Shown: in pieces, positions 1-64,000 of the stretch | Position numbering within the stretch: the stretch's first letter is position 1 | Layout of the letters: each line of letters opens with the position of its first letter | Program-made: the position numbers and the translations under genes | IMG/VR virus record: IMGVR_UViG_3300047548_000827 | Location: 1 to 64,000 of that record | Length of the DNA: 64,000 nt | Strand: one strand, 5' to 3' | DNA from: a virus | Notes under the pieces: model-generated | What the model saw: the letters and a program-made list of their open reading frames with translations, nothing else | What the model was told of the DNA's origin: nothing | Database searches by the model: none

Positions 1-2
1 GT

Positions 3-977
3 CCTCAAGGGGCACAAGGAGTTATTGGTGCACTCGGAGCACAGGGAAGACAGGGCATACAAGGGCCACCTGGGCCACCTGGGCCACCTGGTATCCCAGG
101 GCCACCTGGTGCGCCCGGAGTCCAAGGAGCACCCGGAGCACCCGGAGCACAAGGTGCTCAAGGTGTCCAAGGTGCAACAGGAGTAAACGGAGCACAAGGA
201 GCACAGGGTGTACTAGGAGCACAAGGACCACAGGGTGCCGCTGGTGCGCCCGGAGTCCAAGGATTTCAAGGAATTCAAGGCGATATAGGTACAACAGGAC
301 AACCTGGTGTATTGGGAGCGCAAGGCCCACAGGGAGCGCAAGGCCCACAGGGAGCGCAAGGGATACAAGGAGCACAAGGCCCACAGGGAGCGCAGGGCGC
401 AGCCGGCGCACAAGGCCCGCAAGGAATACAAGGAGCACAAGGCCCACAGGGAGCGCAGGGCGCAGCCGGCGCACAAGGCCCACAAGGAGTGCAAGGGACA
501 TCGGGTACGATAATAACGCCTAGTGGGCCACCTGGCTTTCAAGGTGCACCTGGACCTGCTGTAACGCAAGTCTCTGCACTTGGGGTCAATACACCCGCAG
601 GACCAACCGGGGTTATTAGAGCAACTGGTGATGTCACTGCATTCTACTCAGATGCTAGATTAAAAACCATTATTGGTCCTATTGATAATCCTCTACAGCG
701 GCTGCAAAAAATAGAAGGGGTATATTATCAGCCTAATGATCTAGCAAAGTCGTTTGGTTTTGATATCTCGATGAGAAATATAGGATTTATTGCACAACAA
801 ATTGAAGAAATATTACCAGAGGCAGTTAGAATTGCACCGTTTGACGCAAATAAATTTGGTCATAGTAAGTCGGGTGCTAAATATTTGACCGTGATATACT
901 CAAAGGTAGTTCCGTTGTTAATTCAAGCACTAAAAGAACAGAAAGGACAAATTGATTATATCCGATCAAAACTGTGA
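3..977 (+). CDS. Collagen-like tail fibre with S74 chaperone domain (5' end missing)
   Basis: The frame is already open at the left edge of the window, so the N-terminus is missing. Gly-X-Y triplets (first GPP, GIP and GAP, then mostly GPQ and GAQ) run to about position 570. From about 640 the sequence YSDARLK opens a Peptidase_S74 domain (intramolecular chaperone of endosialidase), which continues through [17 protein letters not shown] to a C-terminal helix. In this family the domain trimerises the fibre and then cleaves itself off next to the Ser-Asp pair. The protein is therefore a receptor-facing tail fibre or whisker. A 63-bp unit is duplicated in tandem at 363-425 and 426-488. Two oxygenase genes that could hydroxylate the triplets follow after 7 bp. 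Confidence 0.9.
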
Positions 978-984
978 GGATACA

Positions 985-1560
985 ATGAAAGGCGAATGGT
1001 GCTATTTCAAATCTTATTTTGACAAGAATACATGCAATGAAATACTAGAAAAAGCAAAACTGATAGAAACGCAAGATGCAGTTTTGGGTTTAAACAATGA
1101 CCCGCAGGTCAACTTTGAATACAGACGCAGCAAAGTTCGTTTTTTAAACAGCGATGATTGGAGATTTAAGGATCTGTTTACTGACCTGTGGAAAACTGCC
1201 ATAATGGCAAATCGAGATTTCTTTAATTTTCATATAACCAAGTTGGATTTTGTCCAACTTGCTGAGTATGATGCTTCGTATCAAGGAGAGTACAAAGAAC
1301 ACCATGATGTTTTTTGGCTAAATAATGACCCTGATTACCATAGAAAGATGACAGCGGTCATTCAACTATCAGATCCGAACGATTACGAAGGCGGAGATTT
1401 AGTTGTGACTGAAACAGTTACTCCGCCTGGGCCTACTGAGTTTAGGGATCAAGGTACAATTATATTTTTCCCTTCATTTCTGAGACACAAAGCAACTCCT
1501 GTTATCAGAGGTACTCGTTATAGTATCGCTGCTTGGTTCGAGGGTCCCAAATGGCGATGA
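985..1560 (+). CDS. 2OG-Fe(II) oxygenase, prolyl-4-hydroxylase-like
   Basis: This 191-residue protein has the facial triad of Fe(II)/2-oxoglutarate dioxygenases: HHD (residues 106-108), a distal His (RHKATP, about residue 168) and a 2OG-binding Arg about ten residues later. EGGDLVV and GTIIFFPSFLRH match the prolyl-4-hydroxylase/PKHD group. I chose ATG 985 over the in-frame codon at 952 because GAGGA precedes it at a good distance. The position directly after a collagen-like fibre suggests, by inference only, hydroxylation of fibre residues. Other protein or glycan substrates remain possible. Confidence 0.82.
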   Translation: MKGEWCYFKSYFDKNTCNEILEKAKLIETQDAVLGLNNDPQVNFEYRRSKVRFLNSDDWRFKDLFTDLWKTAIMANRDFFNFHITKLDFVQLAEYDASYQGEYKEHHDVFWLNNDPDYHRKMTAVIQLSDPNDYEGGDLVVTETVTPPGPTEFRDQGTIIFFPSFLRHKATPVIRGTRYSIAAWFEGPKWR

Positions 1561-2273
1561 AAATTGAAAGATTTGATGAGCCATTCACCTATTATCTTAT
1601 TGATAACTATTTGGATGAAGATACGGCTAGGAAACTAGAATCAGAGTTTATTCCATTTGATTCTAGCAAATGGTTTACCTATGACAATCCTGTTGAAAAC
1701 AAGAAAGCATTGAACAGTTGGTACGAGTTCCCTCCTACTACTTATCAGTACATGACTTATCTTAACTCAAATGAACATGTTGAATCACTAGAACGATTAA
1801 CAGGAGAATCAAAGTTATATGCTGATCCTGGGCTACATGGTGCAGGGTGGCATATACAAGGCAATGGCGGACTGTTAAATGTTCACTTAGACTACTGCAT
1901 TCATCCCAAGCTAATGAAAAAGCGAAAGTATAACTTAATTGTTTATCTTTCTGATTGGAATAAAGAATGGGGAGGAAATCTAGAACTGTGGAGTCATGAT
2001 AACTTGACTAATCAACCAAAAGAAAAAGTTGTTACGGTTGAGTGTAAATTTAATCGTGCAGTTTTATTTGATGCCTCTATGAACTCATGGCATGGATTTT
2101 CTGAACCGATCAATTGTCCTCCTGACAAATTTAGAAAGAGCATTGCGATGTATTATTTGGTTGATTCAGAAGAAGGTGATAGTGACAGAAAACGCGCATT
2201 GTATTCACCTCGTAAAGAACAACAAAACAACAAAGAAGTTTTAGATTTCATTAAAAAACGTGTAATAGGTTGA
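1551..2273 (+). CDS. 2OG-Fe(II) oxygenase, second copy
   Basis: This protein of about 240 residues is a second Fe(II)/2OG oxygenase. It has HLD at residues 112-114, GGNLELW before the last strands, a distal His in SWHGFS (about 181) and an Arg in KFRKS. ATG 1551 and ATG 1557 are both possible; the latter overlaps the previous stop as ATGA, so the two oxygenases are translationally coupled. The protein is only distantly similar to its upstream neighbour, so the pair is not a recent duplication. The substrate is unknown; fibre protein or glycan modification fits the context. Confidence 0.78.
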   Translation: MAMKIERFDEPFTYYLIDNYLDEDTARKLESEFIPFDSSKWFTYDNPVENKKALNSWYEFPPTTYQYMTYLNSNEHVESLERLTGESKLYADPGLHGAGWHIQGNGGLLNVHLDYCIHPKLMKKRKYNLIVYLSDWNKEWGGNLELWSHDNLTNQPKEKVVTVECKFNRAVLFDASMNSWHGFSEPINCPPDKFRKSIAMYYLVDSEEGDSDRKRALYSPRKEQQNNKEVLDFIKKRVIG

Positions 2274-2276
2274 TTA

Positions 2277-2918
2277 ATGCACTATACTGCTGCGCTAAGT
2301 GCTAGTAGATTCTATAGCACTTACTTTGAACACATTAAAAATCCAAACGCATATGTAGTCGAGATTGGGAGTCAAGACGTTAATGGGTCTCTTAGAGAAT
2401 TATGCCCGTCTAAAAATTATACAGGAGTTGATTATGTGCATGGTAAGAATGTGGATGTAGTACTGACCAATCCATATAAATTGCCCTTTGGCGACCAATC
2501 TACAGATATAGTCATTTGCAGTTCTGTGTTTGAACACTCAGAAATGTTTTGGGTCACTTTCTTGGAGATCATGCGTATCCTTAAACCACATGGATTGTTT
2601 TATCTTAGCGCTCCATCTAATGGAGACTTTCATAGATGGCCAGTTGATTGTTGGCGATTTTATCCTGATTCAGGAAAAGCGATGGTCACTTGGGCAAAGT
2701 ATAACAACATAAATTCTGTTCTATTGGAATCCTACATAGGAAAACAAGACCAAGACATTTGGAATGACTTTGTAGCAGTTTTTCTTAAAAATGAATCATT
2801 CTTGAGTAAATACCCCAATCGAATATTGCATCAAATAAATGATTACACGAATGGTGTAATCAATGGAATGCCAGACTTTTTAAATTACGATCCTATCCCA
2901 GAAGACAGAAGACGATGA
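2277..2918 (+). CDS. SAM-dependent methyltransferase (type 11-like)
   Basis: This is a 213-residue class I methyltransferase. VVEIGSQDVNGSL is motif I, TGVDYV carries the acidic ribose-binding residue, DIVICSSVFEHSE is the post-motif region, and LKPHGLFYLSAPS is the motif typical of Methyltransf_11/23. It sits between the oxygenases and the glycosyltransferases and overlaps the next gene by 4 bp. A sugar or a surface protein is therefore the probable acceptor, but the sequence alone does not show which. Confidence 0.78.
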   Translation: MHYTAALSASRFYSTYFEHIKNPNAYVVEIGSQDVNGSLRELCPSKNYTGVDYVHGKNVDVVLTNPYKLPFGDQSTDIVICSSVFEHSEMFWVTFLEIMRILKPHGLFYLSAPSNGDFHRWPVDCWRFYPDSGKAMVTWAKYNNINSVLLESYIGKQDQDIWNDFVAVFLKNESFLSKYPNRILHQINDYTNGVINGMPDFLNYDPIPEDRRR

Positions 2919-5329
2919 AAATTGCTATTTTTTATCATCTAGCCCAGCTTAACGATTGGGAGATGTTGTATCAAGAGCAGATGCAAGCGTTGATTGTAAG
3001 TGGTTTGTATGATCAATGTGAGTTTATTCATGTGGGTATAAATGGTACTGAACCATTGCCACTCTCTTTGAGTAAGGTGAGATATAAGTACAATCCTGAA
3101 TTGGTTCTTGAAGGGTATACCTTAACTGATCTATGGAATTTCTGTAGCGAACACCATGACTATAAGGTGTTGTATTTCCATTCAAAAGGTGTTTCTTGGA
3201 ATAAAGACAATGCGGCTGAGACTAACGTTCCTAACTTATTGTTTAAAGTAAAACAATGGAGACTTAGTTTAGAATTTTTCACGATTCACAAGTGGAAACA
3301 AAATATTCAGCTATTAGATCAGTATGACTGCGTTGGATCAGAGTTTCAAACACAAACTATATTAGGTAGTCACGACTTTAAGGAGTTTCATTCTCCTCAT
3401 TTTAAAGGAAACTTTTGGTGGGCTAACTCATCTTATATCAGAACACTTGATCCATTTTACCTTTTAGATGAAACAGGTGGCTGGACAAGATGGCGTTCTG
3501 AACATTGGATCGGTACAGGGAATCCCAAAGTTTACAATTGGTATAATTTGGGAAGAGATAAGACACACTATATAGATGAATATAACGTAGAGAACTATTC
3601 TAAGGCAAATTTAAAAATGTCAAATAAACAAGCAAAGATCGTGATGATCACGATGTTTAAAAATGAATCCAAAGTAATGCGACGGATGCTAGAGTCCTGT
3701 TACAAGTACATTGATTTTTGGGTAATCCAAAATAATGGATCAACTGACGGAACGGAAGTTATAGTAAAGGAGTTTTTCGCTGAAAAGGGTATTCCTGGTG
3801 TGCTTTATGATGTAGAGGAAGGATGGGTTAATTTTGGATGGAACAGAGATCATCTAATTAGGACATGTCAAACGATTGATCATGGATGTGATTGGATTCT
3901 CAAAATGGACTGTGACGAAACACTTGAAGTAGATGATAACTTCGATTGGTCACCGTTGGACAACAAGAATACAGAGTCTTTTCATATTGCAGCAGTAGCA
4001 GGGACTGCAATCTATTATCGAGCATGGATGTATAATGCTAACTTAAGATGGGGATTTAATCATGATCCTTGTCATGAAACTGTGTATAAGATAGAAGCGG
4101 ATGGTTCAAAGAATGAGAGCTTTTCTAGATATGACTTGCCTCCAGGATTTAGGCAAATAGGATTCAATGAAGGACAAAGCTGGTCAGACCCAGCTAAGTT
4201 TATCAGTCATGCATTGATTCTTGAAGAAAAGATGATTAAAGAAGGTAACATGCTAACTGACCTGTATCACTTTTGGTACATAGGTAAAAGTTACTTTGAT
4301 GCAATTCCTTCAAGTGCATTTCCCTTGAAAGAATCTCAACAACGTGAATATGCAAGAAGGACAATCTATTACTTTGAACAGTATGTAAACTATATTGAAA
4401 AGACCGGGCAATCATATGGCATCGATGAGATGAGTTATATGGCTATGTTGTTTTCAGCCGAATCTCATCTATTTTTACAGAACGATGAGGCAGCAATTGT
4501 TTGCTATAAACTATCGGAAAAATATGCGCCAAGACGAAACGATCACCTTTTTGGTTTAGCAAACATATACAAGAGACTAGGTCGTTATGAAGAGATGTTA
4601 GCAGTAACTTCAAGAATGATGTCACCTGAAAGAAAAAATCCCTTTCCTGATTATAGCTCATTCATTGATACTGCATTATATTACGACAGTCCAACTGGAA
4701 GAGTTCAAGAACTTCATAACTTTGCACTAAGCAAACAGGAGAAACCTATGGAAACAACAATTTTTACTTACAGCAACGTTCAACGACCTAGATTATTTGT
4801 AGTTGATAATTTTTATGCAAACCCAGATGCAGTACGAGAGTTTGCACTTGCACAAGAATTTCAACAAGATTTGCGTTGGTACAAGGGACTTAGGACAACC
4901 ACAGTATACAGGCCTCCTGGAATCAAAGAAGCATTTGAAAGGATTATAGGACAAAAAATAACGGTATTCGAAGAACATGGGTACAACGGGGTATTCCAAC
5001 TGTGTAATGCACAAGATCCTCAAGTTTACCACTACGATCAGCAAAGTTGGGCTGCTATGATATACTTGACTCCTAATGCACCGATTGAGAGTGGAACAAG
5101 ACTACATCGCTCTAGGTTAAACGGAACAAGAGATTCCCGTGAGTCAAATGTAGACGATGCATTTAACGGGGATTTTTATGACGGTACGAAGTTTGATGTT
5201 GTCGATAGCGTAGCTAACGTATACAACAGATTAATTATTATGGATGCTAGGTGCATTCATTCAGCCGGTCCTTACTTTGGAAATAATGAGACAAACTCAA
5301 GGCTAACACATCTATTTTTCTTTGACTAA
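2915..5329 (+). CDS. Three-part protein: N-terminal domain, GT2 glycosyltransferase, 2OG-oxygenase-like C-terminus
   Basis: This is a fusion of 804 residues. Residues 1-220 form a domain with an HSKG motif found beside phage glycosyltransferases. Residues 240-500 are a GT2-type glycosyltransferase: IVMITMFKNES opens the nucleotide-binding half, NNGSTDGT follows, and KMDCDE is the metal-binding DxD-type motif. Residues 500-610 look helical and TPR-like. Residues 615-804 resemble DUF6445, a 2OG-oxygenase-like fold, with YHYD as HxD and IHSAGP plus SRLTH as the distal His and Arg. One polypeptide could thus both glycosylate and oxidise a target. Downstream coupling is tight: the next ATG lies 1 bp after the stop. 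Confidence 0.75.
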   Translation: MKIAIFYHLAQLNDWEMLYQEQMQALIVSGLYDQCEFIHVGINGTEPLPLSLSKVRYKYNPELVLEGYTLTDLWNFCSEHHDYKVLYFHSKGVSWNKDNAAETNVPNLLFKVKQWRLSLEFFTIHKWKQNIQLLDQYDCVGSEFQTQTILGSHDFKEFHSPHFKGNFWWANSSYIRTLDPFYLLDETGGWTRWRSEHWIGTGNPKVYNWYNLGRDKTHYIDEYNVENYSKANLKMSNKQAKIVMITMFKNESKVMRRMLESCYKYIDFWVIQNNGSTDGTEVIVKEFFAEKGIPGVLYDVEEGWVNFGWNRDHLIRTCQTIDHGCDWILKMDCDETLEVDDNFDWSPLDNKNTESFHIAAVAGTAIYYRAWMYNANLRWGFNHDPCHETVYKIEADGSKNESFSRYDLPPGFRQIGFNEGQSWSDPAKFISHALILEEKMIKEGNMLTDLYHFWYIGKSYFDAIPSSAFPLKESQQREYARRTIYYFEQYVNYIEKTGQSYGIDEMSYMAMLFSAESHLFLQNDEAAIVCYKLSEKYAPRRNDHLFGLANIYKRLGRYEEMLAVTSRMMSPERKNPFPDYSSFIDTALYYDSPTGRVQELHNFALSKQEKPMETTIFTYSNVQRPRLFVVDNFYANPDAVREFALAQEFQQDLRWYKGLRTTTVYRPPGIKEAFERIIGQKITVFEEHGYNGVFQLCNAQDPQVYHYDQQSWAAMIYLTPNAPIESGTRLHRSRLNGTRDSRESNVDDAFNGDFYDGTKFDVVDSVANVYNRLIIMDARCIHSAGPYFGNNETNSRLTHLFFFD

Positions 5330-5330
5330 T

Positions 5331-6599
5331 ATGAATCAATACAAATTTAGTATTATCACACCGGAGCATAATCCTAATAACGCTCCTTTTTTGCTAGAGC
5401 TATATAAAAGTATAGCTAATCAAACCTATTCTAACTGGGAGTGGATTTTATATTTAAACAATGGTTGTTCACCCGATGATCTCCCTGAACTCATTCTTAT
5501 GGATGACCGAGTTATGATCTATCATTGCTTGGATGCAGCACATAACATTGGTGCAATAAAAAATGCAGCATTTAATTTAGGAACAGGTGATGTTTTGGTT
5601 GAAGCAGATCATGATGATATCTTAACTCCTGATTGTTTAGAAGAGTTGAACATTGCGTTCCAAGATCAACAAGTTGGGTTTGTTTTTAGTGACAATGCAG
5701 TTCTTCACATGAAGGATGAGTTCTCACCATTCTCTTCTACTTATGGATGGACTCATAGGATGTTTGAGTGGCAAGGAAAACAGTTATATGCAATGAATAG
5801 CTTTGAACCTTCTAGTCATTCAGTTGGGTATATTTGGTACGCACCTGATCATGTTAGATCATGGAGAACTTCTATTTACAAAGAGATCGGCGGCCATAAC
5901 CCTGATCTTTCTGTATGCGATGACCATGAATTGATGATTCGTACATATCTTACTACAAACATGAAGAGGATTCCCAAGGTTCTATACATCTACAGAATCA
6001 CTGGGGATAATACTTGGTTAGCTAGAAATCAAGAGATACAAACCAAAACAGTAGAACTTTTTAATCAATATGCAATGAAGCTAGCTGAACGTGATGCAGA
6101 AAAAAGAAATCTTCTTAAGGTTGATATAGGCGGGGGGATAAACTCACTGCCAGGGTATATTACACTAGATCAGAGAGAAACAGCCCACGTTGTATGTGAT
6201 TTAAATAACGGTATTCCTTTGCCCGATAACTCAGTGGGAGTTTTGAACGCAAGTCATATTATTGAACATCTCCGAGATCCTATTAAAACTATGCGTGAGA
6301 TTCACAGAGTACTTGCACATGGAGGATGGGCATTTATAGAAGTTCCAAGCACAGACGGGAGAGGAGCGTTTCAAGATCCAACTCATGTTAGTTATTGGAA
6401 TGAAAATAGCTTCCTGTATTATACTAACTCGTATTTTGCAAACTTTATTGAGAACAAAGATATTCGATTCCAAGAGTTTAGAAGAGAGACATGGTTTCCT
6501 AATGAATTCTTGCGTAACATGAACGTTTGTGTTACTACTGCTTGGTTGGTTGCCCACAAGCCAAATGGAAATACTTTGCCTCACGGTATGTATATATGA
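5331..6599 (+). CDS. GT2 glycosyltransferase fused to a methyltransferase
   Basis: Residues 1-245 are a GT2 domain: FSIITPEHNPNNAPFL, then the acceptor-side DHDD motif. Residues 255-420 are a class I methyltransferase with KVDIGGGINSLPGY, VLNASHIIEHLRDP and FIEVPS. An upstream in-frame TTG at 5322 exists, but ATG 5331 lies directly after the previous stop and is the more likely start. The fusion repeats the GT-plus-MT design of the 1405-residue protein downstream, so these genes probably belong to one surface-modification pathway. Confidence 0.8.
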   Translation: MNQYKFSIITPEHNPNNAPFLLELYKSIANQTYSNWEWILYLNNGCSPDDLPELILMDDRVMIYHCLDAAHNIGAIKNAAFNLGTGDVLVEADHDDILTPDCLEELNIAFQDQQVGFVFSDNAVLHMKDEFSPFSSTYGWTHRMFEWQGKQLYAMNSFEPSSHSVGYIWYAPDHVRSWRTSIYKEIGGHNPDLSVCDDHELMIRTYLTTNMKRIPKVLYIYRITGDNTWLARNQEIQTKTVELFNQYAMKLAERDAEKRNLLKVDIGGGINSLPGYITLDQRETAHVVCDLNNGIPLPDNSVGVLNASHIIEHLRDPIKTMREIHRVLAHGGWAFIEVPSTDGRGAFQDPTHVSYWNENSFLYYTNSYFANFIENKDIRFQEFRRETWFPNEFLRNMNVCVTTAWLVAHKPNGNTLPHGMYI

Positions 6600-6769
6600 C
6601 ATCTTATATTCATCTAGTTAAGATCGATGACGTTGAAAAGGAACGTAGGGTAGAAATATGCAATAAGTGTGAGCACTTAAGCAAACTAAAAGTTTGTAAG
6701 AAATGTGGTTGCCCAATTCAAACTAAAACTTGGTTAAAGAAAGCAAAATGCCCTATCGGTAAGTGGTAG
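6596..6769 (+). CDS. Small four-Cys zinc-ribbon protein (DUF6171-like)
   Basis: This 57-residue protein has CNKCEH, CKKCGCP and KAKCPIGKW, the pattern of DUF6171-like phage zinc ribbons. The ATG overlaps the previous stop as ATGA, which argues against longer upstream starts. It is probably a structural zinc module or protein adaptor. No enzyme activity is implied, and its role beside the glycosyltransferases is unknown. Confidence 0.75.
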   Translation: MTSYIHLVKIDDVEKERRVEICNKCEHLSKLKVCKKCGCPIQTKTWLKKAKCPIGKW

Positions 6770-6820
6770 AAAAGTTAATCTGTCTAGTTTTGTTGATACA
6801 TACAAATCAAAAGATTAGAT

Positions 6821-9800
6821 ATGATTACAGGCCCAGTAAAATTTGATTTCATGGCAGGTGGAGTAAAACGCACTTCTATGGCGTTTTGGTGTGTCATGAT
6901 GAAGCGAGAGTTGTTTGACGAGATTGGACTTTTAGATGAAATCTTTTCTCCTGGTATGGGAGAAGATGGTGATTTCTCTATACGAGCCGAAATGGCAGGT
7001 CATTCTTTAGTTCAAGTTCCTAATAATTTTAGTCATATGTTCGGGGAAGGCAAGTTAGACAACGAGGTCTATGCTTTCCCTATTTACCATAAAGGTTCGG
7101 GAACATTTGGATGGGGTGACTATGGTGGTATAATTGAACGAAACCAAAAAATTCTAGACGAGAGGTATGGGTTGAATCAAAAAACTTACGAAATAGATTC
7201 CAGGTATCAAACCAATAAAGAAATTAGATACTTTGATGATTTGCAGAATGCTGACGAGTTTCAGAATGAAGTGTATGAATATGCAAGATTTCTTGCAGAA
7301 CAGAACTCCTACAAAACAGTATTAGATATAGGTTGTGGCTCTGGATTCAAATTGAGAAAATACTTCGACGCTTCGAAGTACGATTGTTATGGGCTAGATT
7401 TAGACAAAACTTGTTCGGTTTTGCGAGAGAAGTATAAAGATGTAAACTGGATATCATATGATATCGATAATGAAACTGGAGCCCCGAGTGAACTTCCACC
7501 GCAGGTTGATCTTGTGATATGTTCAGATGTAATAGAACACCTGCGAGATCCTGATAGGTTGATGTCTTTCTTAAAAGGGATTGATTATAAAATCTTATTG
7601 CTATCAACACCGGACAGGGATATTATTTCATCTAGGAATGGTAAGTTGTTTGGACCACCGGATAACGCTCATCATATTCGTGAATGGAATAAAGATGAAC
7701 TTAATAGATATCTAAGTAAGCATGTAAAGGTAACTGGGCAAGCAGTTATAAATGAAGCACAAGCAACTCAAATGGCGGTTTGTATTCCAGCAAAAACTCA
7801 AGTTTCCATAGTAATTCCAACATACAATCATTGCGATGATCTACTGAAACCTTGCATTGAAAGTATCCAACAATACACAGACATGGTAAATGTTGAGTTA
7901 GTAATAGTTGCGAATGGATGTTCTGATAATACACGAGAATATGTCCAAACTCTAGAAGGTAACGTGAAGTTAATATGGGTAGATGAAGCCATTGGCTACA
8001 CAAAGGCGACTAACTTAGGAATTAAAGCAGCAACAGGGGAAACAATTGTTCTGATGAACAACGATGTTTTGCTGTTGTCACAATATAAGAATTTTTGGTT
8101 AGACGTATTGATGAACGCACTTGTTCCTACTAATGTAGGGATTGTTGGTGTTTTGGAAAACTATGATATGTACGCCGACGCCAAATTTCCTATATTTTTC
8201 TGCGTTGCTATCAAGAGAGAAGTGTTTGATAAAATTGGATTACTAGATGAAGCATATTCTCCTGGATATGGAGAAGATATTGACTTTACTCTTAGAGCCA
8301 AGCAAGCAGGATTTGATTACATTATCCCCGTCGCAACTAGATTCGTCGATGGACAGAATGTAACTGAATACCCTATTTGGCACAAGAACAATCAAACGTT
8401 CAAAGATGTTCCAGAATATTTGAGTATCATCCAAAGGAACAATCGGTTGTTATATGAGAAATACAATCCCAGATTCAAGTCGGCTGATTTCAGTATTGTC
8501 ATTCCTACTTATAATCATTTGTATGACGCATTGAAACCATGCATTGAATCATTGTTTAACTACACTGATCTTTCAAATAAAGAAGTAATTGTAGTTGCAA
8601 ATGGTTGCACTGACGATACAAAGCCGTTTTTAGACTCGATATCTGATAAGGTTCGTGTAATTTGGTTTGATGACCCGATTGGGTACATCAATGCGGTAAA
8701 CGCCGGTATTGCCGTTAGTGTTGGTAAACACATCATTTTGTTAGATAATGACTGTGTGCTTTTACCTCAATCAGTTGATGATTGGGTGAATATTCTTCAT
8801 GCACCATTTGTAAATAGTGACAAGGTCGCTGCATCAAGTCCATTTGCTCATGAATATGAAGACATGGGGTTTGTTTTGCATTCAGGATGCACAATGTATA
8901 GGGCGGATGTACTGCGTCAAATTGGTATGTTTGATACTACATATCATCCTGGATACTTTAGTGACTCAGATGTTGCAATGAAAATATGGAAAGCAGGATA
9001 TGAATGTGTAGAAGTACCAAAACGTAACGATGATAAGCCCTACAATAACAATCTATTCTTAATCAATTTTCCAGTGATGCATTTGGGAAATGTTCAGACA
9101 ATGGATAAAGTTAAGGACAATGAAATCGTCAAAAAGAACAGAGAGATTTTATATTCAAGATATGGAAAGAAAAAACAAATGAAAAAATATAGCATAGTAA
9201 TCCCTACTTATAATCATTGCGATGACCTACTAAGACCTTGCCTTGAGAGTATTGAACGTTACTCAGATATGAGTCAGGTTGAGGTTATTGTAGTTGCAAA
9301 TGGTTGTGTGGATAATACTAAGGAGTATGTAGAGAGTTTAAACCCTGAAAACTTTAAGTTAATCTGGGTAGATGAAGCTATTGGCTATACAAAGGCAACT
9401 AACTTAGGCATTAAAGCAGCAACAGGTGAATATGTTGTGCTTTTGAACAATGATACTGAAATTCTACCTTCAGAAAAAAACGCATGGCTAAACATCTTGG
9501 AGGAACCCTTTAACACAAAAAAGAAGGTAGGACTGACGGGCCCCTTGCAACTTTTTGATGATTATGCAGGTTCGCCAGTCCTTATCTTTTTCTGTGTAAT
9601 GATTAAACGTACCCTATTTGAAGAAATTGGGTATTTGGATGAAATCTTTACACCAGGTGGCGGTGAAGACATTGATTTTACTGTTCGCGCAAACCTTGCA
9701 GGATATGAAGCGATTCAGGTTACTCAGACCACTTATAACGGTGTAACTAATGTAGGTAACTTTCCGATTTGGCACAAAGACAATAAGACGTTCGGCGAAA

Positions 9801-11038
9801 TCCCTGAATACACGAACCATATCGTAAAGCGTAATGGTCATATTAATGCTAAACGATACAATAAGAATCTAAAATTGAACTTGGGTTCAGGTGGTGTACC
9901 CTATCCAGGATATTTGTCAGTTGATCTTTATGATAAACGAGCACATGTCCATATGGACATTACTAAGCTAGATTTTCATGATAACACCGCAGTTGAAATT
10001 CTTGCTTCGCATGTGTTCGAACATCTTAATCCTTATCATGCATTGGACATTCTTAAAGATTGGAACAGAGTTCTTAAGCCAGGTGGAAAGCTTATTATGG
10101 AGATGCCAGACATCGAAGCCTTGTGCGCTAGGTTCGCTGATGCAAACACAGGAGAACGATACGGCATTCTAAATGCAGTATATGGTAGCGTTAACACTAC
10201 GGGTGAAGGTGGACCAGACAATATTACAGCACCGCATCTATTTGGTTGGTGGAGACAATCTCTGTTAGATCATTTACTTAATGCAGGATACGTCGATATC
10301 GAGTTCATGGAAGAGCAAATCCCTCACCCTGAAAGCAACTTGCGGGTCGAAGCAGTAAAGCCTATCCCTAACAGGAGTGAATTGTATGCACAAGACCCTC
10401 TTACTTACGATGAAATCTTTGGTATCGACGGGTACAAGATTGCAAAGAGAGGACCACTATCACCTAGAGGAAAAACAGTAGTAGACATTGGTGCGAATAT
10501 TGGATTGTTCGCTCTTAGATGTGTAGAATTAGGTGCAGCTAGAGTGATTTCTGTTGAACCTCAACCTGCTGTCTATCATCAAGGACTTCTACGTTACATA
10601 AAAGATTTTCCACAGGTCATTCCAATCAATCGAGCTTGTTTAGATGTTGATGGTAAACAAGTTTTGATTTCTGATCAAAATGTTGCATCTAGGATTGGAT
10701 ACGAGGGAGATCCGGTGGAAAGTATTTCTCTAAGAACTATCGTAACTCAATATAATGTTGAAAAGGATTCGCTTCTTAAAATTGATTGCGAAGGATCTGA
10801 GTATGATATTCTTTTGAATACTGATATTGATACTCTTAGGTTGTTCAAGGTAATTGATATGGAATTACATATGATCAACAACGTTAATCCTTTGTACAAA
10901 GGATTTGAAATTATCATGAATCGAATGAATGAAGTTGGCTTTAAGATGGAAGAATTCACACAGCATTACTGGAACTTTACAGATGGCCGAGTCCATCCGA
11001 TTGATGTTTGTGTCTTGAAATGGGTTAGAATGGATTAA
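6821..11038 (+). CDS. 1405-residue multidomain glycosyltransferase/methyltransferase
   Basis: At least seven domains can be read. Residues 1-110 are only the C-terminal half of a GT2 domain (FDEIGLLDEIFSPGMGEDGDF). A methyltransferase starts near 166 (VLDIGCGSG). Three complete GT2 domains start near 327, 556 and 789, each opening with SIVIPTYNH and ending in an LDE-PGxGEDxDF-like segment. A second methyltransferase starts near 1018 (LNLGSGGVPYPGY) and an FkbM-type methyltransferase near 1220 (VVDIGANIGLFALR, KIDCEGSEYDIL). The GT2 copies are clearly paralogous. The protein may build and methylate a short glycan in an assembly-line manner. No strong Shine-Dalgarno precedes ATG 6821 and no in-frame extension is possible past a stop near 6794, so the N-terminal half-domain looks like a truncation. 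Confidence 0.82.
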   Translation: MITGPVKFDFMAGGVKRTSMAFWCVMMKRELFDEIGLLDEIFSPGMGEDGDFSIRAEMAGHSLVQVPNNFSHMFGEGKLDNEVYAFPIYHKGSGTFGWGDYGGIIERNQKILDERYGLNQKTYEIDSRYQTNKEIRYFDDLQNADEFQNEVYEYARFLAEQNSYKTVLDIGCGSGFKLRKYFDASKYDCYGLDLDKTCSVLREKYKDVNWISYDIDNETGAPSELPPQVDLVICSDVIEHLRDPDRLMSFLKGIDYKILLLSTPDRDIISSRNGKLFGPPDNAHHIREWNKDELNRYLSKHVKVTGQAVINEAQATQMAVCIPAKTQVSIVIPTYNHCDDLLKPCIESIQQYTDMVNVELVIVANGCSDNTREYVQTLEGNVKLIWVDEAIGYTKATNLGIKAATGETIVLMNNDVLLLSQYKNFWLDVLMNALVPTNVGIVGVLENYDMYADAKFPIFFCVAIKREVFDKIGLLDEAYSPGYGEDIDFTLRAKQAGFDYIIPVATRFVDGQNVTEYPIWHKNNQTFKDVPEYLSIIQRNNRLLYEKYNPRFKSADFSIVIPTYNHLYDALKPCIESLFNYTDLSNKEVIVVANGCTDDTKPFLDSISDKVRVIWFDDPIGYINAVNAGIAVSVGKHIILLDNDCVLLPQSVDDWVNILHAPFVNSDKVAASSPFAHEYEDMGFVLHSGCTMYRADVLRQIGMFDTTYHPGYFSDSDVAMKIWKAGYECVEVPKRNDDKPYNNNLFLINFPVMHLGNVQTMDKVKDNEIVKKNREILYSRYGKKKQMKKYSIVIPTYNHCDDLLRPCLESIERYSDMSQVEVIVVANGCVDNTKEYVESLNPENFKLIWVDEAIGYTKATNLGIKAATGEYVVLLNNDTEILPSEKNAWLNILEEPFNTKKKVGLTGPLQLFDDYAGSPVLIFFCVMIKRTLFEEIGYLDEIFTPGGGEDIDFTVRANLAGYEAIQVTQTTYNGVTNVGNFPIWHKDNKTFGEIPEYTNHIVKRNGHINAKRYNKNLKLNLGSGGVPYPGYLSVDLYDKRAHVHMDITKLDFHDNTAVEILASHVFEHLNPYHALDILKDWNRVLKPGGKLIMEMPDIEALCARFADANTGERYGILNAVYGSVNTTGEGGPDNITAPHLFGWWRQSLLDHLLNAGYVDIEFMEEQIPHPESNLRVEAVKPIPNRSELYAQDPLTYDEIFGIDGYKIAKRGPLSPRGKTVVDIGANIGLFALRCVELGAARVISVEPQPAVYHQGLLRYIKDFPQVIPINRACLDVDGKQVLISDQNVASRIGYEGDPVESISLRTIVTQYNVEKDSLLKIDCEGSEYDILLNTDIDTLRLFKVIDMELHMINNVNPLYKGFEIIMNRMNEVGFKMEEFTQHYWNFTDGRVHPIDVCVLKWVRMD

Positions 11039-11039
11039 T

Positions 11040-12020
11040 ATGGGAAAGCAAATTCTTTGTTCTATTTCAACTAGAAATCGTTATGACACAACATTGCCTA
11101 TGGCAATTGAGTCAGTCATAATGCAGACTAAGCGACCTGATAAGCTGGTTATTTTTGATGACAATGATAATCCTAAAGATATGCGAGAAGTGCAGCATTA
11201 TAGGTATTTGTTTGAAATGATGCAACTTAAAGGGATGGATTGGGAATGGGTATATGCCTTGAAGAAAGGGCAACATCATAACCATCAAATGGCTAATAGA
11301 ATGGGTTACGAATGGGTATGGAGACTTGATGATGATACGGTGGCAGAGCCTAACGTACTTGAGACTTTGTTTTCCTACACTGACCCTACGATCGGAGCGG
11401 TAGGAGGGGCAGTACTTACTCCTCCTTTCGGTCCATTGGGTAAGGTTACAAGTAAGATAGAAGATATCTACTCTGAACCTAATATACAGTGGTATTATAT
11501 TGACCAAGTCAAAGAAGTTGATCATTTACATTGTTCCTTTCTATACCGAGCAGGAGTGTATGATTATGATCTCAGTTTGTCTAGAGTAGCGCATCGAGAA
11601 GAGACACTATTTTCGTATGGGCTTGTGCAAAAGGGGTATAGAAATTTAGTCGTTCCTAATGCTGTAACATGGCACTTAAAAAATGCGACTGGCGGAATTA
11701 GAGACTCCAATGTTCGTGAATGGTTTGAACATGATGAAAACATTTTCAGGAATAAGATACTCTTAAGGGACAACACGATTGTTGTATTAGATTGCGGAAT
11801 GGGAGATCATATCGTGTTTAAGCATGTGCTTCCTGATGTTAAAAACCCTATTGTTTTCAGTTGCTACCCTAATATTGTTCCTGGTAAGAGTATTGCGGAA
11901 GCGTATCAAATGTTTGGTGATTTGAGTCAGTTTAGTATCTACAGAAAAATGGATGAATGGAATTGGAAAGGCTCCCTTGAAGACGCCTTTAGAAAACTTT
12001 ATGTGAGTGATAAAAAATGA
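11040..12020 (+). CDS. GT2 glycosyltransferase with a C-terminal GT9-like half-domain
   Basis: Residues 1-235 form a GT2-type transferase: CSISTRNRYDTTLPMAIESV, then WVWRLDDDTVAEPN as the DxD motif. Residues 240-326 (VVLDCGMGDHIVFKHVLP onward) resemble the N-terminal half of a GT9 (ADP-heptose:LPS heptosyltransferase-like) fold. The next gene encodes the matching C-terminal half and overlaps by 4 bp, so the GT9 fold appears to be split over two polypeptides. The start follows the previous stop at 1 bp. Confidence 0.7.
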   Translation: MGKQILCSISTRNRYDTTLPMAIESVIMQTKRPDKLVIFDDNDNPKDMREVQHYRYLFEMMQLKGMDWEWVYALKKGQHHNHQMANRMGYEWVWRLDDDTVAEPNVLETLFSYTDPTIGAVGGAVLTPPFGPLGKVTSKIEDIYSEPNIQWYYIDQVKEVDHLHCSFLYRAGVYDYDLSLSRVAHREETLFSYGLVQKGYRNLVVPNAVTWHLKNATGGIRDSNVREWFEHDENIFRNKILLRDNTIVVLDCGMGDHIVFKHVLPDVKNPIVFSCYPNIVPGKSIAEAYQMFGDLSQFSIYRKMDEWNWKGSLEDAFRKLYVSDKK

Positions 12021-12466
12021 TATTGATTTCCCCTTATGCAAAACAAATGCGAAATGGAGAAAAACATCCAAAGAACTATCCGTACTGGGATAAGCTCATC
12101 CCTATGATAAAAGAGCCGATCATTCAGGTTGGCATCGAGGGAGAGTCTCCGATGGTAGAGGACTTTCGCCAAAACTTGTCATTGATTGAATTAGAAAATC
12201 TTGTCAATGAATGCAAGACTTGGATATCAGTTGATTCATTCTTTCAGCATTTTTGTTGGGATTTAGGTAAACCTGGCATTGTACTATTTGGACAATCTGA
12301 TCCAAATATATTCGGTCATCCAGAAAATATTAACCTACTAAAAGATAGAAAGTTCTTGAGAAAAAACCAGTTTTGGCTTTGGGAACAGTGTGAAGCCAAT
12401 GACGAGGCGTTTGTAGAACCTGAAGAAGTTTTAAGGACACTAAATGAACATTTTTCAGTCAACTGA
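12017..12466 (+). CDS. GT9-like C-terminal half (heptosyltransferase-like)
   Basis: This 149-residue protein contains SPYAKQMRNGEKHPKNYPYW, PIIQVGIEGE, and WISVDSFFQHFCWDLGKPGIVLFG, split here as WISVDSFFQHF and KPGIVLFG. This is the pattern of the nucleotide-sugar-binding C-terminal half of GT9 transferases. It lacks an N-terminal acceptor half, which is found fused to the end of the preceding gene. ATG 12017 overlaps the stop of that gene, so co-translation and association of the two halves is likely. The sugar donor cannot be deduced. Confidence 0.65.
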   Translation: MILISPYAKQMRNGEKHPKNYPYWDKLIPMIKEPIIQVGIEGESPMVEDFRQNLSLIELENLVNECKTWISVDSFFQHFCWDLGKPGIVLFGQSDPNIFGHPENINLLKDRKFLRKNQFWLWEQCEANDEAFVEPEEVLRTLNEHFSVN

Positions 12467-12887
12467 CGGTGATACTAGGTTAAAACTTTGGTTTGATTTT
12501 AGAGAGGAGATCAAAGGTTTAAATACGAGAGATAAATGCATTGCAGTTGATAACTGGTGGCAAGCTGCTCCGTTGATCAATCATCATTTACATCCAGCTG
12601 ACATCGAGAATTGGCCTAATCCATGGGAACTGTTGACAGAAAACAGCTACTGCACGATTGCAAGAGGATTAGGGATGTGCTATACTTTAGCCTTTTCAGG
12701 TGTAAAAAATGTTAATATGGTAGAGGCTAAGAACAGAGTTGGTGAAGAAGTGGTATTAGTTTTAGTGGACAACTCAAAGTATATACTTAACTATTGGCCT
12801 AACACAGTAATAAGTAATACACTCGATGAATTTGAAGTCACAAAAAAGATAAAGATTGAGAATATCTTAACCAAATATAATAACTAA
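12444..12887 (+). CDS. Conserved phage protein of unknown function
   Basis: I do not recognise a functional family for these 147 residues. The protein is rich in aromatic residues (DNWWQAAPLINHHLHP, NWPNPWELL) and has a central CTIARGLGMCYTLAFSG segment that could form a compact core with two Cys. It overlaps the previous gene by 23 bp in another frame and precedes glutaredoxin by 11 bp, so it closes the modification operon. No signal peptide or membrane span is visible. Confidence 0.6.
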   Translation: MNIFQSTDGDTRLKLWFDFREEIKGLNTRDKCIAVDNWWQAAPLINHHLHPADIENWPNPWELLTENSYCTIARGLGMCYTLAFSGVKNVNMVEAKNRVGEEVVLVLVDNSKYILNYWPNTVISNTLDEFEVTKKIKIENILTKYNN

Positions 12888-12898
12888 GGAGAAGTAAA

Positions 12899-13126
12899 AT
12901 GAACGCGGTAGTTTGGAGTAAACAACAATGCACTTTTTGCGAACAAGCAAAGGCATTGCTAAAACAAAAAGGAATTCCTTTTGAAGAAAGAAAAATAGGT
13001 GAGGGATGGTCTAAAGAGCAATTGATTGAAGCTGTCCCTTCTGCTAGGACAGTACCTCAAATATTCTTAAATGATGAGTATGTAGGTGGGTTTGATCAAC
13101 TTAAAACAAAATTAGGGGCAATGTAA
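12899..13126 (+). CDS. grx: Glutaredoxin
   Basis: This 75-residue thioredoxin-fold protein has the redox motif CTFC near the N-terminus (WSKQQCTFCEQAKALL), the cis-Pro motif TVPQIF and the glutathione-binding GGFDQL. Phage glutaredoxins reduce ribonucleotide reductase, and nrdA and nrdB lie at 45-50 kb in this window. AAGGAG precedes ATG 12899 at a good distance. The gene lies among late-type genes rather than next to nrd. Confidence 0.9.
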   Translation: MNAVVWSKQQCTFCEQAKALLKQKGIPFEERKIGEGWSKEQLIEAVPSARTVPQIFLNDEYVGGFDQLKTKLGAM

Positions 13127-13434
13127 TGTTTTCAGAACTAAAAGTAGGCGAAGTTTACACATTTAAAACATCGGGAGGCGAAGAGATTGTTGCTAAACTT
13201 CATAGCGATGGCAAGGGTATGATTATTCAGGTAGTCAACCCTGTTAGTGTTGCACATGGAGGGCAAGGAATGGGGCTCATTCCATCGATGATTACCGCAG
13301 ATCATGAGAAATCGGTACAACTAAATACTAATAACATTCTTATGGTATGCGAAGCGGATGAAAATGTAAAGAACAAATACATTGAATTGACTACTGGGTT
13401 AAAGCTTCCAGGTAAGAAGTTAATTTTAGGATAA
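13126..13434 (+). CDS. Sm-like small beta-barrel protein
   Basis: This is a 102-residue beta-rich protein. The N-terminal strands (LKVGEVYTFKTSGGEEIVAKL) and the later VQLNTNNILMV fit an Sm/LSm-like barrel found in T4-like marine and freshwater phages. ATG 13126 shares its A with the glutaredoxin TAA stop. RNA binding would be the default guess from the fold, but no data in the sequence prove it. Confidence 0.5.
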   Translation: MFSELKVGEVYTFKTSGGEEIVAKLHSDGKGMIIQVVNPVSVAHGGQGMGLIPSMITADHEKSVQLNTNNILMVCEADENVKNKYIELTTGLKLPGKKLILG

Positions 13435-13437
13435 TTC

Positions 13438-15492
13438 ATGAGTCTGCAAGGTAAACACACTCCTCTTAGTATAAATTTTACATCTGGTCTTCTATCAGGC
13501 ACAGGTGTGAATGTAAATGCCAATGTGCGTTATCTTGCAGGCGAAAGTCAAGTCTACTCAGAGTATACTCCAGGATCTTTGATAAATGATACCTGTTTAA
13601 ATGATTTAGTTAATGCAACACAATTAGCATACTCTAAAATAGGCCCTGATTTAACGACAGGAGTATACGATAACCTAATCAGTATAGGACAAGGAACTAT
13701 TCCTCTGTTAGGTAACAGTAAACCTGCATCATATGAATTTAAGTACGAGGGACAAATTGCAAAGTTTGGGTTCGTCCGTATGATTGCGCTACAGGCATTC
13801 ACTGAGATGGAGGTCAGTTCAGGATCGTTTTCTGATTTTTGCTCATCATTTACAAAGTGCTATTCTTATAAGAATAGAATTAACAAGATGATAGGTTCAA
13901 TGTCAAATAGTCAAAGCTATTTGGACGGAATCTATAGTAATATGAATGACTTAGTGACGAGCGATATAACCGGTGTTAACCTAGCAACTACTTACTGGGG
14001 ACAAGACCTAATCAGGTTAGGTAGAGCGATTGATCTTTCTGAGATAGATAGATTTGGAACTCCTTCAGTTTTACTTAAAACTCTCCAGCGTACCGGGGCA
14101 ATCACTAATACACTTGGTACTGCATTGATTCTATGTGGTTTGACAACTAGTGAAATAGGTGAAATATTAGCCAATATTGCTCCGGTGACTGAAGAACAAG
14201 AGAAGAAAATTTATGTCGCTTTTCAAATCATCCAAGGGGTCGATCTTGCTGAAATTCTAACCGCGATGAATGTTCAAACTTCAGGATTACTGTTATTATC
14301 TGATTTACTAAATCCTGCTAAAATTTTCCCCAATAGTTACAATAGCTTGACTACGCCAAAATACAATTCCATTAGAATGGCTACTAATAGTAAAACTTAC
14401 TATTTTATATACGATTCAGGTGGGATAAACTTGCAACTGCAAGAGTTTGGTTTTAAAGAAAAATACAATAACGTCATACCAGATGAAATTGCTATTGCAT
14501 GCGGGGCATTTAGCAATGCAATGATGCAAATCAAAAACATCAAAAAGATGAATTTTGAAAAGTTTGCACAAGTAGTTGCCAATCTAGAAACTATGAAGGA
14601 CTTGGAAGTCAATGGCACATCGACTCCTATTGATTCTTCGTTAATAAACTCAGCGAAGACAACCATTGCTGTAGGAAGTGGTACTGACGGGTCTTACACT
14701 ATGGCTGACTTCTATGGTGCAATGGCAGGAGTTTCTTATAAGCTAGCAGAACTGAAGGATGCAATTATCAAATTGCAAACTCCTGCATTGAAAGAAATTT
14801 ATAGTAATATGGTTAGTTTGCTTAATGGAGCAGGACCATATACCTCAGCACTTCAAACATTGATAGATCAAGCCAATATTGAAATTGCTAACATTCAAAA
14901 TACAAACAAGTCATACACTACCGTTAGTGAAGACTTGTTCACAAATCAACCAGAATATACTGATTATTCAGTAACAGTGATAAATACTTTATGGGAAGAT
15001 ATCGGTGCAAAGTTAAGCACCGAGATCAAAGCAAGAGTGGCTGCATTGCCCGATGACCCGGCTGTAACTGGGCATGAGGATGTAATTGCTTTTGCAGAGG
15101 CAGTGGTAAATGTGTATGCGTTGGATACTTCTTTACACGGTACTGCCAGTATAATAGAAAGAATCATGGATATGACAACACCGACTGGAAATTATGGTGT
15201 TGCTGCTATGAGGGAAACTAGAAATGCTGTAAGACTTGGATTGATAGGAGGAACGCTAGACAACAACATTGATTTTTCGCTGCCTGACCGAAGTTTACCC
15301 AATGCTTTAGACTTAAGTAAAGTTACCGGGGATTCAAACGTTTTGGGCAGTTTGGGTGGTTCACCAGAAACGTTGTTAATTCCTAAAAATCTTGATATAT
15401 TCAATGTTTCTGCTACTTTAATGCCGTCCGTATATAAACCAGACGACGCATCAACTGCGGTCTTCGACGGAAACTGTAACTGCTGGTCTTGA
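13438..15492 (+). CDS. Probable virion structural protein
   Basis: This 684-residue protein starts MSLQGKHTPLSINFTSG. It has alternating helical and Ser/Thr/Asn-rich stretches, no signal peptide, no membrane segment and no enzymatic motif I can identify. Length, composition and position between the Sm-like protein and the cell-wall hydrolase suggest a tail or baseplate component. The call rests on context and general resemblance to T4-like structural proteins, not on a named domain. Confidence 0.5.
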   Translation: MSLQGKHTPLSINFTSGLLSGTGVNVNANVRYLAGESQVYSEYTPGSLINDTCLNDLVNATQLAYSKIGPDLTTGVYDNLISIGQGTIPLLGNSKPASYEFKYEGQIAKFGFVRMIALQAFTEMEVSSGSFSDFCSSFTKCYSYKNRINKMIGSMSNSQSYLDGIYSNMNDLVTSDITGVNLATTYWGQDLIRLGRAIDLSEIDRFGTPSVLLKTLQRTGAITNTLGTALILCGLTTSEIGEILANIAPVTEEQEKKIYVAFQIIQGVDLAEILTAMNVQTSGLLLLSDLLNPAKIFPNSYNSLTTPKYNSIRMATNSKTYYFIYDSGGINLQLQEFGFKEKYNNVIPDEIAIACGAFSNAMMQIKNIKKMNFEKFAQVVANLETMKDLEVNGTSTPIDSSLINSAKTTIAVGSGTDGSYTMADFYGAMAGVSYKLAELKDAIIKLQTPALKEIYSNMVSLLNGAGPYTSALQTLIDQANIEIANIQNTNKSYTTVSEDLFTNQPEYTDYSVTVINTLWEDIGAKLSTEIKARVAALPDDPAVTGHEDVIAFAEAVVNVYALDTSLHGTASIIERIMDMTTPTGNYGVAAMRETRNAVRLGLIGGTLDNNIDFSLPDRSLPNALDLSKVTGDSNVLGSLGGSPETLLIPKNLDIFNVSATLMPSVYKPDDASTAVFDGNCNCWS

Positions 15493-15533
15493 TTTTAAAC
15501 TAGTAGTCCGTCACAACTAATAGGAGAAAATTT

Positions 15534-16067
15534 ATGGTGAATGTTAAATCATTCAAGCTATACCTTTTTCCTGTTTTGTTTGTGTTAGGAATGACTTTTA
15601 CACATGACAATTCAGGGGTACGAGCAAATACCCGCTCATTGGATACCTACCTTGTAGTAGGTAAACCAGTAAACAAAAAAGAACTAGATTGCCTTGCAAA
15701 GAATATTTTCTTTGAAGCCAGAGGAGAAGTATACTCAGGTCAAGTAGCAGTAGCTAGAGTTGTAATGAATAGAATCCATCATGGGTTCGGCGATAATACC
15801 TGTCAAGTCGTATATCAGACTGACAGAAAGGGAAACGGTACACTATGCCAGTTTAGTTGGGTTTGTGAAAAACCCAAACGGCTAGATAAAAACGATCCCG
15901 CCTACATCCGAGCACAGGATATTGCTTATCGAGTATTAGCATTCAATGCTTATTCAGACAGGGTTGATAAAAATGTTCTATTTTTTCATAGCAAACATGT
16001 AAATCCTAGATGGAGGTACAAACGCTTCAAGCAAATAGGAAATCACATTTTCTATGCTAAGATTTAA
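15534..16067 (+). CDS. SleB-type cell-wall hydrolase
   Basis: This 177-residue protein has an N-terminal hydrophobic stretch (LYLFPVLFVLGMTF) that would act as signal peptide or anchor. A Hydrolase_2/SleB domain follows: AKNIFFEARGEVYSGQVAVA contains the catalytic Glu, followed by VMNRIHH and LCQFSWVC. SleB enzymes cleave peptidoglycan glycan strands. In a phage it could act in lysis or penetration. AGGAG precedes ATG 15534. Its stop overlaps the stop of the convergent fibre gene by 3 bp. Confidence 0.85.
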   Translation: MVNVKSFKLYLFPVLFVLGMTFTHDNSGVRANTRSLDTYLVVGKPVNKKELDCLAKNIFFEARGEVYSGQVAVARVVMNRIHHGFGDNTCQVVYQTDRKGNGTLCQFSWVCEKPKRLDKNDPAYIRAQDIAYRVLAFNAYSDRVDKNVLFFHSKHVNPRWRYKRFKQIGNHIFYAKI

Positions 16068-18595
16068 GCAGTAATCAAAACTCTTTCCATTTTTATCGTA
16101 GCCGAGGTTGATGCAGTCATTACGACGATCAACCTCGCGCTACCTGAATTTACATCACCATCAAACGATGCAAGGGTAGATGTTGACGTTAGGATTGCAA
16201 ATTCAGAGACTTTTGAAGTCGTTCCATCGTACAACATAATCACTTCCGATACTTGACTGTCAGAACCTTGTACTACCTGAATTAGATATTTTGCCGATCT
16301 GTAAGCAGTTGTGCTCCATGAGTCAAGTACAGAAGGGTTTACTGTGCTGATAGTAGCAGTTATTGCATTTTGTTCAGAAACTGCCGTTGTTGAAAATGCT
16401 AAGTTTAATGACGCGCCATTGTTAAGCTGAATGTCATTTGTAGAAGTATTTCCTACATTAGTGACTGATTGTAGTGAGGGAGTAGGAGGAGTTATTCCAC
16501 TGAACCCACTATTTCCAGAATATCCGCTAACACCAGAATACCCACTAAAACCTGATACTCCGCTTGCACCGGAGTACCCGCTTTGACCGGTGAACATGGC
16601 ACCCTGGAACTTAGTTACCCAATCACCTGCTTGAAGAGCCACGGTGCCTACACCGATTGTCCACATTTCAACGTAATCAGTTGAACCATTTAGATATACT
16701 AATGCGCTATGACTAGTGACCTGAGTAGATACGTTTGTGCCCGGTCCACTTGCTGAAAATACCGTTCCGTTTTTCTTAAAGAGAACTTGGGCATAAGTCA
16801 CGGCTTGAGTAAAGTATGATGTGCCCGTTACAAAATAATATCCTGCAATCAATGGCTGAAATCGACTGTTCGCAGTGCTAAACGCTGAGCTAGTGTCGTA
16901 TTCAACTACGTCAAATGTAATTTTTTCTTCTTGGGCTGACGTTAAATTTTGCTGTGTAGACTTATACACGCTGAAGCTAGGTCCAGCAACTGCAGGAACT
17001 GATACTCCACTGAAACCTGAGAATCCACTGACACCAGATATTCCACTAAATCCAGAAGTTCCTTGTGGACCTTGAACTCCAGAGTATCCACTCGTTCCAG
17101 AGTATCCACTTGTTCCAGAAGACCCGCTTATTCCGCTATATCCTGATCTGCCGCTAAATCCACTTGTAGATGAATATCCACTGAATCCGCTAATACCTGA
17201 ATATCCGCTCGTACCAAGTACACCTGAATATCCGCTCGTACCTGAGTAGCCAGATAGTCCTAACCCAGAATATCCACTGATTCCACTATAACCACTGATA
17301 CCTGAGTATCCACTCCTACCGGAGAATCCACTGATACCTGAACCAGAAAATCCAGATGTTCCACTAGCACCCACTTCACCTGAGTACCCGGATGGTCCTT
17401 GTAACGATCCAATGTTAATCCAACTTGAACCATCCCATACCCATCCATCACCGGTATCTAATGTTATGTATAAATCACCGGCGTTGCCTACATAAGAAGT
17501 TGGATAACCTGGTAAATTTGTGAATGTACTTACTGTACCTTTGATAGTGATCGAAGTACCATCTTTCCCGCTGATGCCCGAATATCCAGAGAATCCACTG
17601 AAGCCAGACGCACCAGACGCACCACTTGCACCTGAGTATCCACTGAATCCAGAATAGCCACTGAATCCAGAATAGCCACTGAATCCAGAGTAACCTGATC
17701 TTCCACTGTATCCGCTATATCCACTAAAGCCAGAGAACCCGCTAAACCCGCTGATGCCTGAGTATCCACTAAACCCACTAAACCCACTAAACCCACTGAA
17801 GCCAGAGAACCCGCTCTGTCCAGACGCACCACTAATACCCGAGTATCCACTAAACCCGCTGAAGCCACTAAAGCCGCTAATTCCTGAGTATCCACTTACA
17901 CCTGAGTACCCGCTGAAGCCACTAATTCCTGAGTATCCACTGAATCCAGATGTGCTGTCTCCGGACATCCCACTATATCCAGATGTGCTTTGTCCTGATA
18001 TACCACTATACCCTGATGTGCTTTGTCCACTGATACCAGAAAATCCACTGATACCTCTAATTCCAGAATAACCAGAAGAACCACTTTGACCGCTGAACCC
18101 TGATGATCCGCTTGATCCACTCGTACCAGAATATCCTGATCTTCCAGAAGCCCCTGAATACCCGCTGAACCCAGACCAACCGGACGTACTCTGACCTGAT
18201 ATGCCACTAAACCCTGAACCACCACTAAACCCAGACCAACCACTGAACCCCGATGAACCTGATATGCCAGATGTCCCGGAGAACCCGGAATCACCTGAAA
18301 ATCCACTCAGTCCCCGATCGCCTGAAACCCCTGAGATACCAGATGCCCCACTGAACCCTGAGATTCCCGAAAACTCGACGCTTCCGGGTATACCTTGTGC
18401 ACCTGAGTAACCACTGAACCCTGAGTAACCGCGAAGTCCGCCGTACGCAAGTGAATTCCAAGCAGTAACACCGTCCCCTATTTTAAACATCCCGGTGTCT
18501 ATCTCGACACCTATCTCTGCTAATGCAAGAGTGGGATTAGCTGAGGTCCATTCGCTTGCTGTACCTCTTCTTAATTGAAACTGAATATACGCCAC
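16064..18595 (-). CDS. Gly-X-Ser collagen-like tail fibre with Mtd-type N-terminus
   Basis: This is an 843-residue fibre. Residues 1-55 (QFQLRRGTASEWTSANP, EIGVEIDTGMFKIGDG) resemble the N-terminal attachment domain of major tropism determinant-type proteins. Most of the rest is Gly-X-Ser triplets (GFS, GYS, GIS), interrupted near residue 350 by a small domain ending in GDGWVWDGSSWINIG. A globular C-terminal domain follows, with a further triplet block between its parts. Proline is almost absent, so any triple helix would depend on Ser and aromatic contacts. Ser at every third position offers many possible O-glycosylation sites, and the glycosyltransferase block lies close by. The start is GTG, directly after the stop of the upstream gene and preceded by GGTGGGG. 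Confidence 0.85.
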   Translation of the reverse strand: MAYIQFQLRRGTASEWTSANPTLALAEIGVEIDTGMFKIGDGVTAWNSLAYGGLRGYSGFSGYSGAQGIPGSVEFSGISGFSGASGISGVSGDRGLSGFSGDSGFSGTSGISGSSGFSGWSGFSGGSGFSGISGQSTSGWSGFSGYSGASGRSGYSGTSGSSGSSGFSGQSGSSGYSGIRGISGFSGISGQSTSGYSGISGQSTSGYSGMSGDSTSGFSGYSGISGFSGYSGVSGYSGISGFSGFSGFSGYSGISGASGQSGFSGFSGFSGFSGFSGYSGISGFSGFSGFSGYSGYSGRSGYSGFSGYSGFSGYSGFSGYSGASGASGASGFSGFSGYSGISGKDGTSITIKGTVSTFTNLPGYPTSYVGNAGDLYITLDTGDGWVWDGSSWINIGSLQGPSGYSGEVGASGTSGFSGSGISGFSGRSGYSGISGYSGISGYSGLGLSGYSGTSGYSGVLGTSGYSGISGFSGYSSTSGFSGRSGYSGISGSSGTSGYSGTSGYSGVQGPQGTSGFSGISGVSGFSGFSGVSVPAVAGPSFSVYKSTQQNLTSAQEEKITFDVVEYDTSSAFSTANSRFQPLIAGYYFVTGTSYFTQAVTYAQVLFKKNGTVFSASGPGTNVSTQVTSHSALVYLNGSTDYVEMWTIGVGTVALQAGDWVTKFQGAMFTGQSGYSGASGVSGFSGYSGVSGYSGNSGFSGITPPTPSLQSVTNVGNTSTNDIQLNNGASLNLAFSTTAVSEQNAITATISTVNPSVLDSWSTTAYRSAKYLIQVVQGSDSQVSEVIMLYDGTTSKVSEFAILTSTSTLASFDGDVNSGSARLIVVMTASTSATIKMERVLITA

Positions 18596-18817
18596 TTAAG
18601 TAACCCCACCGCAATTAACGTTAAACCCGACAGAGAAGTCAGTGAAAGGTGTTCCGCCGTCGTAAACAACAGGTCCACCTAAGCCTGAGTACCCAGAATA
18701 ACCCGAGTACCCAGAATAACCTGAAGCACCGTTGCCACTAGTCCCTGAAGACCCTACAGGTACCCACTCAGTACCGTTCCATTCTAATGTTTGTCCATCT
18801 GAAGTATATTTCAACAT
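18596..18817 (-). CDS. Small Gly-Ser-rich fibre-associated protein
   Basis: This 73-residue protein carries a strand motif often seen at fibre ends (TLEWNGTEWVPVG), a short GYSG triplet block and a small C-terminal piece. It is the first gene of a - strand pair; its TAA is directly followed by the GTG of the large fibre. A late-promoter-type ATAAATA reads towards it from 18832. It may cap or connect the large fibre. Confidence 0.7.
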   Translation of the reverse strand: MLKYTSDGQTLEWNGTEWVPVGSSGTSGNGASGYSGYSGYSGYSGLGGPVVYDGGTPFTDFSVGFNVNCGGVT

Positions 18818-18825
18818 ATTGAATG

Positions 18826-18840
18826 TATTTATGATAAATA
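18826..18840. promoter_or_regulatory. Divergent late-type promoter pair
   Basis: TATTTAT (18826-18832, ATAAATA on the - strand) and ATAAATA (18834-18840, + strand) stand back to back between the - strand fibre genes and the + strand gene at 18860. They match the T4-type late promoter core TATAAATA. No -35 element is needed for that class. Confidence 0.5.
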
Positions 18841-18859
18841 AAGAATAGGAGACATTGGA

Positions 18860-18979
18860 ATGTTAGAAACTATTTTTTGGCTTATTATCGGAGCTTTTGT
18901 TGGGTGGAATTTCCCTCAACCACAGTTTGCAAAAAACATTCAAGCAAAATTGGGAGACCTTTTTAGTAAGAAGGCTTGA
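18860..18979 (+). CDS. 39-residue single-span membrane protein
   Basis: The protein reads MLETIFWLIIGAFVGWNFPQ and continues to a basic end (KLGDLFSKKA). One N-terminal hydrophobic helix is evident. AGGAG lies 11 bp before the ATG and a late-type ATAAATA further upstream. Small proteins of this shape are common in T4-like phages; the function is unknown. The stop codon overlaps the -35 box of the next promoter. Confidence 0.65.
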   Translation: MLETIFWLIIGAFVGWNFPQPQFAKNIQAKLGDLFSKKA

Positions 18980-19004
18980 CAAGGCATAAATAATATATTA
19001 TGAT
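18976..19004 (+). promoter_or_regulatory. Consensus sigma70-type promoter
   Basis: TTGACA (18976-18981), a 17-bp spacer and TATGAT (18999-19004). Transcription would start near 19011 and run through the attenuator-like leader into the HNH gene. Confidence 0.75.
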
Positions 19005-19093
19005 TAACTCTATGTTTACATTTTGGTCTTCGCCCGCTAATTTATTAGCCGACGCAACCATTTTGGGGACAATAAGTTCAAGAGAACGGATGC

Positions 19094-19163
19094 GGGGTTA
19101 AAATAACAAGAAAGTAACGTTGTAATTTTAGCCCCGAAGATTAAGTTGTTCGGGGCTTTTTTA
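19094..19163 (+). terminator. Attenuator-like leader: alternative hairpins ending in an intrinsic terminator
   Basis: AGCCCCGAA (19130-19138) pairs with TTCGGGGCT (19149-19157), followed by a T run: a classical intrinsic terminator. The 5' arm can instead pair upstream: 19094-19109 (GGGGTTAAAATAACAA) is complementary to 19120-19135 over about 15 of 16 positions, counting one wobble pair. The two structures share 19130-19135 and exclude each other, as in attenuators and riboswitches. The leader upstream (19011-19093) would be the sensing part. The HNH gene starts 15 bp after the T run. Confidence 0.6.
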
Positions 19164-19177
19164 TTAAGGAGAGGATA

Positions 19178-19753
19178 ATGGCTGTTTTAGCCTTAGATGT
19201 ATCAGGTATTCCAAGACAATGGATCTCTTTCGATGAAGCGATCACTTATCATGCAAAAGATGCAGTAGCATGGAGCATGGGTGAAGTGGTTGCAAGATAT
19301 CGCGGTGGTCTAAGCCGTATTAATGGTGGTCAAAGTGTGATCGAGACTACTAGCATCATTGCGGTTAAAGGTCATGGATTTGATCCAAATAGGTTCAGTC
19401 GTGTCTCTCTCACTAATCGTACACTGTTCAAGCGTGACTTGAATATGTGTGCTTACTGTGGAAAGCAGTTTTCAGGCATTCACAGTCTTAGCCGTGATCA
19501 CATTGTTCCTAAGAGTAAAGGTGGTACTAACACTTGGATGAACGTTGTGACTGCATGTTGCGATTGCAATAGCAGGAAGAGTGACAAGACCTTGCAACAA
19601 GCTAGGATGGAGCTTCTGTATCTTCCCTATGAGCCAAATCATTGGGAGAACTTGATTCTTCAGTCTCGCACAATTCTTGCGGATCAGATGGAATTCTTGA
19701 TGGCAGGAGTACCTAAGCATTCTCGGGTACTCAAAAATCCTGAGTTTCATTGA
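19178..19753 (+). CDS. HNH endonuclease
   Basis: This 191-residue protein has a zinc-bound HNH fold: CAYCG and CCDCN provide the Cys ligands, and SLSRDHIVPKSKGG gives the D-H core, followed by WMNVVTAC with the Asn. The N-terminal part (VLALDVSGIPRQWISFDEA) and the C-terminal DQMEFLMAG match free-standing HNH proteins found in Gram-negative bacteria and their phages. It may act as a homing nuclease or in DNA processing. AAGGAGAGG precedes the ATG, and an attenuator-like leader lies upstream. Confidence 0.85.
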   Translation: MAVLALDVSGIPRQWISFDEAITYHAKDAVAWSMGEVVARYRGGLSRINGGQSVIETTSIIAVKGHGFDPNRFSRVSLTNRTLFKRDLNMCAYCGKQFSGIHSLSRDHIVPKSKGGTNTWMNVVTACCDCNSRKSDKTLQQARMELLYLPYEPNHWENLILQSRTILADQMEFLMAGVPKHSRVLKNPEFH

Positions 19754-19761
19754 AATAATGC

Positions 19762-19790
19762 TTGACACAAAGTAGTTAGTAGTATATAAT
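19762..19790 (+). promoter_or_regulatory. Promoter P1 of the RNA locus
   Basis: TTGACA (19762-19767), a 17-bp spacer and TATAAT (19785-19790): a perfect sigma70 consensus. The boxB/boxA-like leader begins about 8 bp downstream. Confidence 0.85.
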
Positions 19791-19797
19791 TTGTAAA

Positions 19798-19826
19798 TGC
19801 TGAGAAATCAGCAACGCTCTTTAACA
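19798..19826 (+). promoter_or_regulatory. boxB-like hairpin and rrn-type boxA (module 1)
   Basis: TGCTGA-GAAA-TCAGCA (19798-19813) is a 6-bp hairpin with a GNRA tetraloop. CGCTCTTTAACA (19815-19826) then matches the rRNA-operon boxA (TGCTCTTTAACA in E. coli) at 11 of 12 positions. In bacteria this order loads the Nus antitermination complex onto RNA polymerase. A protein gene follows rather than rRNA. Confidence 0.75.
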
Positions 19827-20080
19827 ATTTGTTGGTTGACTAAATATACGATCTTACAAGGATCGTGATATGTCTGAACAGTTACCAAACGCTTATGAAC
19901 TCAAGGTGAGAATCTTGGGGAACGAGGTTTTTGCGGTCGCAATAGGTAGTAGCAGCGATAGCAATAGGTGGATTGCTCTAGGTTTGATCACGATCTTTTC
20001 ACTAATGATTGTGTTGGGTGCTTACGGTGACAAGCTGGTTGCACTCTATCAATATCTAGTTGGCTAACAAACTGTTAAAG
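19819..20080 (+). repeat. Long-range inverted repeat around the 65-residue gene (stem 1)
   Basis: The 24 nt at 19819-19842 can pair with 20057-20080: 23 pairs, several of them G-U, with one A-C mismatch. The left arm starts inside boxA. The arms enclose the gene at 19870-20067 almost exactly. In RNA this would be an RNase III-type processing stem like those around 16S and 23S rRNA. Confidence 0.6.
19870..20067 (+). CDS. 65-residue membrane protein within the RNA locus
   Basis: A hydrophilic N-terminus (MSEQLPNAYELKVRILGNEV) is followed by one membrane span (WIALGLITIFSLMIVLGAYG) and a short tail. A small hairpin (CGATC...GATCG) lies just before the ATG, and the Shine-Dalgarno is weak. The gene is the only content of the first boxA module. 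Its role is unknown; membrane anchoring of something during infection is possible. Confidence 0.65.
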   Translation: MSEQLPNAYELKVRILGNEVFAVAIGSSSDSNRWIALGLITIFSLMIVLGAYGDKLVALYQYLVG

Positions 20081-20083
20081 GGC

Positions 20084-20112
20084 TTGACAGTAAAGCAAGT
20101 AGGCAGTACAAT
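20084..20112 (+). promoter_or_regulatory. Promoter P2 of the RNA locus
   Basis: TTGACA (20084-20089), a 17-bp spacer and TACAAT (20107-20112). The segment around the -10 box, from AAGTAGGCAGTA onward, is nearly repeated at promoter P3, so the modules look duplicated. Confidence 0.8.
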
Positions 20113-20122
20113 GCTTGCATAC

Positions 20123-20150
20123 GCTGAGAAATCAGCAAAGCTCTTTAAAA
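20123..20150 (+). promoter_or_regulatory. boxB-like hairpin and boxA (module 2)
   Basis: GCTGA-GAAA-TCAGC (20123-20136) repeats the GNRA hairpin of module 1. AGCTCTTTAAAA (20139-20150) is a boxA variant. The spacing between hairpin and boxA is the same within 1 nt as in module 1. Confidence 0.7.
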
Positions 20151-20188
20151 ATCTATCGTGTTCTCAAGGCTGATGTATAAATAGTAGT

Positions 20189-20797
20189 ATGAAACCTACT
20201 TATTTATATGTTAAGACCCACAAAACAGGGTTGAAATATTTCGGTAAAACAGTTAAGGATCCCTTTGTATATAAGGGCTCCGGTGTTGTTTGGCTGCGCC
20301 ATATCAAAAAATATGGTAATGATGTTTCAACTGAAGTTTTAAACAACGGTTTACCATTTATTACTCCGGAGACACTGTCCGAAGCTGCGCTAAAGTTTAG
20401 CAAAGATAACAATATTGTTAAATCTGCTGAATGGGCTAATCTCATGAATGAAGATGGACTCACCGGTGGCGACTTCACACAAGGATACTCGGAATCCGAG
20501 TATAAAAAATTGTGCGAACAAAACAGGCGAGCAAAGTCTCCAGAGACTATTGAAAAGCAAAGGCTAGCATCAATCATCAGTCAAAATAGACCTGATGTAA
20601 AGATGAAAAAGAGTTTGAATGGTAAAATAGCGCAAAACAAACCTGAACAAAAACAACGCCTTAGAGATAAGGCAAAACAGTCAATTAAAGACGGCACGCA
20701 TCCAAGTCAATGGACCTGGTCTTGTTCGTGTGGTGTATCAGGTAAAGGTAAATCTAACTTCAATAGATACCACAAGAATTGCGCTAAAAAAGTTTGA
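20189..20797 (+). CDS. GIY-YIG-type homing endonuclease
   Basis: This 202-residue protein has an N-terminal GIY-YIG-like fold, YLYVKTHKTGLKYFGKT then YKGSGVVWLRHIKKYG, like Seg/Mob enzymes of T4-like phages. Residues 115-160 carry repeated SPETIEKQRLASI-type helices, typical of NUMOD3 DNA-binding segments. The C-terminus has a CSCG...H...C cluster that may bind zinc. The late-type TATAAATA at 20176-20183 is only 5 bp from the ATG and no Shine-Dalgarno is visible, so the translation start is uncertain. It sits inside the RNA locus, a usual target for such mobile genes. Confidence 0.75.
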   Translation: MKPTYLYVKTHKTGLKYFGKTVKDPFVYKGSGVVWLRHIKKYGNDVSTEVLNNGLPFITPETLSEAALKFSKDNNIVKSAEWANLMNEDGLTGGDFTQGYSESEYKKLCEQNRRAKSPETIEKQRLASIISQNRPDVKMKKSLNGKIAQNKPEQKQRLRDKAKQSIKDGTHPSQWTWSCSCGVSGKGKSNFNRYHKNCAKKV

Positions 20798-20861
20798 AGG
20801 ACGGCAATCCGTCAAAAGGTCTGATATTTCACCTCTGTGATCCGCTTTGCCGAGCGTCTCA

Positions 20862-20936
20862 TAGAGAGTCCTAATAGTGTAGTGGTAGCACAACCGCCTA
20901 TCGGCGGAAAGCGAGGCGTTCGATTCCCTCTCAGTG
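20862..20936 (+). ncRNA. tRNA-like RNA (degenerate or non-canonical)
   Basis: A D-arm-like GTGTAGTGGTAGCAC, a hairpin CCGCC-TATC-GGCGG where the anticodon arm should be, and GTTCGATTCC near the 3' side give a tRNA outline. The anticodon loop has four instead of seven bases, the T stem is poor, the acceptor pairs badly and there is no CCA. AGCGAGGCG before the T-arm motif recurs in the tRNA-like RNA at 21660. It could be a decayed tRNA or a different RNA. Confidence 0.4.
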
Positions 20937-20966
20937 TTTATGAAACGTCAGCCTTGAGAACATGAT

Positions 20967-21102
20967 AGACAAGATTGATTGTAGTAGCTCGCAAGCAACC
21001 GCAGGACTTGCGTTAAAAAGATGCGGAGTCAGGTGAGGTTAGCACTTTAGCTAATCCGCAGATAGTACTGACAGTAATTCGCTGCTATGATCAAACTTGT
21101 GC
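20967..21102 (+). other. Gene-free, hairpin-rich stretch between stem 2 and promoter P3
   Basis: No open reading frame is supported here. GTCAG (near 21028) can pair with CTGAC (near 21068) around GGTTAGC/GCTAATCC, and CCGCA pairs with TGCGG upstream. The stretch is probably transcribed from P2 as structured RNA. Confidence 0.35.
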
Positions 21103-21131
21103 TTTACATCAAAGTAAGTAGGCAGTATAAT
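21103..21131 (+). promoter_or_regulatory. Promoter P3 of the RNA locus
   Basis: TTTACA (21103-21108), a 17-bp spacer and TATAAT (21126-21131), in a sequence context nearly identical to P2. Confidence 0.8.
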
Positions 21132-21147
21132 GCTTACATTGATTGAT

Positions 21148-21159
21148 CGCTCTTTAAAA
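21148..21159 (+). promoter_or_regulatory. boxA (module 3)
   Basis: CGCTCTTTAAAA matches the rRNA boxA at nine to ten of twelve positions and lies at the same distance from the -10 box as in module 1. The GNRA hairpin of modules 1 and 2 is not evident here. Confidence 0.65.
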
Positions 21160-21165
21160 ATTCGA

Positions 21166-21415
21166 AGTCATCTTAAAGCTAATTGCCGACGACAACGCCC
21201 AGAAGAATAGCTAGGCACTATTCTCGTCCGTAGTCGCTAGCCTAGCGAGAGGTTCTGACCGGATATACGATACTCAACATGTTAGAGGGATTGAGTATCA
21301 TGCGAAAGCACTATATGCCTAGTTGGTTGACATTATACTTATGCTATTTCCAATGTATACTTTAAACTGATACATTAATATATTATTCGACCTTGCAGTT
21401 AGCTTTAACGTGACT
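21166..21415 (+). ncRNA. Stem-enclosed structured RNA of about 210 nt (module 3)
   Basis: The 21-nt arms 21166-21186 and 21395-21415 pair at 20 of 21 positions including wobbles. Between them lies no open frame but several clear hairpins: AGAATAG/CTATTCT, TCGCTAG/CTAGCGA and GATACTCAA/TTGAGTATC. The layout (promoter, boxA, closing stem, folded RNA) mirrors an rRNA precursor in miniature. I do not recognise the RNA; tRNA-Leu follows 14 bp after the closing arm. Confidence 0.6.
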
Positions 21416-21429
21416 TTGTAACGAAAATT

Positions 21430-21514
21430 GCCCCGGTGGCGAAATAGGTAGACGCGAGGGACTTAAAATCCCTTCCTGAAAGGGGTGCCGGTTCGAGTCC
21501 GGCCCGGGGCACCA
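21430..21514 (+). tRNA. tRNA-Leu (TAA)
   Basis: The acceptor GCCCCGG/CCGGGGC, anticodon stem AGGGA/TCCCT with loop CTTAAAA (anticodon TAA), a long variable arm typical of class II tRNAs, T loop TTCGAGT and encoded CCA are all present. The CCA is at the same time the start of hairpin unit A. Confidence 0.95.
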
Positions 21515-21610
21515 TATTGAAGCACATTACTTGCCCGTCCGTAAACGACGAGGAAAACTACTGAAGAAACAGGTTCGAATCCTGGGGACTGGTAGTGTGT
21601 TTCAATATGG
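21512..21610 (+). ncRNA. Hairpin-bounded RNA unit A
   Basis: The 17-nt arms CCATATTGAAGCACATT (21512-21528) and AGTGTGTTTCAATATGG (21594-21610) close the unit. Inside are a CGTC/GACG hairpin and a T-arm-like CAGG-TTCGAAT-CCTG. Acceptor-like, D-arm-like and T-arm-like parts are present but no anticodon arm, as in the tRNA-like part of tmRNA. It overlaps the CCA of tRNA-Leu. Confidence 0.55.
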
Positions 21611-21659
21611 TAAAAGAGTAATTAACTTTTACTATTATCGGAAGTCATGACTCCGATGA

Positions 21660-21718
21660 TCCGTGGTAGTTTAAAGGTAAAACGCAGCGAGGCGTCGGTT
21701 CGATTCCGACCTAGGGGG
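21660..21718 (+). ncRNA. tRNA-like RNA without an anticodon arm
   Basis: A D-arm GTTT-AAAGGTA-AAAC is followed by only GCAGCGAGG and then by a perfect T-arm GTCGG-TTCGATT-CCGAC. Flanking bases give an acceptor-like stem with one mismatch, and no CCA follows. The nine bases replace the about 22 that would hold anticodon arm and variable loop. Confidence 0.45.
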
Positions 21719-21728
21719 TAATGAACTC

Positions 21729-21785
21729 ACTAGTAGCTTAATTGGAATAGAGCGCAGCGAGATAAGGGTATCGTAGTCCCTTCCA
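21729..21785 (+). ncRNA. Second tRNA-like fragment with the GCAGCGAG junction
   Basis: The D-arm-like AGCTTAATTGGAATAGAGC is followed by GCAGCGAG and a hairpin AAGGG/CCCTT whose loop only partly resembles a T loop. Acceptor pairing is not evident. The shared GCAGCGAG suggests common origin with the element at 21660. Confidence 0.3.
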
Positions 21786-21796
21786 CAATGGATCAA

Positions 21797-21885
21797 CTAT
21801 ATTGAAGCACATTCAAATAGTTCAAGGTAACAATGCCCGAAAGGGAGACGAACTGAAACTGTTACCAGAGTGTGTTTCAATATGG
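21797..21885 (+). ncRNA. Hairpin-bounded RNA unit B
   Basis: The same closing arms as unit A occur at 21797-21813 and 21869-21885. Inside, GGTAACA pairs with TGTTACC around CCCGAAAGGG, and AGTTC before the first strand can pair with GAACT after the hairpin, giving a possible pseudoknot. No T-arm motif is present. Confidence 0.5.
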
Positions 21886-21950
21886 TTGAAGGGTTTGTTT
21901 TAGGAACTGGACTTAATGTCACATTAGAGCATCACTCTAGACTTCAACCA
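21883..21950 (+). ncRNA. Stem-closed RNA between units B and C
   Basis: TGGTTGAAG (21883-21891) pairs with CTTCAACCA (21942-21950), enclosing 50 nt with a CTAGAGT-like hairpin. The 3' end reads ACCA, and unit C starts 2 bp later. Confidence 0.35.
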
Positions 21951-21951
21951 T

Positions 21952-22054
21952 CATATTGAAGCACATTAGAACTTCTGCGGGCAGACATTTCCCAGTAAGC
22001 CTTAAGCTGAAAAGAGACGCAACAGTTCGACTCTGCTAGTGTGTTTCAATATGG
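21952..22054 (+). ncRNA. Hairpin-bounded RNA unit C
   Basis: The closing arms are at 21952-21967 and 22038-22054. The inner 7 bp (GCACATT/AGTGTGT) behave like an acceptor stem; TCTG-CGGG-CAGA sits where a D-arm would be and AACAG-TTCGACT-CTGCT is a T-arm with one mismatch. No regular anticodon arm is seen. Confidence 0.5.
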
Positions 22055-22165
22055 TCAGTAAGGGATAGATCGGAGCGAAACAAGGATGCTAGTCACATTC
22101 GATGTCGTGAAGGAATCACCTGAAGTCGGGGCTGAAAATTTCGTGACTGAAATGATGTCTCGACA

Positions 22166-22245
22166 CCATATTCAAACACATTAAAGGGCGCCCCTAGTAC
22201 CAATAGGGAATCAAGGGCGAGATTGCTGAGTGTGTTTGAATATGG
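22166..22245 (+). ncRNA. Hairpin-bounded RNA unit D (with compensatory change)
   Basis: The arms are CCATATTCAAACACATT (22166-22182) and AGTGTGTTTGAATATGG (22229-22245). Relative to units A-C, a G-C pair has become C-G and a G-U pair A-U, so both strands changed while pairing was kept. Inside, CCCTA-GTACCAA-TAGGG is a 5-bp stem with a 7-base loop of anticodon-loop shape. Confidence 0.55.
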
Positions 22246-22256
22246 TAAAATAGTTG

Positions 22257-22285
22257 TTGACAACAAGGCTAGATTAGAATATAAT
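22257..22285 (+). promoter_or_regulatory. Promoter P4 of the tRNA cluster
   Basis: TTGACA (22257-22262), a 17-bp spacer and TATAAT (22280-22285), about 24 bp before the CAT tRNA. Confidence 0.8.
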
Positions 22286-22308
22286 CTTCTTCGTTGTTAA
22301 AGATTTTC

Positions 22309-22385
22309 GCTTCTGTAGCTCAATTGGTCAGAGCAGAGGTCTCATAAACCTTTGGTTGGGGGTTCAAGTCCCTTCGGAAGCACCA
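22309..22385 (+). tRNA. tRNA with CAT anticodon, probably tRNA-Ile2 (lysidine-type)
   Basis: The acceptor GCTTCTG/CGGAAGC and loop CTCATAA give anticodon CAT; the T loop is TTCAAGT and CCA is encoded. The paired first base excludes an initiator tRNA. The variable region TTGGTT and GGTTCAAGTCC resemble bacterial tRNA-Ile(CAT) more than elongator tRNA-Met, and the phage encodes a TilS-like enzyme at 54080 that would convert such a C34 to lysidine. Methionine identity is not excluded. Confidence 0.85.
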
Positions 22386-22457
22386 AGTTTTAGGATTCTT
22401 TCAGCAAACTTCAAACTTTTACTTTATGAAAAAGAAAAAGGAATCCTGTAATAACAT

Positions 22458-22531
22458 GCGGGTATCGTATAGTGGTAATACCTCAGCCTTCCAAGCTGAA
22501 GCGAGGAGTTCGATTCTCCTTACCCGCTCCA
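22458..22531 (+). tRNA. tRNA-Gly (TCC)
   Basis: The acceptor GCGGGTA/TACCCGC, anticodon stem TCAGC/GCTGA with loop CTTCCAA, T loop TTCGATT and encoded CCA form a complete cloverleaf. Confidence 0.95.
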
Positions 22532-22537
22532 TAATAC

Positions 22538-22629
22538 GGAGACATGGCCGAGTGGCCTAAGGCAGCAGGTTGCTAACCTGTCGAGTCATGCAAATGGCTC
22601 CGTGAGTTCGAATCTCACTGTCTCCGCCA
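22538..22629 (+). tRNA. tRNA-Ser (GCT)
   Basis: The acceptor GGAGACA/TGTCTCC, anticodon loop TTGCTAA (GCT), a long class II variable arm and encoded CCA are present. Confidence 0.95.
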
Positions 22630-22635
22630 AGTTTT

Positions 22636-22712
22636 CTGCCCGTAGCTCAGTTGGATAGAGCAACGGATTTCTAATCCGTTGGTCGGGGGTTCGAATCCCT
22701 CCGGGCAGGCCA
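22636..22712 (+). tRNA. tRNA-Arg (TCT)
   Basis: The acceptor CTGCCCG/CGGGCAG, anticodon stem ACGGA/TCCGT with loop TTTCTAA, T loop TTCGAAT and encoded CCA form a complete cloverleaf. Confidence 0.95.
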
Positions 22713-22752
22713 AAAATAAATCGCACTATTTTTAGTGCATAAATAAAACATT

Positions 22753-22827
22753 GCCTCAATAGCACAGCGGTAGTGCAACGGTTTTGTAAACCGTAGGTCG
22801 GGAGTTCGAATCTCTCTTGAGGCACCA
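22753..22827 (+). tRNA. tRNA-Thr (TGT)
   Basis: The acceptor GCCTCAA/TTGAGGC, anticodon stem ACGGT/ACCGT with loop TTTGTAA, T loop TTCGAAT and encoded CCA are present. A GCACTA/TAGTGC hairpin and ATAAATA lie just upstream. Confidence 0.95.
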
Positions 22828-22842
22828 AACATTTCTACAAAG

Positions 22843-22935
22843 ATGACTTCGAATTTTACAGAGAAATTTATCGCAATCGGTAGTATGTTACTATCCGCAG
22901 TTATAATTCTTTACATCTCATGCTGGCATTTCTGA
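22843..22935 (+). CDS. Possible 30-residue membrane peptide
   Basis: MTSNFTEKFIAIGSMLLSAV continues into a hydrophobic end (VIILYISCWHF), one predicted span. It has no strong Shine-Dalgarno and overlaps the next small gene in another frame. It is plausible but short. Confidence 0.35.
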   Translation: MTSNFTEKFIAIGSMLLSAVIILYISCWHF

Positions 22936-23075
22936 TAATCACATTATCACTCGTACTTTCAATCTACCTTTATTGGAAAGTAATCAATGAACCAACTTCA
23001 TGCACAGGTGACTGCAACCAAGGAAGAAATTGTACTTGCCGCACTAAAACAACTTCTGACGATTCCCAGACCTAG
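22920..23075 (+). CDS. 51-residue membrane protein with a CxGxCxQGRxCxC motif, dual-coded
   Basis: An N-terminal membrane span (LAFLIITLSLVLSIYLYW) is followed by CTGDCNQGRNCTC, a Cys motif seen in many small phage and enterobacterial membrane proteins. Its last 89 bp overlap the following gene (22987) in a different frame, so both strands of reasoning cannot be read from codon bias alone. No good Shine-Dalgarno is visible. Confidence 0.5.
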   Translation: MLAFLIITLSLVLSIYLYWKVINEPTSCTGDCNQGRNCTCRTKTTSDDSQT

Positions 23076-23331
23076 AATTCTATGCAAGGACGGAGCATCG
23101 ATTTCCGTCCAGGCTAATTCTAACTGCTATTGCTCTCCTAGAAACGACACTGGTCCTTATACCCACGTAGAAGTGGGATATCCTTCACATCCTTTCCCTG
23201 AGGCTGTGACTTACAAAGAAGATTTTGATGCAGACGACTGCGACACGATCTTTGCTTATGTGCCCATTGAGCTAGTGGAAGCCTGGATATATTCACACGG
23301 TGGGTTCGCTCCCATAGAATCTGAAAAATAA
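22987..23331 (+). CDS. Hypothetical phage protein
   Basis: This 114-residue soluble protein (MNQLHAQVTATKEEIVLAAL...) has a helical N-terminus, then a Cys-containing central part (SNCYCSPRNDTGPYTHVEVG) and an acidic end. GGAAAG lies 7 bp before the ATG. I do not recognise a family. Confidence 0.65.
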   Translation: MNQLHAQVTATKEEIVLAALKQLLTIPRPRILCKDGASISVQANSNCYCSPRNDTGPYTHVEVGYPSHPFPEAVTYKEDFDADDCDTIFAYVPIELVEAWIYSHGGFAPIESEK

Positions 23332-23333
23332 CC

Positions 23334-23528
23334 ATGGAACAAGTGTACAGCACCATTGTGTTTTATTGGAGCAACAAAGGCACTAAGAGTGAATATATCG
23401 CCCATAACAGAACTCTTTCTGATGCGCTAGATGTTGCTAAAGATTTTGGATACAAGCCCAAGACTTGGTATGATCCTCGCACCTGGGGAAATTCCTACAC
23501 CACTTACATTAGGATTGACAAAAAGTAA
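23334..23528 (+). CDS. Hypothetical 64-residue protein
   Basis: A small basic/aromatic protein with beta-strand-like ends (YSTIVFYWSN, SYTTYIRIDKK) and one helix (SDALDVAKDFGY). It follows the previous stop by 2 bp and so lies in the same operon. The function is unknown. Confidence 0.6.
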   Translation: MEQVYSTIVFYWSNKGTKSEYIAHNRTLSDALDVAKDFGYKPKTWYDPRTWGNSYTTYIRIDKK

Positions 23529-23549
23529 GTTTGGGTATATCATGTATAC

Positions 23550-24071
23550 ATGAAATCACTAACTCAACACCTCACGGAACGTCATCTCAATCTTGACTTG
23601 CATCGTCCGATGCTAGACGAGACGGAGAGGGTAGTCACGTTCTACTTGTGGAATCTTAGTGGGCAACTAGTGGGATATCAGCAATATCGCCCCGAAGGAG
23701 CAAAAGTAGGACAAAAAAATCCCAAAGAGGCTAAGTATTTTACTTATCGAAAGCAACCCACACTGGCGCTTTGGGGACTTGAAAGTCTACACTTGAGTCC
23801 CGATGTGGTTTTTCTGACAGAGGGAGTTTTCGACGCTGCTAGGCTCACTGAAAAAGGATACAGCGCACTTGCAGTCCTTAGCAACGATCCTAGTAGAGAC
23901 CTAGCCAACTGGCTCAGTATGTTGAATCGCAAGGTGGTTGCAGTTTGCGACAATGACAAAGCTGGAAAAAGGCTTGCCAAGTTCGGAGACGTTGCAGTCT
24001 TTACGGACGAGAAGGACCTCGGAGACAGTACTGAAGAATTCGTGAACGAGTTGCTTGCAAAATATGCTTGA
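23550..24071 (+). CDS. Toprim-domain primase-like protein
   Basis: This 173-residue protein has the Toprim signature: FLTEGVFDAARL holds the catalytic Glu, VVAVCDNDKAGKRLA the DxD-type metal site, and DLGDSTEEF the third motif. An N-terminal LTERHLNLDLHRPM segment leads into a Toprim_N-like part (GYQQYRPEG, KYFTY). It lacks a helicase domain and a zinc finger, so it is a stand-alone primase-like or small Toprim nuclease-like protein involved in phage DNA replication or processing. Confidence 0.75.
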   Translation: MKSLTQHLTERHLNLDLHRPMLDETERVVTFYLWNLSGQLVGYQQYRPEGAKVGQKNPKEAKYFTYRKQPTLALWGLESLHLSPDVVFLTEGVFDAARLTEKGYSALAVLSNDPSRDLANWLSMLNRKVVAVCDNDKAGKRLAKFGDVAVFTDEKDLGDSTEEFVNELLAKYA

Positions 24072-24096
24072 CAAATAATTAATTTGGGCATATAAT
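24068..24096 (+). promoter_or_regulatory. Early-type promoter with conserved leader (copy 1)
   Basis: TTGACA (24068-24073), a 17-bp spacer and TATAAT (24091-24096). The 31 bp from 24091 to 24121, ending ACTGAGAAAACGGAG, recur identically at 24643, 34626 and 53414. Confidence 0.85.
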
Positions 24097-24127
24097 AGCT
24101 TCATACACTGAGAAAACGGAGATTCTG

Positions 24128-24364
24128 ATGACTTACGAATTCATTCAAGTGACTGCCCGCAAAGACAACGGCGACTTCGCCCTGTGCAGCAACCTGTCTC
24201 TCATGGATTGTGAGGGTCTGACGCCCAAGCAGGCTGTGCGTAAGTTGCAGGTCATGGCTGACAGCTATCAACTGAACGGGTATTCCATCGAGTGGACTCG
24301 CGAGGTCATGGGGGCTGATGAGGTGGAATTTTGGGGTCCTCTGTTTGACAAAGCTGCGGCTTAA
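24128..24364 (+). CDS. Hypothetical early protein
   Basis: This 78-residue protein (MTYEFIQVTARKDNGDFALC...) is the first gene behind early promoter copy 1. It may form a small alpha/beta fold: a strand, then LTPKQAVRKLQVMADSYQLN as a helix. Codon use is more GC-rich than in the structural block. The function is unknown. Confidence 0.65.
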   Translation: MTYEFIQVTARKDNGDFALCSNLSLMDCEGLTPKQAVRKLQVMADSYQLNGYSIEWTREVMGADEVEFWGPLFDKAAA

Positions 24365-24374
24365 GGAGAAATAT

Positions 24375-24623
24375 ATGAACGAACGAATCCAAAAACTTGC
24401 ACGGGAAGCGTTCATTAAAGAACGTAAAGAGTTCAGTGCGGACTGGAAAGAAAGCGAACTCTCGGAAGCTCTCCTGGAAGACTTTCAGGTAGTGTTTGAA
24501 AATTTCGCTGAGTTGATCGTGGCCCAATGCGCGGAAATGGTCGCTAACGACCCCCGAATCAACTGGCTCGATGCTGCTCAAATCGCCAAGGAAATGCGCG
24601 AAAAATTTGCAGAAAAGGCTTGA
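24375..24623 (+). CDS. MNERI/FAELI family small protein (paralogue 1)
   Basis: The 82 residues start MNERIQKLAREAF and contain FAELIVAQCAEM, the pattern of a very common phage small-protein family. Three more copies lie at 28496, 28881 and 29539. Mostly helical. The function is unknown. AAGGAG precedes ATG 24375, and the next promoter's -35 box overlaps the end of the gene. Confidence 0.7.
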   Translation: MNERIQKLAREAFIKERKEFSADWKESELSEALLEDFQVVFENFAELIVAQCAEMVANDPRINWLDAAQIAKEMREKFAEKA

Positions 24624-24648
24624 CAATAAAAGATTTCGGGTATATAAT
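24620..24648 (+). promoter_or_regulatory. Early-type promoter with conserved leader (copy 2)
   Basis: TTGACA (24620-24625), a 17-bp spacer and TATAAT (24643-24648), followed by the identical 31-bp leader. Confidence 0.85.
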
Positions 24649-24679
24649 AGCTTCATACACTGAGAAAACGGAGCAAAAG

Positions 24680-24976
24680 ATGACCAAATTTGACAAGTCC
24701 AAGTTCACTGCGGGTGAGTATGTGATGTACGAAGGTCGGTTCGTCGCCCGCTTCAAGCGCGGTCATCGTGCTAGCTTTCTGAGCTTTCTGGTGAAGAACT
24801 TCACGGTCGAGGAGTACTTCCAGAAACTCGAGGTCGAGAAAATGGCCCCGCTGGAAATCCTCAAGGAAAAGGGTTACATTCTCCCGCACATCCGCAAGTG
24901 GCTCAAAGAAGCGGGACTGCCCGAGACTCCCGAAGGGCTGCAACTCTTCCTCAACCGTCAATACAATCGCGCCTAA
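24680..24976 (+). CDS. Hypothetical early protein
   Basis: This 98-residue basic, mostly helical protein (MTKFDKSKFTAGEYVMYEGR...) begins with a short strand pair that could be an SH3-like turn and ends with LPETPEGLQLFLNRQY. ATG 24680 lies 7 bp after the GGAG of the conserved leader. Codon use is GC-rich. The function is unknown. Confidence 0.65.
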   Translation: MTKFDKSKFTAGEYVMYEGRFVARFKRGHRASFLSFLVKNFTVEEYFQKLEVEKMAPLEILKEKGYILPHIRKWLKEAGLPETPEGLQLFLNRQYNRA

Positions 24977-24990
24977 TTTAGGAGATTTAA

Positions 24991-25230
24991 ATGACTTCTC
25001 TTTCTACTCAGATCATTCGCAAACTGGCAGGCAAAGATGCTACTATCTTCAATGATTGCATGAAGGATGGTACTCGCAGTTATAAGGTCAGTGGTTGGAC
25101 TATGGCTGACTATGAGAAAGCTGTGGTGCTGCTCAAGGAGCAGGGCATCTATGGTTGGATCGTCAAAGCCCGCCCTTACTATGCAGGTCGCGGTGGCAAG
25201 GTTGTTCAGAATATTCGTCTCCGCGTGTAA
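24991..25230 (+). CDS. Hypothetical early protein
   Basis: The 79 residues (MTSLSTQIIRKLAGKDATIF...) include a helix (MADYEKAVVLLKEQG) and a strand pair at the end (KVVQNIRLRV). AGGAG precedes the ATG. It is probably a small cytoplasmic alpha/beta protein; I do not recognise it. Confidence 0.6.
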   Translation: MTSLSTQIIRKLAGKDATIFNDCMKDGTRSYKVSGWTMADYEKAVVLLKEQGIYGWIVKARPYYAGRGGKVVQNIRLRV

Positions 25231-25233
25231 CAG

Positions 25234-25262
25234 TTGACAGTAAAAAATTTCAGTAGTATACT
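25234..25262 (+). promoter_or_regulatory. Sigma70-type promoter
   Basis: TTGACA (25234-25239), a 17-bp spacer and TATACT (25257-25262), ahead of the gene at 25294. Confidence 0.75.
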
Positions 25263-25293
25263 CTGAAAAATCGTTCCTAAATAGGAGAACAAA

Positions 25294-25503
25294 ATGAGTG
25301 TCAAGGTGAAAAGTTCGGAAGCGACTGTGTTTAACGAAGAGCAATTGGTTATCATTTCCGAATTTGACGGTCGTTATCAAACGAACAAGGTTATTGCTAA
25401 AGTAATTAGTCATAATATCAGTACGGATCAATATCTGCTTGCTTTGGCAGATGGGAGTTGGAAGTTGGCATTTGGTCGTAATCTCCGTTCGATTGGGTTT
25501 TGA
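25294..25503 (+). CDS. Hypothetical small beta-rich protein
   Basis: The 69 residues alternate short strands (EEQLVIISEFDGRYQTNKVI, DQYLLALADGSWKLAFG), compatible with a small barrel. AGGAG lies 7 bp before the ATG. The function is unknown. Confidence 0.6.
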   Translation: MSVKVKSSEATVFNEEQLVIISEFDGRYQTNKVIAKVISHNISTDQYLLALADGSWKLAFGRNLRSIGF

Positions 25504-25530
25504 ACAGCATTCTAATCAAAAGGATTGAAA

Positions 25531-25806
25531 ATGGCAACGATTAAAGAGATCAATTCTAGCATCATGTTCGGTGAGTTCACCAACGAGGAACTCGACTCCA
25601 TCATCATGGCAGTCAAGTTTGCTCGCGGGCAGCTTGTCAAGCAAGCTAGGACCACGTTGGTGAAGGGAAGCAAAGTCAAGTTCACTAGCACCCGCACTGG
25701 GCAACTGGTGGTTGGTGAGGTGGTTGAAGTTAAGCGAAAATACATTCATGTTCGCTCCGGTGCTACCACGTGGCGAGTTCCTGGAAATATGTTGAACGAG
25801 GCCTAA
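25531..25806 (+). CDS. Small protein with an SH3/KOW-like C-terminal barrel
   Basis: This 91-residue protein has an N-terminal helix (TNEELDSIIMAVKFARGQL), then VKGSKVKFTSTRTGQLVVGE and RKYIHVRSGATTWRVP, the strand order of the SH3-like barrels common in phage early proteins. ATG 25531 is preferred to the TTG at 25525. Confidence 0.6.
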   Translation: MATIKEINSSIMFGEFTNEELDSIIMAVKFARGQLVKQARTTLVKGSKVKFTSTRTGQLVVGEVVEVKRKYIHVRSGATTWRVPGNMLNEA

Positions 25807-25809
25807 AGT

Positions 25810-25842
25810 TATAAATAACAATGCAGAAGATAGACTTCTGCA
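25810..25842 (+). promoter_or_regulatory. Late-type promoter with a 5'-end hairpin
   Basis: TATAAATA (25810-25817) is a perfect T4-type late core. TGCAGAAG-ATAGA-CTTCTGCA (25822-25842) is an 8-bp hairpin that would begin almost exactly at the RNA 5' end. TATAAT follows at 25843-25848 without a -35 box. Confidence 0.45.
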
Positions 25843-25867
25843 TATAATTAATTCTAAGGAGTTTAGA

Positions 25868-26194
25868 ATGTCTACTGAAACGATTGCTTCAATCGAAGCT
25901 GAGATTGCCCTACAAAAGGAATTGCTTGCTTCTCTAGAACGCAAGCTGGAAAAAGCTAAAAAAGAATCCCCGAATTGCCAACTTGCAAAAGAGTTGCACG
26001 GTATGCTCTGTACTGTGAATCACACCGATGGTTGTTCCTGGTTTTATGAAGTCAAAGATGGCGAGGATGACTGGACCGGATACTCGCACGGAATGTACCT
26101 GAAAAAAGCACAAAAGCTCATTCATGAGTGCAAGCAAAAAGGTGTTACTGTGGAACAGGCTCTTGAACTGCACAAATTGCTTAAGGGTATCTAA
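25868..26194 (+). CDS. Hypothetical protein with N-terminal coiled coil
   Basis: Residues 1-36 (IASIEAEIALQKELLASLER) form a clear coiled coil. The rest (CTVNHTDGCSWFYEVKDGED, KAQKLIHECKQKG) is a small mixed domain with three Cys. AAGGAG precedes the ATG. The gene overlaps nothing and is followed by the next ATG at its stop. Confidence 0.6.
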   Translation: MSTETIASIEAEIALQKELLASLERKLEKAKKESPNCQLAKELHGMLCTVNHTDGCSWFYEVKDGEDDWTGYSHGMYLKKAQKLIHECKQKGVTVEQALELHKLLKGI

Positions 26195-26437
26195 ATGAAA
26201 CCTTACCAAGAAATGATTCAATTCGTTGTCGATCAAATTGAAAACGGTACTCTTCGTTACACCCAGTGGGCTGCGGTTCTAATTATCGCAGAAGCATATG
26301 GAATTAGTTCTGCTATTGTAGGAGCTGACATCAAGGCTGAAAAAGAAATGCGAGAAAATGCTCTCAAAGAAGCTCGTAAAGCAGAAAATCAAAGAAGCAA
26401 CGAGCAACGTAGACTAGCAAATCTGGCGCGTAAGTAA
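26195..26437 (+). CDS. Hypothetical helical protein
   Basis: The 80 residues start MKPYQEMIQFVVDQIENG, pass through a hydrophobic helix (WAAVLIIAEAYGISSAIVG) and end in a charged helix rich in Glu, Arg and Asn. It starts directly after the previous stop and precedes natV by 10 bp, so it is in the same operon. The function is unknown. Confidence 0.6.
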   Translation: MKPYQEMIQFVVDQIENGTLRYTQWAAVLIIAEAYGISSAIVGADIKAEKEMRENALKEARKAENQRSNEQRRLANLARK

Positions 26438-26447
26438 GGATAATAAT

Positions 26448-27476
26448 ATGAAAAAATACGATACATTAGTTTTTATCGGTCGCTTTCAACCGGTCCATTC
26501 TGCACACCTCGAAATTATCCGTCGAGCTACGCACCTCGCTTATCAGGTCATTGTCATCGTTGGTTCTGCTAACCAACCCCGCACTTACAAGAATCCTTTC
26601 ACCTCGCAAGAACGTGAGCATATGTTGAAGGAATCTATCCAAGGCATGTCGGATCAGTTTGGATCGAACTGGTCTGTCAAGATCGAACACAATATCGACA
26701 CGATTTACAATGATCAGGCTTGGGCCACCCGAGTTCAAGGTTTGGTTGCAAAGAATACCCTTCCTTCTGATAGAGTTGGTATCATCGGACATGACAAGGA
26801 CCAATCTAGCGCATATCTAGGATTCTTCCCTCAATGGCCATTAGAAGAAGTTGGATTAATTGAGCCGCTAAACGCGACAAACATTAGAGAATTATACATA
26901 AAAAATGATGCGAACATGAATTTCATTAAACATGTAGTTCCTGATTCTACCTTCAACTTTCTCGTAGATTTTAGAAAAACTACGGCATTTAAGCAACTTG
27001 TCAATGAGCGAGAGTTTATTGACACCTATAAATTGCAGTTTGCTAGTCTTAAGTACCCGCCGGTGTTTGTAACTACTGATGCAGTAGTTATTCAAAGCGG
27101 GCATGTATTGCTAGTTGAGCGTAAGTCAGAACCTGGCAAAGGACTTCTTGCACTGCCAGGTGGATTTTTAAATCAGCATGAAAGAATTGTTGACGGAGTA
27201 ATTCGAGAACTAAAAGAAGAAACTAAGATCAAAGTTCCGGCAGCAGTTCTTCGAGGTAATATCAAAAAAATAGAAGTATTTGACCACCCTGATCGTTCTC
27301 TTAGGGGAAGAACAATTACACATGCATGTTTTATTGAACTTCCACATGGAGAATTACCAAAAGTAAAAGGCAGCGACGATGCCAAAACTGCAAATTGGTA
27401 TCCTCTTAGCGAGATTGACTCGTCAAATATGTTCGAAGATCATTATCAAATTATTCAAACAATGTTAGGGAGTTAA
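26448..27476 (+). CDS. natV: Bifunctional NMN adenylyltransferase / Nudix hydrolase
   Basis: Residues 1-180 form a NadM-type NMN adenylyltransferase with FIGRFQPVHSAHLEII as the nucleotide-binding signature. Residues 200-342 are a Nudix domain: GGFLNQHERIVDGVIRELKE with the following ET matches the Nudix box. The enzyme turns NMN plus ATP into NAD+, and the Nudix part probably hydrolyses ADP-ribose-type compounds. The same pair (natV with nadV) is known from vibriophage KVP40, and its genes are known in NAD+ reconstitution pathways of phages. nadV lies 2.8 kb downstream. Confidence 0.92.
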   Translation: MKKYDTLVFIGRFQPVHSAHLEIIRRATHLAYQVIVIVGSANQPRTYKNPFTSQEREHMLKESIQGMSDQFGSNWSVKIEHNIDTIYNDQAWATRVQGLVAKNTLPSDRVGIIGHDKDQSSAYLGFFPQWPLEEVGLIEPLNATNIRELYIKNDANMNFIKHVVPDSTFNFLVDFRKTTAFKQLVNEREFIDTYKLQFASLKYPPVFVTTDAVVIQSGHVLLVERKSEPGKGLLALPGGFLNQHERIVDGVIRELKEETKIKVPAAVLRGNIKKIEVFDHPDRSLRGRTITHACFIELPHGELPKVKGSDDAKTANWYPLSEIDSSNMFEDHYQIIQTMLGS

Positions 27477-28396
27477 GCGTAACGCACTTCCCAAAATTTA
27501 TCGTTTAATTTTTTTCTACCGGCTAATCTGTTGCTTATTGCGGGGTGTTTAACTCCAAAATAAGCAGCAGCCGCATTCACTGAATGAAACCTTATTCCAT
27601 TCACGATCACTGCTTTAAATGCAGGCCGTCGTGCTTTGTTAAGATTTTCAACATGTTCAGGTGTTCGTTCTATACCCTTTAATGCAGTTGAAATGTTTTT
27701 CTTGTGTTGTTCTGTTTTCGATTTGCCAGTATGACTCCTTCTTATCTTTTCTCTAATCTCATCTTTAACCTTAATTCCTTCAGAATGGTGTTTATATAAA
27801 TGACGATTTGAATGAAATTCACTAGTAGTAATTTTTACACGTTCGCTAGTTTTTATCAAAGTAACAAATATAAATCCCTCAGCATGATGCTTGTAAAGGT
27901 GTTTATTTCTATGATATTCTTTAGTATCGACTATAGTTGTAATTCCGCTTTTTATTTCCGTAACAACTAATCGTCCTTCTAACACTCCAGTATATCTGTC
28001 AGGCTGATTAATAAACTCTTCCGATGTGATCTGTACGGTTTCTCCAGTGTTACAGTCAATAACAGACACCATTCCGGAAGAATCAAACTTTGCATCTCCC
28101 GTTGACTTGTTAATGAATTTCGGATTTTTTGCTGCATTGAGTTTTTGTAAAACACGCTGCTCCCATTTTTTACATAATTCTATTCGTTCTTTTTCGAGTA
28201 AATCTCCCGAAAAGATTTTTCTAATTTGTATTACATCTGGATCACCATATTTGGTAAAAATTTCTTTAACGTACTTAGACGATGTAAAATAAGATTTCCA
28301 AAAATCTGACGGATGACAATTCTTAGCAGTCCGCCGACCATAATAAAATTTATTATGAGATTTCCATCCTATTAAGTATGTATATGGAGTTGTCAT
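27473..28396 (-). CDS. GIY-YIG homing endonuclease with NUMOD modules
   Basis: This 307-residue protein has an N-terminal GIY-YIG domain (TYLIGWKSHNKFYYGRRT, then FWKSYFTSSKYVKEI). REKIRRSHTGKSKTEQHKKN and the following segment form a NUMOD3-like DNA-binding region, and FHSVNAAAAYFGVKHPAISN is a NUMOD1-like helix-turn-helix. It stands alone on the - strand between natV and the next operon, with its own late-type promoter (28417-28424) and Shine-Dalgarno AAGGAA, as expected for a free-standing homing gene. The start at 28396 is preferred to the 29-residue upstream extension. Confidence 0.85.
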   Translation of the reverse strand: MTTPYTYLIGWKSHNKFYYGRRTAKNCHPSDFWKSYFTSSKYVKEIFTKYGDPDVIQIRKIFSGDLLEKERIELCKKWEQRVLQKLNAAKNPKFINKSTGDAKFDSSGMVSVIDCNTGETVQITSEEFINQPDRYTGVLEGRLVVTEIKSGITTIVDTKEYHRNKHLYKHHAEGFIFVTLIKTSERVKITTSEFHSNRHLYKHHSEGIKVKDEIREKIRRSHTGKSKTEQHKKNISTALKGIERTPEHVENLNKARRPAFKAVIVNGIRFHSVNAAAAYFGVKHPAISNRLAGRKKLNDKFWEVRYA

Positions 28397-28416
28397 AAAA
28401 TATTCCTTCTTTCTTG

Positions 28417-28424
28417 TATTTATC
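28417..28424 (-). promoter_or_regulatory. Late-type promoter of the - strand endonuclease
   Basis: GATAAATA on the - strand, about 20 bp before the start codon and upstream of AAGGAA. Confidence 0.5.
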
Positions 28425-28439
28425 TGACAATGTTTTTTG

Positions 28440-28468
28440 TTGACAATAAAGCATCTTAGTAGTATAAT
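28440..28468 (+). promoter_or_regulatory. Sigma70-type promoter
   Basis: TTGACA (28440-28445), a 17-bp spacer and TATAAT (28463-28468), diverging from the endonuclease gene and serving the operon from 28496. Confidence 0.8.
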
Positions 28469-28495
28469 TTTACACATGTACATAGAGAGGTTGTA

Positions 28496-28693
28496 ATGAA
28501 CGAACTAATCAGAAAGTTTGCAGAACAATCTGAAGGTGATACTATATGCGAATGTGGCTCAACCGGTTTTGATTACAAAAAGTTCGCCGAGTTGATTGTG
28601 AGGGAATGTTGTGATATTTTTGTTGAACTTAGAACTCGCCCCGCTGACTTGGCTGTGAAAGATGTAAAGAAACATTTCGGAGTTGAAGAATGA
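28496..28693 (+). CDS. MNERI/FAELI family small protein (paralogue 2)
   Basis: The 65 residues start MNELIRKFAEQ, contain KKFAELIVRECCDIF and end KHFGVEE, the frame of the family found also at 24375, 28881 and 29539. Two Cys in CECGS are specific to this copy. The function is unknown. The stop overlaps the next ATG. Confidence 0.7.
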   Translation: MNELIRKFAEQSEGDTICECGSTGFDYKKFAELIVRECCDIFVELRTRPADLAVKDVKKHFGVEE

Positions 28694-28881
28694 ATTTCAA
28701 ATATCTAATTTGGGCAAGTGTACTGATGATTGCTCTTGGCAGTATGCTAATGATTACGGCTGCATCGATGCGAGAGGATGAAATCAAACAGCAATGCGAA
28801 AATGTAGAGCATGGAAAGTTTTTAACTGTTCGCAACAAAAGCCTTTGTCTGAAGTCTGACGCTATTATTTGGATTAAATGA
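28690..28881 (+). CDS. Small membrane protein
   Basis: The 63 residues include an N-terminal span (YLIWASVLMIALGSMLMITA) and a periplasmic or cytoplasmic tail with two Cys (QQCENVEHG, KSLCLKS). It overlaps both neighbours by 4 bp, so translation is coupled. The function is unknown. Confidence 0.6.
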   Translation: MNFKYLIWASVLMIALGSMLMITAASMREDEIKQQCENVEHGKFLTVRNKSLCLKSDAIIWIK

Positions 28882-29129
28882 TGAATGAACGAATTGCGAA
28901 GCTCGCAGAGCAATGCACTGTCAGTTGCATCGATGGGCGAGGTGTTGAACTTAATGAAATAGATGTAGAGAAGTTCGCCGAGTTGATTGCACAAGAATGC
29001 ATTGATATTCTTTCGCGCCCGCCTGCTGCCATGTTAGGAAAGGTTAAACTGAATAGATATAATCAAGGCTGGGTCAATGGAAGGTTGCTCGGTATAGAAC
29101 ATATCAAAGAAAATTTCGGGATCAAATAG
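28881..29129 (+). CDS. MNERI/FAELI family small protein (paralogue 3)
   Basis: The 82 residues start MNERIAKLAEQC, contain EKFAELIAQECIDIL and end IKENFGIK, the full pattern of the family. An additional ATG at 28878 lies one codon upstream. Confidence 0.7.
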   Translation: MNERIAKLAEQCTVSCIDGRGVELNEIDVEKFAELIAQECIDILSRPPAAMLGKVKLNRYNQGWVNGRLLGIEHIKENFGIK

Positions 29130-29231
29130 ATGAAAGTATTTTGGATGTCGTGTGCGGAGTGTTCTATGACACAGCCGATGCAGCCATGTGAGGCTTGTGT
29201 AAATTTCTACACTAGGAAGAGTACCAAATGA
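29130..29231 (+). CDS. 33-residue four-Cys peptide
   Basis: MKVFWMSCAECSMTQPMQPC leads to a second pair (CEAC), giving two CxxC pairs spaced by eight residues that could bind one zinc. ATG follows the previous TAG directly and the stop overlaps the next ATG. Its small size makes the call moderate, but coupling on both sides supports translation. Confidence 0.5.
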   Translation: MKVFWMSCAECSMTQPMQPCEACVNFYTRKSTK

Positions 29232-29539
29232 AACCTCGCAAACTAAAAGTATTTATCAAATGGCAGTTCAATCAGATGTCTGGTTGGGTTAAAGAACGCA
29301 ATGAGTTTTACGAAAAACTAGTAATCGAAGATGCATGGTGGGCTGCACTACCTACCATTATGATTGGTATAGTGGTAGCTATTCCGCTAACGGTAGTATC
29401 AAGTATGTTTGGTGTTTCTGTGCAACTTTTTGTTTGGCTTTGGGCAATGGTAGGGTTGCTATTAATTGGCAACTACGTTAGAATTTTGCTCAAACAACAA
29501 TATAAAAAGTTTCTAAAGGAAACGGGAGCTAAAGAATAA
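29228..29539 (+). CDS. Two-span membrane protein
   Basis: The 103 residues have a basic N-terminal third, then two spans (ALPTIMIGIVVAIPLTVVSS and LFVWLWAMVGLLLIGNYV), and a basic tail. It overlaps both neighbours. The function is unknown. Confidence 0.6.
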   Translation: MKPRKLKVFIKWQFNQMSGWVKERNEFYEKLVIEDAWWAALPTIMIGIVVAIPLTVVSSMFGVSVQLFVWLWAMVGLLLIGNYVRILLKQQYKKFLKETGAKE

Positions 29540-29757
29540 TGAATCCACGAGTTAAAGAACTAGCAAAACAATCTGGTTTTTATTTCTATGATCTACACAA
29601 TATTGATGGACAAGATTATGGTGAAACTATCGAAGCTGATAGCTGGACTGCCGCAGAAAAGTTCGCCAAGTTGATTATTCAGGAATGCATCGATATTGCT
29701 CACACAGAAGGTGACAAAATTGATTATCTAAAAAACTATTTCGGAGTTGAGGAATGA
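29539..29757 (+). CDS. MNERI/FAELI family small protein (paralogue 4)
   Basis: The 72 residues start MNPRVKELAKQSG, contain EKFAKLIIQECIDIA and end NYFGVEE. The family pattern is fully present. It overlaps the SLOG gene by 4 bp. Confidence 0.7.
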   Translation: MNPRVKELAKQSGFYFYDLHNIDGQDYGETIEADSWTAAEKFAKLIIQECIDIAHTEGDKIDYLKNYFGVEE

Positions 29758-30158
29758 AAATCGGAGTAACAGGCACTAGAGAAGGAGCGACAGATCGTCA
29801 AATCCTTGATGTCATTAACTACATGATTTCTCTCGGATATGACAATGAGCTTCACCACGGAGATTGCCAAGGTGTAGATATTCAAGTTGCTGCTATTGCC
29901 AAACAACTGAACTGGCGAATTGTTTGTCATCCGCCCGAATCAGATTACCTCAGAGGATTCTTTGAATACGATGAGTGCAGAGAACCAAAAGGTTATCTAG
30001 CCAGAGATCGTGCAATCGTAAATGAAGCTGAATTGTTGATAGTCGTTCCTCTACAAGACGAATGGCAACCCAAAGGGGGCACCTGGTACACTCACGATTA
30101 TGCGGTAAAGACTGGTAAACCAGTAAAAATATTCTTTCCTAACAAGGAAAATAAATAG
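29754..30158 (+). CDS. SLOG-superfamily nucleotide-binding protein
   Basis: This 134-residue protein has the SLOG (YspA/DprA-like Rossmann) pattern: KIGVTGTREG at the first strand, HHGDCQGVD, RDRAIVNEAELLIVVP, then GGTWYTHDYAVKTGKPV. SLOG proteins bind nucleotides or NAD-derived ligands. It lies directly upstream of nadV, which makes a link to nicotinamide nucleotides plausible but unproven. ATGA overlap with the previous gene. Confidence 0.7.
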   Translation: MKIGVTGTREGATDRQILDVINYMISLGYDNELHHGDCQGVDIQVAAIAKQLNWRIVCHPPESDYLRGFFEYDECREPKGYLARDRAIVNEAELLIVVPLQDEWQPKGGTWYTHDYAVKTGKPVKIFFPNKENK

Positions 30159-30187
30159 TTGACATAGAAATAACATGGTGTTATAAT
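30159..30187 (+). promoter_or_regulatory. Sigma70-type promoter of nadV
   Basis: TTGACA (30159-30164), a 17-bp spacer and TATAAT (30182-30187). The transcript would start near 30194. Confidence 0.8.
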
Positions 30188-30198
30188 ATGTTTTAAGT

Positions 30199-30217
30199 CG
30201 TAGAGATAGACTCTACG
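30199..30217 (+). promoter_or_regulatory. 5'-end hairpin of the nadV transcript
   Basis: CGTAGAG-ATAGA-CTCTACG is a perfect 7-bp hairpin a few bases from the expected RNA 5' end. Its loop ATAGA is the same as in the leader at 25822. Such hairpins can stabilise mRNA. Confidence 0.55.
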
Positions 30218-30242
30218 CAATCAAAAGTAAAGGAGTTTTACT

Positions 30243-31637
30243 ATGAATTTTGCATCCAATATTATCCTCAACACCGATTCCTATAAAGTTTCGATGTTCA
30301 AACAGTACCCCGAAGGTACTACTGGTGTTTACTCTTACATTGAATCCCGAGGCGGTCGCTATGATCGTACCGTTTTCTTCGGACTTCAGGCGTTCATCAA
30401 GGAGTACTTGCTTGCACCAATCACTCAAGACCAAATTGATTTTGCAGCGGAAATTCTCACCGCGCACGGTGTCCCGTTCAACCGCGAAGGTTGGGAATAC
30501 ATTCTCAAAGAACACAAAGGATACCTCCCCGTCGTTATTCGTGCCGTTCCTGAAGGTACGATTGTCCCGACCAAAAATGTTTTGGCGACTATTGAAAACA
30601 CTGACCCGAAATGTTTCTGGCTGACTACTTGGCTGGAGACTGCGCTGCTTCGTGCAATTTGGTATCCCACTACTGTTGCTAGTCAAAGCCGTGCAATCAA
30701 AGAGGTTATCCTCGACTATCTGGAGAAAACTGGTGATCCTTCTACTATCGACTTTAAACTTCATGATTTCGGTGCTCGCGGTGTATCTTCTATGGAATCC
30801 GCCGGGATTGGTGGCGCGGCACATCTCGTTAACTTCATGGGGAGTGATACTATCACTGGCGTTTTGTTTGCTCGTCAGTATTACAACGCTGGTGTTGCCG
30901 GGTTTAGTATCCCTGCCATGGAACACTCCACTGTGACCAGTTGGGGTCGTGAAAATGAGGTAAAAGCCTATGAAAATATGGTCGCTCAGTATGCTAAGCC
31001 TGGCGCTATTCTGGCTGCTGTTTCGGATAGCTACGATATCTACAACGCAGCGTCCGCCCTCTGGGGTGAAGCTCTTCGTCAACGTGTTATTGACAGTGGC
31101 GCCACCGTTGTTATTCGTCCTGACAGCGGTGATCCTGTTGAAGTGAACGCCAAGCTGATCCAGATCCTTGCAGACAAGTTCGGCTACACTGTGAACGACA
31201 AAGGGTACAAGGTTCTGAACAACGTTCGCATCATCCAAGGTGATGGTGTCAATGAACTGACAATCCGCACTATTCTTAGTAATTTTCTGGTGCATGGTTG
31301 GAGTGCTGACAACATTGCATTCGGAATGGGAGGTGCTCTGCTTCAGCAAGTTGATCGTGACACCCAGAAGTTCGCCATGAAGTGCTCTGCGGCTCTGGTG
31401 AATGGTGAATGGATTGACGTTCAAAAAGATCCGATTACTGACAGTGGTAAAAAGTCCAAAGCAGGTCGAGTTGGTCTTTGGGTCAGCGGCGGTGAATACG
31501 AAAGTCGTGTCGGTCCCCCGCTTCGGTGGGTTGACAAAGGCATCGTTTGGGAGAATGCTCTTAAAGAGGTTTATCGTGACGGTAAGCTGATTAACGAGAT
31601 TTCTTTTGCTGAGGTTCGTGCAAATAGCAATCGATAA
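30243..31637 (+). CDS. nadV: Nicotinamide phosphoribosyltransferase
   Basis: This 464-residue protein has the length and motifs of NAMPT: DSYKVSMFKQYPEGTTGVYS at the N-terminus, FGARGVSSMESAGIGGAAHL, IPAMEHSTVTSWG, VIRPDSGDPV, and FGMGGALLQQVDRDT near the end. It makes NMN from nicotinamide and PRPP; natV then makes NAD+. This rebuilds NAD+ during infection and can counter host defences that deplete it. AAAGGAG precedes the ATG. Codon use is more GC-rich than in its neighbours. Confidence 0.95.
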   Translation: MNFASNIILNTDSYKVSMFKQYPEGTTGVYSYIESRGGRYDRTVFFGLQAFIKEYLLAPITQDQIDFAAEILTAHGVPFNREGWEYILKEHKGYLPVVIRAVPEGTIVPTKNVLATIENTDPKCFWLTTWLETALLRAIWYPTTVASQSRAIKEVILDYLEKTGDPSTIDFKLHDFGARGVSSMESAGIGGAAHLVNFMGSDTITGVLFARQYYNAGVAGFSIPAMEHSTVTSWGRENEVKAYENMVAQYAKPGAILAAVSDSYDIYNAASALWGEALRQRVIDSGATVVIRPDSGDPVEVNAKLIQILADKFGYTVNDKGYKVLNNVRIIQGDGVNELTIRTILSNFLVHGWSADNIAFGMGGALLQQVDRDTQKFAMKCSAALVNGEWIDVQKDPITDSGKKSKAGRVGLWVSGGEYESRVGPPLRWVDKGIVWENALKEVYRDGKLINEISFAEVRANSNR

Positions 31638-31645
31638 ACAATAAC

Positions 31646-31668
31646 GGGGAGACGATCTCCCCATTTTT
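31646..31668 (+). terminator. Intrinsic terminator after nadV
   Basis: GGGGAGA-CGA-TCTCCCC followed by ATTTTT, 9 bp after the stop codon. Confidence 0.85.
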
Positions 31669-31679
31669 AACTTCATAGT

Positions 31680-32210
31680 ATGAATCCTAAATATACAAAA
31701 TACTTATTTTCAAAATACGAACCCCTGTATCAGGGACATAAAAAACCAGTAACGCAAAATTTAATGAGTTTTGGGTTCGAGTGTGGTGATGGCTGGTTTA
31801 GAATAATTAACAACCTAAGTCACTTGCTCTGCTCAGACTGGTTAGAGGCTTTACAAAAGTTAAGACTTGTTGAAGGTAGAGTAGGGGAATTAATTTACCC
31901 CAATTGGAAAAAAAGCGAGTATAATAAAATTATCACCAATCAGATGGTTGATGAAGCTATTAACAACTTGGAAAGTTCTAAATTGGGTGTTCCCAATGCA
32001 GTTCAGGTAAAAGAAAAGTTTGGTTCTTTGAGATTTTACTGTTATAATACAACTGAGATCCAAGAGGCTTACATTAGGTCAGCAGAATTTATGTCTGCTG
32101 TTACTTGTGAAGTTTGTGGATCCCCTGGTAAAATAAATCGAGATGGTGGTTGGCTTCGCTGTCTTTGCAAAAAGCATAGGAAAGAAGAAAATGGAGTCAA
32201 AGACGTTTAA
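31680..32210 (+). CDS. Conserved phage protein with C-terminal zinc ribbon
   Basis: This 176-residue protein carries VKEKFGSLRFYCYN and a zinc-ribbon-like end, TCEVCGSPGKI followed by WLRCLCKKH. The same combination occurs in many phages without a known role. The N-terminal half has no recognisable motif. Confidence 0.6.
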   Translation: MNPKYTKYLFSKYEPLYQGHKKPVTQNLMSFGFECGDGWFRIINNLSHLLCSDWLEALQKLRLVEGRVGELIYPNWKKSEYNKIITNQMVDEAINNLESSKLGVPNAVQVKEKFGSLRFYCYNTTEIQEAYIRSAEFMSAVTCEVCGSPGKINRDGGWLRCLCKKHRKEENGVKDV

Positions 32211-32550
32211 GGAGATCGTTGACCTTATCGAAAAGCAATCTGAAGAAAAATGGAATGCTTTATCAAAGGAGGATCAATTAGATTATTTTTGTGCAGTATC
32301 ACGGCGTATTATCAAGGGAGAAATCGAACAAAAAGGAACATATCGATACGTTCTTTATAATGTGTTTGGGTTTGGACCTGAAGCATATATGCCTGCGCAA
32401 ATGGCAGGATATCTTTCTATTCACAATGCAATCTATAGTTCGGAACATGAGCGTAAATTGCTAGAGGGATTTTTGCAGTATATTTGCAAAAAATACAATA
32501 TGACGTATAATGATGAAGACATTACCTCTTTCTACGAACAAACACTATGA
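32191..32550 (+). CDS. Hypothetical protein
   Basis: The 119 residues start MESKTFKEIVDLIEKQSEE and are predominantly helical, with a central GFGPEAYMPAQMAGYLS. ATG 32191 overlaps the previous gene by 20 bp; a longer start at 32143 would add a region that only repeats the neighbouring zinc ribbon in another frame. The function is unknown. Confidence 0.6.
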   Translation: MESKTFKEIVDLIEKQSEEKWNALSKEDQLDYFCAVSRRIIKGEIEQKGTYRYVLYNVFGFGPEAYMPAQMAGYLSIHNAIYSSEHERKLLEGFLQYICKKYNMTYNDEDITSFYEQTL

Positions 32551-33113
32551 ACATTTTCTATTTGGATTCTGACCCAAAACTCGCAGCACAATATCATAAC
32601 GACAAGCACACGGTCAAGATGATTCTGGAGTATTCGCAACTCCTGTCTACTGCCCATCGGCTCATCGATGGCAAGCCAGTTGCTGCTAAGACTAAGACTG
32701 GTCGAAACATTAAACGTTGGCAGTTGAATGATCTTCGTGACGGTATTCTCTATACTGCTACGCATGCCAATCATCCTTCTGCTATCTGGGTTCGTCAGTC
32801 AGTCTACAACTATCGTTGGTTGCACAATCTTCTTTTAGAACTTCTGGAAGAATACACTTACAGGTACGGCAAGAATCATAAATGCGAGACTATTGCCCAT
32901 TATCTGACTATGGCTCCGTTTGGTATGGAAATTGGTTCGTTCACTGAGCCTACCCCTGCTATGCCCGACGAGTGCAAGGTCGCAGGTAATTCTGTGCAAT
33001 CGTATCGTAACTATTACAACATGCGTAAGCAGCATATTGCTTCTTGGAAAGGCAAGGTAAATTCTCGTTCCGCACCGAGTTGGTTTATTCCTGAGGTAAG
33101 TGATGTATCGTAG
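32547..33113 (+). CDS. Conserved T4-like phage protein
   Basis: This 188-residue protein (MNIFYLDSDPKLAAQYHNDK...) has conserved-looking His and aromatic residues (HTVKMILEYSQLLSTAHR, HPSAIWVRQSVYNYRWLHN, NSVQSYRNYY). The pattern is widespread in T4-like phages as a protein of unknown function. It may be an enzyme, as invariant-looking HDKH-type residues are present, but no reaction can be named. It overlaps both neighbours. Confidence 0.65.
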   Translation: MNIFYLDSDPKLAAQYHNDKHTVKMILEYSQLLSTAHRLIDGKPVAAKTKTGRNIKRWQLNDLRDGILYTATHANHPSAIWVRQSVYNYRWLHNLLLELLEEYTYRYGKNHKCETIAHYLTMAPFGMEIGSFTEPTPAMPDECKVAGNSVQSYRNYYNMRKQHIASWKGKVNSRSAPSWFIPEVSDVS

Positions 33114-33906
33114 CCATTGGAACTGCACTAAGTTTGCAGCAAAGATTAGAGGAGTTGCTAAGCCCAAAGCGGCTACAATGGAAGAATGGGATGCGTGGCA
33201 TCAAGAAGCTAAATCCATGCATCCTGTTCGCTATTGGATAGCGGAAGAAGGACTTAAAAAGCTACAGCACCTAGTGCTTGCACCTCGGCGAATCTTAGAT
33301 GACCTTCAATGCTATATTTCAAATAGGTTTGTTGTAAAGACTCATGCATTGACCTCTACTTTGAAGAGAGGACAGTGGCATGAGTTTGAGGAAAGACTCC
33401 TTTATTGCATGTTTGATGAATTAGTCAATTATGTAGAAGGTGAACTTGCCTGGAAGAATCTCATTACTGATGATGACGTTCGTAAGAAATATGGTATTCC
33501 TAAATTCTTCAGTTTTCGCAGCTGGCGAAATCCTAAGCTAGGGCTTGACTATCTTAATTGGGAAACTACTCTAGTTATGGATGAATCTTGTGGATTGTCT
33601 CCTGAGGATCATAACTATGGTAAACCAACCAGACAGTCTGAGACTGCACAAACGATTCTAAAGTTGTATATGTGGTGGAAGTATGAGCGTCCTAATAGGC
33701 CAGATCCTTATGAATTATCTGGATGGCGTGAAATTTGTGCAAAGAGACCTAGAGGGAAACTTTTCTATATGGAAAAAACTACAGAAGAAAAACAAAATAC
33801 TAAGGAAGCACTAGACAAACTTCAAGAAATTGAAGAACAGTACAACAACGAGGACACCTCGATGATGATCGAGCTAATCAAACTTCGAAAAGGAATTTGG
33901 ACGTGA
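33103..33906 (+). CDS. Conserved phage protein of unknown function
   Basis: This 267-residue protein has many Trp and charged residues, including LTSTLKRGQWHEFEERLLYC and WETTLVMDESCGLSPED, and a C-terminal helix. It resembles large conserved hypothetical proteins in T4-like phages. ATG 33103 is chosen over GTG 33100. Confidence 0.6.
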   Translation: MYRSHWNCTKFAAKIRGVAKPKAATMEEWDAWHQEAKSMHPVRYWIAEEGLKKLQHLVLAPRRILDDLQCYISNRFVVKTHALTSTLKRGQWHEFEERLLYCMFDELVNYVEGELAWKNLITDDDVRKKYGIPKFFSFRSWRNPKLGLDYLNWETTLVMDESCGLSPEDHNYGKPTRQSETAQTILKLYMWWKYERPNRPDPYELSGWREICAKRPRGKLFYMEKTTEEKQNTKEALDKLQEIEEQYNNEDTSMMIELIKLRKGIWT

Positions 33907-34274
33907 ACAAACTTAGGATTAAGTATCTTTTAAAGACATTTGTTACGCCACTTTGTTGGATCAGAAATTATCGTACAGACACTTACTGGGATAAGCAGTT
34001 GTGGGGTCTTGTCTCTAATCTACAAAACTTCGAGGCTATTGGATCACATACGGCACTCATTGCTGGAAATATTGTCTGGATTGAAAACTATCCATATGCG
34101 TCAGGATGCAAACAAATAAATGGGTTTTCGAATAGCGATTCATGTGGTCGAGCCACGGCACTTTTTCTGCACGATCAGCTTAAGAAGGCTAAGGTTCTCC
34201 TTTTGTTAAAAGGGATTGACAAAGAGACATCGGATCATTTGATCTTCGCTCATAAAATTGAAGATTTCAATTGA
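33903..34274 (+). CDS. Hypothetical protein (GTG start)
   Basis: The 123 residues contain WIRNYRTDTYWDKQLWGLVS and IVWIENYPYASGC, then SDSCGRATALFLHDQLKKAK. GTG 33903 overlaps the previous stop as GTGA and is preferred to TTG 33897. The pattern IWIENYPYASG is seen in other phage proteins of unknown role. Confidence 0.55.
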   Translation: MNKLRIKYLLKTFVTPLCWIRNYRTDTYWDKQLWGLVSNLQNFEAIGSHTALIAGNIVWIENYPYASGCKQINGFSNSDSCGRATALFLHDQLKKAKVLLLLKGIDKETSDHLIFAHKIEDFN

Positions 34275-34300
34275 CATTTAATTAATTTGGAAGTATAATT
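34272..34300 (+). promoter_or_regulatory. Sigma70-type promoter
   Basis: TTGACA (34272-34277), a 17-bp spacer and TATAAT (34295-34300), overlapping the end of the preceding gene. Confidence 0.8.
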
Positions 34301-34330
34301 CATACTTAATTATTCTTGAGTGAAAATTAG

Positions 34331-34408
34331 ATGACTCAAACTATTCTAATTCTTCTTGCTCCTTTTGCAATCATGCTGGGTGCAATCATTATTAAAGGTG
34401 AGTGGTAA
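34331..34408 (+). CDS. 25-residue membrane peptide
   Basis: MTQTILILLAPFAIMLGAII and KGEW form a single hydrophobic helix with a charged end. It is the first frame after the promoter and is followed 1 bp later by the next ATG. Shine-Dalgarno is weak. Confidence 0.45.
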   Translation: MTQTILILLAPFAIMLGAIIIKGEW

Positions 34409-34409
34409 T

Positions 34410-34613
34410 ATGCGAGTTTACATCGAACCTAGGCGCGAAGAAGGCTGGCTTCTTCAAATCAAGACTGAAACAAAAGAAACGATTCGATATGTTATTCCCG
34501 CTGAGGGAAAGTTCAGAATGGTCAATCCATACGACACCATCAATCCTAGGGGCGTCGTTTGTGAAACGCTTGAACTAGCAATCGAGGAAGCTAAAAAAAC
34601 GGTTGACAATTAA
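34410..34613 (+). CDS. Hypothetical 67-residue protein
   Basis: The protein has strands (MRVYIEPRREEGWLLQIKTE, IRYVIPAEGKF) followed by a helix (LELAIEEAKKTVDN). ATG 34410 is preferred to an upstream in-frame start that would lie inside the preceding peptide gene. The function is unknown. Confidence 0.6.
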   Translation: MRVYIEPRREEGWLLQIKTETKETIRYVIPAEGKFRMVNPYDTINPRGVVCETLELAIEEAKKTVDN

Positions 34614-34631
34614 TTAATTTGGATGTATAAT
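34603..34631 (+). promoter_or_regulatory. Early-type promoter with conserved leader (copy 3)
   Basis: TTGACA (34603-34608), a 17-bp spacer and TATAAT (34626-34631), followed by the identical 31-bp leader. Confidence 0.85.
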
Positions 34632-34661
34632 AGCTTCATACACTGAGAAAACGGAGTTAAG

Positions 34662-34937
34662 ATGAGCAAAGCAAAGTTCGTTGAAGTCACTTTTCGCTGC
34701 TATAACGATGCAGGTGGTTTCGGTCCGAAACAGCATCATTATGAAGCCACTGTCTTCGTTACAGACCGTACGCAAATTCGTCTGCGGTTGCGCGAGGGCT
34801 TTGCAAAGGACATGAAACCCGTCGAGACTGCGGGAGCAGGTGTCACTGTGACGGTGGATGGTGTGTGTTATACGCCCATCGAGAACTACAACACGGTGTA
34901 CGCAAAAGTTACTGAAGCACTCAATCAGGTTCTCTAA
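34662..34937 (+). CDS. Hypothetical early protein
   Basis: This 91-residue beta-rich protein contains VEVTFRCYNDAGGFGPKQHH and VTVTVDGVCYTPIEN and ends with a helix. It is the first gene behind early promoter copy 3 and precedes an RNA ligase. The function is unknown. Confidence 0.6.
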   Translation: MSKAKFVEVTFRCYNDAGGFGPKQHHYEATVFVTDRTQIRLRLREGFAKDMKPVETAGAGVTVTVDGVCYTPIENYNTVYAKVTEALNQVL

Positions 34938-34964
34938 AGGTTAAATTAACAAAAGGAGCGGATC

Positions 34965-35588
34965 ATGCGTATGAAGTACCCTCGTACCCCGCATCTTCCT
35001 TTTAGTAAAGGGAGGACGAGCGATGACAAAGTTCTGCCCTCCCTGTCTCACTTTGAGGGTCGTGAAATCGTTGTGACTATCAAGATGGATGGTGAGAACA
35101 CCAGCATCTATCGTGATGGATTTCATGCTCGCAGCTTGGATAGTCGTCATCATCCTAGTCGAGACTGGCTTGCTCGCTTTCAGGCTACGATTGGACACGA
35201 TATCCCCGAAGGATATCGTATCTGCGGTGAAAATGTGTATGCTCGTCATTCGGTTGCATACGACAATTTGCCTAGCTACTTTATGGGGTTTAGTGTCTGG
35301 GACGGCGAACGTGCCCTTAGCTGGGATGACACCCTTGAGTTCTTTGAACTTTTGGGGATCACTCCCGTCAAGGAACTGTATCGCGGTGTGTTCGATCAAA
35401 AAGTTCTGGAGCAACTGGCAAAAGACTTTGACACGGAAGCTAACGAAGGATTTGTGGTTCGTGTCGTTGATTCGTTTCAATACAAAGAATTTGGTAAGTC
35501 AGTAGCAAAGTGGGTTCGTTCTAATCATGTTCAGACTGATGAACATTGGATGCACTCTGCTATTGTCCCCAACGCACTTAAGGATTAA
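34965..35588 (+). CDS. RNA ligase (Rnl2-like nucleotidyltransferase)
   Basis: This 207-residue protein shows ligase motif I KMDGEN (Lys about residue 43), followed by TSIYRDGFHARS, motif III-like GYRICGENVYARHS, motif IV EGFVVR and motif V KWVRS. It lacks a C-terminal accessory domain, as in compact Rnl2-type ligases. It would seal nicks in RNA, for example cut tRNAs. AAAAGGAG precedes the ATG. Two further RNA ligases lie at 54708 and 58052. Confidence 0.85.
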   Translation: MRMKYPRTPHLPFSKGRTSDDKVLPSLSHFEGREIVVTIKMDGENTSIYRDGFHARSLDSRHHPSRDWLARFQATIGHDIPEGYRICGENVYARHSVAYDNLPSYFMGFSVWDGERALSWDDTLEFFELLGITPVKELYRGVFDQKVLEQLAKDFDTEANEGFVVRVVDSFQYKEFGKSVAKWVRSNHVQTDEHWMHSAIVPNALKD

Positions 35589-35591
35589 AAA

Positions 35592-35996
35592 ATGGCTAGG
35601 AAAACTGCTGCTGAACGTCAAGCCGAACAACAGGCTAAGCGTCTGGAAATGGAAGCGTTCGAATGGTCTGAACTTGTTAAGACGTATGCCGAGAGGTTCG
35701 CTCGACTCATGTTTGAGTACAGCAACAAACCTCGGGCCGTGTTCAAAGTGACTCGCACTGAAGATCCCAACGTGTATCTGTTTGAGTCTTGGCAAGATTG
35801 GAGTGATGAGTTTGTTCTTCCCGCTCGTCTTCCTGCTGAGTACAATGAACAACTCATCATGGATCTGAACAGTGCCGAACGGGCGCTCAGTCGGGCCGAA
35901 GAAGTTGAGGCTGAAGAAAATCGTCGTAGGCAACTTAAAGCCTCGGCACTTGCTAAACTCACTGAAGAAGAACGTCAAGTCTTGGAGATTAAGTAA
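35592..35996 (+). CDS. Hypothetical protein with LAKLTEEE tail
   Basis: The 134 residues begin with a charged helix, have a middle part FKVTRTEDPNVYLFESWQDW, then a long charged helix ending LAKLTEEERQVLEIK. That tail recurs at the ends of the proteins at 55904 and 56242. The function is unknown. The stop shares its A with the next ATG. Confidence 0.6.
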   Translation: MARKTAAERQAEQQAKRLEMEAFEWSELVKTYAERFARLMFEYSNKPRAVFKVTRTEDPNVYLFESWQDWSDEFVLPARLPAEYNEQLIMDLNSAERALSRAEEVEAEENRRRQLKASALAKLTEEERQVLEIK

Positions 35997-36118
35997 TGTA
36001 CGAACTTTTCATGTCTAGTGAAAAAACGGAAGACGGCAATTACATCCTCGAATGGGAAGCATTTAAAGATGAATATGAAAAATGGTTGGATCAATTCAAG
36101 TTTCCAGAGGAAGAATAA
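35996..36118 (+). CDS. 40-residue acidic peptide
   Basis: The peptide MYELFMSSEKTEDGNYILEW continues with an acidic helix to FKFPEEE. The ATG shares its A with the previous TAA, and the next ATG lies 1 bp after the stop. It is probably a real small gene of unknown role. Confidence 0.5.
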   Translation: MYELFMSSEKTEDGNYILEWEAFKDEYEKWLDQFKFPEEE

Positions 36119-36119
36119 G

Positions 36120-36347
36120 ATGCGAGTCACTATCATCGAAAAAGTTGTTATCATGATTATCGGTATCATTGTATTCATGATGGCTTTCAATGTGTACAAT
36201 GGAGTCAGCGGCAATAATACAATCAGCTTCGGTATCAATGGTATGACCGAAATGCGGTGTATCGATGGATATCGATTTATCGTTGGGGAACACGGACAAG
36301 TTCGTCAAGTCATGGATGAGTTTGGTAAGGGACTGAAGTGTAACTAA
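36120..36347 (+). CDS. Small single-span membrane protein
   Basis: The 75 residues start with a span (IIEKVVIMIIGIIVFMMAF) followed by an exported or cytoplasmic part with two Cys (MRCIDGYRF, GLKCN). ATG 36120 follows the previous stop by 1 bp and is preferred to an upstream frame. The function is unknown. Confidence 0.55.
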   Translation: MRVTIIEKVVIMIIGIIVFMMAFNVYNGVSGNNTISFGINGMTEMRCIDGYRFIVGEHGQVRQVMDEFGKGLKCN

Positions 36348-36355
36348 ATAGATGC

Positions 36356-36526
36356 ATGAAGAAAGCTAAGTACCTATATGAAAGTGCAGCAGGCCATTAT
36401 TGGGTTGAATGCATAATTTTGGGGTACTCAAATGAATACATTCATTTGAAGTTTCAAGACCCGTTCATCCCTTCCGTAGTTCACGAACGACTAGCACCTA
36501 AACACAAAGTAACATTTGAGGATTGA
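36356..36526 (+). CDS. 56-residue small beta-rich protein
   Basis: The sequence MKKAKYLYESAAGHYWVECI, then YIHLKFQDPFIPSVVHE, alternates short strands and could form a small barrel. The next ATG lies 1 bp after the stop. I do not recognise it. Confidence 0.55.
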   Translation: MKKAKYLYESAAGHYWVECIILGYSNEYIHLKFQDPFIPSVVHERLAPKHKVTFED

Positions 36527-36527
36527 G

Positions 36528-36914
36528 ATGATTCCTGAAGATTGCCGTGCTGAGATTGTACATACTGGTATTTCCTTTATGCGTTCGATTACCGAAGCAT
36601 ATGGAGCTGAAGAGGGTCAAAAGCTTTGGGATACTATAGCTAACACTCTTGATCCTGATATCAAAGGACAAATCTTTTTCGCAATGTTGACTGGCAACTT
36701 TAGTCACAAGGTTGTTCTTTTGGGCTATACTGAAGGCGGCAAAATTCCTGCTATCAAAGCTATTCGTACAGTGACTGGACTTGGTCTCAAAGAAGCAAAG
36801 GATATTGCCGATCAACTTGATTATGGCATTAAGCCAGTGTCAATTACGTTGAGTGATCCTACTAAACGTAATGTCGCAGTTAGTATTTTGCGAGAGGCGG
36901 GTGTCAGGCTATAA
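36528..36914 (+). CDS. Protein with a ribosomal L7/L12 C-terminal-like domain
   Basis: Of 128 residues, about 70-128 read KIPAIKAIRTVTGLGLKEAK, then a helix and AVSILREAGVRL. This matches the L7/L12 C-terminal domain (consensus VIKxVRxxTGLGLKEAK...EAGA), the part that recruits translation factors. Residues 1-65 are an unrelated helical domain, not the L7/L12 dimerisation domain. It could dock GTPase factors or act as a decoy on the ribosome; that is inference. bL12-like proteins are known in some phages. Confidence 0.7.
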   Translation: MIPEDCRAEIVHTGISFMRSITEAYGAEEGQKLWDTIANTLDPDIKGQIFFAMLTGNFSHKVVLLGYTEGGKIPAIKAIRTVTGLGLKEAKDIADQLDYGIKPVSITLSDPTKRNVAVSILREAGVRL

Positions 36915-36921
36915 ATAAAGT

Positions 36922-37185
36922 ATGCCAGGAGCAACTAGAGAAAGTCAAGATCAAGCAGGGGGAACAAATATTGAAGGTTCTCCCGATGTATTCACGAACG
37001 GCACCCCACAAGTAAGAGTGACGGACGACGTTCAGGGACATGGCAAGTGTCCTCATTGTGGTCCTGTTATGGCAGAAGGGTCAGGTACAGTTTTTGTAAA
37101 TTACTTGGCCGCTTGCAGGGAAGGAGACAAAGCTACATGTGGTTGTCCAGCTACAGGTAGTGGAGATGTTTTTATAGGTGGTTAA
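36922..37185 (+). CDS. PAAR-domain spike-tip protein
   Basis: This 87-residue protein has the PAAR pattern: a Gly-rich opening (MPGATRESQDQAGG), GSPDVFTNG, HGKCPHCGP, EGSGTVFVNYLAACREGD and GSGDVFIGG. PAAR proteins bind a metal and sharpen the membrane-piercing spike of contractile tails (T4 gp5.4-like). TATAAATA at 36910-36917 is only 4 bp from the ATG, so either the start is leaderless or the motif is not used. Confidence 0.82.
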   Translation: MPGATRESQDQAGGTNIEGSPDVFTNGTPQVRVTDDVQGHGKCPHCGPVMAEGSGTVFVNYLAACREGDKATCGCPATGSGDVFIGG

Positions 37186-37187
37186 TT

Positions 37188-37271
37188 GCCCCGGTGGTGG
37201 AATGGTAGACACGGTGGACTCAAAATCCACTGCTGAAAGGCGTGAGGGTTCGAATCCCTCCTGGGGCACCA
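37188..37271 (+). tRNA. tRNA-Leu (CAA)
   Basis: The acceptor GCCCCGG/CTGGGGC, anticodon stem GTGGA/TCCAC with loop CTCAAAA, a long variable arm and encoded CCA are present. It stands alone 2 bp after the PAAR gene. Confidence 0.95.
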
Positions 37272-37285
37272 ATTCAATTTACGTC

Positions 37286-37293
37286 GATAAATA
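37286..37293 (+). promoter_or_regulatory. Late-type promoter
   Basis: GATAAATA, about 19 bp before ATG 37312, with AGGA between. Confidence 0.45.
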
Positions 37294-37311
37294 CTGTTAT
37301 AGGAAAATATC

Positions 37312-37626
37312 ATGACAACTTATAACTTTAAAATTGATTCACTAACGTGCGATCAATCAAATCCTAACTATCCGAATTTAGTCAAAACAGTAGGTGTAAC
37401 AGTATCGGCGGTTACAGAAACAGAAGGTACTCTTTCAGTTAGTACTATCGTGGATGTCAGTCCTTCTGAATCCTTTACTCCATATCAAGAATTAACTCAA
37501 TCTCAGATTCAATCTTGGATACCTTCTCAAGTTTTGGCTGACCTTCAGTCGATGCTAGAGAAGCAAATATCGGATATCCAACTTGAAAAGGTTAAAGAAC
37601 AACCTCTTCCTTGGTTAGCTAAATGA
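37312..37626 (+). CDS. Conserved phage protein (DUF7936-like)
   Basis: This 104-residue protein has strands at the start (YNFKIDSLTCDQSN), a beta-rich centre and FTPYQELTQSQIQSWIPSQV before a C-terminal helix ending EQPLPWLAK. The pattern matches a small protein common in T4-like cyanophages, of probable virion role. Confidence 0.55.
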   Translation: MTTYNFKIDSLTCDQSNPNYPNLVKTVGVTVSAVTETEGTLSVSTIVDVSPSESFTPYQELTQSQIQSWIPSQVLADLQSMLEKQISDIQLEKVKEQPLPWLAK

Positions 37627-37868
37627 AAAAACTCATTAGTGCTCTACTGATGGCACCGTTTATTGTGGGTTGTGCCCATGATACTCATTGGATCGTTCCC
37701 GCAGCAGCAGGAGTAGTAGTAGGTGCAGCGGTTATGCATTCTTCACATCATCGAGCACCTCAACCGCATTATCATCATTATCCTAGTAGGCCTACTGTTT
37801 ACTACTCTCATCCTTACAGTGTTCCTCGACCTGTAATCTATGATCCTTATTGCAGGTGCTATCGATGA
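37623..37868 (+). CDS. Small lipoprotein rich in His, Pro and Tyr
   Basis: The N-terminus MKKLISALLMAPFIVGCAHD is a lipoprotein signal with lipobox IVGC. The mature part has a hydrophobic turn (AAAGVVVGAAVMHSSHH) and then HYHHYPSRPTVYYSHPYS. It overlaps both neighbours by 4 bp. The His-rich tail might bind metal. Its role at the host envelope is unknown. Confidence 0.7.
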   Translation: MKKLISALLMAPFIVGCAHDTHWIVPAAAGVVVGAAVMHSSHHRAPQPHYHHYPSRPTVYYSHPYSVPRPVIYDPYCRCYR

Positions 37869-38155
37869 AGAAAGTTCTGCTGCTAACACTTTTGCCTGTT
37901 TCTGTATTTGCTCAAAGTAATGTAGAATTGGATAAAAAGGTGTTATGCAATAAACCGAGTGCTATACTTTCTGCATTAGCGTCGAATGGATACAAAGAAG
38001 TTCCTGTTTGGTCAGGTGAAGAAGGTGAGACTCGTCTATTATTGCTAGCTAACGAAAAAACAGGCACTTGGACTATTGTTCAAATGACTTCCAAAGCTGC
38101 TTGTATTATCGGGAGCGGTGATAAGCACAAGATGATCGTAGCCAACAAAGTCTGA
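37865..38155 (+). CDS. Small secreted protein
   Basis: A signal peptide (MKKVLLLTLLPVSVFAQS, cleavage after VFA) precedes about 78 residues with two Cys (KVLCNKP, KAACIIG) that may form a disulphide. ATG 37865 overlaps the lipoprotein stop as ATGA. It probably acts in the periplasm; the function is unknown. Confidence 0.65.
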   Translation: MKKVLLLTLLPVSVFAQSNVELDKKVLCNKPSAILSALASNGYKEVPVWSGEEGETRLLLLANEKTGTWTIVQMTSKAACIIGSGDKHKMIVANKV

Positions 38156-38202
38156 TAGTAAAAATCAATTAAATCAATAAAAACATATTTTTCAATTAGT
38201 GC

Positions 38203-38231
38203 TTGCTATTGCACTACATATTCGCTATACT
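38203..38231 (+). promoter_or_regulatory. Sigma70-type promoter of the rubrerythrin operon
   Basis: TTGCTA (38203-38208), a 17-bp spacer and TATACT (38226-38231), 20 bp before ATG 38251 with AAGGAG between. Confidence 0.65.
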
Positions 38232-38250
38232 CTAATTTTAAGGAGATGTT

Positions 38251-38700
38251 ATGGAAATCACAATGAAGAACCTAGAGAGTGCCCTCGCTGGTGAGAGCAT
38301 GGCTCATATCAAGTATCGTTACTTTGCTAAGATCGCACGAGAAGAAGGTTTCGAAGATGTTGCGAAACACTTTGAACACACTGCGGATCAGGAAATTCTA
38401 CATGCTTGGAGTCATCTTGAACTGCTAATCGGTAAACCCTCAACTAAGGAGTGTCTTGAAAAGGCCATTGAAGGTGAAACTTATGAATTCACCACAATGT
38501 ATCCTGAGTTTCATCGAATTGCACTCTATGAAGGAAATGTCGCTGCCGCTGCTGAAGCTGAAGAGCAGATCGCAGAAAGTAAAGAACATGCTGACCAATT
38601 CAAGAAAGTTTTGGCTATCGCACAAAAACGTTTTGCTGCACTAGCTAAAGTTGAAAAACGTCATGCAGAAGCATATCAAAAAGTTAAGGAGAGTCTATAA
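38251..38700 (+). CDS. Rubrerythrin (ferritin-like diiron protein)
   Basis: This 149-residue four-helix protein has ExxH-type iron ligands: SALAGESMAHIKYRYFAKIA, HTADQEILHAW, then EGETYEFTTMYPEFHRIA and AEEQIAESKEHADQFKK. It lacks the rubredoxin domain of classical rubrerythrin. A separate rubredoxin gene follows directly, so the two proteins likely work together to reduce peroxide. The start is supported by AAGGAG. Confidence 0.88.
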   Translation: MEITMKNLESALAGESMAHIKYRYFAKIAREEGFEDVAKHFEHTADQEILHAWSHLELLIGKPSTKECLEKAIEGETYEFTTMYPEFHRIALYEGNVAAAAEAEEQIAESKEHADQFKKVLAIAQKRFAALAKVEKRHAEAYQKVKESL

Positions 38701-38840
38701 TGAGTGATACTATTAAAATCATGCGGTGCGTAGTTTGTGGGCATGAAATGTCGGTAGAAGACTGGGAAAGTCTTCCTGAAGAAGTTTGCTGCCCTGAGTG
38801 CGGTGTCAGTAAACATGACTACGAATTAGTAGAACTGTAA
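38700..38840 (+). CDS. Rubredoxin
   Basis: This 46-residue protein has CVVCGHEM and CCPECGVSK, the two Cys pairs that bind one iron, and ends in DYELVEL. It shares its start A with the rubrerythrin stop and its stop A with the next ATG. It is the expected electron donor to the neighbouring diiron protein. Confidence 0.85.
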   Translation: MSDTIKIMRCVVCGHEMSVEDWESLPEEVCCPECGVSKHDYELVEL

Positions 38841-39241
38841 TGTTAGACTGTCTCATTATAGGAGACAGTATTGCTGTAGGAAGCCACATGTTCCGCAAGG
38901 AGTGTGTGGCTTTTGCCAAGGGCGGCATTACTAGTCATGGTTGGGATAAAACATACGGACAGAATGAGTTGAGCAGTGAAACAGTCATTATTAGTCTTGG
39001 AACTAATGACTGGGAAAAAGCAAACACTGTTACTAAACTAACAGAGATCCGTAAGAAGATTAAGGCTAAGAGAGTCTTTTGGATAGCACCACATCAGGGA
39101 TCTAAATCTAAAGCGTATGCAGATGTAAATCAGGTTGCAGCTATGTTTAATGATACTGTGATTACAACAGAAAGATATCAACCTGATAAGATTCATCCAA
39201 GCTGGGCAGGATATAAAGAGTTGATGGAGAAAACTAAATAA
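38840..39241 (+). CDS. SGNH/GDSL-type hydrolase
   Basis: This 133-residue protein shows block I LIIGDSIAVGSH (catalytic Ser), block III-like ISLGTNDW and block V DKIHPSWAGY with the Asp-His pair. Such enzymes remove ester groups, often acetyl groups, from glycans. A role on capsule or O-antigen, or on the phage's own glycans, is plausible. It has no signal peptide. Confidence 0.8.
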   Translation: MLDCLIIGDSIAVGSHMFRKECVAFAKGGITSHGWDKTYGQNELSSETVIISLGTNDWEKANTVTKLTEIRKKIKAKRVFWIAPHQGSKSKAYADVNQVAAMFNDTVITTERYQPDKIHPSWAGYKELMEKTK

Positions 39242-39259
39242 TTTATAAGGAGAAAAATT

Positions 39260-39889
39260 ATGAACTTAGTAGAACATACTAGAAAACTCTTGAATATAAT
39301 CAAAGAGGCTGCGGAAGTAGCAATCACGCAAGAACAGCTTGCTAAAATGTATCCAACTGCAAAACCTATGCAGTTTATTAAAAACATTCCGGTTGCATTA
39401 GTTCCATTTACACAACTAGAGAAATATGTAGGACCTGACAAAGCAAAAGAAATAGAACAAATTGCAGGTGCCGTGGATAAAACTTCATACGATGACGCAT
39501 TTAAAAGCGGAGCGTATGTAGTGTTCCAATGGAATAGTAAAGAAAATAAACCTGATTTCTATTTCGCAGATCCTAACTCAGTCAAAGCAGAGTATACTAA
39601 GTTTACTGGGCAACTTCCTACTGATCCAAACGGTAGAAGTAAAGTACCTTCATTAGTGGTATTGGATAACTTAGGTATTGATGCTAGTAGAATTCCGATG
39701 TTTGTTAAGATAGTTCCTACTCAGATGGTTAGTGCAGACGAGCTAGGGTTAGCAGGTAAGAAGATACAAACACGTTGGGGAGAACCGACGGTTCAGCAAG
39801 GTGGATTTTTAGTTAGAGAATACGATGGGCATATCTATACCGTTGCACCAGATGCAAACGGATTACCAATTGGATATGTTAGTGTATGA
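39260..39889 (+). CDS. Hypothetical phage protein
   Basis: This 209-residue protein starts with a helix (MNLVEHTRKLLNIIKEAAEV) and is otherwise mixed, with KSGAYVVFQWNSKENKPDFY and QGGFLVREYDGHIYTVAPD. N-terminal helices of this kind are frequent in T4-like phage proteins packaged or associated with the virion. AAGGAG precedes the ATG. The function is unknown. Confidence 0.55.
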   Translation: MNLVEHTRKLLNIIKEAAEVAITQEQLAKMYPTAKPMQFIKNIPVALVPFTQLEKYVGPDKAKEIEQIAGAVDKTSYDDAFKSGAYVVFQWNSKENKPDFYFADPNSVKAEYTKFTGQLPTDPNGRSKVPSLVVLDNLGIDASRIPMFVKIVPTQMVSADELGLAGKKIQTRWGEPTVQQGGFLVREYDGHIYTVAPDANGLPIGYVSV

Positions 39890-40587
39890 AAATTAGCGAA
39901 ATACAAATAACGCCTGACGATACTGAACCATGGGACGCTTCTGGAAGAGTCCCCGAGAAAAAAAGTATGTCGGGATTGAAGTTAGTTCCTGGTAGTGATA
40001 GATATGCATACTCTGCGAAAGCAGAAAGTGGGCACACGTTCACAGGAACTGACAAGAACATATTCATCTACGACACAAAGACTGAAAGTGGTGAAATAAA
40101 ATTCATAGGGTATCTTGGTCTACGAAAGAGAAGTGACTTCCCTTCACCTAAGGCCTTTCAAGTGTCCAATGTAGCGATAGACAGTGCATATCGAGGGCAA
40201 GGAATTGGTCAGCTATTATATTCAGTTCCATTGAGAGAATTAGGATATACGTTAATCGCAGATGACACACAAACTGGCGCTGCTATGAAATTGTGGGTCA
40301 ACCTAAGTAAAGATCCTAATGTGAGTGTTAATGGATATATAACTTATGATCCTGAAGAGGCTAGAGAACCTGAAACAAAGGTTTTCTTAACTAGAAAGCT
40401 AAAAGCTACGAAAATGGGTACTAGATCCTATATTTCGTATTATAGTTTTCCAGTTTCTGAAAACGTTGAATTGAAGAGACTACAGGCAGCAGTGAAAAAA
40501 ATAAAAATCTACAGTAAGGAACATCCTGAGGATCAAGAGCAAATAGTAGGTCTTTATGCGAGATGGGCTAACCAAGAGGGTATTTAA
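39886..40587 (+). CDS. GNAT-family acetyltransferase
   Basis: This 233-residue protein has an N-terminal extension (MKISEIQITPDDTEPWD) and a GNAT core: QVSNVAIDSAYRGQGIGQLL is the acetyl-CoA-binding motif A, followed by LIADDTQTGAAMKLWVNL as motif B. The last 60 residues are helical. The substrate is unknown. It overlaps its neighbours at both ends. Confidence 0.8.
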   Translation: MKISEIQITPDDTEPWDASGRVPEKKSMSGLKLVPGSDRYAYSAKAESGHTFTGTDKNIFIYDTKTESGEIKFIGYLGLRKRSDFPSPKAFQVSNVAIDSAYRGQGIGQLLYSVPLRELGYTLIADDTQTGAAMKLWVNLSKDPNVSVNGYITYDPEEAREPETKVFLTRKLKATKMGTRSYISYYSFPVSENVELKRLQAAVKKIKIYSKEHPEDQEQIVGLYARWANQEGI

Positions 40588-40739
40588 TGATAGACTACAC
40601 AAAGTTTGAAGTACAGAAGAAGATTCTTTTAGATTACCTTCAAGTAATGATTGCACTTGAAGATTGGCATGGCGTAGCAGATTTGGCTATGGACTTGCGT
40701 GAATTGGAAGCCAAAAATAACGCTATCAAAGATAAATAA
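40587..40739 (+). CDS. 50-residue helical phage protein
   Basis: MIDYTKFEVQKKILLDYLQV and EDWHGVADLAMDLRELEA form a helical hairpin that is common in T4-like phages. The ATG shares its A with the preceding stop. The function is unknown. Confidence 0.6.
   Translation: MIDYTKFEVQKKILLDYLQVMIALEDWHGVADLAMDLRELEAKNNAIKDK
40731..40738 (+). promoter_or_regulatory. Late-type promoter
   Basis: GATAAATA, 20 bp before ATG 40759, with AAAGGA between. Confidence 0.4.
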
Positions 40740-40758
40740 TAGTAAAAGGAATATAAAA

Positions 40759-41004
40759 ATGAGCACTGCTAGAGTAAGAAAAATATTAAATCTGTTGGAG
40801 TCGGTACAATTACAAAATACCCGTGATGATGTTGGTATACATAAAGTATATCGAAATTCAGATGGTTCTGCTACTGTTGTTTTAGAGTCTGGGCAATCAT
40901 TATGGTTTAACGCACAGTTTGTTGCAAGAGTTTTGATCAATGAAAACAATAAAATTAATTCTAAATTGATTTTAGAAGCGATAAAACACAAGTCCTTAAA
41001 TTAA
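40759..41004 (+). CDS. Hypothetical 81-residue protein
   Basis: The protein starts with a helix (MSTARVRKILNLLESVQ), then has a strand pair (GIHKVYRNSDGSATVVLESG) and a helical end. Its stop at 41002-41004 is followed in the same frame by 39 further sense codons leading into the next gene. The function is unknown. Confidence 0.6.
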   Translation: MSTARVRKILNLLESVQLQNTRDDVGIHKVYRNSDGSATVVLESGQSLWFNAQFVARVLINENNKINSKLILEAIKHKSLN

Positions 41005-41121
41005 ATTGGTGATAAGCTAACCGGGCCGTTTGGTAGATCCGCAATAGCCAAGGTAGAAAAAAGAGCCAGAGAAAGGCGAAACAGTCTTCCTGATTATAAC
41101 CGTGCAATAAACGCTGATCTT

Positions 41122-41544
41122 ATGAGTAAAGGACCCCAAGAGCTTGAATATTCTCCAAAAGAATGGGCAGAGATAAGAAGACAACAGAAACTAACTGCCA
41201 AAAATTCAGATAATGCAGCTGCCAGACTACGAAAACCATTTAACCCAAAGGGGTTGACAGCACCTCTTCAGAAAGTTGGTAATGCACTTTTAAATAGACC
41301 TAATAAGTATCCGGGATTCACTGGATCAGAACTACGAGCAGATGCCAAATTTTATGCACAGGAACTAAGAAAGGAAGAAGCAAAGAAAAAGTGGAAAGAA
41401 AAGTACCTGTCTAGTGGATTTTCAGGACCGGAAAAACCAATCAACCTAACTCCTTTGAGAAATAAAGTAAAAGATACAAACGCAGAACTTGAACGTTGGG
41501 AAGAAACTTTACCGACCCGAGTAGCAAAAAAACGAACACCATAA
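41122..41544 (+). CDS. Basic phage protein, probably 5'-truncated or reached by readthrough
   Basis: The 140 residues are Lys/Arg/Pro-rich (SPKEWAEIRRQQKLTAKN, LRNKVKDTNAELERWEETLP). The frame is open from 41005, directly after the stop of the preceding gene, and the extra 39 codons (starting IGDKLTGPFGRSAIAKVEKR) look protein-like but contain no start codon before ATG 41122. No Shine-Dalgarno precedes 41122. The gene may be a remnant, or may be reached by stop-codon readthrough. Confidence 0.5.
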   Translation: MSKGPQELEYSPKEWAEIRRQQKLTAKNSDNAAARLRKPFNPKGLTAPLQKVGNALLNRPNKYPGFTGSELRADAKFYAQELRKEEAKKKWKEKYLSSGFSGPEKPINLTPLRNKVKDTNAELERWEETLPTRVAKKRTP

Positions 41545-41561
41545 TTTGTTGCCCAACTTTA

Positions 41562-41590
41562 TTGATCAATGCGATAGTAGGAGATATAAT
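41562..41590 (+). promoter_or_regulatory. Promoter of the permuted tmRNA
   Basis: TTGATC (41562-41567), a 17-bp spacer and TATAAT (41585-41590). RNA would start near 41597, just before the acceptor piece. Confidence 0.7.
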
Positions 41591-41596
41591 ATAATC

Positions 41597-41661
41597 TATT
41601 GCTGTATGAAGTGAATTGAAAGACGGGCAAGACTCGGGTTCGACTCCCGACAGGTCCACCA
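41597..41661 (+). ncRNA. ssrA: Permuted tmRNA, acceptor piece (3' tRNA-like half)
   Basis: The T-arm TCGGG-TTCGACT-CCCGA (41634-41650) is perfect and is followed at once by acceptor strand CAGGTCC (41651-41657), discriminator A and encoded CCA (41659-41661). No 5' acceptor strand or D-arm lies upstream. The matching strand GGGCCTG lies 495 bp downstream and pairs at all seven positions (one G-U), in front of a typical tmRNA D-region and tag reading frame. This order, acceptor half first, defines the two-piece tmRNA genes of alpha- and betaproteobacteria and cyanobacteria. Confidence 0.82.
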
Positions 41662-41684
41662 TAAGGAGATTGAATAAATACTAG

Positions 41685-42143
41685 ATGCGTATAAATGAAA
41701 TACTAATCGAATCCACGACTGATGATTTAGTATCTGAATTCTTAAAGAGTATATCACCCAAAGAGTTGAGATACTATTCTCGTAGAGATAACTGTGGTCC
41801 TGCCGCACTCCATATGATAAGTTGGGCCAGAGAAAAAGGGTTAGAATTGCAAAGATACGGCGGTTATTTTGTAGCAGATAATGTTGTATACGACAAAGCG
41901 GACTTTACAAAAGAAATGAAGCGTGAGTTTTTACAACAAGGACTAGATTTTAATGATCCTCAAGAAAGAAAAGAGTTCATTGAATCAAATCCAGAATATA
42001 GTGAAGAATGGAAAAAAGTCCCTCACTACTGGTTACAAGATAAATCGGGAAATGTATATGATCCAACAGGATACATTCAGTTTGTTAATACTGGATTAGC
42101 AAAGGATTTAAACGCATCAAGATATTTAGGCAAGCCAAGTTAG
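41685..42143 (+). CDS. 152-residue protein encoded inside the tmRNA intervening segment
   Basis: The gene fills the 494-bp segment between the two tmRNA pieces, starting 23 bp after the CCA and ending 12 bp before the mature 5' end of the coding piece. The protein starts MRINEILIESTTDDLV, a typical T4-like phage N-terminus. DNCGPAALHMISWA and VPHYWLQDKSGNVYDPTG place a Cys, a His and an Asp in the order of papain/C39-like cysteine peptidases, so a peptidase-like or transglutaminase-like fold is possible. AAGGAG is 16 bp upstream and a late-type motif at 41673-41680 is 4 bp before the ATG, so the translation signal is unusual. Confidence 0.65.
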   Translation: MRINEILIESTTDDLVSEFLKSISPKELRYYSRRDNCGPAALHMISWAREKGLELQRYGGYFVADNVVYDKADFTKEMKREFLQQGLDFNDPQERKEFIESNPEYSEEWKKVPHYWLQDKSGNVYDPTGYIQFVNTGLAKDLNASRYLGKPS

Positions 42144-42155
42144 TCTTCTTATGAT

Positions 42156-42390
42156 GGGCCTGCAATGGTATCGATTGACGGACGAGTAGAGGAATGGACA
42201 GCACGATAGGCGATGATCGTTAATCAAGCAAACTAAAGTAAATGCAAAAGCAAATACTACAACTGGTGAGTACAAAGTCGAAGTAAGCAAGTCTTTCCGT
42301 TTCGGAAAAGTTGCTGCCAACGATGACCGTGCTTTACTAGCAGCCTAAACAGCAAGCTAGACCGGGGTGGAGACAACCACCTGGCAACAG
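42156..42390 (+). ncRNA. ssrA: Permuted tmRNA, coding piece with proteolysis tag
   Basis: GGGCCTG (42156-42162) is the 5' acceptor strand, followed by a D-region TGGTATCGATTGACGG close to the tmRNA consensus. The hairpin TTTCCG-TTT-CGGAAA (42294-42308) lies just before the tag, where pseudoknot 1 ends in other tmRNAs. The resume codon is probably GCT 42313, preceded by AAGTT (A at -4 as in E. coli TAGTC). The tag reads AANDDRALLAA and stops with TAA at 42346-42348; compare ANDENYALAA of E. coli. GGTGG/CCACC near 42366-42381 closes the 3' part. The exact 3' end is uncertain. Confidence 0.82.
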
Positions 42391-42400
42391 AATCAATCAG

Positions 42401-42424
42401 AAAAGGTCCGAAAGGACCTTTTCT
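42401..42424 (+). terminator. Intrinsic terminator after the tmRNA
   Basis: AAAAGGTCC-GAAA-GGACCTTTT followed by C and TT: a 9-bp hairpin with a GNRA loop, placed right after the coding piece. Confidence 0.8.
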
Positions 42425-42433
42425 TCCATAAAT

Positions 42434-43021
42434 ATGTGTATGAGATATTGGAAAAAAGTTTACGCAGGTGACTATCTAAGTTATTCAAAGAAGATTCTTG
42501 ATTATGGAAAGGAAAACATTAACTTCGAAAAATGTCCTTTTTGGAATCAACTGAATCTTTCTCGTCTAAAAGAATCTGTTCCGGAGCTATTTGAAGGCGT
42601 TGCAGAGTTCGGAGAACCTAAAGTTATTGCACTTCTATACATTAGAATGTATGATGCTAGTACAGTTCACATTGATCATACTGTTGGCTTGAACTTCGGA
42701 GTTCAAGCAAGGCTTAACATACCAATTTTGAATACAGAAGGAACAAGAACAGCTTTTTATGAATTGCCGATGCCACAAGTTCTTAACTTTAAATCAAATA
42801 GCGATGGTACAAAGTTTTGGCCACAAAGTTATAAGACTAGATTCTCTCCTATCACGGAAGTTGAAGTGGATTCTCCAACTATATTGAGAACTTCGGCAGT
42901 ACATTCAGTTAAATGTCCTCCAAACGCAGCTATGCCTAGAATTACACTTACTATTGCGTTTCAGGAAGACTTGGTAAAGTATTTGGATATCGAAGATAAT
43001 GACGAAGAAAAAAAAGTTTAA
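42434..43021 (+). CDS. 2OG-Fe(II) oxygenase-like protein
   Basis: This protein of about 195 residues (ATG 42434 or 42440) has VHIDHT as HxD, then NIPILNTEGTRTAFYEL, and SAVHSVKCPPNAAMPRITLT as distal His and Arg, the order of a double-stranded beta-helix oxygenase. It differs from the pair at 1-2.3 kb and belongs to a phage-type group. An ATAAATA motif overlaps the start codon region and no Shine-Dalgarno is visible. The substrate is unknown. Confidence 0.65.
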   Translation: MCMRYWKKVYAGDYLSYSKKILDYGKENINFEKCPFWNQLNLSRLKESVPELFEGVAEFGEPKVIALLYIRMYDASTVHIDHTVGLNFGVQARLNIPILNTEGTRTAFYELPMPQVLNFKSNSDGTKFWPQSYKTRFSPITEVEVDSPTILRTSAVHSVKCPPNAAMPRITLTIAFQEDLVKYLDIEDNDEEKKV

Positions 43022-43757
43022 TGTATTGGTAGTAGGAGATAGTTGTATAGATGGATATTGCTATGGGACTTGCGAAAGATTAAGCCCTGAAGCACCAGTT
43101 CCTATTCTGAAACTTGCAAGAATGGAACAACGAGAAGGAATGGCTGCTAATGTAAAGAACAACCTTGAAGCATTAGGAGTACTAGTTACATTTAAGACAA
43201 ATAAAGAAATAATTTCTAAAGTAAGGTTCATAGATGAAAAGTACGGCCAGCATTTGATTAGAGTGGATGAAGATACGTTAGTTGAACAATGGGATGGTGC
43301 AGACAAACTAAATTTAACGAGATTTGATGCGATTGTGATCTCAGATTACAATAAGGGGTTTATCAGTTATAACACAATCTCCTCATTAAGACGCCGATTC
43401 GAAGGTCCTATTTTCCTTGATACTAAAAAACAAGATTTGGCACAATTCCATGGTATTTTTGTAAAGATCAATGAGCTAGAATACAAGAATAGATATAGCA
43501 TCAATGACAATTTGATTGTCACTCTTGGAAAATCAGGAGCAATGTATAAAAAATTTAACGATGAAAAGTTCTATGAAACGCCAAAAGTTGATGTAGTTGA
43601 TGTATGCGGTGCCGGTGATACCTTTTTATCCGCACTAGCATTCAAGTATCTTGAGACTGGTTCTATTGATGATGCAATCAACTTTGCTAATAAGGCAGCA
43701 TCAATTACAATTCAACATATGGGTACATATGCACCTACCTTAGGCGAGATAGAGTAG
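42999..43757 (+). CDS. PfkB-type sugar kinase, HldE kinase-domain-like
   Basis: This 252-residue protein has LVVGDSCIDGYCYGTCERLS then PEAPVPILK, the signature of D-glycero-D-manno-heptose-7-phosphate kinases (HldE/RfaE N-terminal domain). DVCGAGDTFLSALAF is the PfkB catalytic loop with the base Asp. The adenylyltransferase half of HldE is missing. It would feed heptose-type nucleotide sugars, which fits the GT9-like halves at 11-12.5 kb. It overlaps the previous gene by 23 bp. Confidence 0.82.
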   Translation: MTKKKKFNVLVVGDSCIDGYCYGTCERLSPEAPVPILKLARMEQREGMAANVKNNLEALGVLVTFKTNKEIISKVRFIDEKYGQHLIRVDEDTLVEQWDGADKLNLTRFDAIVISDYNKGFISYNTISSLRRRFEGPIFLDTKKQDLAQFHGIFVKINELEYKNRYSINDNLIVTLGKSGAMYKKFNDEKFYETPKVDVVDVCGAGDTFLSALAFKYLETGSIDDAINFANKAASITIQHMGTYAPTLGEIE

Positions 43758-43993
43758 TGACTGAGCGAACTTGGCTGATACCCAATATTACTGAAGAAGA
43801 AATACAGTGGGTGTTAGATAACAAGCTGCAATGTTATAGCATTCCACCTGAAGTAAACGAACTTGTTTCGTATGGTCAAGTGGTCAAGGTGATGACAAGT
43901 CCTAGACATTTTTTTATTATCACTGCTAATGAAAAGGAGGAAATGTGGGTAACTCTTAGGTTTCCAGACAAAATGTTGTTTATTGAAGAATAA
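43757..43993 (+). CDS. Hypothetical protein (GTG start)
   Basis: The 78 residues (MTERTWLIPNITEEEIQWVL...) include helices at the N-terminus and strands in HFFIITANEKEEMWVTLRF. GTG 43757 shares its G with the preceding TAG. It is probably co-translated with the kinase. The function is unknown. Confidence 0.55.
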   Translation: MTERTWLIPNITEEEIQWVLDNKLQCYSIPPEVNELVSYGQVVKVMTSPRHFFIITANEKEEMWVTLRFPDKMLFIEE

Positions 43994-43996
43994 TAA

Positions 43997-44028
43997 CCAA
44001 AGTAGTGTAAGACTAAATATTACTTTGG
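43997..44028 (+). other. Hairpin between the kinase operon and the outer-membrane gene
   Basis: CCAAAGTA (43997-44004) pairs with TACTTTGG (44021-44028) over a 16-nt loop. No T run follows, so it is not a clear terminator; an operator or weak terminator is possible. Confidence 0.35.
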
Positions 44029-44040
44029 TAAATCTGATGC

Positions 44041-44069
44041 TTGTATGTAAGATCAGAGTTTGTTAAAAT
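44041..44069 (+). promoter_or_regulatory. Sigma70-type promoter of the outer-membrane gene
   Basis: TTGTAT (44041-44046), a 17-bp spacer and TAAAAT (44064-44069); GAAAGGA precedes the ATG. Confidence 0.55.
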
Positions 44070-44096
44070 AGTCAAACTTTATAGAAAGGAAAAACA

Positions 44097-44543
44097 ATGA
44101 AAAAACTAATCATCGCTTCACTAATGGCAGCAGCAATTGGAACAGCAAGTGCATACGAGATCGGCGTTACTGCCGGTCGTGATGGTACTGCAGGCGTAAA
44201 CACCGCAGGTGTTACTGTTGGTCAACGTTGGGACAAAGTTACCGCTACTCTAGGTTATGAGCGTGTTAACTATATCGACAACGAGCAAAATCGCTGGAGT
44301 CTCACTGGTGGATATGATGTAGTTAAACTAGGACAACTTACTGTTTCTGCACTAGCAGGGGTGTCTTATCTGGACAATCGTGTTGGTGAAAATGGTTATG
44401 CTCTACGAGCAGGTGTTGGTGCATCGTATCCTGTCACTAAGAACGTTGCCCTAACCGCAGCAGCATTCCGTCAGTTTGGACAAGATCGCGTCAGCATGTA
44501 TGACGGCAACAACGTCCAAGTTGGTCTCAAGTATTCGTTCTAA
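44097..44543 (+). CDS. Phage-encoded outer-membrane beta-barrel protein
   Basis: A signal peptide (MKKLIIASLMAAAIGTASA, cleavage at ASA) precedes about 129 residues of alternating amphipathic strands (WDKVTATLGYERVNY, LTVSALAGVSYLDN, ALRAGVGASYPVTKNVALTA) and a terminal NVQVGLKYSF. The final Phe preceded by alternating hydrophobic residues is the outer-membrane insertion signal recognised by BAM. Length fits an eight-strand barrel. It may block the receptor against other phages or alter the envelope. It has its own promoter and terminator. Confidence 0.82.
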   Translation: MKKLIIASLMAAAIGTASAYEIGVTAGRDGTAGVNTAGVTVGQRWDKVTATLGYERVNYIDNEQNRWSLTGGYDVVKLGQLTVSALAGVSYLDNRVGENGYALRAGVGASYPVTKNVALTAAAFRQFGQDRVSMYDGNNVQVGLKYSF

Positions 44544-44561
44544 TTTTTAGTTAGTAACGGG

Positions 44562-44586
44562 AAAAAGGCTCCCAAGGAGCCTTTTT
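44562..44586 (+). terminator. Intrinsic terminator
   Basis: AAAAAGGCTCC-CAA-GGAGCCTTTTT, a strong hairpin with T run directly after the outer-membrane gene. Confidence 0.9.
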
Positions 44587-44616
44587 CATTTTGTGGAAAG
44601 CTGCTATAATCAATGT

Positions 44617-44871
44617 ATGAAAATTGAAAATTCATTAGATTGGGCAAAGGTAAGTATTTCGTTGATCAAGGATTTGTCCAAGATTCCATACAACAAAGAT
44701 TTGTATAAGATGATGGATAATATATCTCACATGATAACTGAACTTAGCAAAAAAGAAGTCGCTGCTCGCCAACAACGAAACCCGAATTATTTAAGTGCAG
44801 ATATAGAAAAGATCAACGGCTCAATAGCTCATCTAGAAAAACTTATTTTTATGGCTACATTAATGAGGTAA
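44617..44871 (+). CDS. Hypothetical helical protein
   Basis: The 84 residues (MKIENSLDWAKVSISLIKDL...) form a helical protein ending in MATLMR. TATAAT with an extended TG lies at 44605-44610, only 6 bp before the ATG, so the mRNA may be leaderless. The function is unknown. Confidence 0.55.
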   Translation: MKIENSLDWAKVSISLIKDLSKIPYNKDLYKMMDNISHMITELSKKEVAARQQRNPNYLSADIEKINGSIAHLEKLIFMATLMR

Positions 44872-44873
44872 AC

Positions 44874-45155
44874 ATGTCTAAAGATTGGAAAAAAATTGCA
44901 GGTTGGTTGAAGTCTATTCTAAATGAAGAGGTAGTAAAGGTAACGTTTACTAAAAAAGACGGAACTGATCGAGTCATGAATTGCACTAGAAAACCAGAGT
45001 TAGTTCCAAAAGTTGAAGTAACAGAAGGTAAAAAAGCCAAAACCGTTTCTGAAGATATTATTGTTGTATATGATGTGGATGTTGAGGGTTGGAGAAGTTT
45101 CAACATTAACTCTGTCAAAGAAATTTCTTTCTCTCTTTCAAAGGAACAAGTATGA
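44874..45155 (+). CDS. SH3-like barrel protein (DUF2693-type)
   Basis: This 93-residue protein has VVKVTFTKKDGTDRVMNCTR, then EDIIVVYDVDVEGWRSFNIN and VKEISF, the pattern of the SH3-barrel proteins of T4-like phages. They are often small nucleic-acid or protein binders. It overlaps the next gene by 4 bp. Confidence 0.65.
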   Translation: MSKDWKKIAGWLKSILNEEVVKVTFTKKDGTDRVMNCTRKPELVPKVEVTEGKKAKTVSEDIIVVYDVDVEGWRSFNINSVKEISFSLSKEQV

Positions 45156-45385
45156 ATGTTAGATACGGGGACACCGTTCAAGTCACTTGTGTTGACAATG
45201 GACAAACACTAGTAGCGGATGTACTATCATTTGACCCTGAGAAGTTTTTATCTGTTAGTCTTCAGAAATCAATAAAGTTAGGAATGAAGTACAATACAAA
45301 TACGAAGGAATACTTTGGAGATTTGTACGGAAAAACATTCACATCCAAAGGGCCAACTGCGACTAGATACACAGTAGGAAGGTAA
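45152..45385 (+). CDS. Hypothetical small beta-rich protein
   Basis: The 77 residues (MNVRYGDTVQVTCVDNGQTL...) contain strands and FLSVSLQKSIKLGMKYNT, suggesting another small barrel. It is coupled to the preceding SH3-like gene by ATGA overlap. The function is unknown. Confidence 0.55.
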   Translation: MNVRYGDTVQVTCVDNGQTLVADVLSFDPEKFLSVSLQKSIKLGMKYNTNTKEYFGDLYGKTFTSKGPTATRYTVGR

Positions 45386-45491
45386 GTTGTCAAAGTAATA
45401 ACATATTTTATGTACCATACCTTGCTATATAAGATTCTCTTACTTCAAAATCTAGTCACTAAATATCATCGTTATTGGAAGAAAAACAAAA

Positions 45492-47807
45492 ATGCCTATA
45501 CATGTATTAAAAAGATCAGGTAATAAAGAACCACTTACTATTGAAAAATGGCAGACGCAGATCGCTAAGGTTTGTAAGGGAATCTCAGAGGTAAGCCAAA
45601 GTATGATTGAAATTAAAGCTCAACCTCATTTTTACGATGGTATCAGTACTAGAGAAATTGATGAAATTACTCTAAGAGCAATTGTAGACTTGATCGATGT
45701 AGAAACTAATCCAGACGTAGGACATACTAACTATCAGTACGTTGCGGGAAAACAAAGACTTACAATGTTGCGTAAGGACGTATACGGGGATTACGAAGTT
45801 CCTCATATTTACGAGATTGTAAAAACCAATGTTAAGGCAGGGTTGTATACTCCAGAACTTCTAGAGTGGTACACCGAAGAAGACTGGAATAAGATGGAGG
45901 ACATGATCGATCATTCTAAAGATGAAGAATATTCTTATGCTGCTATCGAACAACTAATCGAAAAATACCTAGTTAAGAATAGGGCAACAAATCAATCTTA
46001 CGAAACACCTCAGATTCGATACATGGTGGCAGCGGCTACAGTTTTTCATAAGGAAGAACCCAACTCAGCTAGAATGCGTTACATAAAGGAATACTACAAT
46101 GCTGCTTCAGATGGTCTTTTTACCCTTGCAACTCCTGTGTTGGCTGGTCTTGGTACTCCTACTAAGCAGTTTAGCTCTTGTGTTCTCATCAGGTCTGATG
46201 ATGATCTTGATAGCATCTTCGCTAGTGGGGAAATGATGGCTAAGTATGCTAGCAAACGTGCTGGCATTGGTTTGGAGATTGGTCGTCTACGTCCCTTAGG
46301 TAGTCCCATTCGTGGTGGCGAAATCATGCACACGGGAATGGTTCCCTTCTTAAAGAAATGGTTCGGTGATCTGCGTTCATGCAGTCAAGGGGGAATTCGT
46401 AATGCGTCAGCTACTGTATTTTATCCGATTTGGCATCATCAATTTGATGACCTCATTGTTCTCAAGAACAACCAAGGAACAGAAGAAACACGGGTTAGAC
46501 ACATGGACTACGGTGTCGTACTCTCGGCGTTCTTTTGGCGTAGGTTTAAGAACAAAGAAAATATTACATTCTTCGACCCGAATGAAGTACCCGACCTCTA
46601 CGAAGCCTTCTACAGCAACACCGAAGAATTCGAAAGACTCTACCTAAAGTACGAAAAGCAATCAGGTCTTCGTAAGAAGACAATGAGTGCTGAGGAAGTA
46701 TTCAAAAGTGGCATTCTTAAAGAGCGTACTGATACTGGACGAATTTATCTTGTGTTCGTTGATAACGTAATGAACCAAGGTCCGTTCGATCCAGAGTATC
46801 ATACAATTTACCAGAGTAACCTTTGCTGTGAAATCCTATTACCGACTGTACCGTTTAAGCGTCTTGATGACAGCAATGGCCGCATTGCTTTGTGTACTTT
46901 GGGCAGCATCAATTGGGGCGCATTCCGTAATCCTGAAGATATGCGCCGTGCTTGCCGTATTCTTCATCGTAGTCTTAACAATATTCTCGATTACCAAGAC
47001 TTCTTGTCGATCCAATCGAAACTAAGTAATGACGAAATTCGTCCTCTTGGTATTGGTGTTACTAATCTTGCATACTGGCATGCTAAACGTGGACTACAAT
47101 ATGGTGAAAAGGATGCTCTTGCAGAAGTTAAATCTTGGATTGAACATCAAGCCTACTATCTAACTGAAGCATCGGTTGAACTTGCTAAGGAAAGAGGCAA
47201 GTGCCTTGATAGTGATAAGACTAGGTATGGCAAAGGAGTTTTCCCTTGGGAGCTCCGTGCTAAAGGAGTCAATGAACTCGCTGACTTTACTCCTGAGTTA
47301 GATTGGGAACCTCTTCGAGAGCAGATGAAAAAATATGGAGTAAGAAACGCTACTCAAATGGCAATCGCACCAGTTGAATCAAGTTCAGTTGTAATTAACT
47401 CAACTAACGGTATCGAGATGCCCATGAGTCTTATCTCCACTAAAGAAAGTAAAGCTGGCTCGTTTACTCAAGTAGTTCCCGAGTACCACAAGCTGAAAAA
47501 CAAGTATCAGCTAATGTGGGAACAGAAAGACTGTGATGGATACCTTAAGACTGCTGCTGTATTGGCTGCGTATGTCGATCAAAGTATCAGCACCAATACT
47601 TTCTATAACCCTGCTAATTTCTCAGATAGAAAAGTTCCTACTACACTAATCGCTAAGAATCTAATGCAGGCTCATATGTGGGGGCTGAAAACTTTCTATT
47701 ACAGCCTTATCAATAAAGCTGGATCAAAAGCAGTTGCAGAAGAAGCTCCGGCTATGTTAGAAGAAATTGACTTCGATGATTTAGACTGTGAGGCGTGTAA
47801 GTTGTAG
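45492..47807 (+). CDS. nrdA: Ribonucleotide reductase class Ia, alpha subunit
   Basis: This 771-residue protein matches NrdA. Residues 1-90 resemble an ATP-cone (VLKRSGNKEPLTIEKWQTQI). The active-site Cys are in FSSCVLI, SNLCCEILLP (radical Cys) and IALCTLGSINWG; the C-terminus DCEAC carries the redox pair that passes electrons from glutaredoxin. Phe/Tyr residues expected for radical transfer lie near the C-terminal third. It makes deoxynucleotides for phage replication, with NrdB at 48659 as partner. Confidence 0.96.
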   Translation: MPIHVLKRSGNKEPLTIEKWQTQIAKVCKGISEVSQSMIEIKAQPHFYDGISTREIDEITLRAIVDLIDVETNPDVGHTNYQYVAGKQRLTMLRKDVYGDYEVPHIYEIVKTNVKAGLYTPELLEWYTEEDWNKMEDMIDHSKDEEYSYAAIEQLIEKYLVKNRATNQSYETPQIRYMVAAATVFHKEEPNSARMRYIKEYYNAASDGLFTLATPVLAGLGTPTKQFSSCVLIRSDDDLDSIFASGEMMAKYASKRAGIGLEIGRLRPLGSPIRGGEIMHTGMVPFLKKWFGDLRSCSQGGIRNASATVFYPIWHHQFDDLIVLKNNQGTEETRVRHMDYGVVLSAFFWRRFKNKENITFFDPNEVPDLYEAFYSNTEEFERLYLKYEKQSGLRKKTMSAEEVFKSGILKERTDTGRIYLVFVDNVMNQGPFDPEYHTIYQSNLCCEILLPTVPFKRLDDSNGRIALCTLGSINWGAFRNPEDMRRACRILHRSLNNILDYQDFLSIQSKLSNDEIRPLGIGVTNLAYWHAKRGLQYGEKDALAEVKSWIEHQAYYLTEASVELAKERGKCLDSDKTRYGKGVFPWELRAKGVNELADFTPELDWEPLREQMKKYGVRNATQMAIAPVESSSVVINSTNGIEMPMSLISTKESKAGSFTQVVPEYHKLKNKYQLMWEQKDCDGYLKTAAVLAAYVDQSISTNTFYNPANFSDRKVPTTLIAKNLMQAHMWGLKTFYYSLINKAGSKAVAEEAPAMLEEIDFDDLDCEACKL

Positions 47808-47808
47808 T

Positions 47809-47892
47809 ATGCGGAACTTTTTAATTACAATAAAAGAAACTATAATTGGTATGTTTCTTTTAGCTAAAGTTTTACTTTTTAGGAAACAATGA
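47809..47892 (+). CDS. 27-residue membrane peptide
   Basis: The sequence MRNFLITIKETIIGMFLLAK and VLLFRKQ forms one hydrophobic helix. The ATG lies 1 bp after the nrdA stop and its own stop overlaps the IscA-like ATG, so translational coupling supports it. A hairpin of 10 bp with a T-rich end (47831-47862) lies inside the gene. Confidence 0.45.
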   Translation: MRNFLITIKETIIGMFLLAKVLLFRKQ

Positions 47893-48215
47893 TATCCGTA
47901 ACTGATGTTGCTGCGACCAAGATCAAAGACTTTCTGAAAAAGAGAGGAAAAGGTCTTGGTATAAAAATAGGAACAAAGACTACCGGGTGTTCCGGTCTTG
48001 CGTATACGTTAGAATATGTAGATGTAGGTCCAGTAACCCGAGACTACTTTCTTTATGAGGACAAGGATGTTAAGATATGGGTCTCAGGTAAAGATTTCGC
48101 CTACGTCAATGGAATGACGATTGATTGGGTTAAACAAGGATTAAACGAAGGGTTTGAGTTTATCAACCCTAATGAAAAAGATCGCTGCGGATGTGGCGAA
48201 AGTTTTAGGATTTGA
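47889..48215 (+). CDS. IscA/HesB-type iron-sulfur protein
   Basis: This 108-residue protein has KIGTKTTGCSGLAYTLEYVD with the first conserved Cys and CGCGESFRI with the C-terminal Cys pair, the three ligands of A-type Fe-S carriers. Cyanophages carry similar genes. It may help supply Fe-S clusters to host or phage enzymes during infection. It sits between nrdA and nrdB. Confidence 0.88.
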   Translation: MISVTDVAATKIKDFLKKRGKGLGIKIGTKTTGCSGLAYTLEYVDVGPVTRDYFLYEDKDVKIWVSGKDFAYVNGMTIDWVKQGLNEGFEFINPNEKDRCGCGESFRI

Positions 48216-48216
48216 T

Positions 48217-48648
48217 ATGAAAATTAATGAATTAGCGAACAACCCTAACCCATATGAAGTTGAGTACGAAGACGAAGACGACAAGGTCATCAACAGTTCT
48301 GATTTGGCCCTTTCAGTTTATCTTACTAGAGGGTCATTGGGGAAAGATGATAAAGTCAATATAGAATTTAGTGTGATGGGTAGATATGATATAACTGGCG
48401 CCGGAAAACAATTTAAGATTTTTTCGACTGTAAACGCTATTTTGAAGGAGCATTTACCTCTTTTCTTGAAATCAAGTGACAGATATGTTGATTTTACCGC
48501 AGACAAAACAGAACCAACTAGAGTTAAATTTTATAAAAGTTGTGCCCCTTATGTTTCTAAAATATTAGGCAATAATTGGGAATATATGGAAGAGGATTTA
48601 CCTGAGCATAATCTAGTAAGATATCTCTGGACTAAGATTAACCGATAA
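48217..48648 (+). CDS. Hypothetical protein between iscA-like and nrdB
   Basis: The 143 residues (MKINELANNPNPYEVEYEDE...) include an acidic N-terminus and a beta-rich centre (LSVYLTRGSLGKDDKVNIEF). ATG 48217 follows the IscA stop by 1 bp, with AGGA upstream; the longer frame from 48154 would overlap the IscA end. The function is unknown. Confidence 0.55.
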   Translation: MKINELANNPNPYEVEYEDEDDKVINSSDLALSVYLTRGSLGKDDKVNIEFSVMGRYDITGAGKQFKIFSTVNAILKEHLPLFLKSSDRYVDFTADKTEPTRVKFYKSCAPYVSKILGNNWEYMEEDLPEHNLVRYLWTKINR

Positions 48649-48658
48649 AGATAACTAC

Positions 48659-49762
48659 ATGTCAAAACAACAATATAACCTAAATACAAAACCAGATTAC
48701 CTAAACAGAAAGATGTTTCTTGACCCTGCTGGTCCAGTAACCATTCAAAGATTTGAGGAAGTCAAATACAGCAAAATTTCTAACTTTGAAACTACTGCAC
48801 GAGGATTCTTTTGGGTGCCCGAGGAAATCTCGCTGACTAAGGACGCACAAGATCATAAGAACGCTAGTGAAGCGATCAAACATATCTTTACCAGCAACCT
48901 ATTACGTCAAACTGCATTAGACAGTTTACAAGGGAGAGGTCCAAGTCAAATCTTCACCCCTGTTATTAGCCTACCTGAACTAGAAGCACTCGTTTATAAT
49001 TGGACTTTCTTTGAGACTAATATTCACAGTCGTAGTTATAGCCACATTATTCGCAACATCTATAATGTTCCAAAAGAAGTTTTCAACACAATCCATGACA
49101 CACAAGAAATCGTTGACATGGCTTCAAGTATAGGAAAGTATTACGACGACTTACATAAACTAAATTGCCAAAAAGAAATCGGAGATATGCTAGTTAGCGA
49201 AAAAGATCATATCAAGGCAATCTGGCTAGCCCTACATGCAAGCTATGCACTTGAAGCATTCCGTTTTATGGTGTCATTTGCTACTAGTCTAGCAATGGTT
49301 GAAAACAAGATTTACATCGGCAACGGAAACATCATTAGTCTAATTCTACAAGATGAACTTCTACACAAAGGTTGGACTGCATATATCATCAATCAAGTAG
49401 TCAAAGAAGATGAACGTTTTGTTAAGGCAGCAGCAGAATGCGAGCAAGAAGTACTACAGATTTATAAGGATGTAATTCGTGAAGAAAAGGAATGGGCTGA
49501 CTATCTTTTTAAGAAAGGGCCAGTCATCGGACTGAATGCAACGATTCTCAAAGACTTTGTTGACTTTACAGCAGTAGGTGCATTGAAGGATATTGGTATC
49601 AAGTATTGGAACCCTGCCCCTAAGACTACACCCATTCCTTGGTTCAACAAGCATTCCGATACAAGTAAGAAGCAGACGGCTTTGCAGGAAAATGAATCGA
49701 CAAACTACGTCATTGGGTTACTGAGTGACAACCTAGATTACGAACAATTACCGAACATCTAA
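48659..49762 (+). CDS. nrdB: Ribonucleotide reductase class Ia, beta subunit
   Basis: This 367-residue protein is a diiron NrdB. ALVYNWTFFETNIHSRSYSH contains iron-ligand Glu and His and the radical Tyr (HSRSY); an upstream Asp (ALDSLQG), later EKDHIKAIW and LILQDELLHKG supply the remaining ligands. The C-terminus ends DNLDYEQLPNI, with a hydrophobic tail that would dock to NrdA. It generates the tyrosyl radical used by NrdA. Confidence 0.96.
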   Translation: MSKQQYNLNTKPDYLNRKMFLDPAGPVTIQRFEEVKYSKISNFETTARGFFWVPEEISLTKDAQDHKNASEAIKHIFTSNLLRQTALDSLQGRGPSQIFTPVISLPELEALVYNWTFFETNIHSRSYSHIIRNIYNVPKEVFNTIHDTQEIVDMASSIGKYYDDLHKLNCQKEIGDMLVSEKDHIKAIWLALHASYALEAFRFMVSFATSLAMVENKIYIGNGNIISLILQDELLHKGWTAYIINQVVKEDERFVKAAAECEQEVLQIYKDVIREEKEWADYLFKKGPVIGLNATILKDFVDFTAVGALKDIGIKYWNPAPKTTPIPWFNKHSDTSKKQTALQENESTNYVIGLLSDNLDYEQLPNI

Positions 49763-49769
49763 AAAGTAC

Positions 49770-49798
49770 TTGACAAATAATCCTCAGAGTGTTAGAAT
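49770..49798 (+). promoter_or_regulatory. Sigma70-type promoter
   Basis: TTGACA (49770-49775), a 17-bp spacer and TAGAAT (49793-49798). Because RNA starts near 49805, the gene start must be ATG 49827. Confidence 0.7.
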
Positions 49799-49826
49799 GC
49801 TAATTCTTGACTTTGAGGATTATTCC

Positions 49827-50159
49827 ATGATCATTCACTCGCCCCGTCAAAAAAGCAAACCCAAAAAGCCTAACGCCAAGCAGCGTGAACTCGACGCACA
49901 ATGGCAGCAATTGATGAGTCAGTACAAACCGAAAAAGGTAGAAGCAAAAGTGCCACAATATTCTGCACCCAAAGTTCCTGCTAATCGTTCCACCAGGCAA
50001 TTCAAAAGTGTGGATACTGGTATCGGGAATGCATCCCTGCCCGAGCAAAAAGTCTATACGGGTACGAAGGTCAAAGGTATTGCGACGATGCACAAGTCCA
50101 ATGCCGTGCCTGTCTTTAGTGATGAGGCTGCGGTCGATATTTCCAAAATGCGGCGTTGA
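49827..50159 (+). CDS. Basic, disordered-looking phage protein
   Basis: The 110 residues (MIIHSPRQKSKPKKPNAKQR...) are rich in Lys, Pro, Ser and Val with little predicted structure, ending SDEAAVDISKMRR. It is a frequent type of T4-like phage protein of unknown role, perhaps a nucleic-acid-binding or scaffold peptide. Confidence 0.6.
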   Translation: MIIHSPRQKSKPKKPNAKQRELDAQWQQLMSQYKPKKVEAKVPQYSAPKVPANRSTRQFKSVDTGIGNASLPEQKVYTGTKVKGIATMHKSNAVPVFSDEAAVDISKMRR

Positions 50160-50184
50160 CAACAGTAAATAGGTAGTATATACT
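50156..50184 (+). promoter_or_regulatory. Sigma70-type promoter
   Basis: TTGACA (50156-50161), a 17-bp spacer and TATACT (50179-50184), overlapping the previous stop codon. Confidence 0.75.
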
Positions 50185-50209
50185 CTTTTCTCACTCAAGG
50201 AGATCATGT

Positions 50210-50368
50210 ATGAAGTTCATCGTTGAATCTGGCAATGGTCGTGTAATCTTCAAAGACTTCACCCGAATGTCTGAGGATTTCAGTAAGGTTTTTCGTTTCA
50301 TGCTGTCTCTGCAAGCCCGCGAAATGATTCAGGGCAAAATCACCTACAAAATTAAAGTAGAAGGCTAA
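50210..50368 (+). CDS. 52-residue hypothetical protein
   Basis: The sequence MKFIVESGNGRVIFKDFTRM, then FSKVFRFMLSLQAREMI and KITYKIKVEG looks like a strand-helix-strand mini-fold. AAGGAG lies before the ATG and the next ATG follows after 1 bp. Confidence 0.55.
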   Translation: MKFIVESGNGRVIFKDFTRMSEDFSKVFRFMLSLQAREMIQGKITYKIKVEG

Positions 50369-50369
50369 C

Positions 50370-50546
50370 ATGATTAAAAGTTTGTTTGCATTGATTCTTA
50401 CCTTTGGTTTGGTATATGGATCAATCGAACTGTTTCGTTCGCTCACAAAACGGGAAAAATGGGAGTTTACAAAGCAGGCAGGATATAGTATTATTGTCGG
50501 GTTAATCGCGTTTCTCATTCTCTCTCTTATCGTACTCTTCTTTTAA
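50370..50546 (+). CDS. 58-residue two-span membrane protein
   Basis: Two hydrophobic segments (LFALILTFGLVYGSIELF and SIIVGLIAFLILSLIVLFF) flank a charged loop (RSLTKREKWEF). It lies between a small gene and the SPFH lipoprotein gene and may interact with the latter in the membrane. The function is unknown. Confidence 0.6.
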   Translation: MIKSLFALILTFGLVYGSIELFRSLTKREKWEFTKQAGYSIIVGLIAFLILSLIVLFF

Positions 50547-50557
50547 AGGAAATAAAC

Positions 50558-51352
50558 ATGAATCGTTTTGCTAAAATTTCTCTTATCGCACTCGCTGTTT
50601 CTACCGCTGTTGGCTGCACTCGTATTGAGACCGGTGAAGTCGGTGTTCGAGTCGGCTTTGACAAGCAGATCCAACAAGGAGAACTGCTTCCTGGATCGTT
50701 TAACCAGACTTTCTGGGGAGATGTTCTTACGTTCCCTGTGAAGGATGTTAACGTCACGCTGAATGACATGACGCCTGTTGCAAAAGACAATAGCACCATG
50801 AAGGATATGGATGCGGTTGTTGTCTACAACATCAACCAAAATCAGGTTGCTGAACTTTACAGCCAGAAAAATCGCAGCTTCCATGCTACCGCAAATGGCG
50901 ATGTTTATCTGATGTATAACTACGTCACTCAGATGGCACGAAATGCGATTTACAAGGCTGCTCGCAAGTACGAAGCCCTTGATATGGCAGACAATCGTAC
51001 TGAAATGGAAGCTCTGATTAAGGACGAAATTGTTCGTAATCTTGCCGAAGAAAAGCTCGACGGATCGATCACTATCAGTCAGGTCATGATTCGTAATGTG
51101 CAACCTGCTGATGCTGTCACCAAGAGTGCAAATGAACTGGTTCGTGCTAAGAACGAACTGAAGCAGAAAGAGGTCGAAGTTAAGACTGCCGAAGCAGAGG
51201 CTCGTCGTATGGCAGCACTGGCTAATCAGTCGAGTCAGTCTATTGCTTACATGCAAGCTCAGGCTATGCTGAACATTTCTGAGGGTATCAAGAACGGCAA
51301 AGTTCAGACTATCGTTGTCCCGTCGAACTTTACTGCGCTGATGACTAAGTAA
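50558..51352 (+). CDS. SPFH (prohibitin/band 7) lipoprotein
   Basis: This 264-residue protein has a lipoprotein signal (ISLIALAVSTAVGC), then the SPFH core (ETGEVGVRVGFDKQIQQGEL, NVTLNDMTPVAKDNSTMKD, MDAVVVYNINQ). A long coiled-coil helix follows (ELVRAKNELKQKEVEVKTAE). SPFH proteins oligomerise into membrane-bound rings that control proteases such as FtsH. A phage copy could modulate FtsH-dependent turnover or membrane stability. AAAGGA precedes the ATG. Confidence 0.82.
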   Translation: MNRFAKISLIALAVSTAVGCTRIETGEVGVRVGFDKQIQQGELLPGSFNQTFWGDVLTFPVKDVNVTLNDMTPVAKDNSTMKDMDAVVVYNINQNQVAELYSQKNRSFHATANGDVYLMYNYVTQMARNAIYKAARKYEALDMADNRTEMEALIKDEIVRNLAEEKLDGSITISQVMIRNVQPADAVTKSANELVRAKNELKQKEVEVKTAEAEARRMAALANQSSQSIAYMQAQAMLNISEGIKNGKVQTIVVPSNFTALMTK

Positions 51353-51354
51353 AA

Positions 51355-51618
51355 ATGATAAACTTGTTTGGTTGGTTCAGGAAGAAAAATTCAAATGTAA
51401 TTCCTTTTCCTAAGCCAAATAAAATTGGAGGGGAGAAAAGAATCCTCCCCTCCCCTCCTGAAAAGGTGCCACAGGTTTATTACACTATCGGGTTTACTGA
51501 CGACAACCGTGTTTTATTGACAGTTAAGTACCCTGGATTATTAATGAACAAAGAGGGCTGCCAAAAGCTGATTGATAAAATTACTATTTTTATGAACGGA
51601 CTAAAGGATCAAGAATGA
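51355..51618 (+). CDS. Hypothetical protein
   Basis: The 87 residues begin MINLFGWFRKKNSNVIPFPK, then have a Pro/Lys-rich linker and a small alpha/beta end (YYTIGFTDDNRVLLTVKYPG, then a helix). It overlaps the next gene by 4 bp. The function is unknown. Confidence 0.55.
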   Translation: MINLFGWFRKKNSNVIPFPKPNKIGGEKRILPSPPEKVPQVYYTIGFTDDNRVLLTVKYPGLLMNKEGCQKLIDKITIFMNGLKDQE

Positions 51619-52133
51619 TTACGCTTAAAGATTGGTTTGAAGCTATTCAGTACAAGATTACTGAGGGATCTGAGTACGGCTGGAAATGTTACGGTGATAG
51701 CCCGTTTCGTCTAACTTCTTTTGCTGGTTGGAAAGAAGGTCAAGAAGGCCCTTGCTCTGAGGTAATCTTCGACACGAATACTCAACAGGTTTTCGAAATT
51801 ACAGTTTCGGACAATAGACACAATCGTTTCTATCGATGGATCAATCCTGACTATGTTAAAGCATACGAGGATGAGTCCAAGAGTCGTGGTGTGGATGCTA
51901 AGGCTGTATTCGATGATTTCGACTTTATCGACCTAGAAGTCGAAGAAGAAATCATCGAAAAAACTAAGTGCATCATGGCAGGTCTTCCGTATGACACGAG
52001 GGTGCAAGTTCCAATCGAGCTAGAAGATGAGGAAATTTTTCAACTCATGAAAATGGCTCATAAGTACGATGTAACACTTAACGAATTTGTGGGACGTATT
52101 CTTCTAGAGGCGCTCAATAAAACAAAGGAATAA
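51615..52133 (+). CDS. Hypothetical protein with ribbon-helix-helix-like C-terminus
   Basis: This 172-residue protein has an N-terminal mixed domain (WKCYGDSPFRLTSFAGWKEG, NRFYRWINPDYVKAY). Residues 132-170 (RVQVPIELEDEEIFQLMKMA, then LNEFVGRILLEAL) look like a ribbon-helix-helix or antitoxin-type DNA-binding or dimer module. That part is inference. Confidence 0.5.
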   Translation: MITLKDWFEAIQYKITEGSEYGWKCYGDSPFRLTSFAGWKEGQEGPCSEVIFDTNTQQVFEITVSDNRHNRFYRWINPDYVKAYEDESKSRGVDAKAVFDDFDFIDLEVEEEIIEKTKCIMAGLPYDTRVQVPIELEDEEIFQLMKMAHKYDVTLNEFVGRILLEALNKTKE

Positions 52134-52135
52134 CA

Positions 52136-52810
52136 ATGCATGTATGTATCGGCAAGTACAACCGGTGGTGGGGTCCATATCAGATCGCAGAAAAAATTCT
52201 GTTTTGGATGGACAAGCATGATGACCGAGTTCATAACTTCGGTACTTGGCTTGCCGATAAAAAAGACGGCAGTGATAGTTGGTTAACCAAAGTTTGTCTT
52301 TGGATTGATAAGAAGAAGAGTCGTGAGGTTTATATTAAGATTCATAAGTATGATACTTGGAGTATGGATCATACTCTTGCTCTTATTATCTACCCCATGC
52401 TCAAACAACTTAAAGAGCAAAAACAAGGAGCACCGATCGTAGATGACGAGGATGTTCCTGTAGAATTGCGAAGCACCACAGCCCCTAAACCAGAGAATCA
52501 GTGGGATACCGATGGCAATTGGTTCAAGCGTTGGGATTGGGTACTCGATGAAATGATTTGGACCTTTGAACAGTTGTCTAATGACGATAACGAAGAACGA
52601 TTTTATTCAGGTACTTCTGACTTGCAGATGGTCGAGACAGGTGAAACCTATCCTAACCCTGAGACAGGCAAAGAAGAACCTGTCTTCAAGATGGAAGAAG
52701 GACCTAATCATACAATGACGATAGATAAGGAAGGTCTTACTGCACACAATGAACGTATCCAGCGCGGGTTGTTATTGTTTGGTAAGTATTTTAGGAGCCT
52801 TGCATCTTGA
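52136..52810 (+). CDS. Conserved T4-like phage protein
   Basis: This 224-residue protein is rich in Trp and charged residues: YNRWWGPYQIAEKILFWMDK, YIKIHKYDTWSMDHTLALII, WDWVLDEMIWTFEQLSND. It recurs in many T4-like phages without an assigned function. The next gene overlaps it through TTGA. Confidence 0.65.
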   Translation: MHVCIGKYNRWWGPYQIAEKILFWMDKHDDRVHNFGTWLADKKDGSDSWLTKVCLWIDKKKSREVYIKIHKYDTWSMDHTLALIIYPMLKQLKEQKQGAPIVDDEDVPVELRSTTAPKPENQWDTDGNWFKRWDWVLDEMIWTFEQLSNDDNEERFYSGTSDLQMVETGETYPNPETGKEEPVFKMEEGPNHTMTIDKEGLTAHNERIQRGLLLFGKYFRSLAS

Positions 52811-53157
52811 ACTATCAAGAACCTGCAAAGGGTATTTCTCAAGTAGGTGATTACGGAACAGCAAAGAGTTATCACGTTGATTGCTCTTGTACTTCACCCG
52901 ATCACGCATTATCAATGTGGATTGAAGTAACTGGAGACGAAGATGTTAAGGATGTGGAACTTACCTTCTACGGGACGTTTTACACCTCAAGCAAACTAGT
53001 CGAATCGTTCAAAGAACGACTCAAGCTAGCATGGACTATTCTGACTAAGGGGGTCTACACTGCTGAACATTCTACGTTACTCAATAAACAAGCTGCCTAT
53101 AATCTAGCAGAAACTATCAATCGCACTATAAAAGACCTAGAAAAGGTTGAAAATTAA
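52807..53157 (+). CDS. Conserved phage protein (TTG start)
   Basis: The 116 residues contain YHVDCSCTSPDHALSMWIEV, then strands and a helix (LVESFKERLKLAWTIL). The CxC segment recalls a phage family of unknown function. TTG 52807 overlaps the preceding stop as TTGA; no ATG is closer. Confidence 0.6.
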   Translation: MNYQEPAKGISQVGDYGTAKSYHVDCSCTSPDHALSMWIEVTGDEDVKDVELTFYGTFYTSSKLVESFKERLKLAWTILTKGVYTAEHSTLLNKQAAYNLAETINRTIKDLEKVEN

Positions 53158-53175
53158 TTAAATTGGGTCTATAAT
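53147..53175 (+). promoter_or_regulatory. Sigma70-type promoter (divergent early leader)
   Basis: TTGAAA (53147-53152), a 17-bp spacer and TATAAT (53170-53175). The leader downstream is a diverged version of the 31-bp early leader. Confidence 0.7.
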
Positions 53176-53207
53176 AGACTCATAAACTGAACAACACGGG
53201 GCAGGTT

Positions 53208-53387
53208 ATGAAGAAAGTTTATTTGCTGATCGAAGAAAACGGCGACAACCTCGATAGAGAGGTTATTGGAGTGTTCTCTAGTCTCAAAAAGGTCCTGAGT
53301 GAGCGTGATGCCTACCGTGAAGTGGCTGACACCACTAGCGGTGGCGGCTCGGTGTTCTTTTCTATCAAGGAAATGGATGTTGAGTAG
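53208..53387 (+). CDS. 59-residue hypothetical protein
   Basis: The sequence MKKVYLLIEENGDNLDREVI, then SLKKVLSERDAYREVADTT looks like a strand followed by a helix and a strand (SVFFSIKEMDVE). It is the only gene behind this promoter. The function is unknown. Confidence 0.6.
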   Translation: MKKVYLLIEENGDNLDREVIGVFSSLKKVLSERDAYREVADTTSGGGSVFFSIKEMDVE

Positions 53388-53390
53388 TAC

Positions 53391-53419
53391 TTGACATTAT
53401 TTTGGTTTGGCTATATAAT
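53391..53419 (+). promoter_or_regulatory. Early-type promoter with conserved leader (copy 4)
   Basis: TTGACA (53391-53396), a 17-bp spacer and TATAAT (53414-53419), followed by the identical 31-bp leader. Confidence 0.85.
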
Positions 53420-53450
53420 AGCTTCATACACTGAGAAAACGGAGAATCGA

Positions 53451-53867
53451 ATGGCTTACATGAACCAAGAACGCAAGGCTGTTATTTCTGCTGCACTCAA
53501 GCCGATTTTGGCTAAGTACAAAGTCAAAGGTACCCTTTCGGTTCGTAATAATCTCGCTATCACTCTTACGGTGAAATCGGGTGCTATCGATTTCATTGGC
53601 AATTGCAACAAAGTTTGCGGTAACAGTCATTACCAAGTTTCTAGCGGATTCCGTCCGATCACGGAAGGGTATACTGACGTTAATCAGTATTGGTATCAGG
53701 ATCACTTTGATGGTGCGGCTAAGGAATTTCTCGATGAAGCGTTCAAGGCGCTGAAGGCCGCGGGTTGGTATGATGAATCGGATGCAATGACTGATTATTT
53801 CAACACCGCATATTACATTGACATTCAAATCGGAAAGTGGAATAAACCCTACGTTTTCACTGCTTAA
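53451..53867 (+). CDS. Hypothetical early protein
   Basis: This 138-residue protein (MAYMNQERKAVISAALKPIL...) has a helix, a strand region (KGTLSVRNNLAITLTVKSGA) and a later YQVSSGFRPITEGYTDVNQY. It resembles early phage proteins of unknown function. ATG 53451 is chosen because it follows the GGAG of the leader; upstream codons would lie within the promoter. Confidence 0.6.
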   Translation: MAYMNQERKAVISAALKPILAKYKVKGTLSVRNNLAITLTVKSGAIDFIGNCNKVCGNSHYQVSSGFRPITEGYTDVNQYWYQDHFDGAAKEFLDEAFKALKAAGWYDESDAMTDYFNTAYYIDIQIGKWNKPYVFTA

Positions 53868-53877
53868 GGAGCATTAC

Positions 53878-54078
53878 ATGGCTTACCGAGTTTTCAAGCA
53901 CAATCAAGAGTATGGTCCTCGCAAAGGTCTTGAGGGGCCTTTTCACTATCCGAACGGACAGGTTCTCTACTACGATGCGAAAGAAGGTTCGTACTGGGAT
54001 CCTCGTACTGACTTCTATGTTCCTGCTGACGAGGTTGTGCGTCTTCAGGCTCAGATTTTCGACATCGTGAGGGCTTGA
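53878..54078 (+). CDS. Hypothetical 66-residue protein
   Basis: The protein (MAYRVFKHNQEYGPRKGLEG...) is rich in aromatic residues and Asp/Gly turns (VLYYDAKEGSYWDPRTDFYV), which could be a small beta structure. AAGGAG lies 7 bp before the ATG. The function is unknown. Confidence 0.55.
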   Translation: MAYRVFKHNQEYGPRKGLEGPFHYPNGQVLYYDAKEGSYWDPRTDFYVPADEVVRLQAQIFDIVRA

Positions 54079-54079
54079 T

Positions 54080-54691
54080 ATGCGGCTCACTATGCTAGGT
54101 TCGCTGCCTGAAAACCCGATGATTGCATTGAGTGGCGGCGTGGATAGCATGGTAGTCGCGGACTTTATTTCTCGCACTAGGGAAGTTACTTGTCTGTTCT
54201 TTCACCACAAAACTGAGACAAGTGAAAAGGCTCATTCCTTTCTAGTGGATTATTGTAAGAGTCGAGATTGGTACTTAATCGTTAAATACTTGTCTGAGGA
54301 GAAACCCAAACATGAAAGCTACGAAGAGTTCTGGCGTAATCAACGCTATTCCTGGTTTGATTCCTTTAGTAGAACTGTCGTTACCGGTCATCATCTGGAT
54401 GATTGCGTAGAGACTTATCTTTGGAGTACTATGCACGGTACCCCAAAGACGATCCCTTATCAACGAAACAATGTGGTTCGCCCTTTTCTACTGACGCCAA
54501 AGCAGGCAATGTATGACTGGGCAAAAAGACATAGTATTCCTTGGATCGAAGATGAAACGAACAAGGACACTTCCTACATGCGAAATTTTGTTAGGCATGA
54601 ACTACTACCCAAAGCATTGCATGTAAACCCCGGACTTCAAAAAGTGGTTGCAAGAAAAGTAAAAGCCTGCTATAATGCTGCTCTTAATTAA
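54080..54691 (+). CDS. tilS: TilS-like tRNA(Ile)-lysidine synthetase
   Basis: This 203-residue PP-loop ATPase has MIALSGGVDSMVVADFI (P-loop), VTGHHLDDCVETYLW and IPWIEDETNKDTSYMRNFV then RHELLP, all TilS hallmarks. TilS adenylates C34 of tRNA-Ile(CAU) and adds lysine so that it reads AUA and is charged with Ile. The C-terminal tRNA-binding domains of cellular TilS are missing. The CAT tRNA at 22309 is the obvious partner. Confidence 0.85.
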   Translation: MRLTMLGSLPENPMIALSGGVDSMVVADFISRTREVTCLFFHHKTETSEKAHSFLVDYCKSRDWYLIVKYLSEEKPKHESYEEFWRNQRYSWFDSFSRTVVTGHHLDDCVETYLWSTMHGTPKTIPYQRNNVVRPFLLTPKQAMYDWAKRHSIPWIEDETNKDTSYMRNFVRHELLPKALHVNPGLQKVVARKVKACYNAALN

Positions 54692-54707
54692 ATAATCAGG
54701 AAACAAA

Positions 54708-55688
54708 ATGCGTCAGCTTGCTACTATCCGAAAAATTGATTCTATCCTTCCCATCGAGGGCGCCGATGCAATTGAGTGCGCGGTGGTCGGTGGCTGGAAA
54801 GTTGTGATCAAAAAAGGTGAATTTCAACCTAACGACCTCGCAGTGTACGTCGAGATCGATTCATGGGTTCCTCACGAACTTGCTCCTTTTCTGTCGAAAG
54901 GTAAAGAGCCTCGGGAGTTCAATGGCGTCAAGGGTGAACGTCTTCGTACTGCAAAGCTCCGCGGGCAAATCTCGCAAGGTCTTTTGCTTCCTCTTTCTGT
55001 CTTCCCTCATTCCCTTGGATTTGAGTACGCAACAGAAAAAACAATCGGCGAAGATGTTACTGAATGGTTGAAGATTCAAAAATGGGAAGCTCCTATCCCT
55101 GCTCAACTCGCGGGTGATGTCGAAGGTCTGTTCCCTTCGTTCATTCCTAAGACCGATCAGGAGCGAATTCAGAACCTCGGGGCTGAGTACGATGCTTGGA
55201 AGCAAGAAGGTGATGAGTGGGAAGTCACCGAAAAACTTGATGGTTCTTCGATGACTGTGTTTCTCAAGGACGATCACTTTGGTGTCTGTGCTCGTCAGTA
55301 CGATATTGAAGGGATTTTGCGTTCCAAAGGACACTTCGCCCTGCAAGGTGAATTGATCGGTGAAGGTATTCAAGGCAACCCCTACAAGATCAAAGGACAG
55401 GACTTCTTTGTCTTTGATATCTACGACATTGATCAAGGGCGTTATCTGTCTCCCTCGGAGCGTAAAGCGTTCCTTGAAGGCACTGCACTGAAGCACGTTC
55501 CGATTCTGAATGAAGCTGAATCGTTCAAGGATCATGTTGGTACTATCCATCATGTTCTTGGTTGGGCTGAAGGGAAAAGCGTTCTGAACGGCCAGACTGA
55601 ACGTGAAGGATTGGTGTTCAAACGTCGAGACGGTGCTGTTTCGTTTAAGGCAATTTCCAACAAGTTTTTGCTTAAAACGGGCGGTTGA
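54708..55688 (+). CDS. RNA ligase (DraRnl/Rnl5-like, with N-terminal OB domain)
   Basis: This 326-residue protein has an N-terminal OB-type module (ATIRKIDSILPIEGADAIEC, VVIKKGEFQPNDLAVYVEID) and a nucleotidyltransferase domain with motif I EKLDGSS (Lys near 181), motif IV EGLVFKRRDG and motif V SFKAISNKFLLK. This order fits the Deinococcus RNA ligase group, which seals 3'-OH RNA nicks. It is the second of three RNA ligases here. Confidence 0.85.
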   Translation: MRQLATIRKIDSILPIEGADAIECAVVGGWKVVIKKGEFQPNDLAVYVEIDSWVPHELAPFLSKGKEPREFNGVKGERLRTAKLRGQISQGLLLPLSVFPHSLGFEYATEKTIGEDVTEWLKIQKWEAPIPAQLAGDVEGLFPSFIPKTDQERIQNLGAEYDAWKQEGDEWEVTEKLDGSSMTVFLKDDHFGVCARQYDIEGILRSKGHFALQGELIGEGIQGNPYKIKGQDFFVFDIYDIDQGRYLSPSERKAFLEGTALKHVPILNEAESFKDHVGTIHHVLGWAEGKSVLNGQTEREGLVFKRRDGAVSFKAISNKFLLKTGG

Positions 55689-55713
55689 CTTTTATTCCTT
55701 GCTCTGCTATAAT
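55685..55713 (+). promoter_or_regulatory. Sigma70-type promoter
   Basis: TTGACT (55685-55690), a 17-bp spacer and TATAAT (55708-55713), starting in the ligase stop codon. Confidence 0.7.
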
Positions 55714-55743
55714 GTTGTTAATGAGTAGAGCAAGGAGTAAATC

Positions 55744-55893
55744 ATGATCAGCGGTAGGACTAAAAAAGAAATCACTTATTCGTACTACCTCGAACTTTGC
55801 AGGAAATACTCTGAAAAGACTATTACCGATGACGAAGGATTCGATCTTGAACTCTGTCTTGCTGAGTTCGAAACCGACAGTTGGTTTAGGTAA
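55744..55893 (+). CDS. 49-residue acidic protein
   Basis: The sequence MISGRTKKEITYSYYLELCR, then a Glu/Asp-rich end (DLELCLAEFETDSWFR), is helical. AAGGAG precedes the ATG and recurs after the stop for the next gene. The function is unknown. Confidence 0.55.
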   Translation: MISGRTKKEITYSYYLELCRKYSEKTITDDEGFDLELCLAEFETDSWFR

Positions 55894-55903
55894 GGAGTAA
55901 ATC

Positions 55904-56245
55904 ATGCCTTGCAGGGACTATGAAAGTGATACTTGGGGTTACGGTTCGGGGATTTCAATGAAAGCATACGAAGAGCTTAAACAACAGGCAGATAAGTTGG
56001 CGAGGATCGCGTGTAAAGCAATGTCCGCACTTGAACAGGGAACCACACTTAACCAACTCTTGGAAGATCCAGAGGTTTCAAAATGGTGGCCTGCTCACAA
56101 GAAGGCGGATGCTGCTAGGCAAAAAAAAGAAGCCGCCGAAAAAATCAAAAAAGAACAGGAAGCACTTCTTAAAAAAGAAGTGTTGGCAAAGCTGACGGAA
56201 GAAGAGCTTCAGGCATTTGGTTTGATTAAAAAGAGAAAATCATGA
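55904..56245 (+). CDS. Hypothetical helical protein with LAKLTEEE tail
   Basis: The 113 residues (MPCRDYESDTWGYGSGISMK...) have a Cys near the start, a Lys/Glu-rich coiled coil (KEAAEKIKKEQEALLKKEVL) and the tail LAKLTEEELQAFGLIKK, shared with the proteins at 35592 and 56242. It is a common phage type of unknown function. Confidence 0.6.
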   Translation: MPCRDYESDTWGYGSGISMKAYEELKQQADKLARIACKAMSALEQGTTLNQLLEDPEVSKWWPAHKKADAARQKKEAAEKIKKEQEALLKKEVLAKLTEEELQAFGLIKKRKS

Positions 56246-56580
56246 CTGATGAAAGAGAAGAAGGTTATTCGCAAGATGATGTTTATCAATACTTGTTGAC
56301 TCATCGAATTGAAAGTCCGTGGGGAATCGATACTGATAAGATTGCAACCAATCTAATGATCGAATTGCTCAAGGCGAACGGCGGTGTGGTCATGGCTCTA
56401 TTTCTCAAAGATGACAAGCTTCGGGAATGGTGGAATCGAAGAGTAGAATTTGCAAAGCAAAAACTTTCAGAAAAAGCAGAAAAGATGCGGCTTTACAATG
56501 TCAAGCTAGCAGCATATAATAAACTCACTCCTGCTGAAAGAAAGCTAGTTGGCATTCGTAAACCCAGAAAACCGAGTTGA
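56242..56580 (+). CDS. Hypothetical helical protein with NKLTPAERKLVGI tail
   Basis: The 112 residues are mostly helical (IATNLMIELLKANGGVVMAL, KLSEKAEKMRLYNVKLAAY) and end NKLTPAERKLVGIRKPRK. The tail resembles that of its upstream neighbour, so the two are diverged paralogues in tandem. ATGA overlap. Confidence 0.6.
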   Translation: MTDEREEGYSQDDVYQYLLTHRIESPWGIDTDKIATNLMIELLKANGGVVMALFLKDDKLREWWNRRVEFAKQKLSEKAEKMRLYNVKLAAYNKLTPAERKLVGIRKPRKPS

Positions 56581-56598
56581 TATAATAAATAAAGTATC

Positions 56599-56793
56599 AT
56601 GAAAATTTCTGACATTTCCAAAACTAGCCAAAAACGTCTTACGGAAGACCTAAGTAAGGATGAATCTGGATTCCTTACTGAGGATCTAGTAAAAATTGTC
56701 CAAGCTCACCAAGCAGACAATTGGTCTGAGCCGATCGATGGAGAGGACTATCTCCAGCTTCTGAAACAAGGCAAATTGACGTGGCAGCGGTAA
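56599..56793 (+). CDS. Small protein, possible antitoxin
   Basis: The 64 residues (MKISDISKTSQKRLTEDLSK...) are acidic and helical. They precede, with a 13-bp overlap, a RelE-like protein, the order of type II toxin-antitoxin pairs. No DNA-binding motif is certain. The antitoxin call is inference from context. Confidence 0.4.
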   Translation: MKISDISKTSQKRLTEDLSKDESGFLTEDLVKIVQAHQADNWSEPIDGEDYLQLLKQGKLTWQR

Positions 56794-57152
56794 GAGTCTT
56801 AGAATGTGATCTCTTTAGAGAAACTGCTGCGATTCATTTGAAACCGGGATCTTCGACTGAAGAAAGTTTCCAAAATTTTATTGCAACTAAGATTCAAAAT
56901 CCAATCGCAAGTTACGGTAAATCGGATAAGGCGAACCCAGCAGGAACGCCAATGGCACAATATGTTCCTAAAATTCGTCATGCCCACTTAACGCACGATA
57001 TCAGCATATTTTATACCATAAGTGGGTCTAACCCATCTGAGCTTAGACTATACGGTGTTTTGACTCACGATGAAGCAGGCACAGGCCAACCAGTTAATAA
57101 TAAGCGTCAAAAAAGTGTAGCAAAGAGGTTTTCTAACCAAGATTTCAACTAA
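56781..57152 (+). CDS. RelE/ParE-like protein, possible toxin (GTG start)
   Basis: The 123 residues end with IRHAHLTHDISIFYTISGSN, then ELRLYGVLTHDEAGTGQPVN and KSVAKRF, a pattern like the strand-rich C-terminal half of RelE/ParE toxins. GTG 56781 overlaps the previous gene and AAGG precedes it. RelE-type proteins cut mRNA on the ribosome; catalytic residues cannot be assigned with confidence here. Confidence 0.4.
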   Translation: MAAVRVLECDLFRETAAIHLKPGSSTEESFQNFIATKIQNPIASYGKSDKANPAGTPMAQYVPKIRHAHLTHDISIFYTISGSNPSELRLYGVLTHDEAGTGQPVNNKRQKSVAKRFSNQDFN

Positions 57153-57156
57153 ACGG

Positions 57157-57185
57157 TTGACAAAAAACCCAAACTGTCGTATAAT
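57157..57185 (+). promoter_or_regulatory. Sigma70-type promoter
   Basis: TTGACA (57157-57162), a 17-bp spacer and TATAAT (57180-57185). Confidence 0.8.
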
Positions 57186-57214
57186 TTACTTAAGTTAGAT
57201 AGAAGGGGTAACAA

Positions 57215-57349
57215 ATGTCTGTCAAGCACAATCAACTGAAACCCTCCCCGCAATGGTGGAAGCATCTGCGTGAATGGAAGCGTGTCTTTTGGAAAAAAGA
57301 ACGTAAAGCGTGGCAAAAAGAAATCAAAAATCGTAAGGATGTCGAATGA
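57215..57349 (+). CDS. 44-residue basic peptide
   Basis: The sequence MSVKHNQLKPSPQWWKHLRE, then a Lys/Arg/Trp-rich helix, suggests nucleic-acid binding. Its stop overlaps the kinase ATG, so it is coupled to the RNA-repair kinase. The function is unknown. Confidence 0.55.
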   Translation: MSVKHNQLKPSPQWWKHLREWKRVFWKKERKAWQKEIKNRKDVE

Positions 57350-57747
57350 AGCTGATTCTGATTCGCGGTCTCCCTGGCTCTGGTAAATCGACGCTCGCCA
57401 AAACGCTGATGACCGACAATACGGTCCACGTTGAAGCGGACATGTACTTCATCGATGATGCTAGCGGCAAGTATGTTTTCCATCCCGAACTGATTCGTCA
57501 GGCACACGGCTGGTGTCAGAATACGACTGGTGCTGCACTTGCGGAAGGCAAGGATGTGATCGTGTCGAATACGTTCACGACCATCAAGGAGCTTCGCCCG
57601 TACTTCGACATGGCGAAAAATTTCGGCATCGTGCCTACTGTGATTCTCGCACAAAACCAGTTTCAGAACGAACACAATGTCCCCGAAGAAACCCTGAAGC
57701 GTATGCGTGATCGGTTTCAGTATGATCTCACTCAACTTTTTGCTTAA
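57346..57747 (+). CDS. PNK-like P-loop kinase
   Basis: This 133-residue protein has Walker A RGLPGSGKSTLAKTL, an Asp in VHVEADMYF as in polynucleotide kinases, and a lid-like VPEETLKRMRDRF. It corresponds to the kinase half of T4 PseT without the phosphatase. It probably phosphorylates 5'-OH RNA ends before ligation by the RNA ligase at 58052. Confidence 0.8.
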   Translation: MKLILIRGLPGSGKSTLAKTLMTDNTVHVEADMYFIDDASGKYVFHPELIRQAHGWCQNTTGAALAEGKDVIVSNTFTTIKELRPYFDMAKNFGIVPTVILAQNQFQNEHNVPEETLKRMRDRFQYDLTQLFA

Positions 57748-57756
57748 GGAGCAAAC

Positions 57757-57960
57757 ATGAAATATCTTGGTTACTTTCTCGTTATCGCGGGCCTCGCAAT
57801 TGGTCTTGGATTGCTTTTCGCTCTTCCTGTCATGTTGCTGTGGAATTACTGTCTGGTTGATGCAGTCGATGGAGTAAAAGAAATTACGTGGCTACAAGCG
57901 TGGGGATTGAATGTTCTCACTCATCTTCTGTTCACCAAGGCTAGTGTGAAGTCTGACTGA
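57757..57960 (+). CDS. Small two-span membrane protein
   Basis: The 67 residues have two hydrophobic helices (YFLVIAGLAIGLGLLFALPV and the weaker WLQAWGLNVLTHLLF). Similar small proteins are common in T4-like phages. AAGGAG precedes the ATG. The function is unknown. Confidence 0.6.
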   Translation: MKYLGYFLVIAGLAIGLGLLFALPVMLLWNYCLVDAVDGVKEITWLQAWGLNVLTHLLFTKASVKSD

Positions 57961-57980
57961 TATTAGAAAGTAGTCGAGTT

Positions 57981-58013
57981 AAATGGAGTTTATGGTTGAC
58001 ATAAACTCCATTT
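57981..58013 (+). repeat. Perfect 14-bp inverted repeat over a -35 box
   Basis: AAATGGAGTTTATG (57981-57994) and CATAAACTCCATTT (58000-58013) flank GTTGA, so the palindrome is centred on the TTGACA of the RNA ligase promoter. This is either an operator that would block the polymerase or a hairpin terminator of the upstream operon; the T run afterwards is short. Confidence 0.7.
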
Positions 58014-58024
58014 CCATGTATAAT
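57996..58024 (+). promoter_or_regulatory. Sigma70-type promoter of the third RNA ligase
   Basis: TTGACA (57996-58001), a 17-bp spacer and TATAAT (58019-58024), inside the palindrome described above. Confidence 0.8.
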
Positions 58025-58051
58025 GTTTGTATTCTGAATAAGGAAATGCAA

Positions 58052-58942
58052 ATGGATAAGGACTCTCTGCGTCAATTCGTGCAAGACAACCCGAAGCTGG
58101 TTACGATGCGTGAAACCTCTACGCCTGGTCTTTTTGTGATCAAATATTCCAAGCGTGTTTTCTTCGACAATCTTTGGAATGAATTCCTCGAAGAGTGTCG
58201 CGGCTTGATCGTTGACGCGGACTGGAACCCTGTTGTGCGTCCTTTCAAGAAGGTGTACAATTTCGGCGAGAACGGTGCTTCTTATGATCGTGATCGTATG
58301 GTGTATGTCGAGCGTAAAGTAAATGGCTTTATGGGTGCTGCGACCTATGTCTCGTCTGTTGATCAAGTTATCTACTCCACGACTGGTTCGCTGGATTCTG
58401 ACTTCGCGGTGATCGTTCGTAAGTGGCTGTCTCCGTACGAACAGTTTTTCCGCTATCATCCGAATCGTACCTTTTTGTTTGAGGTGTGTGACAAGTCTGA
58501 TCCGCATATCATCCCTGAAGTCGAAGGGGTGTATCTGATTGGTGCTCGTAATGCTGGAAAGTGGGACAATGAAGTTCGTTGTGCGAACACTGATATGCTG
58601 GATTGGTATGCGAAATATATGGGCGGCGGAATTCTTCGTCCTTCGCACTCTGTTCAACGGTTTGGTGATGTGGTTCAGCAAGTCAAGACTTGCTACCATG
58701 AAGGGTTCATTGTGTATCCGGTAGATTCTTGGGAGACTGATGCGGGACTGAAGATCAAGTCCAAGTACTATCTGATTCAAAAGGCGTTGGCTCGTAAAAA
58801 GGATATCATGACCCTGAACAAGCAACTGCTGGATGAAGAATTCTATCCGCTCGTTGATCATCTCAACGGAATGAAGGACGAGTTTAATGCTATGGACGAG
58901 CAGTCGCGTCTGGATTACATGCGTAAGTTTTTGCAAGCATGA
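58052..58942 (+). CDS. RNA ligase 1-like (T4 Rnl1-type)
   Basis: This 296-residue protein has motif I RKVNGFMG (Lys near residue 86), an upstream EECRGLIVD strand, motif III-like FEVCDKSDPHI, motif IV EGFIVYP and motif V KIKSKYYL. This pattern fits the Rnl1 family, which repairs tRNAs cut in the anticodon loop by host nucleases. A PNK-like kinase lies just upstream. ATG 58052 is chosen because RNA starts near 58031, which removes upstream in-frame codons. Confidence 0.85.
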   Translation: MDKDSLRQFVQDNPKLVTMRETSTPGLFVIKYSKRVFFDNLWNEFLEECRGLIVDADWNPVVRPFKKVYNFGENGASYDRDRMVYVERKVNGFMGAATYVSSVDQVIYSTTGSLDSDFAVIVRKWLSPYEQFFRYHPNRTFLFEVCDKSDPHIIPEVEGVYLIGARNAGKWDNEVRCANTDMLDWYAKYMGGGILRPSHSVQRFGDVVQQVKTCYHEGFIVYPVDSWETDAGLKIKSKYYLIQKALARKKDIMTLNKQLLDEEFYPLVDHLNGMKDEFNAMDEQSRLDYMRKFLQA

Positions 58943-59100
58943 TCTATAAAGTAAAGATGCCCGAAGCATATGCTAGGGTCGAGTGGTGCAAGAAACATCT
59001 GGGTACCTCTATTAGAGGTGAGAACTGGTGGAGACACAAAGGACATCTTTACTTTTGTAACGAAAAAGATTATACTTTCTATTTACTGAGGTGGAAGTAA
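58939..59100 (+). CDS. LRW-array protein 1
   Basis: The 53 residues contain the array's Trp motif (VEWCKKHLGT) and end YFCNEKDYTFYLLRWK. ATG overlaps the RNA ligase stop. It is separated from the other array genes by the gene at 59100. The function of the family is unknown. Confidence 0.65.
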   Translation: MIYKVKMPEAYARVEWCKKHLGTSIRGENWWRHKGHLYFCNEKDYTFYLLRWK

Positions 59101-59756
59101 TGGCAAGAGTTGAAGTTTGGAAGTGCGATCATTCTGGTAAACTTTTTGAAGATAGGAAAAGGTACGTTGCTCATCTTCGAAAGTTGGCGAGGGTGAATAG
59201 GTATGAAAGACGAGTTCAGTGCCTCAATGAAGAACGTGATGCGCTTATGACTACAATGGGAGATACGGTCAAGTACATGGACCAGCTTGTTCAGTTCATC
59301 AAAGACAACTGGAAGTGGTTTTTTTATAACGGGTTGCGGCACGAGCCTTTCAATCGTGAAAAGACTGAAGATTGGCATGAACTAGTGTCTTTGTCTTTTG
59401 AGCAGATGCGTTGGAACAATAATGCTAGTAACAGTCACGTTGCACCCAAAAATGGTGTTCTAAACTGGTCTAAAAAAGAAACCTTTCCCGATGGAACTCC
59501 TAAACCCACTGGATATCCTGGCTGGACCGGACAAATGAAAATATCAATCCGCGGTGACAAATACACCTATCGAGGAAAAGAAAAGTTCACTACCGGATTC
59601 GGTAGTCGCTATTTCACCGACACTCCAATTAAGACTGGTTCAGGAGGAGGTGGACCAGACGTATTTAATTACGGGGTTACTCTTTTTGCTGATGACTTCC
59701 CTGCTATGGCAGAGCAGCGTGAAAAGGATCTCATCTGGGATAAGATAACTGCGTAA
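59100..59756 (+). CDS. Hypothetical protein inserted in the LRW array
   Basis: This 218-residue protein starts MARVEVWKCDHSGKLFEDRK and RYVAHLRK, a Cys/His segment like a half zinc finger. A helical middle and a Gly-rich end (PIKTGSGGGGPDVFNYG) follow. Homologous proteins are common in T4-like phages with no known role. It is not an array member. ATG 59100 shares its A with the previous stop. Confidence 0.6.
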   Translation: MARVEVWKCDHSGKLFEDRKRYVAHLRKLARVNRYERRVQCLNEERDALMTTMGDTVKYMDQLVQFIKDNWKWFFYNGLRHEPFNREKTEDWHELVSLSFEQMRWNNNASNSHVAPKNGVLNWSKKETFPDGTPKPTGYPGWTGQMKISIRGDKYTYRGKEKFTTGFGSRYFTDTPIKTGSGGGGPDVFNYGVTLFADDFPAMAEQREKDLIWDKITA

Positions 59757-59757
59757 T

Positions 59758-59973
59758 ATGGATCTAAACACTCTTCTTTATAGATTGCATGTCAAGTACT
59801 TGGGCTCAGTATGGGATGATGTCACGTTTAAGCATATGAGTGAAGATGTAAAAACCGTATTCCCGCAAATTAGACGAATTGAGTTTGATCGCACACGAAT
59901 GTACCCTACAGTACTTGACATCGAATTTAATACCGAAGAAGATAAGATTTGGTTTTATCTGAAAAATAAATGA
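59758..59973 (+). CDS. LRW-array protein 2 (degenerate tail)
   Basis: The 71 residues end IEFNTEEDKIWFYLKNK, where the usual Leu-Arg-Trp is changed. No Trp motif is seen in the middle. It is the most divergent member and starts the continuous block. Confidence 0.55.
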   Translation: MDLNTLLYRLHVKYLGSVWDDVTFKHMSEDVKTVFPQIRRIEFDRTRMYPTVLDIEFNTEEDKIWFYLKNK

Positions 59974-60239
59974 TTGTCAAAAAGAAATATGAAAACTCAG
60001 TTAATCTAGATGACCCCAATGGATACTGGGAGAACTTCTATGTTCATGTAGTGTCTGAACAGATTATGCAAGCAGCAGGCAAGATGAATAGAATCCCGCC
60101 GAGTGTCCTGTATGAGGCGATTAACGATGCTTTGAAGCCATATAAGGCGAAGTTGGATAACGTCTTCACCAACCAATACTTAACTGTGGTGTTTCAAGAT
60201 GAAGCTGCGTATGCTTGGTTTAAACTGAAGTGGTCATGA
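59970..60239 (+). CDS. LRW-array protein 3
   Basis: The 89 residues start MIVKKKYENSVNLDDPNGYW and end VVFQDEAAYAWFKLKWS. The ATG overlaps the preceding stop. Confidence 0.6.
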   Translation: MIVKKKYENSVNLDDPNGYWENFYVHVVSEQIMQAAGKMNRIPPSVLYEAINDALKPYKAKLDNVFTNQYLTVVFQDEAAYAWFKLKWS

Positions 60240-60415
60240 CTAAGGTTAGAATATCCTGTCCTATAACCTGGTATAAGCAGTGCGAGTGGATTCAGAAAAA
60301 CTGTAAAGGTTACATAGATGTCACTGAGTGGTCAGCTTGGAATATAGGATACGATGATATTTACTACTATCTTAGTGATGAAGATGCTATAATCTTTTAT
60401 TTGATGTGGTCGTGA
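60236..60415 (+). CDS. LRW-array protein 4
   Basis: The 59 residues carry CEWIQKNCKGYIDVTEW and end YLSDEDAIIFYLMWS. ATG 60236 overlaps the preceding stop and is preferred to GTG 60230. Confidence 0.6.
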   Translation: MTKVRISCPITWYKQCEWIQKNCKGYIDVTEWSAWNIGYDDIYYYLSDEDAIIFYLMWS

Positions 60416-60648
60416 AGAAAATAAATCTAAAATTTAGTCGAGCAAAATGGCATATCGCCGAAAGTGTTCTCCGCCCGAATTGGTTTTTTTCAGGTGAAGA
60501 AGCTCAAGAAAAAGTTAGATGGTGTCAAGAACAGTTCGGTCCTGTAACCTATCCACCTAATGGCTATACACGATGGTATGTTAGTGGGCTCGATGTTAGA
60601 TTCCGTGACGAAAAAGATTACATTCTGTTTCTATTGAGGTGGACATGA
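60412..60648 (+). CDS. LRW-array protein 5 (GTG start)
   Basis: The 78 residues carry VRWCQEQFGPVTY and end VRFRDEKDYILFLLRWT. GTG 60412 overlaps the preceding stop as GTGA. Confidence 0.6.
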   Translation: MKKINLKFSRAKWHIAESVLRPNWFFSGEEAQEKVRWCQEQFGPVTYPPNGYTRWYVSGLDVRFRDEKDYILFLLRWT

Positions 60649-60830
60649 GCTACATCTTTAGAAGACCTGTTAACTCAGGTTTTAAAGAGACAGAAGAAAT
60701 GACCAAGTGGGCTGTACAACATTGCCCGTCGTATATTGCCAACGATGTAGACCAGACGGGTGAATGGTGCTACCGTCTTTATTTTAGTGACGAGAAAGAT
60801 TACCTTATGTTTGTGTTGAGGTGGGCATGA
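60645..60830 (+). CDS. LRW-array protein 6
   Basis: The 61 residues carry TKWAVQHCPSYIAN and end YFSDEKDYLMFVLRWA. The Trp motif resembles that of protein 15 (CPSY). Confidence 0.65.
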   Translation: MSYIFRRPVNSGFKETEEMTKWAVQHCPSYIANDVDQTGEWCYRLYFSDEKDYLMFVLRWA

Positions 60831-61210
60831 GTTATAATAGAGCAGCATTTTTTGGTCCAATGGATACAGTTCTTAAAATGCGATTGAAATTGTTAGAAGA
60901 GTTTGGTACGATAGATACATTTTGGTGGAAGTTAGTACCTGGGGTAGAAATAGAAGTTAAATGGCCAAGGGGTGAGATAGTAATTGACGAATCAATGCCG
61001 CAATGGGATTGGACTGTAGGACCAAGTAAGTATATCGTAGAATCTGCTGACCCTAATGATCATTATCGCCCCGAACTGGAACGACTTGTAGGTACACAGA
61101 GATGGGATTGGGATTGGAAAATTAATCCAAACAATCTTGATAGACTTACAATAAAGTTTAGAAAGGGGAAAGCAAAGTATGCATCTTACTTTGCTTTGAA
61201 ATGGACATGA
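60827..61210 (+). CDS. LRW-array protein 7 (longest member)
   Basis: The 127 residues have a Trp-rich middle (DTFWWKLVPGVEIEVKWPRG, QRWDWDWKINPN) and end KAKYASYFALKWT. It is about twice as long as most members, perhaps a fusion or a gain of a second unit. Confidence 0.6.
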   Translation: MSYNRAAFFGPMDTVLKMRLKLLEEFGTIDTFWWKLVPGVEIEVKWPRGEIVIDESMPQWDWTVGPSKYIVESADPNDHYRPELERLVGTQRWDWDWKINPNNLDRLTIKFRKGKAKYASYFALKWT

Positions 61211-61461
61211 TACTTATAAAAGCAGGAGAAATATACTACAATACTCAGGTATATTTTCGCAAACATATCTTAGATAGTCTTCCGAACGATGACAAAGTAT
61301 GGGAAGCAGAATATAAAAAGTGGCTCAAGGATCAAGGAGCAGTTGTTATAAAACCTAAACGTCAATGTTTAACAACTGCACTTGGTGTAAGTCCATTTTA
61401 TGATCATTTCGGTTTTGAAAATGATCATGATGCTGCTGTGTTTGTGTTGAGGTGGTCATGA
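61207..61461 (+). CDS. LRW-array protein 8
   Basis: The 84 residues carry YKKWLKDQGAVVI and end FENDHDAAVFVLRWS. ATG 61207 overlaps the preceding stop; the ATG at 61201 is less likely. Confidence 0.6.
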   Translation: MILIKAGEIYYNTQVYFRKHILDSLPNDDKVWEAEYKKWLKDQGAVVIKPKRQCLTTALGVSPFYDHFGFENDHDAAVFVLRWS

Positions 61462-61703
61462 GTATTAAAGAGTATTTGAAAAAGAATCGAAACCAGCACT
61501 TGGGTGCTCTTAATTATAGAACTATTCTTATTCGACAAGGTTACCCTAATGTGTTGTTAGGTAATGAAGGCCATAAGAATTGGAAAGAAGTGCATCGATG
61601 GTGTAAAGAGCAATACGGAGAAGACCATTATACGTGGACTGGAAGTAGATTTTGGTTTGAGACAGAGCAAGATGCTACGTGGTTCGTAATGAGGTGGGCA
61701 TGA
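61458..61703 (+). CDS. LRW-array protein 9
   Basis: The 81 residues carry VHRWCKEQYGEDHYTW and end WFETEQDATWFVMRWA. Confidence 0.6.
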   Translation: MSIKEYLKKNRNQHLGALNYRTILIRQGYPNVLLGNEGHKNWKEVHRWCKEQYGEDHYTWTGSRFWFETEQDATWFVMRWA

Positions 61704-61921
61704 ATGATATAACTAGAGTCTTTCCCAAAGGATGCACTGATTACACTATGATCGATGTTTCTGAAAAACGAGATAGTAACTGGTTAACATGGGAATCAGA
61801 AATGTTACGATGGCTAACAGAATTTGACCACGACAGCTGGTTTGCATGGGAGAGACCTGCTAATAAAGTAATCTTTGAAAAAGAAGATATCGCTATTTTA
61901 TTCGCTTTAAGGTGGTTATGA
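61700..61921 (+). CDS. LRW-array protein 10
   Basis: The 73 residues start MNDITRVFPKGCTDYTMIDV, carry MLRWLTEFDHDSWFAW and end VIFEKEDIAILFALRWL. It is nearly identical to protein 16, which lies 1.4 kb downstream. Confidence 0.65.
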   Translation: MNDITRVFPKGCTDYTMIDVSEKRDSNWLTWESEMLRWLTEFDHDSWFAWERPANKVIFEKEDIAILFALRWL

Positions 61922-62094
61922 AGAAATATGTAATAGCGGTTGAAAGATGGGCTGACAGAGACAAGTTTGTTAAATGGTTGGAAGATAACTATGGGCCTGA
62001 ACACATCCGATGGGGCGTTGAACAAGACTTTAATTTAGAAAACTTGTGGATGGACGAAGATATCTATGTACTATATAAGTTAAAATGGAGTTAA
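61918..62094 (+). CDS. LRW-array protein 11
   Basis: The 58 residues carry VKWLEDNYGPEHIRW and end WMDEDIYVLYKLKWS. ATG overlaps the preceding stop. Confidence 0.6.
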   Translation: MKKYVIAVERWADRDKFVKWLEDNYGPEHIRWGVEQDFNLENLWMDEDIYVLYKLKWS

Positions 62095-62096
62095 AA

Positions 62097-62342
62097 ATGG
62101 CTATTGCGTTTAACGAAATAACTCACTACGTTGAATTTGTAGACTATATTCCAGAGAATGCCAGCGACTCTAAAAAAGTTGTGTTTAGGTGTTCAGGTGA
62201 TCCTATCAAGATCATTAAATGGTGTCGTAGAAACTTTGGTGAGAGGGGAGACGGTTGGGACTTTACTGGTTCAGGCAAAAAGGTAGATATTATCATTTGG
62301 TCTAGCAGACTGATAACTATGTATGAACTATGGCAGAATTAA
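62097..62342 (+). CDS. LRW-array protein 12
   Basis: The 81 residues carry IKWCRRNFGERGDGW. The tail is degenerate (SSRLITMYELWQN) but keeps a Trp near the end. It starts 2 bp after the previous stop. Confidence 0.55.
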   Translation: MAIAFNEITHYVEFVDYIPENASDSKKVVFRCSGDPIKIIKWCRRNFGERGDGWDFTGSGKKVDIIIWSSRLITMYELWQN

Positions 62343-62657
62343 ATGTTAATCAAAAAACTAGACAAACGAAATAAAGGTCACGAATACTTTAAGTACTACA
62401 TCAAAACATCCTATCCAGTCCAAACAAAAGATCCGGACTACCATGAATTGAGAGCTTGGATGTGGCAAACCTGGGGACCTAGTAAAGAACTAGTAGACTG
62501 GATAGATGATGAAAATGAAAAGCACAGGCTAGTAACATATAGAAAAAACATCAGTTGTCAAAATGAACATTGGTGTTGGCAAAATGATGACTATTACAGT
62601 AGGTTGTACCTCACGGGAGATGACGAATTAGTTCTGTTTAAATTAAGATGGCAATGA
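62343..62657 (+). CDS. LRW-array protein 13
   Basis: The 104 residues carry RAWMWQTWGPSKEL and end YLTGDDELVLFKLRWQ. The ATG follows the previous stop directly. Confidence 0.6.
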   Translation: MLIKKLDKRNKGHEYFKYYIKTSYPVQTKDPDYHELRAWMWQTWGPSKELVDWIDDENEKHRLVTYRKNISCQNEHWCWQNDDYYSRLYLTGDDELVLFKLRWQ

Positions 62658-62938
62658 TTTTAACCAGGCAAGAGTTCATCGATATGTGGAACTCTTATCG
62701 TATTGGTCTAGGAGATTATGATAGTCCTCTTTGGACATTGGAAGTAACTAAGAATTTCCAATGCCATTGGTTCGTGTGCGTTCGACCAATAAACGATATG
62801 GAAACTCATAATCAATGGTGTTCGGATCATTGCAAAGGTAAAATGCTATGTTATTCTTCTGACGATGAAAACAATGAAGAATGGTACGGGTTCACAGAGA
62901 AAGATGACATTATCTGGTGGCTACTAAAATGGGGTTAA
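62654..62938 (+). CDS. LRW-array protein 14
   Basis: The 94 residues carry NQWCSDHCKGKML and end FTEKDDIIWWLLKWG. ATG 62654 overlaps the previous stop. Confidence 0.6.
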   Translation: MILTRQEFIDMWNSYRIGLGDYDSPLWTLEVTKNFQCHWFVCVRPINDMETHNQWCSDHCKGKMLCYSSDDENNEEWYGFTEKDDIIWWLLKWG

Positions 62939-63117
62939 AGGTAAACTTGCCATATGATCCAACTTGGCAAGCAGTAGCGTGGGCAAAAAAGAACTGTCCT
63001 AGCTATGTAACCTGTTTCATTACTGAGGACAAGGTTAAAATGACTCAGAAACCTGTTATAGCTTATGTGTTCTCTGACGAAAAAGATGCCACTTTTTTCG
63101 CGCTGAGGTGGTCATGA
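62929..63117 (+). CDS. LRW-array protein 15
   Basis: The 62 residues carry VAWAKKNCPSYVTC and end YVFSDEKDATFFALRWS. It overlaps the preceding gene by 10 bp. Confidence 0.6.
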   Translation: MGLKVNLPYDPTWQAVAWAKKNCPSYVTCFITEDKVKMTQKPVIAYVFSDEKDATFFALRWS

Positions 63118-63320
63118 TTGATATAACTAGTGTCTTCCCAAAAGGATGTACAGATTACACTGTGATTGATGTTTCGGAAACACGAAGTAATAACCGAGAA
63201 ATGTTGCGATGGTTAAGAGAATTTGACCATGACAGTTGGTTTGCATGGGAGAGACCTGACAATAAAGTAATCTTTGAAAAAGAAGATATTGCTGTGCTAT
63301 TCACATTAAGGTGGTTATGA
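63114..63320 (+). CDS. LRW-array protein 16
   Basis: The 68 residues start MIDITSVFPKGCTDYTVIDV, carry MLRWLREFDHDSWFAW and end VIFEKEDIAVLFTLRWL. It is a recent duplicate of protein 10, lacking five residues in the middle. Confidence 0.65.
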   Translation: MIDITSVFPKGCTDYTVIDVSETRSNNREMLRWLREFDHDSWFAWERPDNKVIFEKEDIAVLFTLRWL

Positions 63321-63361
63321 ACGTTGTTTAGATGGTTTAGTAAGCGGTTCAAAATAGTACT

Positions 63362-63408
63362 GGTTTCCTCGAAGGTTCTAGCTAAATAAAAGAACCTTCG
63401 AGGAAACC
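63362..63408 (+). terminator. 18-bp perfect hairpin before the last gene
   Basis: GGTTTCCTCGAAGGTTCT (63362-63379) and AGAACCTTCGAGGAAACC (63391-63408) pair completely over an 11-nt loop. The 3' arm contains GAGGA, the Shine-Dalgarno of ATG 63412. The hairpin could end transcription of the array (only TT follows) or sequester the ribosome site. Confidence 0.55.
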
Positions 63409-63411
63409 TTC

Positions 63412-64000
63412 ATGCCATTAAACCCATCGATACCGACCCCAGCCGAAACAATAGTTAACATTAACGAAGATCCGGCGTTAGTTAAATTATACGCAAAACA
63501 AGCCGAAACGGTAGTAAACACAACTACAAAATCGTCGGCCAAATTTGCAGTTCCTGCACCAACTGTTACAATGGTAACAAAACAGGTGTTTGTTAATAAC
63601 ATAGTTAATAATCAGGCAACAGGAAACATAAATGAACTTCAGTTCAAATCATCAACTGGATTCAGTAGTGATCCAGAGTTATCCTATAATCCAAACCTAA
63701 ATGAGTTAACTGTGGAAGGTAATATTGAAGCAACTGCTATACTTACAGATAACTATTTTTATAGTAATGGTGTTTCAATATTTTCAACATTAGGATCAGG
63801 AAACACTGGTGACATCACGTTCGATGCTACAACTATATCCGCACCTGATGAGAGTACTATTACTATAGAGAGTAAATTTGAAAATGTAGTTAAATCTAAG
63901 TTGGTGTTAAATCCAGAGTATGCTATAGCTAAACTCGAATCTAAATCTACGGACCAAAATACAACTTTCTTCAGCGGTGACGGATTCTGGGTTACTGCTA
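63412..64000 (+). CDS. Probable tail-fibre or structural protein (3' end outside the window)
   Basis: The frame is open from ATG 63412 to the right edge. The first 196 residues (MPLNPSIPTPAETIVNINED...) are Thr/Asn/Val-rich with repeated strand motifs (GNINELQFKSSTGFSSDPEL, TIESKFENVVKSKLVLNP), as in phage fibre shafts. It lacks a stop within the window, so length and C-terminus are unknown. Its start is near the hairpin described above. Confidence 0.6.
   Translation, partial: MPLNPSIPTPAETIVNINEDPALVKLYAKQAETVVNTTTKSSAKFAVPAPTVTMVTKQVFVNNIVNNQATGNINELQFKSSTGFSSDPELSYNPNLNELTVEGNIEATAILTDNYFYSNGVSIFSTLGSGNTGDITFDATTISAPDESTITIESKFENVVKSKLVLNPEYAIAKLESKSTDQNTTFFSGDGFWVTA

Follow-up and report, generated by a model that had tools for sequence, protein, structure and literature searches.

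The tmRNA locus described here is probably a two-piece phage tmRNA gene whose intervening segment (IVS) serves as a slot for protein genes. Permuted tmRNA genes were first recognised more than two decades ago, and the IVS has been regarded as a spacer. In the window that was analysed (64,000 nucleotides, positions 1 to 64,000 of IMG/VR virus record IMGVR_UViG_3300047548_000827), the sequence of a single stretch holds an acceptor half, an IVS that bears a gene, and a tag-coding half. The IVS of phages appears to be a recurrent, swappable protein-coding slot that is wired into processing signals, and this seems to be new; the accessible parts of the open literature (PMC11915505, PMC9004378, PMC4131195, PMC3985003) hold no description of protein genes in the IVS.

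Anatomy of the tmRNA gene and its nested protein gene

The features of the locus, in window coordinates, are as follows:

41562-41590, plus strand: sigma-70-like promoter TTGATC-N17-TATAAT, 5' of the tmRNA (10 of 12 matches)
41600-41661, plus strand: acceptor half, consisting of a distal helix strand, a P2 strand, the T-arm, acceptor strand CAGGTCC, A and CCA (from sequence and RF04321)
41661-41673, plus strand: left arm of the stem extension, AUAAGGAGAUUGA, containing SD-like AAGGAG (13 contiguous pairs; closed in the transcript fold)
41662-42155, plus strand: IVS of 494 nt, expected to be excised (from sequence and RF04321)
41674-41680, plus strand: ATAAATA, a T4-type late-promoter-like motif directly 5' of the nested gene, kept in all cargo of the window type
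41685-42143, plus strand: nested gene of 152 aa with an MRINEILIES start and invariant C37, H114 and D126 (from ORF, homologues and dN/dS)
41685-41714, plus strand: codons 1-10, a capsid-targeting-like peptide common to unrelated cargo bodies, disordered in the structural model
42140-42152, plus strand: right arm of the stem extension, UUAGUCUUCUUAU (13 contiguous pairs)
42156-42348, plus strand: 5' half, which codes for the tag, running from GGGCCTG through the tag stop (from RF04321)
42316-42348, plus strand: tag frame ANDDRALLAA plus stop (from sequence)
42399-42424, plus strand: terminator-like hairpin (the tool scored the opposite strand, but the palindrome and TTTTCTT are also readable on the plus strand)

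By sequence and predicted structure, the locus can be placed in the permuted tmRNA family. The original prediction, made from the letters of the DNA, had proposed a permuted phage tmRNA that tmRNA models and ARAGORN should recognise. With cmscan, Rfam model RF04321 (tmRNA_permuted; gathering cut-off 47 bits) matched positions 41600-42348 of the plus strand over its full length of 1-213 with 65.0 bits (E 2.8e-10), including both halves with intact boundaries. The alpha-subtype model RF01849 did not reach its cut-off in the window (26.8 versus 50 bits), the beta model RF01850 is passed by many relatives, and ARAGORN reported neither the window tmRNA nor those of L002, L003 and L004. All seven acceptor positions are paired, as had been claimed, between GGGCCTG (42156-42162) and CAGGTCC (41651-41657), G3-U70 included; a G-U at the third acceptor pair is an alanine signal. 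A73 at 41658 is followed by an encoded CCA at 41659-41661, which agrees with the proposed end of the acceptor half, but the half begins near 41600 and the proposed start of 41634 is that of the T-arm. Likewise, the tag frame has its stop at 42346-42348 where it had been placed, and the tag is read here as ANDDRALLAA; a tag frame is present in 103 of 108 phage loci. The distal helix UGCUGU/ACAGCA is intact. The predicted promoter and terminator are both present as resemblances, the window having five such promoter-like sites versus 3.4 expected, so that a match of 10 of 12 is weak by itself. Chance pairing of the two halves is ruled out by the covariance model and by the relatives with the same architecture, and an assembly artefact by the occurrence of that architecture in independent contigs of different samples. 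A group I intron tmRNA was also rejected, the T-loop being uninterrupted and no intron family being matched. Elsewhere in the window, ARAGORN reported seven tRNAs (21430-22827 and 37188-37271), to which Rfam adds a weak eighth tRNA-like match (21660-21718, 34.8 bits), and the large and small subunits of ribonucleotide reductase (phrog_84, phrog_86) are encoded downstream of the locus at 45492-49762.

The locus shares with the two-piece tmRNAs covered by RF04321 (alpha, beta and cyanobacterial) the order of acceptor half, IVS and coding half, the 7-bp stem with its G-U, the T-arm and the tag, and differs from them in that its IVS carries a protein gene. In the accessible text of a 2025 survey, the IVS is the segment absent from mature tmRNA, and contains a tRNA gene in one case and a repeat in another (PMC11915505). 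The same text gives a homing endonuclease in 36 of 883 group I introns in tmRNA genes (PMC11915505); these too are protein genes inside tmRNA genes, but there the endonuclease gene lies in a self-splicing T-loop intron, whereas a gene of the window type lies between two mature ends, without an intron, and most of the cargo differs in nature from an endonuclease. Phage Melnitz (OM43) resembles the present case in being an aquatic phage with a permuted tmRNA, which sits behind a glutamine riboswitch, but no IVS gene is reported in the accessible description with which it was compared (PMC9004378). The isolated phages Bajun (Brevundimonas) and X1 (Xanthomonas) also have permuted tmRNAs, but with IVSs of 118 nt and about 125 nt, respectively, and no spanning ORF.

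The nested gene is real. A chance ORF in AT-rich DNA is ruled out by shuffles and by codon-level selection: dN/dS is 0.05-0.11 where measurable, and about 0.1 versus the two closest relatives. Close relatives of the gene were found in eleven IMG/VR loci, and nine further, more distant loci were found with the alignment as query. The claim that the 494-nt IVS contains a 152-codon gene was borne out by an independent relative, L004 (contig 3300004807_001879), whose own permuted tmRNA (97 bits) encloses in its IVS the same gene, 85% identical and under purifying selection. Residues C37, H114 and D126 are invariant in 15 homologues that are 47-89% identical to the window protein. The peptidase-like pattern that had been noted in the protein agrees with these residues, but fold matches are poor, and assignment as a papain-like cysteine peptidase is weakly supported. 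The AlphaFold model (pLDDT 86, residues 1-11 disordered) retrieved nothing from the PDB at E of 0.001 or less, its weak matches including the cysteine peptidases staphopain and PeiP, and no confident match from BFVD. Domain libraries gave no named family for the protein, and a DAAF9/CobW-like Pfam match (E 0.005) was rejected as below cut-off. By tblastn, the window cargo, a 101-aa cargo and a 125-aa cargo had no match in isolated phages. In L008, L009 and L011, the cargo domain is found within longer ORFs, near other MRA.EF.TEA-type starts, with no tmRNA detected nearby.

Coding intervening segments in other phages

A DNA pattern from the left boundary of the IVS led to L034, L036 and L037, which have two other proteins at the same position; L036 and L037 pass RF04321, and L034 is recognised by paired acceptor strands and tag only. 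A pattern from the right boundary led to L046, with a fourth protein, and to many loci with hydrophobic ORFs of 20-32 aa. An insertion peculiar to one phage is ruled out by these several unrelated cargos at the same site. Loci that were checked are well-scoring permuted tmRNAs, with 93-153 bits for RF04321. The 19-base boundary pattern TCTTYTTATGATGGGCCTG was also found by a genome scan in L132-L139, which are Oscillospiraceae-type contigs and one Ardenticatenaceae contig.

Because boundary patterns may bias the sample, a further scan used a pattern that covers four leader bases and part of the 5' half, and its counts are among the matches listed. A spanning ORF was defined as one that has an ATG or GTG start near the left end of the IVS and reaches the right end, and in the control the interior of each IVS was shuffled with both ends kept. 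Among the matches listed in this sample, 56 of 80 unique IVSs contain an ORF of this kind versus 14.4 +/- 3.4 after shuffling, or 41 of 60 versus 9.5 +/- 2.5 after clustering, and the stop falls exactly at the -1 UGA in 30 of 80 versus 4.6 expected. When all collections were pooled, again among the matches listed, spanning ORFs were present in 93 of 126 unique IVSs: 58 of these ORFs end at the UGA one base upstream of GGG and 19 at a stop 7-20 bases upstream of it, and 16 run up to GGG without an in-frame stop. An SD-like sequence is present in 83 of the pooled loci among the matches listed, a number to be read with the fact that part of the 126-IVS pool was collected by patterns that contain the SD. 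Purifying selection is seen in several families of IVS ORFs (pN/pS 0.15-0.35), and values range up to 0.9 in small families of hydrophobic peptides, which have few differences. Roughly 25-33% of the phage IVSs form hairpins and lack an ORF; therefore, the tmRNA can do without one. The original prediction had set the nested gene against the usually short and non-coding IVSs of known permuted tmRNA genes, but the nesting is not a one-off, and these counts support a coding IVS as the more frequent condition among the phage tmRNAs of this group.

The cargo includes a thioredoxin in L235 (4e-21) and a NifU_N/IscU-like protein in L120 (3e-55), at loci that score 125 and 127.5 bits, respectively, for RF04321. 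A second ORF in L109 weakly resembles acetyltransferases. Further cargo consists of membrane micropeptides and of proteins of no named kind, and among the matches listed a transmembrane-like stretch is present in 41 of 64 IVS ORFs of up to 45 aa. A zinc-ribbon-like family of 30 aa (8 sequences) reads in frame into the 5' half; as no stop codon lies in frame upstream of the RNase P site, cutting would turn its ORF into a non-stop message, and hence into a natural substrate of tmRNA. This ORF (MKYTALCPSCF...KHKC) occurs in the 101-nt IVSs of L141, L151, L155, L156, L183, L204, L233 and L234. Across many uncultured phages, most of them aquatic, the IVS is a recurrent protein-gene site, and a new place in which to find phage proteins that annotation lacks, among them membrane micropeptides of 20-30 aa; this would explain how annotation has missed both the RNA (with ARAGORN) and the small ORFs.

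Stem extension, translation signals and proposed maturation

Covariation shows that the ends of the IVS extend the acceptor stem, holding the halves together over the gene. A76 and the first 12 bases of the IVS pair with bases that end at position -4 before the 5' half. Over 123 IVSs, an average of 11.2 of the 12 pairs form, versus 9.2 with partners swapped among loci, a test that ignores kinship; the presence of four or more pair types at several positions is the stronger argument. The window transcript has a fold more stable than its shuffles (z -4.5), in which the extended stem is closed over the ORF. In the usual layout, an SD immediately follows CCA, and the UGA stop is one base short of the 5' half. 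In the window type, 16 nt separate the SD from the AUG, a distance too great for efficient use. The sequence UGAU also precedes GGG in IVSs without an ORF (L002, L013), so the stop codon was probably taken over from an older RNA signal.

Among 133 loci, the window has the weakest P2 helix (-2.1 versus a median of -8.3 kcal/mol), with five pairs and an internal loop, and the locus scores 65 bits versus 85-150 in most relatives; for these reasons, the window copy may be drifting or less active. The same two observations, together with decayed acceptor halves beside the same gene in L002 and beside another MRINEIL gene in L255, fit an explanation in which the inserted gene broke the window tmRNA, leaving a decaying remnant of which only the protein gene is kept, but this is quite unlikely given that the acceptor stem with its G-U, the T-arm, CCA, the distal helix, the 13-pair extension, the tag and the terminator are all intact, and that L004, with the same gene, scores 97 bits. 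The P2 variant of the window, UUGACGG/CGGGCAA, is shared by L105 and may be a subtype.

If the locus is a working tmRNA with a gene slot, host RNase P would cut before GGGCCUG and processing of the CCA end would free the IVS, leaving the halves joined by the acceptor stem and the distal helix. The two-piece RNA would then be charged with alanine and would work with host SmpB to add ANDDRALLAA to stalled proteins. Rescue of stalled ribosomes, redirected tagging and replacement of a host tmRNA had been suggested as possible roles in the original prediction. SmpB was not found in the 108-kb record by a search whose control was positive in 10 of 14 genomes. This result could be accommodated by a phage tmRNA that interferes, either by competing with host tmRNA for SmpB or by retagging, as suggested for the tRNA-like-only molecule of DS6A, and the accessible text of two reports has a TLD-only phage tmRNA inhibiting host tmRNA in E. 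coli (PMC11915505, PMC4131195). Interference is nevertheless very unlikely, because tags of the degradation type, needless for a pure decoy, are kept in 103 of 108 loci and because the host supplies SmpB to any tmRNA anyway.

Under the preferred model of a protein-gene slot in a functional tmRNA, the ORF of most relatives would start behind the SD right after CCA and end with the UGA, a single base short of the RNase P site. As the SD is inside the extended stem, translation should be in competition with the folding and cutting of the precursor. As the SD beside CCA is in the stem that joins the halves and the stop is beside the RNase P site, the precursor might even be a dual-function switch in which translation of the nested gene and maturation of the tmRNA are mutually exclusive and set by the supply of ribosomes, the cargo slot having evolved on top of the switch; this extension of the model is tentative and rather doubtful. 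An IVS ORF that is itself regulatory, like a leader peptide, its translation or its nascent hydrophobic peptide controlling maturation of the precursor and large cargo having replaced the leader later, would account for the SD within the extended stem and the stop adjoining the cut site in most loci, for the many hydrophobic ORFs of 19-32 aa (a length held in the exit tunnel) and for micropeptides being the commonest form. However, thioredoxin, the IscU-like protein and four other cargo types are unlike leaders, peptide sequences vary widely, and the stop signal UGAU occurs without an ORF too, which makes this explanation unlikely. With a ribosome-binding site and a stop codon built into RNA-processing signals, the protein-gene slot offers a tractable case of one transcript that is both an mRNA and the precursor of a structured RNA, and allows a test of whether ribosome rescue and gene expression are coupled by phages.

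Exchange and predicted expression of the cargo

The slot would accept many small genes, recombination exchanging the cargo with the tmRNA ends fixed. Identical 62-nt acceptor halves carry different cargo in L049, L037 and L046 and again in L097 and L109, which implies that cargo has been swapped; the acceptor halves of L048 and L034 show 95% similarity. L002 has the window's gene behind a scarred acceptor half (score 60, versus a shuffle maximum of 28), and positions 2925-4660 contain, after the cargo gene, a reversed GIY-YIG-like ORF followed by an intact permuted tmRNA whose IVS is a hairpin. This order reads as a record of tmRNA loss and replacement, perhaps through homing. L089 has two near-identical acceptor halves in tandem before one 5' half (9780-10250).

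T4 capsid-targeting sequences are subject to a gp21-type cleavage rule. For the window and its nearest relatives, expression of the cargo would be driven by its own late-promoter-like ATAAATA, and the protein would begin with a T4-like capsid-targeting peptide, both of which are candidate assignments from motif resemblance. The combination of ATAAATAYTAGATGCG with an MRI.(E/D)...ES start is common to four IVS cargo types and to a fifth protein outside an IVS (L255), the bodies of which differ. ATAAATA is the core of T4-type late promoters (PMC2984593), and it precedes ORF starts in the window at 7 of 13 sites versus a mean of 2.6 and a maximum of 5 for permuted motifs. The T4 internal head proteins and Alt similarly have a short, similar-looking N-terminal peptide with variable bodies behind it, but they are packaged and cleaved by gp21, whereas here there is a likeness of motifs, and the gene is inside a tmRNA gene. 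From the ATAAATA and the T4-like start, late expression and packaging into the head can be predicted; most likely, the cargo of the window type would be a small Cys-His-Asp protein that is packaged in the head and injected. Neither the prohead protease (PF03420) nor a T4-type portal was found in the 108-kb partial record, results of little weight because the control of each search was positive in no genome. In L255 (reverse complement, about 6100-6650), a different protein of 153 aa has an MRINEILTEST start and the late-promoter motif; a degenerate acceptor half follows its gene, with another small ORF behind, and further on there is an intact tmRNA with an IVS ORF of its own.
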